Source: a virus
Length of the DNA stretch: 30,796 bases
Reading direction: 5' to 3' (one strand)
Virus record (IMG/VR): IMGVR_UViG_3300012353_000006
Location: 1-30,796 of that record
The notes under the pieces were generated by a model. The model was given only the letters and a program-made list of their open reading frames with translations. It had not been told where the DNA came from and did no database searches. The translations under genes were made by a program, and so were the position numbers. Below, in pieces: positions 1 to 30,796 of this stretch; positions within the stretch are counted from its first letter, which is position 1; every line of letters begins with the position of its first letter.

Positions 1-266
1 ATCCGCGCCTTCCGGGGACCAGGCACTTTCTTGCTGCTCTGGCGGCGTGGGGTCCGGAGTTTGCGGGATATGTTCTTCGTCCCTGTGGCGATTGGGCCGA
101 ACATTTATCGCTTGCGGCGCGCATCGAACGACTGCGCCGAGAACTCGAGGAACTGAAGCGTGAGATTAATGCGCTGGGTTCAGCGACAGCTATGGACGAT
201 GAGGTGCGCGTGGCGCTTACGCGTGCTCAGGAATCTCTTGCGAAAGCGCAATCTACTACTGACTAG
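1..266 (+). CDS. C-terminal end of an unrecognised coiled-coil protein (5' truncated)
   Basis: An open frame enters from the left edge (first full codon at base 3) and stops with TAG at 264-266, giving 87 residues. The first third contains Trp, Cys and aromatic residues and looks globular. From about residue 35 to the end it is Arg/Glu/Leu-rich with regular heptad-like spacing (ARIERLRRELEELKREI), so the tail is probably a coiled coil. The next gene starts 17 bases downstream, which fits co-transcription. The family cannot be named from the fragment. The frame is supported by its charged helical composition and lack of stops, but the start lies outside the window. Confidence 0.6.
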   Translation, partial: PRLPGTRHFLAALAAWGPEFAGYVLRPCGDWAEHLSLAARIERLRRELEELKREINALGSATAMDDEVRVALTRAQESLAKAQSTTD

Positions 267-283
267 GCAAAGGAAAATATGAA

Positions 284-535
284 ATGACTTTCGTGCTGGC
301 AATCGAAGAACTCGTTCTAGAACACAAGGAATGTGTTGCGACTATCGAAGCTGCGACCAAGCGCAAGCTCGAGATCGAGCTTTCCTTGTCGACGGTGCTC
401 GAGAAGCTGGGCCATGTAAATCTCAACAACGGCCCAGAGAAAAAGCAGCGCAAGCAGCGTTCGGATATCGGCGTATCACGCAAGCCGTACGCTGCTGGTC
501 CGGTAGTGGACGATAATTTCTCCAGTGCTGCCTGA
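284..535 (+). CDS. Small helical protein of unknown function
   Basis: 83 residues. The first 45 are predicted helical and charged (EELVLEHKECVATIEAATKRKLEIEL), followed by a very basic stretch (KKQRKQR) and a Ser/Ala/Asp-rich end. An AAAGGAAAA purine run just upstream is a reasonable ribosome binding site. A second frame over the same bases is shorter and has no such signal. The basic patch could bind nucleic acid, but that is inference. Its position just after a coiled-coil gene and before a small membrane protein is typical of phage early regions. Family not recognised. Confidence 0.6.
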   Translation: MTFVLAIEELVLEHKECVATIEAATKRKLEIELSLSTVLEKLGHVNLNNGPEKKQRKQRSDIGVSRKPYAAGPVVDDNFSSAA

Positions 536-557
536 TGACTAAAGGAACACAGTCAGA

Positions 558-740
558 ATGACGCTGCTGCAACTCGTATACATGATCGGCTGGCTATTCG
601 CTGTCTTCGACCTACCAGCCGACAACCGCCCGTCGGCATGGTGCATCGGCGCGTCGATTGGCTGCGCCGCCTGGCCGGTGGTGCTGGTTGTCACTGCGGT
701 GAACAAGGGAGCCGACTGGTGCGCACGGAACGTGAAGTGA
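558..740 (+). CDS. Small inner-membrane protein, two predicted TM helices
   Basis: 60 residues with two hydrophobic segments, roughly residues 3-18 (LLQLVYMIGWLFAVFDL) and 28-48 (WCIGASIGCAAWPVVLVV), joined by a short polar loop and ending in a basic tail. A TAAAGGAA ribosome site lies about 12 bases before ATG. It overlaps the next gene by 22 bases. Short two-helix proteins are common in phage early regions, where some act in superinfection exclusion or as holin-like proteins. Nothing in the sequence decides between such roles. Confidence 0.55.
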   Translation: MTLLQLVYMIGWLFAVFDLPADNRPSAWCIGASIGCAAWPVVLVVTAVNKGADWCARNVK

Positions 741-895
741 TCTGCCCGACGTGCGAGGGCGACGGCATGGTGCTGGTCAAGGACCCGGCGCGGCGTGAGC
801 ACGCCGAGCCATGCCCGGAGTGTCAGGGCGCATGCGTCGTCTACTGCTGCGAGGGGGCGTCGGTAGGTGTGACCGTGAGAACGACTCGGAAGTAA
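719..895 (+). CDS. Small DnaJ-type zinc-ribbon protein
   Basis: 58 residues from a GTG start. The frame is open further upstream, but this start is chosen because an AAGGGAG ribosome site sits 8 bases before it and overlap with the preceding gene is small. It carries two CxxC pairs: C9-P-T-C12 followed by EGDG, and C32-P-E-C35 followed by QG. This matches the CxxCxGxG zinc knuckles of DnaJ cysteine-rich domains. Further Cys residues lie at 39, 43 and 44. Proteins of this size with one such zinc module are frequent in phages, and their partners are generally unknown. A structural Zn2+ site is likely. A chaperone role is not shown, because there is no J domain. Confidence 0.6.
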   Translation: MRTEREVICPTCEGDGMVLVKDPARREHAEPCPECQGACVVYCCEGASVGVTVRTTRK

Positions 896-902
896 TTGGC
901 GC

Positions 903-961
903 GGCAAGGCTAGGCAAGGCAGGGCAAGGCATGGCATGGCATGGCATGGGGCCGTATGGCC
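903..961. repeat. Pentanucleotide tract plus core GGGGCCGTATGGCC, copy 1
   Basis: Nine head-to-tail 5-mers of the GGCAA/GGCAT type (GGCAA, GGCTA, GGCAA, GGCAG, GGCAA, then four GGCAT) run from 903 to 947 and end in the core at 948-961. The core contains GGCC-GTAT-GGCC, a short dyad that could form a 4-bp stem. It lies in the gap between the zinc-ribbon gene and the gene at 984, 22 bases before that start. The same arrangement recurs before the next two genes. Minus-strand open frames here (Ala-Met-Pro-Cys-His periodicities) are by-products of the repeat. Confidence 0.85.
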
Positions 962-983
962 GTAGAGAAGAGGAACAGAAGAA

Positions 984-1646
984 ATGCGTAACTACAGGAT
1001 AGAGATTACGGGAACACAACCACTCTTGATGCACCATGACGACATCGAGTGGGCAGATGTGATGGACTCATGGAGAAACGACCCAAAGAACAAAAAATCC
1101 TCTAAGGCAGGGGACGATCGCACGCCGGCGCATCGCTGGATTGGGTCTTTGTATCACGATAACGGAAAGTTGGTAATTCCAAGCGAGAACATTATGCGCG
1201 CTATAATGGAGGGCGCAGCAATGGTTCTTGTTCCTGGAGGAAAGAGCGGCAAGACATTCAAATCACAGAGTCAATCTGGAATCGTGCCGGCATCGGTAGG
1301 GTGGCCGCTTATCGTTGGAGATAAGGAAATTCCAAGTAGCAAAATATTAGAACTCGCCGTGGTAAGCGACTTCTCTATACACAAAGAAATGGTGCTTTCT
1401 CTCGGATTCAGTCTGTTTCTAAAGCGAGCCAGAATTGGGACGCAGAAGCATATTCGTGTACGTCCAAGATTCGACATATGGGCTGCGGCGGGTGAGCTTG
1501 CTGTTATCGACGATCAGATCACCACCGAAGTGCTCACAAGCATTTTACAGTGTGCCGGCACGTATAAGGGCCTATGTGATTGGCGACCGGGAAGTAAGAC
1601 GCCAGGATCATTCGGCACATTCGTTGCTAATGTTCAGAAGCTTTAG
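984..1646 (+). CDS. Phage protein with N-terminal GTQPLLMHH motif, unknown function
   Basis: 220 residues, start supported by a purine-rich AAGAGGAACAGAAGAA leader. The N-terminus (IEITGTQPLLMHHD) is followed by a charged stretch and then YHDNGKLVIPSENIMRAIMEGA. From memory, this layout (beta strand, PLLMH, then a VIP...NI..ci.eGA segment) recurs in a widespread uncharacterised phage early-protein family; I cannot confirm it by search. A Gly/Lys loop (PGGKSGKTFK) follows and resembles, but does not match, a Walker A motif. Rich in AAA, ATA and ATT codons, so more AT-rich than most neighbours, which suggests separate acquisition. It lies between repeat copies 1 and 2 as a self-contained cassette. 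Confidence 0.75.
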   Translation: MRNYRIEITGTQPLLMHHDDIEWADVMDSWRNDPKNKKSSKAGDDRTPAHRWIGSLYHDNGKLVIPSENIMRAIMEGAAMVLVPGGKSGKTFKSQSQSGIVPASVGWPLIVGDKEIPSSKILELAVVSDFSIHKEMVLSLGFSLFLKRARIGTQKHIRVRPRFDIWAAAGELAVIDDQITTEVLTSILQCAGTYKGLCDWRPGSKTPGSFGTFVANVQKL

Positions 1647-1647
1647 T

Positions 1648-1676
1648 GGCATGGCCTGGCATGGGGCCGTATGGCC
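1648..1676. repeat. Pentanucleotide tract plus core GGGGCCGTATGGCC, copy 2
   Basis: Shortest copy: GGCAT, GGCCT, GGCAT at 1648-1662, then the identical core at 1663-1676. It begins one base after the TAG of the PLLMH gene and ends 35 bases before the next start. The core and the preceding GGCAT are identical to copies 1 and 3, and the AAAC following the core is shared with copy 3. Confidence 0.85.
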
Positions 1677-1711
1677 AAACGCAAGTTTCTCTTACATGAG
1701 GTGACAAAACG

Positions 1712-2185
1712 ATGAGTAATAGGTTTATTGGTGGCAAGTCGACTCGTATGGAAGTCGACGAACTGCTAAATCTAAAAGTCGAGCCTGGTTCAAGTGTGGC
1801 GTACTCAAAGATAGAGGAAATACTTGGCCTATCGAGGAACGAAACACGGTTTCGCACCGTCACTGGAGTATGGCGAAAGAAGCTATTACGCGAACGCGGG
1901 TGGGACACTATATCTGAAAGCGGTGAGTTTCGCATTCTAAGTCCGGCAGAAGCATTGAATGCCGGTATTAGCCGTCTAGAAAAAGTAGGGCGAGCGGCTG
2001 GTCGTACTGTGGTGCGTGTAGAAATTATCGAGGCACATACGCTCTCTCCAGAGGAGCAGCGGCGTCACATGATGCTACGGCGGTATTCTCGCGCGGTGCT
2101 CGAAAGCACACAGGAAGCTGTCAAGCAAGTGGCCATGCCAAAGGCTGTTTCCGGATCGACACTGAGGGTTGCGTCTCGCAGCTAG
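1712..2185 (+). CDS. Putative winged-helix-like DNA-binding protein
   Basis: 157 residues, preceded by GAGGTGA about 9 bases before ATG. Residues 20-60 (VAYSKIEEILGLSRNETRFRTV then WRKKLLRERGWD) have a helix-turn-helix/winged-helix look: a short helix, a Leu-Gly-Leu-Ser turn, a basic helix and a Trp-Arg-Lys-Lys segment. The middle contains a beta-rich GRTVVRVEIIEAHTL and the C-terminal half is helical and Arg-rich, ending in a Ser/Arg tail. The context (repeat copies on both sides, nuclease gene next) points to an early nucleic-acid function. DNA binding is inferred, not shown. Confidence 0.65.
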   Translation: MSNRFIGGKSTRMEVDELLNLKVEPGSSVAYSKIEEILGLSRNETRFRTVTGVWRKKLLRERGWDTISESGEFRILSPAEALNAGISRLEKVGRAAGRTVVRVEIIEAHTLSPEEQRRHMMLRRYSRAVLESTQEAVKQVAMPKAVSGSTLRVASRS

Positions 2186-2189
2186 GAGC

Positions 2190-2294
2190 GGCATGGCACG
2201 GCGGGGCACGGCCGGGTGGGGCAAGGCGATGCTGGGCGTGGCTTAGGCGCGGCGCGGCATGGCAAGGCATGGCATGGCATGGGGCCGTATGGCC
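2190..2294. repeat. Pentanucleotide tract plus core GGGGCCGTATGGCC, copy 3 (longest)
   Basis: About 18 consecutive 5-mers of degenerate GGNNN form (GGCAT, GGCAC, GGCGG, GGCCG, GGCAA, GGCGT and others) with one phase slip near 2245 fill 2190-2280, followed by the same core at 2281-2294. The units nearest the core are the most regular (GGCAT, GGCAA, three GGCAT), while the distal ones are diverged. It occupies nearly all of the 126-base gap before the VRR-NUC gene, ending 17 bases before its ATG. Confidence 0.85.
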
Positions 2295-2311
2295 AAACAT
2301 GAGCAACGGCA

Positions 2312-2731
2312 ATGCGTGAAACCGACATCGAATCCGCCATCACCGCGTATCTGAAATTCGCGCTGCCGCCGCTGGCAGTATCGTTCCACATCCCGAACGA
2401 GGGGCAGCGCGGGTGGAAGTCGCAAGGTGCGTTCAAGCACGCCGGCGGCGTTGCCGGTGTTCCTGACCGCTGCATCCTCTGGAACGGCAAGGCGCATTTC
2501 CTCGAATGCAAGGGGCCGAAGGGCCGACTGTCGCCGGCGCAAGAAGAGATGTTCGTGCGCATCGAGGATGCTGACTGCGAGGTCGCGGTGGTGCGTTCGA
2601 TTGAGGATGTCGAGGCTCGGCTGATCGAGTGGGGTATTCCCATCAACGCACGACTGAAGCTGTCGGCTAATGACGAAATTATGGTGAAATGTGGTCGTAT
2701 GCCTTTGGCACGATGGGCGTCGGAAGAATGA
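2312..2731 (+). CDS. VRR-NUC domain nuclease
   Basis: 139 residues. The first ~95 match the VRR-NUC (PD-(D/E)xK) fold in order: helix with Glu7, IPNEGQRG around residue 30, GVPD with Asp52, the strand carrying Glu65-Cys-Lys67, then GRLSPAQ with Gln77. These are the metal-binding and catalytic positions of the family, and all are present. Stand-alone VRR-NUC proteins in phages are regarded as structure-specific, Holliday-junction-resolvase-like nucleases used in replication or recombination. The last 45 residues extend past the domain. The ATGA overlap with the next gene supports co-translation. It is the third gene preceded by a repeat copy. Confidence 0.88.
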   Translation: MRETDIESAITAYLKFALPPLAVSFHIPNEGQRGWKSQGAFKHAGGVAGVPDRCILWNGKAHFLECKGPKGRLSPAQEEMFVRIEDADCEVAVVRSIEDVEARLIEWGIPINARLKLSANDEIMVKCGRMPLARWASEE

Positions 2732-2907
2732 CTCCTATGAGATGTGAATTTCCCGGCAAGAATGAGTTAGCCATGTTTTTTGCTGAATATATACTCGGAT
2801 GGCCTTGGGAATCATTGTTCTCTGATAAGGAAGATGGGGCAATCAGATATGATTATAGTCCATATTGTCCAGAATGGAATACTCCATATCGAAACGACTT
2901 AATCTAA
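2728..2907 (+). CDS. Small acidic/aromatic protein, unknown
   Basis: 59 residues from the ATG that overlaps the nuclease stop (ATGA), with GGAAGA just upstream. An in-frame ATG at 2689 would give 39 more bases of overlap and is less likely. The sequence is rich in Trp, Tyr, Phe and Asp (EYILGWPWESLF, YDYSPYCPEWNTPY), compatible with a small folded domain. Codons are noticeably AT-rich. Family not recognised. Confidence 0.55.
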   Translation: MTPMRCEFPGKNELAMFFAEYILGWPWESLFSDKEDGAIRYDYSPYCPEWNTPYRNDLI

Positions 2908-2948
2908 GCTGCCGAAAAATTCTTGAACGAATATTATGTTAAAAGAAA

Positions 2949-4277
2949 ATGACTGTCACTCTGCTAACTGGTGATGTTCGCGTGATGCTGGCGACGTTGC
3001 CGGCCGAGTCAGTGCATTGCGTCGTTACATCGCCCCCGTACTGGGGATTGCGCGATTACGGCACAGCGACGTGGGAAGGCGGCGATGCGACATGCACCCA
3101 CGATGTTTCGACTATACGCACCAAGCCGGAACTACTTGGTTGCACGTCATGGTCGCATCGCGATGCGAGTGGCTTCAACGGAAATTACTGCCGTAAGTGC
3201 CGCGCACGGCGTATCGATCGACAGCTCGGCTTAGAGGCAACACCGGAAGAGCATGTCGCGAATATAGTCGAAGTGTTTCGTGAAGTGTGGCGGGTGCTGC
3301 GTAAGGATGGGACTTGCTGGATTAATTATGGCGATTCTTATGCCAGTGGTGAGATTGGCAGGCATGATGCGCTTACCGCTGTTGATGGTAATTCTTTGAT
3401 TAATTATAAAGGATTAGGAACGGCACAGAAGACACGCCAACAACGCCGTCTTTTTACTGGCCTCAAGCCCAAAGACCTCGTTGGCATGCCGTGGCGCGTA
3501 GCTTTCACGCTGCAGGCCGATGGTTGGTGGCTACGCTCTGATATTATTTGGGCCAAACCAAATCCTATGCCGGAAAGCGTTACTGACCGGCCGACAAAGA
3601 GCCATGAGTATGTGTTCCTACTAACTAAGAGTGCGAAGTATTTCTATGATACCGAGGCGGTTAGGGAAAAACATGGTGAATTATGTCGTCGGGACAGTAA
3701 TTTTCGGCATCAGAAATATGAAAATCATTCGTCTTTCGACAACAGCAATAAACTAGAACCAAGAATAAACGGACGTGCTGTGCCTGAAAATGGCCGTAAT
3801 CTTCGCTCTGTCTGGACCATCCCCACCGCGCCGTTCTCCGAGGCGCACTTTGCTACATTCCCGCCCAAGCTGGCAGAGACATGCATTCTTGCCGGCACGT
3901 CGGCGAAAGGGTGCTGCTCGATATGCGGCGCGCCCTTGGCACGCAAGCGTATAAGAACCGAATCTGACTACAGGTCCCAAGAAACGCTAAACAAGCACGG
4001 AAAGACTGATTTTAGTCACATCCAGCGTCTTAATGGCAAAAAATACGATCATTCATGGAGTTCGTCTGAAACGTTCATTCCATCGTGTTCATGTCCGCCC
4101 GCCTCGCCTGTTCCTTGTACCGTCCTCGATCCATTCGCCGGTGCCGGCACCACGTTGATGGTGGCCGACCGGCTGCAGCGCCATGCCATCGGCATAGACC
4201 TCAACACCGAATATGCGGCGATGGCAGTAAAGCGCATCAAAAAGGACCAGGGACCGCTGTTCGCGGAGGTTTTATGA
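2949..4277 (+). CDS. DNA methyltransferase (N4-cytosine/N6-adenine type, SPPY class)
   Basis: 442 residues. Motif IV, TSPPYWGLRDYG, is at residues 27-38, and the SAM-binding motif I, DPFAGAGTT, follows near the C-terminus at about 394-402 with a downstream AIGIDLN. This catalytic-before-SAM order is that of beta-class DNA amino-methyltransferases. SPPY favours N4-cytosine but N6-adenine enzymes of this subfamily exist. Two Cys-rich insertions look zinc-binding: one around residues 50-90 (CTHD ... CRKCRARR) and one around 313-390 (CCSICGAP ... SCSCP). The centre carries DIIWAKPNPMPES and SHEYVFLLTKS, conserved in this group. No restriction endonuclease is adjacent, so it is an orphan enzyme, plausibly protecting phage DNA from host restriction. 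Specificity cannot be read from sequence. Confidence 0.93.
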   Translation: MTVTLLTGDVRVMLATLPAESVHCVVTSPPYWGLRDYGTATWEGGDATCTHDVSTIRTKPELLGCTSWSHRDASGFNGNYCRKCRARRIDRQLGLEATPEEHVANIVEVFREVWRVLRKDGTCWINYGDSYASGEIGRHDALTAVDGNSLINYKGLGTAQKTRQQRRLFTGLKPKDLVGMPWRVAFTLQADGWWLRSDIIWAKPNPMPESVTDRPTKSHEYVFLLTKSAKYFYDTEAVREKHGELCRRDSNFRHQKYENHSSFDNSNKLEPRINGRAVPENGRNLRSVWTIPTAPFSEAHFATFPPKLAETCILAGTSAKGCCSICGAPLARKRIRTESDYRSQETLNKHGKTDFSHIQRLNGKKYDHSWSSSETFIPSCSCPPASPVPCTVLDPFAGAGTTLMVADRLQRHAIGIDLNTEYAAMAVKRIKKDQGPLFAEVL

Positions 4278-4411
4278 CACCAGAAGAGATTCGACGCGAC
4301 AATCATAACTCGTGGGTGTGGTGCATTGCAGTGATGCGCGAACGTATTTCGGGAGAACCAGCAGAGGAAAACTTTCTTAAATGGGTTGGACGTTATGACG
4401 ACTGCGATTGA
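4274..4411 (+). CDS. Small unknown protein translationally coupled to the methyltransferase
   Basis: 45 residues, with its ATG overlapping the methyltransferase TGA (ATGA). The frame is open far upstream inside the methyltransferase, but that part is shadow sequence and this coupled start is the credible one. Charged, with three Trp residues (NSWVWCIAVMRERISG, FLKWVGRYDD), probably helical. It overlaps the following gene by 17 bases. No family recognised. Confidence 0.5.
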   Translation: MTPEEIRRDNHNSWVWCIAVMRERISGEPAEENFLKWVGRYDDCD

Positions 4412-4673
4412 CGAACTCGCTGATGCCGTAGCGGAGCAACGTGCCGTCGACCGTGCCAAGAAGGCTGCGTGGCGTCATGCGTATTACAACGATCCAGCGC
4501 ATCCGGAGCGCAAGGAACGCAAGCGCTGGCGAGCTAGAGAGCTTGCTCGGAGGAATCGAGCCGAGGGAAGGATTTATTCCGACCCTGGTAATGTGCCGTG
4601 CGGACAGCTTCGACAAAGCGAAAGGCAGATTGAGATGCTTGGCGTGCTGATGGCGGGTCGCCGATATGGCTGA
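4395..4673 (+). CDS. Small basic helical protein, unknown
   Basis: 92 residues from ATG (a TTG three codons upstream is also possible). Very rich in Arg, Lys and Ala, with a long basic helix at about 15-55 (AKKAAWRHAYYNDPAHPERKERKR, then RARELARRNRAEG). This composition suggests nucleic-acid binding, which is inference. It overlaps the replication initiator start by 8 bases and sits directly upstream of it, so a replication-related role is plausible. Confidence 0.6.
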   Translation: MTTAIDELADAVAEQRAVDRAKKAAWRHAYYNDPAHPERKERKRWRARELARRNRAEGRIYSDPGNVPCGQLRQSERQIEMLGVLMAGRRYG

Positions 4674-5532
4674 TTTTCCAGCGCTTCCATGGTGGACGGA
4701 CGCCTATCTCGCGGATACGCGGCATCTCACTCGAGACGAACATGGAGCCTATTGTTTGCTGCTGATGGAAGCATGGCGGCGACCGCGATGCAGCTTGCCC
4801 GATAATGACGATCTGCTGGCGCGGCTGACATGCTCCACGGCCGAGGAATGGGCTGCTCTAAAGCCGGTGGTAATGGCCTTTTGGAGGCTCGATGCGAACG
4901 CATGCGAATGGACTCAGAAAAGGCTGTCAGCTGAGCGGAAATTTGTCGATCTCAAACGGGCCAAAAACCGTTCCTCTGCTGTAGGTCGCTGGCAGAAAAC
5001 AAAAAAAGATGATGCGAACGCATATGCGAACGCAATGCCCCCACACCCACACCCACACCCACAAGAATCAAAGAAAGAATCTCCTTCGGAGATGAGAAAG
5101 AAAGCTGATGCCTCGCCTATGGCTCAGCCTATCGCGAAACCTTCAGCGCTTCGTGGTTCGCGCTTGCCGGAAGGCTGGCGACCAAGTGCCGAAGATCTGG
5201 CCTACGCTCAGCAGCGAGGGCTGTCGCGCGAGGCCACGGAAGCTATGGTGTTGGATTTCGAACAGTACTGGCGGGCCAAGGCAGGCAAAGAGGCAGTTAA
5301 AGTAGATTGGCACCTAACATGGCAACGTTGGGTACGTAACTCAGAGCAATACGGCACAAAAAGAAACAGCAGTGGAAATGGAAGAGAACCTTACGTTTCG
5401 CCAAAAGCAAGAATCGCAACCGAACTCTACCATAAATTGGTTGGAGGCACTACTGGCAGCGACAAGGGTGCCGAGCGGGGAAACGTACGAGAGTTTACGC
5501 CTAAACTTATTTCTCTACAGCGAGGTGGTTGA
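4666..5532 (+). CDS. DUF1376-type phage replication initiator
   Basis: 288 residues. Residues 1-90 match the DUF1376 domain (PALPWWTDAYLADTRHLTRDEHGAY at the start, then CSLPDNDDLLARL), common at the N-terminus of phage replication proteins. A low-complexity linker of about 105-160 includes DANAYANAMPP and a His-Pro run encoded by a CCACAC hexamer repeat. Residues 161-225 (LPEGWRPSAEDLAYAQQRGL ... WHLTWQRWVRN) match the C-terminal domain seen in DnaT/lambda-O-like initiators that recruit the replicative helicase. The linker DNA carries iteron-like repeats described separately. The 3' end overlaps the next gene by 161 bases in another frame. Confidence 0.82.
   Translation: MADFPALPWWTDAYLADTRHLTRDEHGAYCLLLMEAWRRPRCSLPDNDDLLARLTCSTAEEWAALKPVVMAFWRLDANACEWTQKRLSAERKFVDLKRAKNRSSAVGRWQKTKKDDANAYANAMPPHPHPHPQESKKESPSEMRKKADASPMAQPIAKPSALRGSRLPEGWRPSAEDLAYAQQRGLSREATEAMVLDFEQYWRAKAGKEAVKVDWHLTWQRWVRNSEQYGTKRNSSGNGREPYVSPKARIATELYHKLVGGTTGSDKGAERGNVREFTPKLISLQRGG
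4891..5093. other. Candidate replication origin inside the initiator gene
   Basis: ATGCGAACGCA, a dyad with arms TGCG/CGCA, occurs at 4892-4902, 5012-5022 and 5024-5034. A partial copy (ATGCGAATG) lies at 4902-4910. The 3' pair is spaced 12 bp start to start, is preceded by an A-rich run (5001-5007), and is followed by a strand-asymmetric CCACAC tract (about 5040-5063) and then purine-rich AT sequence. That last part holds a 6-bp hairpin, ATCTCC-TTC-GGAGAT (5079-5093). Iterons plus an AT-rich/asymmetric flank in the linker of an initiator gene is the layout of the lambda origin in gene O. The function is inferred. Confidence 0.42.
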
Positions 5533-5731
5533 AAGTGACGCTCATCTCATGACAAAAGACACACTTATCGAGGCAATACGCACGTTCGACTATTTTCCAA
5601 CTCCAGCAAGATTGGTGGAATTCTTCAATGATGAGCGATTTACATGCTCATGGTCATCTACTGACGGCAAGGCGGTCCCCGTCCGAGAATGGCCCCATCG
5701 TGGGCCGTTAGGGGGCACGGAAAACGCATGA
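5372..5731 (+). CDS. Putative helicase-loader-like replication protein
   Basis: Up to 119 residues. The start is uncertain (ATG 5372, ATG 5378 or later), because the ribosome site is weak. The segment WLEALLAATRVPSGETYESL and then YSEVVESDAHLMTKDTLIEAIRTFDYFPTPARLVEFF resembles small phage replication-loader (lambda P-like/replisome organiser) proteins, where short helices precede a FFPTPAEL-type motif. The recognisable helical sequence begins at about 5435, well before the upstream stop at 5532, so both frames seem to code over roughly 100-160 bases. Its place directly after a DUF1376 initiator supports the role. ATGA overlap with the next gene. Confidence 0.55.
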   Translation: MEMEENLTFRQKQESQPNSTINWLEALLAATRVPSGETYESLRLNLFLYSEVVESDAHLMTKDTLIEAIRTFDYFPTPARLVEFFNDERFTCSWSSTDGKAVPVREWPHRGPLGGTENA

Positions 5732-5958
5732 TGGCAAACCAATCCACGCTGGCCAGGGGACAAAGTGTGAGCAAACCATTCAATGCAGCTGAATTCCTAG
5801 AAGAGCTGGATAGACCAAAGCGGATGCGCAAAGGTGAGTTCCAGTCTGAACACAGCCTGGATTTGCTGGCCTACGAAATCGGCATACTATCGCTCGAAGT
5901 CCGTAAGCTCACGATTGCCAGGATGGCATGGCACGAAATTCAGAAACGAGGGAACTGA
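5728..5958 (+). CDS. Small helical protein, unknown
   Basis: 76 residues, starting at ATG overlapping the previous TGA (a second ATG follows immediately). N-terminal Ser/Gly/Gln stretch, then a helical charged body (AAEFLEELDRPKRMRKGEFQ, LLAYEIGILSLEVRKLTIARM). It could be a small dimeric helical protein. The stop overlaps the next start (TGATG). Family not recognised. Confidence 0.55.
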   Translation: MMANQSTLARGQSVSKPFNAAEFLEELDRPKRMRKGEFQSEHSLDLLAYEIGILSLEVRKLTIARMAWHEIQKRGN

Positions 5959-6218
5959 TGGGGCATATTGTAACCGATGCGCAATCCGACGCGCCACTTC
6001 GGCAAGTTACTCCTCGCCAAGCAGCATTGCTGCGGCTAGTGGCCGCTGGTTTGTCGCTGAGAGGTGCAGCATTGACTATGGGAATCGAATACGCTACGGC
6101 CAGAGCGCATGCCAAGCTCGTCAAACGACGCTTAGGTTCTCACACCATGGCACATACGGTGGCGATCGCCGTGGTGCTTGGCGTAGTCTCTGACAACGAC
6201 GTTCTGGGGCAAGAATGA
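5958..6218 (+). CDS. Minimal LuxR/GerE-type helix-turn-helix protein
   Basis: 86 residues starting at the ATG overlapping the preceding stop, with GAGGGAA at the right distance. Residues 18-60 match the LuxR C-terminal HTH: TPRQAALLRLVAAGLS, then GAALTMGIEYATARAHAKLVKRRLG. This corresponds to the 'LT.rE.eVL.l.a.G.s..eIA..L.is..TVk.H...i..kL' pattern. There is no ligand-binding or receiver domain, so it is a stand-alone DNA-binding module, probably a transcriptional switch protein placed at the junction of replication and packaging/structural genes. Position 31-35 (GLSLR) fits the turn before helix 2. Its operator is unknown. Confidence 0.75.
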   Translation: MGHIVTDAQSDAPLRQVTPRQAALLRLVAAGLSLRGAALTMGIEYATARAHAKLVKRRLGSHTMAHTVAIAVVLGVVSDNDVLGQE

Positions 6219-6400
6219 ACATGAAGAGCAAAACCGACGAAGAGCTGATAGCCGAAGCAGTGGCTTCTGGAAGAGTGCGTAAAATACCAATGTGGGAAAC
6301 ATCAGATTGGGAAAGCTTAAGTTTTCGTCAGCGCCGATCATTGGTATTTACTGCAGCCAAGCGAGCTAAAACGCCATCACATAACGAGAACGTGAGCTAA
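6215..6400 (+). CDS. Small basic protein, unknown
   Basis: 61 residues, coupled by ATGA overlap to the HTH gene. N-terminal EELIAEAVASGRVRKIP is a motif I recall from several small phage proteins. The second half, SFRQRRSLVFTAAKRAK, is a basic helix. It may bind nucleic acid, but nothing decisive is visible. Followed 4 bases later by the DUF5681 gene. Confidence 0.5.
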   Translation: MNMKSKTDEELIAEAVASGRVRKIPMWETSDWESLSFRQRRSLVFTAAKRAKTPSHNENVS

Positions 6401-6404
6401 CGCG

Positions 6405-6740
6405 ATGTATCACTCAGGATTAGCGCCAAAGTGGGAAAAAGGTGTATCACCAAACCCTGGTGGAAGGCCTAAGTCTGGTCTGCGGATGACTGATCTCGCC
6501 CGCAGCTACGGGCCGGAGGCTATTGAGAAGTTGGTCGACAAGATGCGTCATGGTGAAGATGATCGCGTGCAGGTGATGGCGGCCAAGATATTGCTCGATC
6601 GTGGCTTTGGGGCAGTCAAGCAGATAGAGGATAATGCCGATAACAGGACACCGCCTACCTCGGAAGAACGTATTGCTATGCTGCATGAGATCGCAGGTCG
6701 CCTTGGAATGTCACTAATGCCGCTGCTGAAGAATGAATGA
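6405..6740 (+). CDS. DUF5681-family protein, possible terminase-associated
   Basis: 111 residues. The N-terminus W-E-K-G-V-S-P-N-P-G-G-R-P-K is the hallmark of the DUF5681 family (usually WkkGqSGNPGGRPk). It is followed by a helical body (MTDLARSYGPEAIEKLVDKM, VQVMAAKILLDRGFG) typical of it. In phages these proteins are often found at the start of the packaging/head module and are sometimes annotated as terminase small subunit-like, but DNA packaging has not been established for the family. Here one Gly of SGNPGG is replaced (SPNPGG). The downstream genes are small virion or assembly genes, and no large terminase follows. Confidence 0.75.
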   Translation: MYHSGLAPKWEKGVSPNPGGRPKSGLRMTDLARSYGPEAIEKLVDKMRHGEDDRVQVMAAKILLDRGFGAVKQIEDNADNRTPPTSEERIAMLHEIAGRLGMSLMPLLKNE

Positions 6741-6937
6741 TGGACTGGCGCGACGAGCATTGGCGCGATCTGGCTGCTACCGATAACTTCTTTAGAGAGC
6801 TACGAGCTGAATTTTGGAGTTGTCTCAATGATGGCTGGTATGAGACAACCGATCCGGTGGTGGTGCAGCGCCTGAGAGGGCAACGAGATGTTTTTGAAGC
6901 AATCCAAAGAATTCTTGGAAAGAAACGAGAAGATTGA
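6737..6937 (+). CDS. Small unknown protein in the head region
   Basis: 66 residues, coupled by ATGA overlap to the DUF5681 gene. Acidic/aromatic N-terminal helix (RDEHWRDLAATDNFFRELRA), a short Trp/Tyr-rich loop, then TDPVVVQRLRGQRDVFEAIQRIL. Small proteins with a 'LRGqrdvfeai..iL' end occur upstream of portal or capsid genes in many phages, from memory. Function unknown. Confidence 0.55.
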   Translation: MMDWRDEHWRDLAATDNFFRELRAEFWSCLNDGWYETTDPVVVQRLRGQRDVFEAIQRILGKKRED

Positions 6938-7211
6938 ACGTCGCTTGCAGCTGTGGAATGGTGCGGTCAGCATCATCAGGGCGTTGTCTATAACTAACAC
7001 TCCAGCGGATGATTGCGGTTGGCGTGGTGATCATCGTGATGTCGACGCAGTGGCCGATTACATCGGCGGAATTGACGAAAGCTCTTTTCGTGAGCAAATT
7101 ACCGAAGCCGCGAGCTGGATCAATGCAGAGCGTGATCGTGATCCACGGGGGCTGATCAACAGACCAGTGGTACGCGAGGTGATCAGTCACCTAAGGAGGA
7201 AATTTGGATAA
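6888..7211 (+). CDS. Unknown protein, 107 residues
   Basis: The start at ATG 6888 has a GAGAGGG ribosome site about 9 bases upstream, inside the previous gene, which it overlaps by 50 bases. Predicted helical and charged throughout, with one Gly/Asp-rich loop near residues 40-60 (DDCGWRGDHRDVDAVADYIGG). No recognisable domain. Flanked by small genes of the head module, so a virion or assembly role is possible. Confidence 0.55.
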   Translation: MFLKQSKEFLERNEKIERRLQLWNGAVSIIRALSITNTPADDCGWRGDHRDVDAVADYIGGIDESSFREQITEAASWINAERDRDPRGLINRPVVREVISHLRRKFG

Positions 7212-7686
7212 GAGCGCCGGCCGTATCTTCGCGGGCATTACCACACTTGGCTTGTCCGAGGTGGCGCGTGCCACTCAGCCAGAGCCGCCCAAGCCGCCGA
7301 AGGTTCCCGAACCGACGGCGGCGCCGATGCGTGAGCTGCCCCCCGAGGAAAAGGAGCTGACTACGGGGGAGATTTCACAGCGTGCATCACAGGCCAAGAG
7401 CGGCGGCGGACTACAATCGCCCAGCTATCTCGGGCTGGACAGCGCTATGTCGCCATTTCAGCAGCGCACGGCAATCGCCACTAAGGCCACGTCTGGCGAT
7501 CTTGGGCAAGACCCAGGGGCGTTCAAATATTACCGTGATCTGGCATTCAGGACATTGACCGAGCCTGGTGCATCGGTTCAACCAGTAGAGAATCAGTACA
7601 TTGGTAGCTTTGGCGAGCCCCAGCGCACCAACGATGTTGGTGGCTATCTCAGCGCTGTGGAACGTATTTATAAGCGGTTTATGTGA
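7204..7686 (+). CDS. Putative virion-associated protein, TTG start
   Basis: 160 residues. The frame has a stop at 7192-7194, and the first usable start is TTG 7204, directly after a strong AAGGAGG (7193-7199), so this non-ATG start is well supported. A Pro/Glu-rich disordered N-terminus (PEPPKPPKVPEPTAAP) is followed by GLQSPSYLGLDSAMSPFQQRTAIATKAT and a segment ending VENQYIGSFGEPQ. The Gln/Ser/Thr-rich middle looks like a structural or head-completion protein. I cannot assign a family. Confidence 0.6.
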   Translation: MDKSAGRIFAGITTLGLSEVARATQPEPPKPPKVPEPTAAPMRELPPEEKELTTGEISQRASQAKSGGGLQSPSYLGLDSAMSPFQQRTAIATKATSGDLGQDPGAFKYYRDLAFRTLTEPGASVQPVENQYIGSFGEPQRTNDVGGYLSAVERIYKRFM

Positions 7687-7841
7687 TGGCATCACAGTTA
7701 AAGCAGGATGTAGATTATCTCAAGTCGCTTTCTGTGAAAGAGTTCGATTCACTGTACGAATTGATGAAGGCTGGCAAGATGTCAGATCGTTGGGCTGATG
7801 CATTCTTCGCATGGCGTGATGGCGAGGGGCCTTACGAATGA
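7686..7841 (+). CDS. Small helical protein, unknown
   Basis: 51 residues, ATG overlapping the previous TGA (TGATG) and its own stop overlapping the co-chaperonin start (ATGA). Helical and charged (KQDVDYLKSLSVKEFDSLYEL, then MSDRWADAFFAWRDGEG). The tight stop/start chaining on both sides is the main evidence that it is translated. Function unknown. Confidence 0.55.
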   Translation: MASQLKQDVDYLKSLSVKEFDSLYELMKAGKMSDRWADAFFAWRDGEGPYE

Positions 7842-8209
7842 CCATTAAGCCTCTTTTCGATCTTGTTCTCCTCGAGCGGCCTAAGGCTGAGCGCATCGGT
7901 TCCATCCTCATTCCTAGAGATGCGCAGAAGCGGCATGCGACATTACGCTGCAGGGTTGTGGATCGTGGGCCGGCGGCGAGCGAGAGCATCCCTATCGGCG
8001 CAAGTGTTATTATCGGCATTCACACCGGCACGTGGATCAACGCCGATGGCCGGCCGGTCGCGGACATGAGCACCGCGGAGTACTTCATCTGTCAGGATAC
8101 CGACATTCTGGCGGTGGTAGAGGAAGAGCATGAGCCAGACAGAGGAACGACCGGCGGAGCTGTCTCAGCCGGAAACCGAGCCTTCGCAGACTTCAAGTCC
8201 ATCGCCTGA
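7838..8209 (+). CDS. GroES-like co-chaperonin
   Basis: 123 residues. Residues 1-97 read as a Cpn10 fold: KPLFDLVLLERPK as the first strand and its return, RIGSILIPRDAQKRHATLRCRVVDRGP as the mobile-loop region and following strand, GASVIIGIHTGTWI, then STAEYFICQDTDILAVVEE as the closing strands. In GroES the mobile loop contacts GroEL through an Ile-Val-Leu triplet. Here Ile23-Leu24-Ile25 occupies that place. The last 26 residues are beyond the domain and overlap the scaffold gene by 80 bases in another frame. Phage co-chaperonins (T4 gp31 type) redirect host GroEL to fold the capsid protein, and the position just before scaffold and capsid fits this. Confidence 0.8.
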   Translation: MTIKPLFDLVLLERPKAERIGSILIPRDAQKRHATLRCRVVDRGPAASESIPIGASVIIGIHTGTWINADGRPVADMSTAEYFICQDTDILAVVEEEHEPDRGTTGGAVSAGNRAFADFKSIA

Positions 8210-9041
8210 TATTCCAGCCGAGCAGCCCCGTGGTCCGGATGGGAAGTTTCGTCCGAAGGGGCTGCCGGATGACGAGCAGTGGGAATACGTTGAGCTCAGT
8301 CCGGAAGGACAGAAGCGGTTCAACCGCGTCTATGGCGCGCTAAAGCACCACCAGGCGCTGAACGAGCAGCTTCTCAACGACCAGGTTATCCTCGCCGATA
8401 AGCTGGACAAGCTCGAGAAGCGGGTAACCAGTGGCGAAGGTGCTTCGACGGAAGCGCAGCTCAAGGGTGCCAAGGCGGCTGCGCTCGCAGGCGGCGATTA
8501 TCAGCGTGTCATCGAGCTTGACGATGCTTTGCTCGATCTGAAAATGAAGGCGCTGCACCAGCAGAACATGGCGCAGCAGCCAGGCGGAGCGTCCGAATTA
8601 CCCGCAACTCAGAATTATTCCCTTGACGAAACGACGAAAGTCCTACTAGATGAGTGGGGAAGAGAACGCGGAGCTGATGGCGACCTACTGAGACCGTGGG
8701 TTGATCCGAGGCATCCGCTGCACGAGAAAGCGAACAGAGCGCATCAGCTGGTGATGGCCGATCCGATGACGGCCTTCGCGCCGATTGGTGATGTTCTGGA
8801 CTCTATCGATCGCTACATGGGGATCGGTAAGTCGACGGCGAAGGCTGTAGGCGCGCCGCAGTCGGTTGCAGCAGCAAAGCCAGCGAAGCATGCAGCCTTC
8901 CTTGGCACAGAGAACCCTCCGAAGAGCAAGACGGCATCGCCGCAATTAACGGCGGAGCAGATTCATATCGCCAAGCGGATGTTCAGGGGCGATCCCGATC
9001 CGGTAGCGCGATACAAGAGGGCCATTACGACACATGGTTAG
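8130..9041 (+). CDS. Head scaffolding protein
   Basis: 303 residues. Long disordered Pro/Ser/Glu-rich N-terminus (residues 1-45), a Gly-Pro-Asp-Gly-Lys-Phe-Arg-Pro-Lys segment often seen in phage scaffolds, a central coiled coil at about 70-150 (LLNDQVILADKLDKLEKRV), a WVDPRHPLHEKA segment, and a basic C-terminal tail (PQLTAEQIHIAKRMF, then DPDPVARYKRAI). The acidic coiled-coil body with a basic helical tail that would bind the coat, and a location two genes upstream of the capsid gene, are typical of podovirus scaffolds. It overlaps the next gene by 8 bases. Confidence 0.75.
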   Translation: MSQTEERPAELSQPETEPSQTSSPSPDIPAEQPRGPDGKFRPKGLPDDEQWEYVELSPEGQKRFNRVYGALKHHQALNEQLLNDQVILADKLDKLEKRVTSGEGASTEAQLKGAKAAALAGGDYQRVIELDDALLDLKMKALHQQNMAQQPGGASELPATQNYSLDETTKVLLDEWGRERGADGDLLRPWVDPRHPLHEKANRAHQLVMADPMTAFAPIGDVLDSIDRYMGIGKSTAKAVGAPQSVAAAKPAKHAAFLGTENPPKSKTASPQLTAEQIHIAKRMFRGDPDPVARYKRAITTHG

Positions 9042-9585
9042 TTCGACCGACCCGAGATTGCCTCCGATCGAAGAGGAAGCCAAGCGCAGCACTGCGCCGT
9101 GGAAGCCTCGTGGCAGCCGTCTCGGCGTGCGCAACAAAGAACCCGGCTACCGCTACAAGTGGGCTTCCGACGCCACGGGCACTGGCGACCGCATCTCGGA
9201 ACTGCGTGAGGATGGCTGGGAGATCGTCTCGGGTGTAAGCGGCTCGAGGGTCAAGGGCGGCGACGAGGGCACCACCAGCGTGCACAAGGTCGGCACGTTG
9301 CGGCTGATGAAGCTGCCCGAAGAGATGGCGCTGGCACGTGAAGACTACTACCAGGACCAGACAGACAAGCAGACTATGCGATCTGCAGCACGGGCGCAGG
9401 CGATGCTCGAGGCCACCGGCGGGCCCTACAATGCCGAGAGCATCATCACCGAGGAGGTGATCAACCCGCGCACTGGCAAGCCGTTTGAGAGCCGCGAAGA
9501 TGCGCGGCGTTTCATCGCCGCGAAGATGCGTGCTGGCCGCTATCCAACTGCCGCGCGCCGCACACGTCAACCGCAAGTAGGATAA
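9034..9585 (+). CDS. Virion-associated protein between scaffold and capsid
   Basis: 183 residues, basic. The signature is NKEPGYRYKWASDATGTGDRI followed by EDGWEIVSG, then a LMKLPEEMALAREDYYQDQ segment. From memory this resembles a family found next to capsid genes in many podoviruses and siphoviruses ('npdp.Y.YRWVnd...RI......GYe.V', then 'LMkiPkeyye.D'). No enzymatic residues stand out. Likely a capsid-assembly or minor head component. Start ATG overlaps the scaffold stop by 8 bases. Confidence 0.65.
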   Translation: MVSSTDPRLPPIEEEAKRSTAPWKPRGSRLGVRNKEPGYRYKWASDATGTGDRISELREDGWEIVSGVSGSRVKGGDEGTTSVHKVGTLRLMKLPEEMALAREDYYQDQTDKQTMRSAARAQAMLEATGGPYNAESIITEEVINPRTGKPFESREDARRFIAAKMRAGRYPTAARRTRQPQVG

Positions 9586-9591
9586 GGCAAT

Positions 9592-10170
9592 ATGGCCGCA
9601 GTAAAGGCTTCATTCGGATTCAAGCCAAGTCGCAGTCTCGGTGGGGTGTTCAATCCGGCCATGCGGCGCTTCGCTGTACTTGCAACCGGTGTACGACCGA
9701 TGTTTGTTGGCGATCCCGTGGTTCTGTTGTCGTCCAATGTCGTGCGGACGGTGACGCCGACAATTGCGGTAACTGCTGTTATTGGTGTTGTTGGACAGCT
9801 TCTCGACACCAATCAGAAACCACTGGTATTCTCGCAGCCGCTGCGCGGGCCGTTCTTGCCGATCGGTACGGCTGGTTATGCGGATGTCTATACTGACCCA
9901 AATAACATCTACTGGTCGGCAACGGATGCAACAGCGGCCGTCGTCAACCAGTTCGCTTTCGTGACGGCAGCTGGTAGCGCTACGCAGAACAACCAGGTTG
10001 GTCGTTCACCGCTGTGCATCGCCTACGCCACAGGCACCGCAGTTTCCTCGACTGAATACCCGTTCCAAATTGTCGGACCGGCCGCCGAGCAGCGGGATGC
10101 TCTCGTTAATCCAGACTGGACCGAGGGTGTAGAGGTCATCATCGCCCGTAACTACTACGTCCGCGCGTAG
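9592..10170 (+). CDS. Putative head decoration/minor capsid protein
   Basis: 192 residues, with AGGATAAGG just before ATG. Beta-rich, with many Val, Ala, Thr and Gly and few charged residues. The N-terminus FGFKPSRSLGG resembles the 'FGFrPvr.l.G' start of phage structural proteins that lie directly upstream of the capsid gene. The C-terminus EGVEVIIARNYYVRA ends in a strand. Composition and position point to a decoration or cement protein on the capsid surface, but this is inferred. Confidence 0.6.
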   Translation: MAAVKASFGFKPSRSLGGVFNPAMRRFAVLATGVRPMFVGDPVVLLSSNVVRTVTPTIAVTAVIGVVGQLLDTNQKPLVFSQPLRGPFLPIGTAGYADVYTDPNNIYWSATDATAAVVNQFAFVTAAGSATQNNQVGRSPLCIAYATGTAVSSTEYPFQIVGPAAEQRDALVNPDWTEGVEVIIARNYYVRA

Positions 10171-10192
10171 TACGGCAAGGGATTAAACTCAG

Positions 10193-11095
10193 ATGCCGCC
10201 TATCGCCTCCTCAAACTTTCCTGAACTCTTGTGGCCAGGGCTAGCCGATCTATACGGTACAGCCTATAATCAGTGGCCAGAGTTATTTAGTCAGTATATG
10301 GATATCAAATACTCGGACAAGCGGTTCGAGAAAGTCCAGGGTGTTACCGGCTTGCCGCTTGCTGCGATTAAGACGGAAGGATCGCAGGTCAGCTACGTAG
10401 ACCCAATGCAAGGGTTCCAGACAGAATATGTTATGGAAACATTTGCTATTGGTTGCGTCGTGACAATGGAAATGTATGACGACGAACAGTATGGTTATAT
10501 TAATCAACTGCCGGAATTACTAGCGCGTTCTATGCGTCAGAGTCAAGAGACTGATGCTGCGAACATCATTAACCGTGCATTCAGTGCCAGCTTTACCGGT
10601 TCGGATGGCGTTTCCCTGTGTAGTGCATCGCATGTGCTGGTGAACGGCGGCACGTTCCGTAATCAGCTGGCCACCGCCGCTGATTTGGACCAGACATCAC
10701 TCGAGATCGCGCTACAGGATGTGAAGAGCCAGTTCGTCGACGATCAGGGTCTCAAGATGCTGGTGCGGCCAACGACCTTGCTAGTCTCACCGGCGTTCAT
10801 GTTCCGCGCCGTCAAGCTGCTGAGCAGCGGCCAGGTGACGGGTTCGGCCGACAACGACATGAACCCGCTGGTCAGTCTCGGCATTCGTCTGGTGGTCAAT
10901 CCGTGGCTTACCGATGATGATGCGTGGTTCATCAAGACAGACATCCCGAACGGCCTCACGTTCTACTGGCGCATGCAGCCCGAGTTGAGCCGCGACAACG
11001 AGTTCGATACGAAGAACCTGAAGATGACGACAGTCGGCCGGTGGGATACGGGCTGGTCCGATCCCCGTGGTATTTTCGGCTCGCCCGGTGCGTAA
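10193..11095 (+). CDS. Major capsid protein (gpT/HK97-like)
   Basis: 300 residues. Features of the Mu gpT-like branch of HK97-fold coat proteins are visible: N-terminal PELLWPGLADLYGTAYNQWP, a long helix-strand E-loop region (FQTEYVMETFAIGCVVTMEM), the P-domain helix LPELLARSMRQSQETDAANIINRAF, ALQDVKSQFVDDQGLKMLVRPTTLLV, and the terminal FYWRMQPELSRDNEFDT then WDTGWSDPRGIFGSPG. Length and order fit the family, and no N-terminal pro-domain is seen, in keeping with a separate scaffold gene. The stop overlaps a tiny ORF (TAATG). Confidence 0.85.
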   Translation: MPPIASSNFPELLWPGLADLYGTAYNQWPELFSQYMDIKYSDKRFEKVQGVTGLPLAAIKTEGSQVSYVDPMQGFQTEYVMETFAIGCVVTMEMYDDEQYGYINQLPELLARSMRQSQETDAANIINRAFSASFTGSDGVSLCSASHVLVNGGTFRNQLATAADLDQTSLEIALQDVKSQFVDDQGLKMLVRPTTLLVSPAFMFRAVKLLSSGQVTGSADNDMNPLVSLGIRLVVNPWLTDDDAWFIKTDIPNGLTFYWRMQPELSRDNEFDTKNLKMTTVGRWDTGWSDPRGIFGSPGA

Positions 11096-11151
11096 TGTCT
11101 AAGCCCAAGAAGCCGAAGGGCATGCCGATCCGCAAGCCGAAGGGATATTGA
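11095..11151 (+). CDS. 18-residue highly basic micro-ORF after the capsid gene
   Basis: ATG overlaps the capsid stop (TAATG). The 18 codons contain seven Lys, one Arg, four Pro and three Gly, with a repeated KPKG pattern and a GY end, and the TGA lies one base before the next ATG. The exact fit between two structural genes argues for translation by re-initiation, but there is no independent ribosome site and the length is below what composition can support. It could be a capsid-binding peptide or simply a leader. Confidence 0.35.
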   Translation: MSKPKKPKGMPIRKPKGY

Positions 11152-11152
11152 C

Positions 11153-11419
11153 ATGACGACCTTCACCAGTCCGCTGATCGTCAAGCCACTTGACACAAGC
11201 TACACAATTCAAAGCGATGCCACTGTTGCTGCCGCTTTTCGCGGTGGGGCAATTGCTGTGGTAAGTGGTGATGGTGCCGGTACGTCAATCAAGACTATTA
11301 CCTCGACTCCGACCATTCTCACCACTGTGCGGACATCGACGGTCAGGTGTCGCGGTTATATCCGCTTCGTCGTAGATGGAACAACAGCGGTGGTGCCGTT
11401 CTACTACACGAACGTTTAG
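11153..11419 (+). CDS. Small beta-rich structural protein, unknown
   Basis: 88 residues, almost wholly Ser/Thr/Val/Ile/Gly (SYTIQSDATVAAAFRGGAIAV ... IRFVVDGTTAVVPFYYTNV), predicted all-beta with no catalytic residues. Located directly after the capsid gene, where minor head or head-tail proteins are usual. Family not recognised. Confidence 0.6.
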   Translation: MTTFTSPLIVKPLDTSYTIQSDATVAAAFRGGAIAVVSGDGAGTSIKTITSTPTILTTVRTSTVRCRGYIRFVVDGTTAVVPFYYTNV

Positions 11420-11428
11420 GGCCAAATT

Positions 11429-11794
11429 GTGCCCCGTTATATCACCAAGGCGACAGCATCAACAATTGTCGCAAATGTGACTGGCGCGACCGTGCAGACT
11501 ACGGCGCACTCTCTTGGTATTTTCGATTCCAAAAGTCTTGTTGCGTTTCGTTTGGCGTCTAACGTAGGTGATGTTGGCGCAGAAGTATCAGCTAACATCT
11601 ATTATTCAATTGATCCAGCAGAAAATCCAAACTGGATATTGTTTTGTCGTCAAGTAAGCCCAGCAACGATGACAACGGTAATTAATTTTCCGCTCCAAGC
11701 AATTAGAATTGATGTCATGACGAGTTTGGCAAGCGCGCCGTCTGTAGGGGCTACGCCAACATGGGCATACAGCATCCTCCAAAGTGGGACATGA
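11429..11794 (+). CDS. Small beta-rich structural protein, GTG start
   Basis: 121 residues from GTG. Alternating hydrophobic/Ser/Thr sequence (ASTIVANVTGATVQTTAHSL) with few charges, likely a beta-sandwich virion protein. The last bases overlap the start of the methyltransferase gene (ATGA). The second half is richer in AT than the capsid gene. Not assigned to a family. Confidence 0.6.
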   Translation: MPRYITKATASTIVANVTGATVQTTAHSLGIFDSKSLVAFRLASNVGDVGAEVSANIYYSIDPAENPNWILFCRQVSPATMTTVINFPLQAIRIDVMTSLASAPSVGATPTWAYSILQSGT

Positions 11795-12327
11795 CTCTCA
11801 GAGAGATATGGGATAATCATACTGGCCTCTACACAGTTAAGAGAGCTTTGTATCCAGAAGTTTATGATAAATATTTAACTCGGTTTGTTGGAAAACCAGT
11901 CACACTTATAGAGTTTGGTGTTCTACGGGGTGGAAGCTTACAGATATGGCGTAAGTTTCTTGGAAATACAGCAAGGATAATCGGTGTTGATAGTAATCCT
12001 CAATGTCGCGCATTCTCTGATGATGCAGAGATTGTAATAGGAAATCAACAAGACGAGTCTCTATTAGCTGGCCTACCTGATCCAGATATAGTAATAGACG
12101 ATTGCGGGCACTCTCCGTTAGATCAAATGGCTACATTTAGAAATATGTGGCCAAGGCTTAAGAATAATGGGGTATATGCTGTAGAAGATTTGGATAATCA
12201 TGAGCATTTTGTGCAAAATGCGTTTCTTCTTATTCGTGGTGATCTCTTCCCGTTTCATCTTCACCGTTCTATCTTGATTGCAGAAAAGATCACAGAAGAT
12301 GATCATAAAATCAGGGCTGGATCGTGA
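11791..12327 (+). CDS. Class I SAM-dependent methyltransferase (demethylmacrocin-O-methyltransferase-like)
   Basis: 178 residues from the ATG overlapping the previous stop. SAM motif I is E41-F-G43 followed by LRGGS (residues 45-49). The acidic loop end is VDSNP (66-70). DIVIDDCGH places two Asp at 103-104 and His107, the divalent-metal set of the macrocin/TylF-like sugar O-methyltransferases. YAVEDLD (129-135) matches the family's 'GGvYviEDL'. It is therefore likely a metal-dependent O-methyltransferase acting on a sugar or similar hydroxyl. It is shorter than tailoring enzymes but has the full core. Strikingly AT-rich, with AGA, ATA and TTA codons unlike the capsid and adaptor genes around it, which suggests acquisition as cargo. 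The stop overlaps the adaptor gene start (GTGA). Confidence 0.8.
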   Translation: MTLREIWDNHTGLYTVKRALYPEVYDKYLTRFVGKPVTLIEFGVLRGGSLQIWRKFLGNTARIIGVDSNPQCRAFSDDAEIVIGNQQDESLLAGLPDPDIVIDDCGHSPLDQMATFRNMWPRLKNNGVYAVEDLDNHEHFVQNAFLLIRGDLFPFHLHRSILIAEKITEDDHKIRAGS

Positions 12328-13022
12328 CGCAATCCTACCAGCATCGGACGGTCCTCGAGATCATCAATAACTGCTTTACGCGCCTAGCGCTGAACGCGGT
12401 CACGACTCTTGACCAGACGCGCATGTCGGTTCTTGCCCTAGATCTCCTGAACGGCGTGCTGCAGGACATTGGTGACGCCGGCGACTGGCAGGAAGCCTAC
12501 CGCGAGACCATCGTCACCGCAGCGACCAGCACCAACCGCTTCAAGGTGAGTGTGCCGGTGACGGCCACGTCGGAGGTCATTCGCAGCATCTTTCTCGTCC
12601 ATTTCGGTCGGCAGACGCAGCACCTGATGCCGCAGAGCATCCCGGACATGAAGCGGTGGATCAGGGGCAGCGCGCGAGGCACACCGAGGCACTTCGCGGT
12701 TATCGGGGTGTCAGGGGCCGACCCGATCATGTACGTCTATCCTGAGCCAGTTACGGCCTCCACAGAGCCCTTCGAATTTCAGGTGTCGATGTACACCAAG
12801 CACCGCGTGCTGGTGACGGCGGATACGAGTATAATCCCGATGTACAACGCGCAGTTGGTCGAGCAGGGGCTATATGTAAAGCTGCTGCTCGAGGAGTCCG
12901 GTGGCGAGCCGACACCACATGTGCAAGCAGCGCTGCTCGAGTACGAAAGGATGAAACGCGAGGAACTGAACCGCTTCAACTATGACACTGGCGACAGCGA
13001 GATACAGTTTACGTTGGGGTAA
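12324..13022 (+). CDS. Head-tail adaptor / tail tubular A-like protein
   Basis: 232 residues, GTG start overlapping the previous stop. N-terminal helices (TVLEIINNCFTRLAL, then LLNGVLQDIGDAGDWQEAYRET) precede a beta-rich body, and the end is helical (LVEQGLYVKLLLEE ... ALLEYERMKREELNRFNYDTGD). This helix-beta-helix layout with 'L..lNdvL.di......W' is that of P22 gp4/T7 gp11-type adaptor proteins, which form the ring under the portal in short-tailed phages. The length lies close to T7 gp11. The tail hub gene lies downstream, interrupted by cargo. Confidence 0.68.
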   Translation: MTQSYQHRTVLEIINNCFTRLALNAVTTLDQTRMSVLALDLLNGVLQDIGDAGDWQEAYRETIVTAATSTNRFKVSVPVTATSEVIRSIFLVHFGRQTQHLMPQSIPDMKRWIRGSARGTPRHFAVIGVSGADPIMYVYPEPVTASTEPFEFQVSMYTKHRVLVTADTSIIPMYNAQLVEQGLYVKLLLEESGGEPTPHVQAALLEYERMKREELNRFNYDTGDSEIQFTLG

Positions 13023-13026
13023 CGAA

Positions 13027-13218
13027 ATGGCAGATGTCAGCACGGCAACGGTGATAGGCAGCACGACATGGGCTGTCTTCAACACCAGGATGACTAACCA
13101 GCAGCGCTCGGTATTTCTGAGCCAGTATCAGAAGCTCGGTGGCATTATAGACGCCGCATCATTGCCAGCCGCCTCCAGCCTGACGTTGGTCGGCAAGAAA
13201 TATAAGACGCACGCGTGA
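13027..13218 (+). CDS. Small unknown protein
   Basis: 63 residues, with ATG after TTGGGGTAACGAA. An open frame extends upstream into the adaptor gene, but this ATG is the sensible start. Ser/Thr/Ala-rich with a Gln-rich helix (TNQQRSVFLSQYQKLGG). No recognisable motif. Lies between adaptor and beta-helix protein, so probably a minor tail component. Confidence 0.5.
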   Translation: MADVSTATVIGSTTWAVFNTRMTNQQRSVFLSQYQKLGGIIDAASLPAASSLTLVGKKYKTHA

Positions 13219-13222
13219 TCAC

Positions 13223-14473
13223 ATGACATGCTGTTTTAGTTCAACCCCTCTTTCTGGAATTATAACTATTCCAGCTGGCGCTAATATTCAGACGTACGTG
13301 AACGCCAATCCCGCTGGCACGACATACCAGTTGTCTGCTGGGACCTACACCGGCCAAACGGTATGGCCAAAATCAGGAGACAACTATTATGGGGCTGGTG
13401 GACTGACAACCATTCTTGATGGCGGAGGTGGCGCGTCTGAGCATCATGCCTTCGCCGCTTACAGCGGCGTTATCAACGTCACCATCGACGGCTTGGTGAT
13501 TAAGAACTACGTTGATTCTCCAGACCAGAATTACACCCGTGGTGTTCTCAACATCTCGCCGGCTGACCCTGGCTGGACGCTGAGAAATTGCGACATTGGT
13601 CCGAATGTTGGCGTTGGTGTTGAAGTCGTGACCGGAATGACGGTCAGAAACAATAAGATTCACGACAACAGCTGGCTTGGAATTAATGGATATACTGGCT
13701 CAACCAATATATTAGTTGATAACAATGATATTTACAATAATAACACGGCACACCTCTCGCCATTTGGTCCAAGTGCTTATGCCGCTGGCATCAAGCTATA
13801 TAACATAAGTTACATAACGTTGTTGAACAACAAGATTCACGGCAACTATGGAGCTGGATTGTGGTTTGACCATGATTGGCACCACGTGACTGTTACCGGT
13901 AACGAAATATTTGGACATCTCCGAGATACATATAATACAAATAACGCAGGTGTTGGTTTATGGTTCGAAACTGGGCTATCTGGCGGTTCCTATCTAAGCA
14001 ACGTCGTAAATAACAACTACATTCACGATGAAGACGTTGGGGTGTTGATTTCAACGTCCAGCGATATTGATTTCCACCATAATGCTATGGCTGGATGTAG
14101 AATAGCTACTGTCCGCGCATTCGAGGAGCCGCGTGGCACCGGCGCAAATGGCGTAACATGGCAGGAACAGCATGTCCATATTCACGACAACTGGTTTGCT
14201 TATTCGCAAGGCGTGAATAGTCAGAGAGATACAGGATCTGGATTCCTTTGGTACAATCAGGATAATACTTATACTAATAATACTTACTACATCAATTGTG
14301 GCTCGAGCGATTTCGCCTATGAGGGCGAGCGTTATGTGGATAACAATGGCACACTCAGAAGCTACACGTCATGGCAGTCGCTGACATCGAATCCAGATAG
14401 CACCTCGACATTCAACTGTGGTCAGACAACGTTGCCTGTCGGGGTGGGGCCAAGAGGGGGGTATATTGGATAA
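13223..14473 (+). CDS. Right-handed parallel beta-helix protein (tailspike or depolymerase-like)
   Basis: 416 residues. The N-terminus IPAGANIQTYVNANPAGTTY then LSAGTYTG is the entry strand pattern of pectate-lyase-like beta-helix proteins. It is followed by many solenoid turns with Asn ladders: VNVTIDGLVIKNY, MTVRNNKIHDNSWLGI, ILVDNNDIYNNN, ITLLNNKIHGNYGAGLWF, VTVTGNEIF, NNYIHDEDVGVLIS and others. No signal peptide. The active site is not identifiable by eye, so either polysaccharide cleavage or binding is possible. AT-rich, with many AAT/ATA codons, like the flanking methyltransferase genes. It lies among tail-connector genes rather than with the other spikes. Confidence 0.75.
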   Translation: MTCCFSSTPLSGIITIPAGANIQTYVNANPAGTTYQLSAGTYTGQTVWPKSGDNYYGAGGLTTILDGGGGASEHHAFAAYSGVINVTIDGLVIKNYVDSPDQNYTRGVLNISPADPGWTLRNCDIGPNVGVGVEVVTGMTVRNNKIHDNSWLGINGYTGSTNILVDNNDIYNNNTAHLSPFGPSAYAAGIKLYNISYITLLNNKIHGNYGAGLWFDHDWHHVTVTGNEIFGHLRDTYNTNNAGVGLWFETGLSGGSYLSNVVNNNYIHDEDVGVLISTSSDIDFHHNAMAGCRIATVRAFEEPRGTGANGVTWQEQHVHIHDNWFAYSQGVNSQRDTGSGFLWYNQDNTYTNNTYYINCGSSDFAYEGERYVDNNGTLRSYTSWQSLTSNPDSTSTFNCGQTTLPVGVGPRGGYIG

Positions 14474-14485
14474 TAAGAGAGAATC

Positions 14486-14665
14486 ATGATGCCGAGCAAG
14501 ACGCCGAAACAAGCGCGATTCATGGCTGCCTGTTCGCATGGGGCCGGTTATCCGAGCTGCCCGCCGTCGAATGTGAGCAAGGAGTTCAACAACGCCGACA
14601 AGGGCGGCCGCATGTTGGCCAAGAGTGCGAAACCGCATTTACCGCCGAAACGTGGCTATAAGTGA
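14486..14665 (+). CDS. Small conserved phage protein (KxxxQxRFMxAxxH ... EFxxADKG)
   Basis: 59 residues. The pattern SKTPKQARFMAACSHGAGY then VSKEFNNADKGG matches, from memory, a family of roughly 60-80 residue phage proteins of unknown function with 'kskaQhrfM.a.a......vp..vakeF..aDkg'. Three Cys residues. The Lys/Arg-rich end (PHLPPKRGYK) suggests binding to nucleic acid or an acidic surface. Often encoded among tail genes, as here. The stop overlaps the next ATG (TGATG). Confidence 0.68.
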   Translation: MMPSKTPKQARFMAACSHGAGYPSCPPSNVSKEFNNADKGGRMLAKSAKPHLPPKRGYK

Positions 14666-15222
14666 TGTGCAACAAAGACTGCATCAACTTCGTGGCCAGC
14701 CGTGTGCACGATGGTGAAATATTCGGTCGACGCATACTTGAAGTTGGATCGAGAGATGTAAACGGCTCTGTTAGGCCAGCAATCGAGGCACTGAAGCCAA
14801 GAGAATATATTGGTATTGATATAGAACGTGGAATTCGTGTCGATCGACTAATTAATGCGCTTGATATCTTAAACGTTTTTGGTGAAAATAGCTTTGATGT
14901 CGTGATTTCCACAGAGATGCTGGAACATGTAGAGGATTGGCGAACTATAATTAACAACATGAAACGTGTTCTTATTCCTGGCGGTATCATTTACATAACA
15001 ACTAGATCGGAGGGATTTAAATATCATAACTATCCACACGATTTCTGGCGATATAGCATCAAAAATACCAAAGCCATATTCTCAGATTTTGAACAAGTGG
15101 AAGTGGTGCCTGATCCATCCTGCCCAGGAGTATTTGTAAAGGCGCGGAAGCCGCTTGACTTTCATGAGATTGATTTGAGCGGAATTGAACTAAGCTCCTC
15201 TCTTAAAGAGAAGAGAACATGA
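14665..15222 (+). CDS. Class I SAM methyltransferase, Methyltransf_11-like
   Basis: 185 residues from ATG 14665 (a GTG one codon earlier is also in frame). SAM motif I: LEVGSRDVNGS at residues 25-35, with YIGIDIE at 48-54 giving the acidic ribose-binding position. Motif post-I and IV: FDVVISTEMLEHVEDW. Then RVLIPGGIIYITTRSEGFKY and YPHDFWRYS, characteristic of a methyltransferase group common in surface-polysaccharide clusters and some phages. The end CPGVFVKARKP is conserved there too. The substrate is unknown; a sugar, lipid or small molecule is more likely than DNA because there is no target-recognition domain. AT-rich like the 11791 enzyme but not similar to it, so two independent cargo enzymes. 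Confidence 0.85.
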   Translation: MCNKDCINFVASRVHDGEIFGRRILEVGSRDVNGSVRPAIEALKPREYIGIDIERGIRVDRLINALDILNVFGENSFDVVISTEMLEHVEDWRTIINNMKRVLIPGGIIYITTRSEGFKYHNYPHDFWRYSIKNTKAIFSDFEQVEVVPDPSCPGVFVKARKPLDFHEIDLSGIELSSSLKEKRT

Positions 15223-15236
15223 TTAAGTAGCATGCT

Positions 15237-17255
15237 GTGGCACTTCTGCAAGCAACATATCCGATAGCGCCGAAGGGCCTCGCGACCAACTTCGAGGAAA
15301 CAGCCCTACCCCCGGACTACGCGCTGCGGTTCAAGAACCGCTTCATCAACGCGGCTGGCGGTAGCGAGAAGCGTCAGGGCCTTGTCAAGCACAGTCCCGC
15401 CATACCAGGTGCACCAAATGTCACCTCCCTGCATGAGCTGGTCAACAGCCGTACCGGAGATGCGACGCTGCTCGCCGCCGGTGATGGTCGTATTTACCGC
15501 TACGAGGCGGTGACATCTGCATGGGTAACGGCGCTCGATAGTGGCTTTAGAGATGTTACTTACCAGTCCGTACAGATGGTCGATCGGCTGATTTTCGTGA
15601 ACGGCACCAGCCGAAATATGTACACCAAAGACGGAACCATTTTCACCACGCTCGATCCGATAATCGACGAAGATCAGGCCATCTCGCCGACCAACTCGAC
15701 GCAGCTTGTGATCTCGAATACGACGGCCGGTGGTGGCGATCTGAGTCAGCGTGGCGCGACCATCAATGATGTTGTCTTCAACCTGACGGTGCCTGGCCTC
15801 GCGATGATCACTGCGGTTGGTTCCGCAACCGCGACGCATACGACGATAGGTGGCCAAGGTCCGGGGAATCATTACCAAATTCTCGATTATGTCGAATTGA
15901 ACATCATTCCTCAGGATGGCGGTGGAGAAGATGACAACGTTGCTATTGCAGGATCAGGAAGCGGCGTTAATACAATAACCGTGTCTGGTATGACAAATTG
16001 GCCATCTACAAATATCCGTGTTGGAGACTTTATTTATAATACGACACGTAATCTTGTGACCATCGTTACCGCTATTTCCAGCGGTTCTTTAAGTGTTGGT
16101 GGTATAGGTGGCCAAGCTTCTGGCGATAGCCTGACGTTCCACAAGTCTGCCATGCCGATCGCCAAACGCGCCCACGTGCATTACGGCAGATTATTCTTGA
16201 TTGACAGCCGTGATCGCCATCTCGTCCGCATCAGCGGCCCCGATGATCCCACGGACATGACGACCTCGAGCGGTACGCTCCAGAGCATCACGTTCAGTTT
16301 CGGTTCCCAACAGCCGACTGGCGACATCATCAAGACAATGGCCAGTTACCAGCGGTTCTTGGTGATGTGCGGCAATAGCTTTACACTCCTCTTCGAGGGC
16401 ATCGATCCAATCGTCGATGATGCGACCGGCAGCAAGGATTTCAGTCCGGCAGGCATGTTTCCGCAGGGGGCCCGCTCGCCGCAGGGTTTAGCGACCATCG
16501 GCAACGATGTCGTAATCATCTCTGATGACGGCGTGCAAAGCTTCTCATACCTACCGCAGAGCGGTGGCAGCGGACTCGGCCAAGAGAACTTGTCTGAGGC
16601 ACTCAAGAATACGCTGCGCACGTTGATCGCCACCACGAACGAGGCGGATATTATGGTGTTCCATTATCCGAAACGTTCATGGGTGTGCTTCAAAATCGGT
16701 ACGCAAATTTTCGTCTACAACTACACGCCATATTTCGGAACGGCATTCATGGGGGCTAGTCCGCAAGCAGCATTCTCGCCGCAACCGACGCGCGGCAGCT
16801 GGTCGCTATTCGATGGCAAGTTCGCGCAGCAGAATGCGTTTCTAACACGGCAGGATGGCACGTTGATTTGCGCGGGTGCTGGTGGACAGGTCTATCAGTT
16901 CGACGCGGGTACTTATGACGATGATGGCACCACCTACGCGACAGAATATCAATCCGGATGGCTGACATTGGACGAGCCGCAACGCTCGTTGCAGGTGAAG
17001 CAGGGACATTATATCCAGCCGGCGTTTCATGTTGGTGCTTCGATCGTCTACACGATTACCGCCGAGGCGCCGTTCGAGGTAGAGAGTCAGGATACAGTGA
17101 CTGTAACGGCGGCTGGCCCAGCTATCTTCGACAAGAAGTTTCCGTTACGTTGGCGCGGCAAAGAAATGCGTCTGACGATCACGACGAGCGACCAGCTGGG
17201 GCCCGACATCGTGTCCAGGTTCACGCTGTTCATCAACAGGGGCGGTATCCGATGA
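15237..17255 (+). CDS. Tail hub/nozzle protein (P22 gp10 / T7 gp12-like)
   Basis: 672 residues, GTG start with only a weak ribosome site. The beginning ATYPIAPKGLATNFEETALP then ADYALRFKNRFINA-type segment (PPDYALRFKNRFINAAGGSE), followed by KRQGLVKHS, is the typical opening of phage stabilisation/tail-hub proteins ('N.....p...a...knf....G....R.G......'). The rest is beta-propeller-like: repeated LLAAGDGRIYRY, VDRLIFVNGTSRNMYTKDG, GRLFLIDSRDRHLVRISG, IKTMASYQRFLVMCGNSF, NDVVIISDDGVQSFSY. The C-terminal domain is beta-rich. This protein would form the distal tail channel below the adaptor. Confidence 0.78.
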   Translation: MALLQATYPIAPKGLATNFEETALPPDYALRFKNRFINAAGGSEKRQGLVKHSPAIPGAPNVTSLHELVNSRTGDATLLAAGDGRIYRYEAVTSAWVTALDSGFRDVTYQSVQMVDRLIFVNGTSRNMYTKDGTIFTTLDPIIDEDQAISPTNSTQLVISNTTAGGGDLSQRGATINDVVFNLTVPGLAMITAVGSATATHTTIGGQGPGNHYQILDYVELNIIPQDGGGEDDNVAIAGSGSGVNTITVSGMTNWPSTNIRVGDFIYNTTRNLVTIVTAISSGSLSVGGIGGQASGDSLTFHKSAMPIAKRAHVHYGRLFLIDSRDRHLVRISGPDDPTDMTTSSGTLQSITFSFGSQQPTGDIIKTMASYQRFLVMCGNSFTLLFEGIDPIVDDATGSKDFSPAGMFPQGARSPQGLATIGNDVVIISDDGVQSFSYLPQSGGSGLGQENLSEALKNTLRTLIATTNEADIMVFHYPKRSWVCFKIGTQIFVYNYTPYFGTAFMGASPQAAFSPQPTRGSWSLFDGKFAQQNAFLTRQDGTLICAGAGGQVYQFDAGTYDDDGTTYATEYQSGWLTLDEPQRSLQVKQGHYIQPAFHVGASIVYTITAEAPFEVESQDTVTVTAAGPAIFDKKFPLRWRGKEMRLTITTSDQLGPDIVSRFTLFINRGGIR

Positions 17256-17419
17256 GACAGGTTGACGTGTATGGAAGACTAAATACAGGTAATCTAACAG
17301 AGCGTCCGCTATCAAAGATAGAATTCTCTCCAGCGGACCCATGGGGGACATGGTACGAATCTACAATATGTGATGCCGTGATCGCGGCATCATGGCATGT
17401 TTGGGCGGAGCAACACTGA
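17252..17419 (+). CDS. Small unknown protein coupled to the tail hub
   Basis: 55 residues, ATG overlapping the hub stop (ATGA), TGA overlapping the next ATG. An open frame continues upstream in the hub gene but is a shadow. Contains several Trp (PWGTWYES, AASWHVWAEQH) and a short basic N-terminus (RQVDVYGRL). AT-rich. Unknown family. Confidence 0.5.
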   Translation: MRQVDVYGRLNTGNLTERPLSKIEFSPADPWGTWYESTICDAVIAASWHVWAEQH

Positions 17420-17595
17420 TGAAATTCGATTTCGCTGTATTCACGACAGACGAAGACACCTGCAATCTTCCATTACCAGTCGAGATGAGCAAGATCACTG
17501 ATGTTGCTAATGGCATTGGCCATTTCACCTGTGCGCAGGATATCGAAATTGCCAATTGGATTATCAAGATCACCAAAATACTGACTCTGAGGTAG
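17419..17595 (+). CDS. Small unknown protein before an internal virion protein
   Basis: 58 residues, coupled by TGATG. Begins MKFDFAVFTTDEDTCNLPLP and ends in a hydrophobic helix (ANWIIKITKILTL). No known motif. The stop-start chain with neighbours is the main evidence. Unknown function. Confidence 0.5.
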   Translation: MKFDFAVFTTDEDTCNLPLPVEMSKITDVANGIGHFTCAQDIEIANWIIKITKILTLR

Positions 17596-17602
17596 CAAAG
17601 CG

Positions 17603-18289
17603 ATGCCGTTTCCCTTTGCCGCTGCACTGATGGGCATGTCGGCTGCTGGTTCCATCGGCAGCATGTTTGCCGGCGGCGGCATGCAGGGCATGGGCCGCAT
17701 TCAGCGCACTCTCCAGGCGCAGGTAAATGCTGCGAGTGCTGCGCAACGCTACTTCCAGGCTGCTGGCGACGTAACCAATCCGCTGTTTCGGCAATCAGCG
17801 GCAATGGAAGAGAGTCGCCTGCGACGTGCCATTTCCGAAGGTGTGATGGGTAGTCAGCTCATGGCGCGTAAGGCCCGTGCACGCGGGGTGTATGCCGGCG
17901 TTCGGCCGGAGCGCGAAGACGAAGCACGCAATCTCGCAATGGGTAAGCTATTTCAACAAGCTAGTGAGCAGGCGGGCGGGCTTGCGCAGCAACGGCTCAT
18001 GGCGACTGGCCAGGGTATGTTGGGCGTCGCCCAAGGTTACGGCCAGGCTGCTGGTGGTGCGAGCGGATATGCGCAAATGGCCACCGCTGAGAGCGTCGCC
18101 AATCAGATGAAGTACCAACGAAGCTTCGATATTCTGGGCCTCGCTGGCGAGAGCATGGGCGGTGGCCAGCAACTGCGCAGTATGTTTGCCCCAAGCGGGC
18201 AAATGTCCAGCTATGTCAATCAGGCACCATGGGCGCAGTTCTCCGGACTGCGGCCGGCTACGCAGCCGCAATTCTCATGGATGAGATGA
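17603..18289 (+). CDS. Putative internal virion (ejection) protein, Gly/Ala/Met/Gln-rich
   Basis: 228 residues. The N-terminus is a hydrophobic Gly/Ala segment (FAAALMGMSAAGSIGSMFAGG), and the body consists of helices rich in Ala, Gln, Met and Arg (RTLQAQVNAASAAQRYFQAAG; MEESRLRRAISEGVMGSQLM). The end is disordered (APSGQMSSYVNQAPWAQF). Such amphipathic low-complexity helices and the position just downstream of the tail hub are characteristic of podovirus internal core/pilot proteins ejected with DNA (P22 gp7/gp20/gp16 or T7 gp14 types). There is no transglycosylase motif. Last gene before a 123-base gap. Confidence 0.65.
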   Translation: MPFPFAAALMGMSAAGSIGSMFAGGGMQGMGRIQRTLQAQVNAASAAQRYFQAAGDVTNPLFRQSAAMEESRLRRAISEGVMGSQLMARKARARGVYAGVRPEREDEARNLAMGKLFQQASEQAGGLAQQRLMATGQGMLGVAQGYGQAAGGASGYAQMATAESVANQMKYQRSFDILGLAGESMGGGQQLRSMFAPSGQMSSYVNQAPWAQFSGLRPATQPQFSWMR

Positions 18290-18362
18290 TGCTTTCCACC
18301 ACCTATTGTGTTGAAATTATGGGGTGCAGCCCACTCGCCGAATCGTAAAAATTAACGTAGAG

Positions 18363-18395
18363 TGGGCCGTTCCGGGTACGATCCGGAACGGCCCA
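18363..18395 (+). terminator. Strong perfect hairpin without U-tract in the gap after the internal virion protein
   Basis: GGGCCGTTCCGG (18364-18375) pairs perfectly with CCGGAACGGCCC (18383-18394) around a 7-base loop. The flanking T18363/A18395 add a 13th pair. It sits in the largest gap of the late region (18290-18412). No T-run follows on + (AATTGG) and none follows immediately on -, so it is not a canonical intrinsic terminator. It may attenuate, protect or mark processing of the transcript. A GGAAAGG ribosome site for the next gene lies only 5 bases beyond it. Confidence 0.5.
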
Positions 18396-18412
18396 ATTGG
18401 AAAGGTATTTAC

Positions 18413-18673
18413 ATGCGTAAAGTAATGCCGACGCCGCGCGTCGTCAACGACGACGAATTCTCTCATGGTAGAGATTGGAGTGAGTCACGCCAAATCTGCC
18501 GAAGATTGGGCTGCAATAATACATGGAGGCGCATTAGCGCGCGTCCCGACAAGATATATTGCTGTCGGTCGTGCAAAGATGAGGAACGAGATTTTCGCCG
18601 TAAGACGCGACGAAAATATTTCTCGAGATCGTCTGCGCAATTTCCCCTGCCTTTGGGGGAGAATGCACGATGA
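18413..18673 (+). CDS. Small zinc-finger-like protein
   Basis: 86 residues from ATG with GGAAAGG 7 bases upstream. A GTG 51 bases upstream lies at the hairpin and is unlikely. Cys at 29 and 34 (CRRLGC), then Cys50-Cys51-x2-Cys54 (YCCRSC), could make a zinc ribbon. The following segment is very basic (KDEERDFRRKTRRKYFSR). Such proteins often bind nucleic acids. First gene after the hairpin-containing gap, and coupled by ATGA to the next gene. Confidence 0.6.
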   Translation: MRKVMPTPRVVNDDEFSHGRDWSESRQICRRLGCNNTWRRISARPDKIYCCRSCKDEERDFRRKTRRKYFSRSSAQFPLPLGENAR

Positions 18674-18975
18674 AAAAGCCATCGCGGAGTGTTTGGCAGC
18701 CTGGTCAAACGAATTTCGAGCTTCTTCACCCTAATGGGGCGCCATATGAATATCCTTCGTATCCGCCGAGTAGAAAGCCGCCCAAGACCACAGCGAGGGA
18801 GCGCTGTGCGAATGAGTATGTCCGTAGGCGCTGGCGAAGAAACAACAACACTCCATCCGTGCGAGAGCAAGTTCTCACATGTGAGTTCGATCCAGATACA
18901 GGGGAGACTTGGGAGGAATTCAAAGCAAAATTGGCTGTATATGATAGATGCATAGAGAGCGGTGGAAAGAAATGA
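18670..18975 (+). CDS. Unknown protein, Pro/Arg-rich
   Basis: 101 residues, coupled to both neighbours by ATGA overlaps. N-terminal half is Pro/Tyr-rich (LHPNGAPYEYPSYPPSRKPP), the middle very basic (RERCANEYVRRRWRRNNN), the end acidic and helical (FDPDTGETWEEFKAKLAVYD). No recognised domain. The charge separation suggests a small adaptor or binding protein. Confidence 0.55.
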   Translation: MKKPSRSVWQPGQTNFELLHPNGAPYEYPSYPPSRKPPKTTARERCANEYVRRRWRRNNNTPSVREQVLTCEFDPDTGETWEEFKAKLAVYDRCIESGGKK

Positions 18976-19118
18976 GCTGGAAAGATAAAGCCGAGAAGCG
19001 CATTGATGCCGTGATGAAGCACGCCGAGAGCTGGGACGAGCATCGGTGGGCTGATTGGTGGCGCAAGGAGCTGGAACGGCAACGCAAGGATCAGTCGAGT
19101 GCCTCAAGACGGGTTTGA
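18972..19118 (+). CDS. Small Trp-rich helical protein
   Basis: 48 residues from the ATG that overlaps the previous TGA. One charged amphipathic helix with five Trp (SWKDKAEKRIDAV, ESWDEHRWADWWRKELERQ). It overlaps the next gene by 20 bases. Not recognised. Confidence 0.5.
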   Translation: MSWKDKAEKRIDAVMKHAESWDEHRWADWWRKELERQRKDQSSASRRV

Positions 19119-20583
19119 ATCAAGCTTATCTGCCGAGGATCAACCGGCCGGACCGCCGATGCCGTCCGAGGTTGCCACATCGCGCATCTTCGACTCGATA
19201 ACCGCTGGCCTTATTCACGACACACCATCTCCGGATGAAATTTTCCGGGCCATCCGGACGATGCCGGTCATCAATCCGCTGGCGATCATGCGCGGCCAGC
19301 AGACCGGGCCCGAGATGCTGCCCTCGACCATCCTCAAGGCGCAGCGCATGTCAGCGGTAAAGGAACGTGCGCAACTGCTGGCGCTGCTGCAGGATACACA
19401 GCAGCATGACATGCAGCGACAGCGACTCGCCACCGAGCAGAGTCGCCTAGCCTTCGATGTGATGAAGCAAGCTGCGGCGCAAGGCAATGCCGCAGTCGGC
19501 GCCATCTATAAGACATTCTCCGATATCGCCCCTGGCATGGACCCCGACCAGGCCAATCACTGGCTCGAGGGGCTGATGAAAGAAGATGTCAGCCAGGGTT
19601 TGCCAAACGAGGCTGCGGGCCGTCAGATGGCTCTACAGGCGCTTGTCAAGGCCGGTGGCCTCAAGGCCAAGCAGAAGCCGCAAGGCACGCCCAGCGGCTT
19701 TATTCGAGACGAGGCGGGCAATCTGATGGCTGAGCCCGGTGGTCCCGAAGACCCGCGCGTTATTCGTCAGCAGGCCGAAGCGCGGCATATCGCTACCGCC
19801 GGCGGCGGAGGTGGTGGAGGTGGCGGTGGATTTTTCGCGCCGCAGATTCTGCCGATTCAGACACAGGAACGTAATCCCGATACCGGTGAGTTGATGACGA
19901 CGACCAGCTATATGGCCGGCATCAAGCCGAAAGGTGGGGCACCATATGCCGCGCCGCTTGCCGGCGCGCCGCAGGCGGTCAAGACCAAGCCGCTGGCTAT
20001 GGCAGAAGCGGGCCGAGTGCAGGGAACGCGCCAAGGCGTCGAAATTGTCGATCAGATCGAGCAGCAGGTATTGCCCGAAGGCAAGCTCGACCGTGGTGTG
20101 CTGGCAGGTGCGACTGCCGCTCGGCATGGCGCGCCCGGTATTGCTGTGCCCGAGGGTGCGCTGGTCAACCAGCGCATTCTGCAGGCCATGGACCCTTATG
20201 TCCGGGCGACGACCGGTGCGGCTCTCAACGAGCAGGAACTCAAGAATGCAAATCAGATGTTTGCGCCAGGCGTTGGCGACAGCGAGGCGCAGGTCCGCGA
20301 CAAGCTGAGCCGGTTGCGCGACTTCCTGAGCGGCAATCTATCGTTGATGGGCATGGTGCTGCAGCCAGGATCGCCAGCATATCAGGGGATGTTTTCGCAC
20401 CAGCAATCACATGCACAACCGCCAGCTGGATATTACCCCACTCCGCCAGCTAATTCCCCACCAGGGGTGTTTGGGCCGCCACCAAGTCAAAGTTTTGCTA
20501 ATCCGGCAAATTCTCCCGTGACAGCACCTGCTGCACCTGCTAAGGTTCGGAGGTTCAATCCGTCAACTGGGAGAGTAGAGTGA
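19099..20583 (+). CDS. Putative internal virion (ejection) protein with polyglycine linker
   Basis: 494 residues, GTG start within the preceding gene. The N-terminal half is helical and Gln/Ala/Met-rich (AQRMSAVKERAQLLALLQDT), interrupted at about residues 234-243 by a ten-Gly run. Then a segment with the QERNPDTGELM and RGVLAGATAARHG motifs, a helical ATTGAALNEQELKNANQMF region, and a Pro/Ser/Gln-rich tail ending VRRFNPSTGRVE. That 'rryNpatG.iE' end and the helical, low-complexity composition recur in phage internal/DNA-transfer proteins. Position between two other ejection-like proteins supports the role. No lysozyme motif. Confidence 0.65.
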   Translation: MPQDGFESSLSAEDQPAGPPMPSEVATSRIFDSITAGLIHDTPSPDEIFRAIRTMPVINPLAIMRGQQTGPEMLPSTILKAQRMSAVKERAQLLALLQDTQQHDMQRQRLATEQSRLAFDVMKQAAAQGNAAVGAIYKTFSDIAPGMDPDQANHWLEGLMKEDVSQGLPNEAAGRQMALQALVKAGGLKAKQKPQGTPSGFIRDEAGNLMAEPGGPEDPRVIRQQAEARHIATAGGGGGGGGGGFFAPQILPIQTQERNPDTGELMTTTSYMAGIKPKGGAPYAAPLAGAPQAVKTKPLAMAEAGRVQGTRQGVEIVDQIEQQVLPEGKLDRGVLAGATAARHGAPGIAVPEGALVNQRILQAMDPYVRATTGAALNEQELKNANQMFAPGVGDSEAQVRDKLSRLRDFLSGNLSLMGMVLQPGSPAYQGMFSHQQSHAQPPAGYYPTPPANSPPGVFGPPPSQSFANPANSPVTAPAAPAKVRRFNPSTGRVE

Positions 20584-20879
20584 GGTACACAGCTTTCGAC
20601 ATCGGTTTGATTGTCGTGGTGGCAATTATGGGCGTGCTGCTGCTGGTCGGATGTGTCGACGCACGTGCCAGCGATGTCGACGATTGCCGGGCGCTATCGC
20701 GTACCGAAGATGGCTTCTGGCGGTGTATGGAATACAAGCAGCGTCAGGAAGCGCAGGATAATGCCATCTGGAGTCAGGTGTTCAGCCAGCCGGTACCCAA
20801 TCCGTTGGCATATATGCCGCAGCCGCGCCAGCAGACGACATGCTACACGGCCGGATACGGCGCCGTGACGTGCTACTGA
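20580..20879 (+). CDS. Predicted lipoprotein
   Basis: 99 residues, GTG start overlapping the previous stop (GTGA). A hydrophobic signal core (IGLIVVVAIMGVLLLVG, residues 8-24) ends in the lipobox LVGC with Cys25. The remainder is polar and holds further Cys residues (DDCRAL, WRCMEYK, TTCYTAGYGAVTCY). The N-terminus has only one Arg, which is weak for a signal peptide but workable. Lipid-anchored phage proteins may act in superinfection exclusion, as spanin subunits or as moron functions. It is encoded between two ejection-type proteins, so a helper role in the envelope is possible. No lysis genes are adjacent. Confidence 0.6.
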   Translation: MRYTAFDIGLIVVVAIMGVLLLVGCVDARASDVDDCRALSRTEDGFWRCMEYKQRQEAQDNAIWSQVFSQPVPNPLAYMPQPRQQTTCYTAGYGAVTCY

Positions 20880-20880
20880 A

Positions 20881-22470
20881 ATGCCTCTCGTAGAATTCCC
20901 CAATGGCGAGCGCGTCGACTTTCCGGATGACATGCCGGAAGAGGAGATGCACTCCGCCGCTGCGTCCTACTGGCAGGGAAAGCAGAAAGGCACCATGAGC
21001 AGCGGCGAAAGCTTTATGCATGGTGCCGGCAACATCGCCTACGGTTTATCGAAGATGGCAGCGCGCGCGCTGCCACAGGAAGCCCGTGGGGTCATGGCTC
21101 GCCCGCTGGGGAATCTCGAGGAGAATATCAAGCAGCGGAAAATCGAGTACGAGGCACGCAAGCCGGAAGGCTTCGATGTTGCCAAGATGGCTGGCGAAAT
21201 TGCCGCAACATTGCCGATCGCGCTGGCCGGTGGTTCCGGCCTTGCCGGTGGAATGGTGGCCGGTGCAATTGCCGGTGCGGCATCGCCAGAAACCGATGAC
21301 GAGGATCATTACTGGCACTCCAAGATGAGGCAGGCCGGTATCGGTGCTGCTGGTGGTGTTGTCGGTCAAATTGCCGGCAAACTGATCGGTGGGGCGGTAA
21401 ATCCGGCGGCGAAACAGTTGGTTGGCGAAGGTGTTACGCCATCGCTGGGCCAAGCTATCGGTCCCAAGGCGGCAGTGGCCGAAGAGAAGCTTACCGGCGT
21501 GCCGTTTCTTGGCGGAGCGATCGCTCGCACGCGAGATCGCGCCATCGGGATGATGAATGTGGCGACCTACAATCGCGCGTTGTTGCCGATTGGTCAGAAG
21601 GCCAGCGGCGAAATTGGGCATGAAGGTGTCGAGGAAGTGCGCCAGCATCTGAGCCGCGCATTCGATGAGATCGCGCCGAAGCTGACTCTCGCTCCCAACA
21701 CCCTTGCATCCGATGTGGCACCCATTGTCGAGAAGGCGGCTCAATATCTGCCGGAGAAGGAAATGAACCGGCTCGGCGAAATCTTGGATCGAGCCCGCAC
21801 AAAGAATAATTTCAAGGAAGCCGAAGAATACCTTAATCACTTTGCCACTGAATATGGCCGCGCTCCGGACCCTGATATGCGCTCTCTCGGCGAGCATCTA
21901 TCTAGCGTGCTCGACGCCGCGCGCAATAGCTTGGCTGAGCAGAATCCCGCATATGCGTCTCGGTTGCGTGCCATAAACGAGGGTTGGGCCAATTATGATG
22001 TCATCCGTCGTGCTGCTGGTGCGCAGGGCTCGCGCGAGGGCGTCTTCAGTCCAGAGCAGCTCAATGCAGCAGTCAGATCACACGCCATTGCTCGTGGTGG
22101 TCAGGCAAAGGGACTCGGCCAATATGCCAGCGGTCAGGCATTGATGCAGGATTTGTCGCGTCCGGCCATGAGGGTGCTCGGCAAGAAATACCCCGACAGC
22201 GGCACTCCAGGAAGGATGATGCAAGCTGGCAACGTAGCGGTGCTCTTGGGTCCGCTGTTGGGTCATCCAGCGACCCTTGCGTTGCCGGTTGCCGAGGCTC
22301 TCGCAGCAATTCCATATGCCAGCCAACTACTTAGAAGGGCATCGGCTGCTGCCGTTCTAAAGCGGCCAGCTGGGGCGGGCGCGGCCGCACTTACGGCAAA
22401 AATAGCAGGCAGGGTAGGGGTGGTATCGCCAGGTGTTGGTTTGGTATTGGACGAAGCGGGTGTGCCATGA
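20881..22470 (+). CDS. Large internal virion (ejection) protein with glycine-zipper segments
   Basis: 529 residues, ATG one base after the preceding TGA. The opening (VEFPNGERVDFPDDMPEEEM) is a short domain I recall at the N-terminus of several podovirus internal proteins. Two Gly/Ala-rich hydrophobic stretches, about 105-135 (LAGGSGLAGGMVAGAIAGAAS) and 152-173 (AGIGAAGGVVGQIAGKLIGG), could cross or insert in a membrane during ejection. A long helical body follows, then a third hydrophobic region near residues 440-490. No peptidoglycan-degrading motif. Largest of three probable pilot proteins. Confidence 0.7.
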   Translation: MPLVEFPNGERVDFPDDMPEEEMHSAAASYWQGKQKGTMSSGESFMHGAGNIAYGLSKMAARALPQEARGVMARPLGNLEENIKQRKIEYEARKPEGFDVAKMAGEIAATLPIALAGGSGLAGGMVAGAIAGAASPETDDEDHYWHSKMRQAGIGAAGGVVGQIAGKLIGGAVNPAAKQLVGEGVTPSLGQAIGPKAAVAEEKLTGVPFLGGAIARTRDRAIGMMNVATYNRALLPIGQKASGEIGHEGVEEVRQHLSRAFDEIAPKLTLAPNTLASDVAPIVEKAAQYLPEKEMNRLGEILDRARTKNNFKEAEEYLNHFATEYGRAPDPDMRSLGEHLSSVLDAARNSLAEQNPAYASRLRAINEGWANYDVIRRAAGAQGSREGVFSPEQLNAAVRSHAIARGGQAKGLGQYASGQALMQDLSRPAMRVLGKKYPDSGTPGRMMQAGNVAVLLGPLLGHPATLALPVAEALAAIPYASQLLRRASAAAVLKRPAGAGAAALTAKIAGRVGVVSPGVGLVLDEAGVP

Positions 22471-22649
22471 TGACGGCAGTTTACAAACTGAGACGTCTTC
22501 TAGCGAGATTGTGCGGGCGTTTCTTGGCGCACACGCCTGCTGGCTGTATGATGGTTGGTCGCGGGTTTCCGTCATTTCTTACAAGAGAAGAGCGTTACAT
22601 TTTGCGACACAGCATCATCATTTCTCAGGTAAAATTCCGTGACACATGA
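22467..22649 (+). CDS. Small basic protein, unknown (low certainty)
   Basis: 60 residues from the ATG overlapping the ejection-protein stop (ATGA). Two adjacent Met codons, basic residues (KLRRLLARLCGRF), a FPSFLTREERYIL segment and a short hydrophobic end. A competing frame (22433-22642) has no coupled start. Evidence is mainly the overlap. Function unknown. Confidence 0.42.
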   Translation: MMTAVYKLRRLLARLCGRFLAHTPAGCMMVGRGFPSFLTREERYILRHSIIISQVKFRDT

Positions 22650-22758
22650 GGAAATGCTCTACATCTTCGCCAAGGGTTTCATCGTCGCCACGTTGGCTGG
22701 CGTGATCAGGTGGGCATGGGACAAATGGCAAAGAAGCACCCCGGATTCAAAGCCGTAG
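22639..22758 (+). CDS. Very small membrane protein, one predicted TM helix
   Basis: 39 residues from GTG, with AGG about 9 bases upstream. A helix MLYIFAKGFIVATLAGVIRW spans roughly residues 6-25, followed by a basic/polar tail (DKWQRSTPDSKP). It overlaps the preceding frame by 11 bases and the next gene by 43 bases. The topology would suit a membrane micro-protein such as a small holin or modulator, but it is not identified. Confidence 0.42.
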   Translation: MTHEEMLYIFAKGFIVATLAGVIRWAWDKWQRSTPDSKP

Positions 22759-22880
22759 CATCGAGGATCGCGGCCAAGGAAGGCGTCAGCAAAGAGCGCG
22801 CGAACGCCATTCTTGCCGCGAGTTCGCGCGGCGCATCGGCGTCGGCCAAGCGCAAGAATCCCAGGCTCAAGAAGGTCTGA
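22716..22880 (+). CDS. Small conserved basic phage protein (KHPGFKAV family)
   Basis: 54 residues (a second ATG at 22725 gives 51). The sequence has KHPGFKAVASRIAAKEGVSK near its start and ends KNPRLKKV. From memory this is a recurrent phage family 'k.pGFkaVq.kIAkkqGvs...AgaILA.as..as..Akk.NPrLkrV' of unknown function, usually encoded among late genes. Highly basic and helical, so nucleic-acid contact is plausible. The AAGAAGG at its 3' end serves as the ribosome site of the next gene. Confidence 0.7.
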   Translation: MGQMAKKHPGFKAVASRIAAKEGVSKERANAILAASSRGASASAKRKNPRLKKV

Positions 22881-22881
22881 T

Positions 22882-24108
22882 GTGCCTTCACGCCAAGTCT
22901 TTTTCACTGAGTCGCTTGGCACTGCGAACGTCAGCAGTAACGTTCGTACTGACGTAACTGCGCTCACTTTTGTTAATACAGCAAGCGCCGCCTATTTCAT
23001 AGGAGGCAGCTGGTCGATCCGCGCTAGTGAGGCACAGAATAATGCTTTTGCGCAGATAGTCTACCAGGAAGCCGCCGCCACCGCGACCGTATGCGATTTC
23101 ATGTTCGCTGGAGTGACCGCGAGCGACGTTGAGTGCCAGTTCGGATTTCGGCGCATTCTCACCGAGAACTCCGCAGGCACGCGGCATGTCAATTTTCGTT
23201 TGCACGTCAGCGCCAACACCAAAATGAGCGAGGTGCGCAATCTCAGACTGTGGGCCATCAAGGCTACTGCGGCCGATGCTTACGGTACGACTGAGACGTT
23301 GCATCAGATTGTTGCCCCTACTGGCTGGGCAACGGCATGTTCAGCGACGTTTACACCGGCCACGCAGGGCAATTATCTTGTCATGGGCGTCGGCGGGCTT
23401 GCCATTCAGCAGGGCGGACAGAAGCATCGCGGCGCGAGACTGCTCCATCAAGGAACAGCTGGGCTTTCGCCAGCCGGATACATGGGGATGTATTCGTCCG
23501 GTGGATTCACCAGTCCCAGTTCATGCTTTCCGATCGTCGATGTGGTAAATTTTGCTGCTGGATCAAATACTCTCGAATATCAATTTGGCACCAGCGCCGT
23601 TCTTTGTTCAGCCAATGTCAATTGGGCGCGCATTGCGGCGTTGAGGGCAGATGCTTTCAACGCAATTACGATTGCCGCAACTAATGTAACTGCCTCTATT
23701 TCAGCAGCAACATTTGTTACGGCTTTAACGACTTCATTAGCTATGAAGGGCGGACTTAAATACGGCATTCTTGCTATGTCTCGTGCTAGGGCGAGCAATC
23801 TTGTTAATTCCCAACAGGTTTATTTTATTGCTGATACAACGGTAGGGGAAACAACAATATTAAATCAAGGAACAGCAGCGGACGCTCTGTGGTCGTGGCA
23901 TCCAAATGTAGTTATGGCAATGGTTACTGCCAGCCAGGGGACACATGAATTCAGGTATCAAGGTCGCATGGGAGTTACTGGCGGCGGCTTGGATATGGCT
24001 TATCAGCGAATCATCGTTATGCAGTTTGATGCAACAGCTGCGGCCGCAGCTACTGGGTCTAAGCTCGGTTTCTATATGCACGTTGATCAACAGCAGAGAA
24101 TGCGATAA
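22882..24108 (+). CDS. Beta-rich tail protein with repeated domains
   Basis: 408 residues from GTG 22882, chosen because AAGAAGG lies just upstream and the preceding small gene stops there. The frame is open from 22813, but that extension would be shadow sequence of the small gene. All-beta composition. About three related segments of roughly 120-130 residues are visible by eye: one ends EVRNLRLWAIKATAAD, one has SNTLEYQFGTSA then WARIAALRADAF, one has THEFRYQGRMGV then YQRIIVMQFDA. This suggests tandem jelly-roll-like modules. It lies directly upstream of other fibre genes, so a distal tail or receptor-binding role is likely. Family not recognised. Confidence 0.65.
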   Translation: MPSRQVFFTESLGTANVSSNVRTDVTALTFVNTASAAYFIGGSWSIRASEAQNNAFAQIVYQEAAATATVCDFMFAGVTASDVECQFGFRRILTENSAGTRHVNFRLHVSANTKMSEVRNLRLWAIKATAADAYGTTETLHQIVAPTGWATACSATFTPATQGNYLVMGVGGLAIQQGGQKHRGARLLHQGTAGLSPAGYMGMYSSGGFTSPSSCFPIVDVVNFAAGSNTLEYQFGTSAVLCSANVNWARIAALRADAFNAITIAATNVTASISAATFVTALTTSLAMKGGLKYGILAMSRARASNLVNSQQVYFIADTTVGETTILNQGTAADALWSWHPNVVMAMVTASQGTHEFRYQGRMGVTGGGLDMAYQRIIVMQFDATAAAAATGSKLGFYMHVDQQQRMR

Positions 24109-24112
24109 TTAA

Positions 24113-26470
24113 ATGGCTGTATGGTTGCGTCAGAGCACCGCGGTTTGCGCGGCTGTTGGTCCTTTCGTATCGGATAATAATCCGAGAACAGCCGTTATTG
24201 GCATCGGCAACCAGGGAAGTCACACTGTTGTATCTGGCGACCATAGGCTAAAGAAGGCCGGCGCTAATTGGGTGTCAACAGGATCATTTTTTGCTAACGA
24301 GGATGGTGGTGGGTGGTTTTATGAAATCGCCCTAACCGCTAACGATGTAGATACATTAGGCCAGTTATGTTGGACCACATACGCATGTGCTGCCGTTACG
24401 GTATTGCCTGTTTGGCATACATTTGAGGTAATCAACGCCAAAACATACGATGCATATTTCGGAACGGAGTCTATCCGTGCTGATGTAGTAATGTGGGATC
24501 ATGTTTCCGCGACGAATGTTCTGATCAGCGCGAATGTTGGGCAGTGGAAGGGTGCCGTACCGGCTTCCCTCGGAAGTGCTTCGACAATTCCAGCTGATGT
24601 GCTCTACTGGAACCACGGGTCGGTGGCTGGGATTGTCACGGCGGGTGCGCCAAGCATCAATCTTGTGACATGGGCTGGTGCAGCGGTCAGCGCCATGCCA
24701 GGCGCACCGGGCGCGATCGCTGGAAGCGTCGATGTTAGCTCATGGGGCGGCAAGGCGGTTGCTGCCATCACCACGGCCGGCGCAATACCCGTTGATGTCA
24801 TGTATTTCAACCACACAAATTCAGCTGGCAATGCTGGGATTCTGCAGGTAAACGTTGTGCAATGGTTGAGCGCAGCGCTTGCTGCCGGCAATGCTGGTAT
24901 TCCGGTTGTCGATGTTCTGACATGGCAGCATACCACTGCTGCATCAATTGTCACGGCCGGGACAATTCCAGCTGACATAATGTACTACGCGCATTCAGCC
25001 AGCGCTGCGGTAGCCGCGCCGCTGCAGGTTGATGTTTCGAAATGGGATCATGTCTCGGCCGCGAGCGTAACCGTCAGCGCCAACGTCGGCTCTTTCACCG
25101 CTGGCGTGCAGCTGCCGGCCGTAACGAGTGTCGTGAATATCGGTTCAGGGGCCATGACGGCCACATCGTTCGCCGATGCTGCCATTCGCCAGGCAACGCT
25201 GGCAACGACGTTGCTCGTCAGCGCCAATGTCGGTTCGATCGGTAGTGGTGTGATGGTCTCTGCCAACGTTGGCCAATGGCGCGGCACAGTGCCATCGCTG
25301 CTGTCCGGTACGCTGGTGCAGTCGCATGTCGGATCGATGTCGGCTGGCACAGTGAACTATGCGGCCGTTGGGTTTGATGCATATAAGAAAATCACCCTAT
25401 GGTTGACTGGTTCGGCTGGAGTCGGCAGTTCGAAGACTCAAGTCTCGGCTGTTTCCATTTCACCAAACAGCACTGATTTCTACAAAGGTTCGGTAATTCT
25501 GATGACGAGCGGCACATGTCAGGGTGTCATGCGCCGCATTACTGGCCAAGCCGGAAGCGTCGTATCGTTCGCGGCGATGCCCTTCGAGGTATCGGCGGGA
25601 GATGAGTTCGGCTTCCTGATGACATCGTGGATGGAGGCCCCAGGTGGCGCCGCTGCCGATGTCAACGTTCTGACATGGCTGGGAGCGACGCCAAACACAC
25701 TAAACGCCGGCAATGTCAGGGCCGATGTGATGATGATCGATCACATCTCGGCGGCAAATGTTCTCGTTAGTGCAAATGTCGGTCAGTGGAAGGGTGCGGT
25801 GCCTGCTTCTTTGGGTAGTGCGTCCACCATACCAGCTGACGTGCTTTACTGGAATCACGGTTCGGTGGCAGGCATCGTGACGGCTGGTGCACCGAACATC
25901 AACGTTGTCACCTGGGCAGGCAGCCCCGTCAGCGCCATGCCGGGCGCTGGTGGTGTTGCTGGTAGTGTGGATGTCAGCTCATGGGGCGGCACAGCCGTCG
26001 CAGCGATTGTCAGCGGCGGCTGGCCGCGTGTGGAGATAGCGAGCTATGCAGCAGGGGAAGCGCCATTGCAGCCGACCGTGGCTGGCCGAACGCTGGACGT
26101 CTCGACAGGCGGCGAGGTAGGCATCGATTGGGCGAATGTCGGCACCCCAGGTGCCACCGTCAATCTCGCGGCTACCACTTTGGGGCTTCTCGGTGCCTCA
26201 GCCATCGGTGCAAGTTCATTTGCGGCATCGGCGATTGACGCGAATGCTCTCGCAGCTTCTGCTGTGGACGAAATCCTTGATGATACGCTCGAAGGTACGA
26301 TGACGGTACGCCAGGCGTTGCGCATCATCCTGTCGGCTGTTGCCGGCAAGCTATCCGGTGCTGCTACGACCAACGTGCTCATTCGTGACATAGGGGACAC
26401 CAAGAACCGCATTAATGCGACAGTCGATGCTGCTGGCGATCGGACAGCGATAACCCTTGACGGAACCTAG
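24113..26470 (+). CDS. Tail fibre-like protein with internal repeats
   Basis: 785 residues. The N-terminal 100 residues form a compact domain containing LRQSTAVCAAVGPFVSD. The body consists of many short repeats of the form 'DV..W.h.....v.aG.ipaDV' and five 'SANVG' units (SANVGQWKG, SANVGSFTAG, SANVGSIGSG, SANVGQWRG, SANVGQWKG). A middle globular part (KKITLWLTGSAGVGSSKTQV) separates two near-identical 84-residue blocks. The C-terminus (DEILDDTLEGTMTVRQALRI, then ATTNVLIRDIGDTKNRINAT) matches, from memory, a conserved end of phage tail proteins. Probably an elongated fibre or a structural platform for the spikes. GC-rich, unlike the spike C-terminal domains. Confidence 0.7.
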   Translation: MAVWLRQSTAVCAAVGPFVSDNNPRTAVIGIGNQGSHTVVSGDHRLKKAGANWVSTGSFFANEDGGGWFYEIALTANDVDTLGQLCWTTYACAAVTVLPVWHTFEVINAKTYDAYFGTESIRADVVMWDHVSATNVLISANVGQWKGAVPASLGSASTIPADVLYWNHGSVAGIVTAGAPSINLVTWAGAAVSAMPGAPGAIAGSVDVSSWGGKAVAAITTAGAIPVDVMYFNHTNSAGNAGILQVNVVQWLSAALAAGNAGIPVVDVLTWQHTTAASIVTAGTIPADIMYYAHSASAAVAAPLQVDVSKWDHVSAASVTVSANVGSFTAGVQLPAVTSVVNIGSGAMTATSFADAAIRQATLATTLLVSANVGSIGSGVMVSANVGQWRGTVPSLLSGTLVQSHVGSMSAGTVNYAAVGFDAYKKITLWLTGSAGVGSSKTQVSAVSISPNSTDFYKGSVILMTSGTCQGVMRRITGQAGSVVSFAAMPFEVSAGDEFGFLMTSWMEAPGGAAADVNVLTWLGATPNTLNAGNVRADVMMIDHISAANVLVSANVGQWKGAVPASLGSASTIPADVLYWNHGSVAGIVTAGAPNINVVTWAGSPVSAMPGAGGVAGSVDVSSWGGTAVAAIVSGGWPRVEIASYAAGEAPLQPTVAGRTLDVSTGGEVGIDWANVGTPGATVNLAATTLGLLGASAIGASSFAASAIDANALAASAVDEILDDTLEGTMTVRQALRIILSAVAGKLSGAATTNVLIRDIGDTKNRINATVDAAGDRTAITLDGT
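24518..24769 (+). repeat. Internal 84-residue duplication in tail protein, copy A
   Basis: Encodes residues 136-219 of the tail protein at 24113, from VLISANVGQWKG to SWGGKAVAAI. Copy B lies 1242 bp downstream. In the first 45 codons only one amino acid differs, while 26 codons differ synonymously (counted by eye), so the copies are old as DNA but conserved as protein. Confidence 0.85.
25760..26008 (+). repeat. Internal 83-residue duplication in tail protein, copy B
   Basis: Encodes residues 550-632 of the same protein, from VLVSANVGQWKG to SWGGTAVAAI. One residue shorter than copy A (deletion in the PGAPGAIAG segment) and about 90% identical in protein sequence by manual comparison. Confidence 0.85.
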
Positions 26471-26473
26471 AAT

Positions 26474-28102
26474 GTGTTCGTCCATGTATATTTCCCTGCT
26501 GTCTATTTTCCAGGCACTTATTTTCCTGGTGTTGCCGTTTCCGGAGCATTGATCGTGGCACTTGAACACCAGACGACCGTCAAGAGCTGGTTCGAGGCTG
26601 GCGACGCGCCGACACAGGTGCAGTTTTCGTCGTTCATCGAAAGCAGCATGCCGGAATGGCAGGTCAATGCGACCGAGCTTATTCTTGGGGGCGCAACAGG
26701 TGTCCTCACAGTACTCTCCGCCGTTAGCGCAACTGTCGGTGGAAGCATTCCGGTTTTCGGAGCTGTCGGCGGCCAAGTCACGACGGTGAATGTAACGGCA
26801 TCTCTCGTAAGGATGCTCGGGACCGGCGTCGGCCCGCAGATCGTTGCGGCCACCGGTACGGCCGCGGTCGCATCATTGTTCGACTCATCAAGCTTTACAT
26901 ATACTCATCCGCAAGCAACGGCCGCCAATGCGCGGACGATTAACAACAAATTTACGGAAATTTTTTCCGTCAAGGACTTTGGCGCGACCGGTGACGGGAT
27001 TACAGATGACCGAGCGTTCATCAAGAGTGCTGTCAGCGCCATGCCGAGCGCTGGAGGTGCGTTGTTCTTTCCACCTGGAACATACAATGTCGACAACTCA
27101 ATTCGTCTGAATAGACCAGGCACGTATTTCGGTGCTGGTCGAGATGTGACATTCATCAACGCGACAACCGCTCAGAGCCACGTCTTTAAGAGCGACGCTG
27201 GCGCCATAACCATACGCGACATGAGTTTCTCGTCGTCAAGTGTTCGCACCAGCGGTGCGTATGTATTGGTATCATCTAATGATTTCCGCCTGCAGAATTT
27301 TAATATGACAGGCGCGTTCGAAGGTGTGCGGATTCCAGGCACTCCTTCTGTAGTGACAATCGAAATGGGGCAAATCAGAGATACCGTTGCTCCAAACGGT
27401 GTCGGTATTCTCGTACAGGGCGGCTTCGCCCTATCTATCCGCGATATTGTGATGGACAATGCATACGGATCACAACCGGTTGCTGGAATACGAATAGTGA
27501 AGTCAGGTGATATAAAGATTCAAGACTGTAATATAATTCATTGTGCCACTGGACTGCAACTATTGGCAAATATCGGAGAGATAGATTCTGTGTGGGCAAC
27601 CAATAGCTTTTTTGATAACTGCTTCAACAATGGCGTACATATATTAGGGGATGGTTATACTATCGCGCGATGCAGATTCAGTGATTGCTGGTTCTCATCG
27701 GCTGGCACCAATGGGGTGGTTATAGACGTATCAGGGGCTGGAATAGTAAATGGTGTAGATTTCGCTAATTGCCACGCATTCCTAAATGGCGTTAACGGTA
27801 TCCTTACAAATAACCGCAAGGCTATAAACATAAATATCGTTGGTGGGCAGTTCGCGCAGAATGGGACTTCCGGGATTGCATTCGAGACTTCTGCTAGTTC
27901 ATGGGGTGTTATTGGAGTCAGGTCTGGCCAGACAGCTACTCTTTCCGGTAACCAATTCGGCCTTTTCGTGAATGGTAGCGCAGCTGACAATACGAGAGTG
28001 GTCGGTGGTGACTTCAGGGGGAACACGGTCACAAATATGACTGGATTGCGGGATTATGGCCTATCCGGGACAAACTTCGTGGTAATCGGCAATTTGGGAT
28101 AA
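26474..28102 (+). CDS. Tailspike 1: shared N-terminal domain plus pectate-lyase-like beta-helix
   Basis: Up to 542 residues. From GTG 26555, which has GGAG 8 bases upstream, the sequence ALEHQTTVKSWFEAGDAPTQ aligns with the start of tailspike 2. That GTG may be the real start and would give 515 residues. The upstream extension encodes a Y-F-P-A/G repeat. The shared domain is followed by a Gly/Val linker, then SVKDFGATGDGITDDRAF, the classic entry of pectate-lyase-3/tailspike beta-helices. After it come solenoid turns (AITIRDMSFSSSSV, LSIRDIVMDNAY, IKIQDCNIIHCATGL, YTIARCRFSDCWF). The N-terminal part would dock to the virion and the beta-helix would bind or cleave host polysaccharide. Catalytic residues not located. 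Confidence 0.78.
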   Translation: MFVHVYFPAVYFPGTYFPGVAVSGALIVALEHQTTVKSWFEAGDAPTQVQFSSFIESSMPEWQVNATELILGGATGVLTVLSAVSATVGGSIPVFGAVGGQVTTVNVTASLVRMLGTGVGPQIVAATGTAAVASLFDSSSFTYTHPQATAANARTINNKFTEIFSVKDFGATGDGITDDRAFIKSAVSAMPSAGGALFFPPGTYNVDNSIRLNRPGTYFGAGRDVTFINATTAQSHVFKSDAGAITIRDMSFSSSSVRTSGAYVLVSSNDFRLQNFNMTGAFEGVRIPGTPSVVTIEMGQIRDTVAPNGVGILVQGGFALSIRDIVMDNAYGSQPVAGIRIVKSGDIKIQDCNIIHCATGLQLLANIGEIDSVWATNSFFDNCFNNGVHILGDGYTIARCRFSDCWFSSAGTNGVVIDVSGAGIVNGVDFANCHAFLNGVNGILTNNRKAININIVGGQFAQNGTSGIAFETSASSWGVIGVRSGQTATLSGNQFGLFVNGSAADNTRVVGGDFRGNTVTNMTGLRDYGLSGTNFVVIGNLG

Positions 28103-28108
28103 TGTGGC

Positions 28109-29947
28109 GTGGCTTTAGAGCATCAGACGACGGTCAAGAGCTGGTTCCAGGCCGGTGATGCGCCGACGCAGGGACAGTTCGCCAGTTGGATTGAGACCAG
28201 CATGCCGGAATGGCATGTCGATGCTGCCATTCAGGTGGGGGCCGGCAAAACGGGCGTTCTGGACATTCTCTCGGCGGTCAGCGCCACGACGCACGTCCCT
28301 GGCAGTGTTGGGGTGCAGTTGCTGCAAACCAGCACGACGGCTGCGGCGGATGCCATTCTCGGCATAACGACTTCGGCCGGAGGATTGAGTTTCCAACGTT
28401 CGGAATTCGGTGCTGTCTCGCGGACTATGCGCGAGAAGCTATCTGAACCGTTGAGCGTTAGGGACTTCGGCGCGATCGGTGATGGCTCGACGAATGATAC
28501 GGCAGCATTTATTGCTGCATTTTCAGCAATCGATACCACCGCCGCATCCGTGTACATTCCAGGCGGAAAATATCGTCTGGAGGGTGCGGTAACAGCGTCT
28601 GGCCGACCATTCCATATCTTCGGAGACGGTATCGGCAAGAGCATCATGAACTGGTCGTCGACGGCTTCCAGTCAAGGTTTTATATTAAAAGCGAGCACCG
28701 ATCCGCAAGACTTTATGAAAGTAAATGATCTTACGTTTTTTACTGCCAAAAGCAGTGCGGCAACTGTTGGATTAACGCTTGATTATCGTGCGCAGATCGT
28801 TGTGTCTGGGTCAACGGCTGGGCAAGAGCGTTATAGGATAGGTGGCCTATATCCACGATTTATTGTCGAAGATTGTCTATTTACAGGCGTATCCGGTAAC
28901 TTTAGTGGGTGGAATGTCGGCATTGAAAATATTGTCGGAGATAACGGCACAGTTAAAAGCTGTCATTTTATCGGATGGATTGAGGGTTTGGTTGTTGGGC
29001 AGGGCGCGCGCTATCCTGGAAATGACTGTGCCATTTGGAATCATGGAGTCGGCAATAGTTACGAGAATGGTCATCCTGTTGCGTTGCATGTAATAGGCAA
29101 CAAGGTTTTTTATTATAAGGATGGAGTTAAGTTCGACCAATGCGAGGGATGTTATGTTGTTAGCAACGACTTCATCGCGTGTGGAAATTGTGTAGTGTTT
29201 ACCGGCCCAACAGCGACACCATATGCTGCTAATCCATTTATGACGGTGATCGGTAATGATACAGACTTTTATAATGCTGGTGTAATCGCAACAGATGCCG
29301 CAGACATCAGGGTAACTGATAATGAATTTATCGTTAGAACGGAATCATCGGTTGCGGCGCTGTATGGCGTGATGATGAGAAAAACGAATGCTGATATGGT
29401 AGATTCATCTATTCACCATAACTCATTCGTGAATTTTGGTTCTCGCCCATATATTGGTGTACGCACTGAGGGCGCAAGAACCGTTAGTATTGGTGCCAAT
29501 AGCTTCAGGGGAACAACAACCGGCATTGAGTTGGGCGCAAATGCTGGTGGTGTTGCGTCTCAGGCTTGTGTTGTAGAAGATAGCAATACATTCTCTGGCG
29601 TAACCACTAAATTTTCCGTCACTAGTGCTGCCGGCAACTACATTGCCAATGTAAGTGCCGGGGCAAACGGCATGATGAACCTCAGCAACGGAATGCAATT
29701 CAGGATGGGGACACAAAACGCCGGAACATCGGCTGGCAATTCTACGATTAACTGGGAAAGAAATTTCACATCATCATGTCTTGGTGTGGTTATTTCTAAC
29801 GGAAACGGTGCGGCAGTGTCAAGGCAAAGTATCTTTAATGTAGAGGGTTTTACAACTGGCGGATTTACGTTTAGCTTGGTCTCTGCGGACAGTGGAGGGC
29901 GTATCACCACCACTGTTACACTAAACTTTCTTGCCTGGGGCATATAA
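28109..29947 (+). CDS. Tailspike 2: same N-terminal domain, different beta-helix
   Basis: 612 residues, GTG start with a weak ribosome site 7 bases after the first spike gene. Residues 1-60 (ALEHQTTVKSWFQAGDAPTQ ... SMPEWHVD) are clearly homologous to tailspike 1. Then EPLSVRDFGAIGDGSTNDTAAF opens a beta-helix domain with turns such as FIVEDCLFTGVSGN, GTVKSCHFIGW, PVALHVIGNKVFYY, CYVVSNDFIACGN and IRVTDNEFIV. The last 100 residues (NGMQFRMGTQNAGTSAGNST ... ITTTVTLNFLAWG) look like a separate C-terminal module. Outside the N-terminus the two spikes are dissimilar. The stop overlaps the portal gene start (TAATG). Confidence 0.8.
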   Translation: MALEHQTTVKSWFQAGDAPTQGQFASWIETSMPEWHVDAAIQVGAGKTGVLDILSAVSATTHVPGSVGVQLLQTSTTAAADAILGITTSAGGLSFQRSEFGAVSRTMREKLSEPLSVRDFGAIGDGSTNDTAAFIAAFSAIDTTAASVYIPGGKYRLEGAVTASGRPFHIFGDGIGKSIMNWSSTASSQGFILKASTDPQDFMKVNDLTFFTAKSSAATVGLTLDYRAQIVVSGSTAGQERYRIGGLYPRFIVEDCLFTGVSGNFSGWNVGIENIVGDNGTVKSCHFIGWIEGLVVGQGARYPGNDCAIWNHGVGNSYENGHPVALHVIGNKVFYYKDGVKFDQCEGCYVVSNDFIACGNCVVFTGPTATPYAANPFMTVIGNDTDFYNAGVIATDAADIRVTDNEFIVRTESSVAALYGVMMRKTNADMVDSSIHHNSFVNFGSRPYIGVRTEGARTVSIGANSFRGTTTGIELGANAGGVASQACVVEDSNTFSGVTTKFSVTSAAGNYIANVSAGANGMMNLSNGMQFRMGTQNAGTSAGNSTINWERNFTSSCLGVVISNGNGAAVSRQSIFNVEGFTTGGFTFSLVSADSGGRITTTVTLNFLAWGI

Positions 29948-30796
29948 TGCCTAGTCTTCTTCACCCGACACTGCGAGACATTTCACCGCAGCTTGATGCC
30001 GATAAACTCAAGAACACCGGCCGGCAGGTGCAGGAAGAGTTCACCCCGGACGCTGAGAGCTGTTCGGAATGGCGGGAAATGCACGCGAAGTGGATTGAAA
30101 TCTACTTTCAGCGCGACAAGACAGAGAAGCCGTTCGAAGGGGCCAGCGACGATAGCCTGCCGATCCTGGCCGAGGCATGCGACCAGTTCCACGCCCGTGC
30201 GTCCAAGGCGATGTTCCCGGCGCGCGGCCGCAAGATGATCCGTTGCGTTCCGACTGGTGCCGTCGATCCGATGTCTCTCGAGCGCGCTCAGCGTGTCGAG
30301 AAGTACCTGCAGTGGCAGCTGTTGGATCGGGGCTCGGACTACCGTCAGGCCAAGGACGCCATGTTGATGGCGTTGCCGCTGCACGGCTGCATGTTCTCAA
30401 AGGTGTTTATGGACCCGGTGACGGGCCGCCTGGCGGTTCGCAACGTTCGGGCAACGGACCTCATCATCCCGTACGGCACCGGTCCGCGTATGCTCGACGA
30501 TATTGGGCGAAAGACTGAGATTCAGTGGGTGCCGCGCCACCACGCCAACAAGCTGACATCGACCGGGTATTTCAATCAGCCGCTGATGCCGTGGTCGAGC
30601 CGCGGCAGCGTCGCCGGCAAGAACCCGGCCGATGACGTCGTGGACACGATTATGGGCTTCCAGGAAGGCCACAGAGACGCGTCGGACTATTGTCTGGTAC
30701 TCGAGCAGCACCGCTGGCTCGACCTCGACGAGGACGGCGTGGAAGAGCCCTACATCGTCTGGCTGGACGCCATCAACCAGGAAGTCGTGCGCATCC
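29947..30796 (+). CDS. Portal protein (5' part, runs off the right edge)
   Basis: 283 complete codons are visible and the frame continues past the window. The start ATG overlaps the previous TAA. N-terminal WREMHAKWIEIYF, then PILAEACDQFHARASKAMFPARG, followed by a helix region and ALPLHGCMFSKVFMDPVTG, VRNVRATDLIIPYGTG and finally HRWLDLDEDGVEEPYIVWLD then EVVRI. The last motif ('r.lDlDgDG..EPYiv..d....kvlrI') is a signature I recall from podovirus-type portal proteins. The ring formed by this protein is the DNA entry vertex and binds the adaptor. Its GC-rich codon use matches the capsid and scaffold genes. The order, after spikes, is unusual. Confidence 0.85.
   Translation, partial: MPSLLHPTLRDISPQLDADKLKNTGRQVQEEFTPDAESCSEWREMHAKWIEIYFQRDKTEKPFEGASDDSLPILAEACDQFHARASKAMFPARGRKMIRCVPTGAVDPMSLERAQRVEKYLQWQLLDRGSDYRQAKDAMLMALPLHGCMFSKVFMDPVTGRLAVRNVRATDLIIPYGTGPRMLDDIGRKTEIQWVPRHHANKLTSTGYFNQPLMPWSSRGSVAGKNPADDVVDTIMGFQEGHRDASDYCLVLEQHRWLDLDEDGVEEPYIVWLDAINQEVVRI

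Follow-up and report, generated by a model that had tools for sequence, protein, structure and literature searches.

The window analysed here spans a complete IMG/VR virus record (30,796 bp), and the locus under study consists of three pentamer arrays alternating with three genes. Array A (898..947, plus strand) contains 10 perfect GGC-NN units (NN = GC AA TA AA AG AA AT AT AT AT) and closes with a constant tail (948..962, +), GGGGCCGTATGGCC, made up of GG plus a 4-bp hairpin with a GTAT loop. Downstream of it lies a gene for a predicted Cas7/RAMP-like protein of 220 amino acids (984..1646, +; "PLLMH" protein, PHROG 4652), which we call vipr. Array B (1648..1662, +), with only 3 units (AT CT AT), and its tail (1663..1677, +) separate this gene from a vap-like gene (1712..2185, +) that encodes a 157-amino-acid predicted winged-helix DNA-binding protein. 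Array C (2190..2280, +) is irregular in spacing, with 11 units, one 3-nt spacer and then 7 units (NN = AT AC GG AC CG GG AA GA TG GT TT(A) GC GC AT AA AT AT AT); its first 11 units include one GGT and one TGC, and one extra A stands before the last 7. Its tail (2281..2295, +) is followed directly by a VRR-NUC nuclease gene (2312..2731, +).

Exact copies of GGGGCCGTATGGCC occur three times in the whole record, at 948-961, 1663-1676 and 2281-2294, all on the plus strand; the closest other match, inside coding DNA, differs at 2 positions. The original prediction, made from the window alone, had described a core repeated exactly three times, each copy closing a pentamer tract before a gene, with no fourth copy in the window, and both statements held (copies starting at 948, 1663 and 2281). 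So did its distance of 17-35 bases between core and start codon, which we measured as 22, 35 and 17 nt for the open reading frames (ORFs) beginning at 984, 1712 and 2312. GGYNN pentamers lead up to each copy, in runs of 10, 3 and 18 units for arrays A, B and C, and no other in-phase GG run of comparable length exists in the window. The predicted unit counts of 9, 3 and about 18 were thus right for B and C, and array A has 10 units from 898 rather than 9 from 903. A CRISPR-type array of identical repeats and unique contiguous spacers is absent from the window, which has pentamer arrays only, and scanning the window proteins against PHROGs or Pfam revealed no cas genes. Two methyltransferase-like ORFs, read from motifs only, lie amid the structural genes at 11761-12327 and 14662-15222.

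Phages and plasmids yielded no DNA-level relatives of the region, or only an unrelated methyltransferase, and scans of viral contigs with long exact core patterns returned no matches. Scanning for two units plus GGGGCC-N4-GGCC recovered the exact core with long arrays at loci L034 (2), L046 (2), L055, L067/L082 (7 + 2 on one record), L043, L070 and L071, together with many unrelated coding matches that have no arrays. L034, L046 and L071 share the window's layout, with arrays ahead of the PLLMH gene and in the interval up to the orthologue of the ORF at 1712. A close relative of the first gene (L031, 58% identity) is directly preceded by an array ending in GGGGCCAATTGGCC and followed by one ending in GGGGTCTATGACC. 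The check proposed with the original prediction, a search of relatives for the core with GGNNN pentamers tied to gene starts, was therefore positive, and the elements sit at gene boundaries there too. The richest array set of the window's tail family is found on the L067/L082 record (L067 5165-5765 and L082 352-495), where at least nine same-tail arrays precede one vipr, seven of them in tandem.

The exact window tail with an array also occurs at L086 1090-1150 (Reyranella massiliensis 521), L043 806-874 and L070 953-1051. Within our genome collection, Reyranella massiliensis carried the pattern and the sole other match was a chance match in coding DNA. No vipr gene was detected in the whole Reyranella genome, in the 74-kb L043 record or in L070, which is only 5 kb long. 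In L070 the array stands between two genes, and the second of these resembles a portal gene.

We asked how closely the arrays and the PLLMH protein keep company in data that do not depend on the window's core. The core-blind DNA pattern (GGCRW)5GG yielded 26 viral loci from very different phages, with other tails. An iterated profile search started from the window protein found a PLLMH homologue within a few kb at 18 of these 26 loci and at 0 of 45 loci without arrays. For the reverse direction, 80 loci were fetched by protein motifs only and scanned for any in-phase triplet, with an array threshold of at least 9 of 16 GGY in phase. A GGY array lay on the gene strand at 63 of the 80 homologue loci, on the opposite strand at none of the 80, and in shuffles at 1 of 80; GGC was the leading triplet in most arrays of this set. 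The other 17 loci, some of them truncated, fell under the threshold. The pairing extends to isolates: Mycobacterium phage Quico, Gordonia phage Ecliptus, Pseudomonas phages LESphi2 and Medea1, Cyanophage Cy-LDV1 and Escherichia phage wV8, the last with GGT instead of GGC. In wV8 (L093), repeats at 2759-2816 and 4152-4209 that the record annotates only as DR_4 flank vipr (gene 95) and a vap-like gene (gene 94) and overlap GGTNN arrays and their tails; they are unrecognised vrRNAs in Felixounavirus genomes. A spacing of 2 nt dominates between GGY units (1938 of 2308 spacings). A further 304 of the 2308 spacings are 1 nt, and GGCAGGC, which has such a spacer, recurs between runs of about 8-12 units (L016 3990-4150 and many loci in L094-L173), where it perhaps marks the boundary between guides.

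The protein that accompanies the arrays is predicted to have a Cas7/RAMP-like fold. An AlphaFold2 model built with 19 relatives reached a pLDDT of 86.6, and among the Protein Data Bank matches listed, all 50 were of the Cas7 family, either the Cas7/Csm/Cmr backbone of type III and VII complexes or Cas7-11 (best E = 1.5e-4); TM-scores of the model against Cas7 were moderate, at 0.4-0.5. The invariant residues of the family include a glycine-rich C-terminal stretch (...G.G..RP...G.F), a typical feature of RAMP proteins. No Pfam family was found for the PLLMH protein, while PHROG 4652, an independent hidden Markov model, matches 10 of 10 tested family members. A profile of the window protein and its relatives matches Vipr of Escherichia phage SUSP1 (28495-29061) with E = 2e-23, and the SUSP1 vipr locus carries flanking GGY arrays whose tails resemble those of wV8. 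At L055 (2271-2654), the vipr after the array matches only over its first ~70 positions and then diverges, as a truncated or rearranged vipr.

VIPR, a phage-borne relative of CRISPR, was described by the Doudna group in a preprint of April 2026 (PMC13142463). Its components are a RAMP protein encoded by the phage (Vipr), vrRNAs in which 9-16 GGY/NN repeats precede a constant 3' tail, and a Vap gene. The system binds double-stranded DNA through the NN letters with one skipped base, represses competing phages and is said to be ancestral to CRISPR Cas7 proteins (PMC13142463). The original prediction knew of no element type with the build seen here, yet this build, GGY/NN repeats closed by a constant 3' tail, is that of VIPR vrRNAs (PMC13142463). 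We conclude that the three elements very probably encode the vrRNAs of a phage VIPR system resembling those of SUSP1 and Pseudomonas fulva, type II-like in having Vipr and a DNA-binding Vap, and that the locus reads as array A, vipr, array B, vap and array C. Computed here for this assignment were the array and tail structure, the protein-array association, the Cas7-like fold, the homology to SUSP1 Vipr, the tail covariation and the hypervariable NN in relatives.

By analogy with the preprint, from which the NN code, ribonucleoprotein formation and repression are taken (PMC13142463), Vipr (984-1646) would assemble in 5-nt steps on the GGY-NN repeats of each vrRNA, which would end in the fixed hairpin tail GGGGCCGTATGGCC. 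With one target base skipped, the NN pairs would guide the complex to the double-stranded DNA of a rival phage, prophage or satellite, where it would block the target's transcription, and Vap (ORF 1712-2185) would assist the complex. In this phage, arrays A and C are inferred to be expressed and active. The 3 units of array B fall short of the 9-16 repeats of the preprint, by which A (10) and C (11 + 7) qualify (PMC13142463). At this length array B could not specify a target, and it is perhaps a remnant or a minimal array.

Comparison of near-identical phages bears on whether the NN letters behave as guides. Identity between L034 and L046 is 96% in the flanks and 95% in the GGY triplets but only 36% in NN; the same NN-only divergence appears in L105/L106, L132/L135 and L151/L152. 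Some close pairs, L150/L151 and L148/L150, have also retained NN. The differing behaviour of these pairs suggests that GGY is maintained while NN turns over in bursts. The original prediction had seen regular GGCAT units beside the core and a tract decaying away from it. The run of GGCAT beside the core is peculiar to the window phage, as relatives show AA, GA, AG or AT there, and the decay proved illusory: the GGY triplet stays constant and the next two letters are free throughout the window arrays and in all relatives.

These comparisons also weigh on two mechanisms that the original prediction had offered. Slippage-prone simple repeats or low-complexity spacer DNA would account for the pentamer periodicity and for the tract lengths of L034 and L046, which differ by a 10-bp gap, that is, by whole units. 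Slippage would, however, yield identical neighbouring units, whereas here only GGY is constant, the 2-nt spacing dominates and the arrays track one protein family; we therefore give this explanation next to no credence. Recombination boundaries at which early-gene cassettes are exchanged fare little better. Next to the array, vipr is 81-82% identical between L034 and L046 over its first ~200 bp against 95-100% further on, which points to some exchange near arrays, and the core recurs beside other genes (L043, L070 and L086). Against this, relatives retain the same vipr and vap neighbours, the order array-vipr-array-vap is kept across distant phages, and no recombinase family is linked to the core; cassette exchange would also leave the protein association and the NN-only divergence unexplained. 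We regard it as highly improbable and retain the VIPR assignment.

The tail offers a second comparative view. It consists of GG plus a four-pair hairpin, and 100% of the pairs hold over eight tails. Two stem pairs change on both sides (CG to UA) and sliding the structure destroys the signal, although eight are few sequences. The tail hairpin does not emerge from thermodynamic folding of single arrays, and therefore the pairing may need protein. Rfam gave no match. A leader-peptide start inside the core was considered and rejected: an ATG is present in the core, and its reading frame is not conserved.

A structured RNA element ahead of genes could also be a cis-acting leader. The Cas7-like protein would then bind the GGY repeats in the mRNAs of vipr, vap and the nuclease and regulate their translation or stability, with no DNA targeting. 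Leaders would fit the position of the arrays on the coding strand, their ends, which often fall no more than 60 nt from a start codon, and their place 17-35 nt before the three window genes. Simple leader binding does not predict hypervariable NN beside constant GGY, seven tandem arrays before one gene (L067) or the DNA targeting demonstrated for SUSP1 (PMC13142463), and we consider it very unlikely. The earlier suggestion of regulator binding sites or a common 5' element survives in the VIPR assignment loosely, as RNAs bound by the phage protein of the next gene.

The gene between arrays B and C resembles those for Vap1-type proteins. ORF 1712-2185 is orthologous to the second gene at L034, L046 and L071, and its profile matches the vipr-adjacent gene of wV8, Medea1 and LESphi2 (hhalign E = 2.5e-5, probability 75%, a match made weak by profiles of only 3-4 sequences); the matched genes are those of Felixounavirus and Pseudomonas phages. 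Its fold model is winged-helix-like at modest confidence, and the fold search gave no match below E = 0.001. The VRR-NUC gene is probably a neighbour and not a VIPR component, because no homologue was found at the VIPR loci of relatives. A bolder version of the system would derive the guide RNAs in this lineage from the operon's own gene leaders and have VRR-NUC act as a Vap, giving a DNA-cutting VIPR, with the tail-bearing phages and Reyranella prophage that have no vipr supplying guides in trans to another phage's Vipr; we think it unlikely.

Target searches used the rule shown for SUSP1, NN pairs with a 1-nt skip. Across 2.9 million viral contigs, we found no credible target for arrays A or C. 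Nine of the 10 units of array A matched 9 viral contigs of 25-41% GC, six of which represent one gene family, with the tenth unit mismatched; these matches are best read as chance. Nine units of array C matched no viral contig, and the Reyranella array had no target in its own genome or in 100 relatives. When skip rules were compared locally over 207 guides, matches of at least 8 units numbered 17 for a skip of 1, against 5, 4 and 9 for skips of 0, 2 and 3 and 9 for shuffled order, a difference too weak to single out the 1-nt skip.

VIPR type II, known from SUSP1 and a Pseudomonas fulva prophage (PMC13142463), shares with the window a Cas7/RAMP-like Vipr, GGY/NN RNAs with an invariable structured 3' tail, a small DNA-binding Vap adjoining vipr, and arrays before and after genes. 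The window differs in its short tail (GGGGCCGTATGGCC), where that of SUSP1 is longer and has a pseudoknot, and in its 3-unit array B, the irregular spacer of array C and the VRR-NUC gene downstream. Class 1 CRISPR-Cas effector ribonucleoproteins (Cas7/Csm3/Cmr4) have in common with it the Cas7-like fold and repeating protein steps on a guide RNA with a constant end. They differ in their repeat-spacer arrays and cas genes, neither of which was seen in the window, and in a 6-nt step on a contiguous guide as opposed to the 5-nt GGYNN period. The start-associated sequences of cluster K mycobacteriophages (consensus GGGATAGGAGCCC, 3-7 bp from the start, containing a Shine-Dalgarno sequence; PMC3203893) are likewise short conserved sequences by the starts of non-structural genes, in one orientation and in part with inverted repeats. 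No GGYNN array or linked RAMP protein is described for them (PMC3203893), and the window core is GGGGCCGTATGGCC at 17-35 nt, not GGGATAGGAGCCC 3-7 bp before a start. Other ideas dropped in favour of VIPR were a TRAP-like ring protein reading a triplet every 5 nt, sites for a single-strand annealing protein, G-quadruplexes, Chi-like protection and PAM decoys.

VIPR is thus an already known kind of system, and what is new here is a lineage with a distinct family of short tail hairpins and some unexplained local features. The survey gives VIPR independent support from data not selected by structure, leading from arrays to the protein and from the protein to arrays in phages of several bacterial phyla. 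The guide model is put to a direct comparative test by the covariation in the tail and by near-identical phages that diverge in NN only, and the tail-bearing genomes with no detected vipr raise the question of guide sharing between phages.
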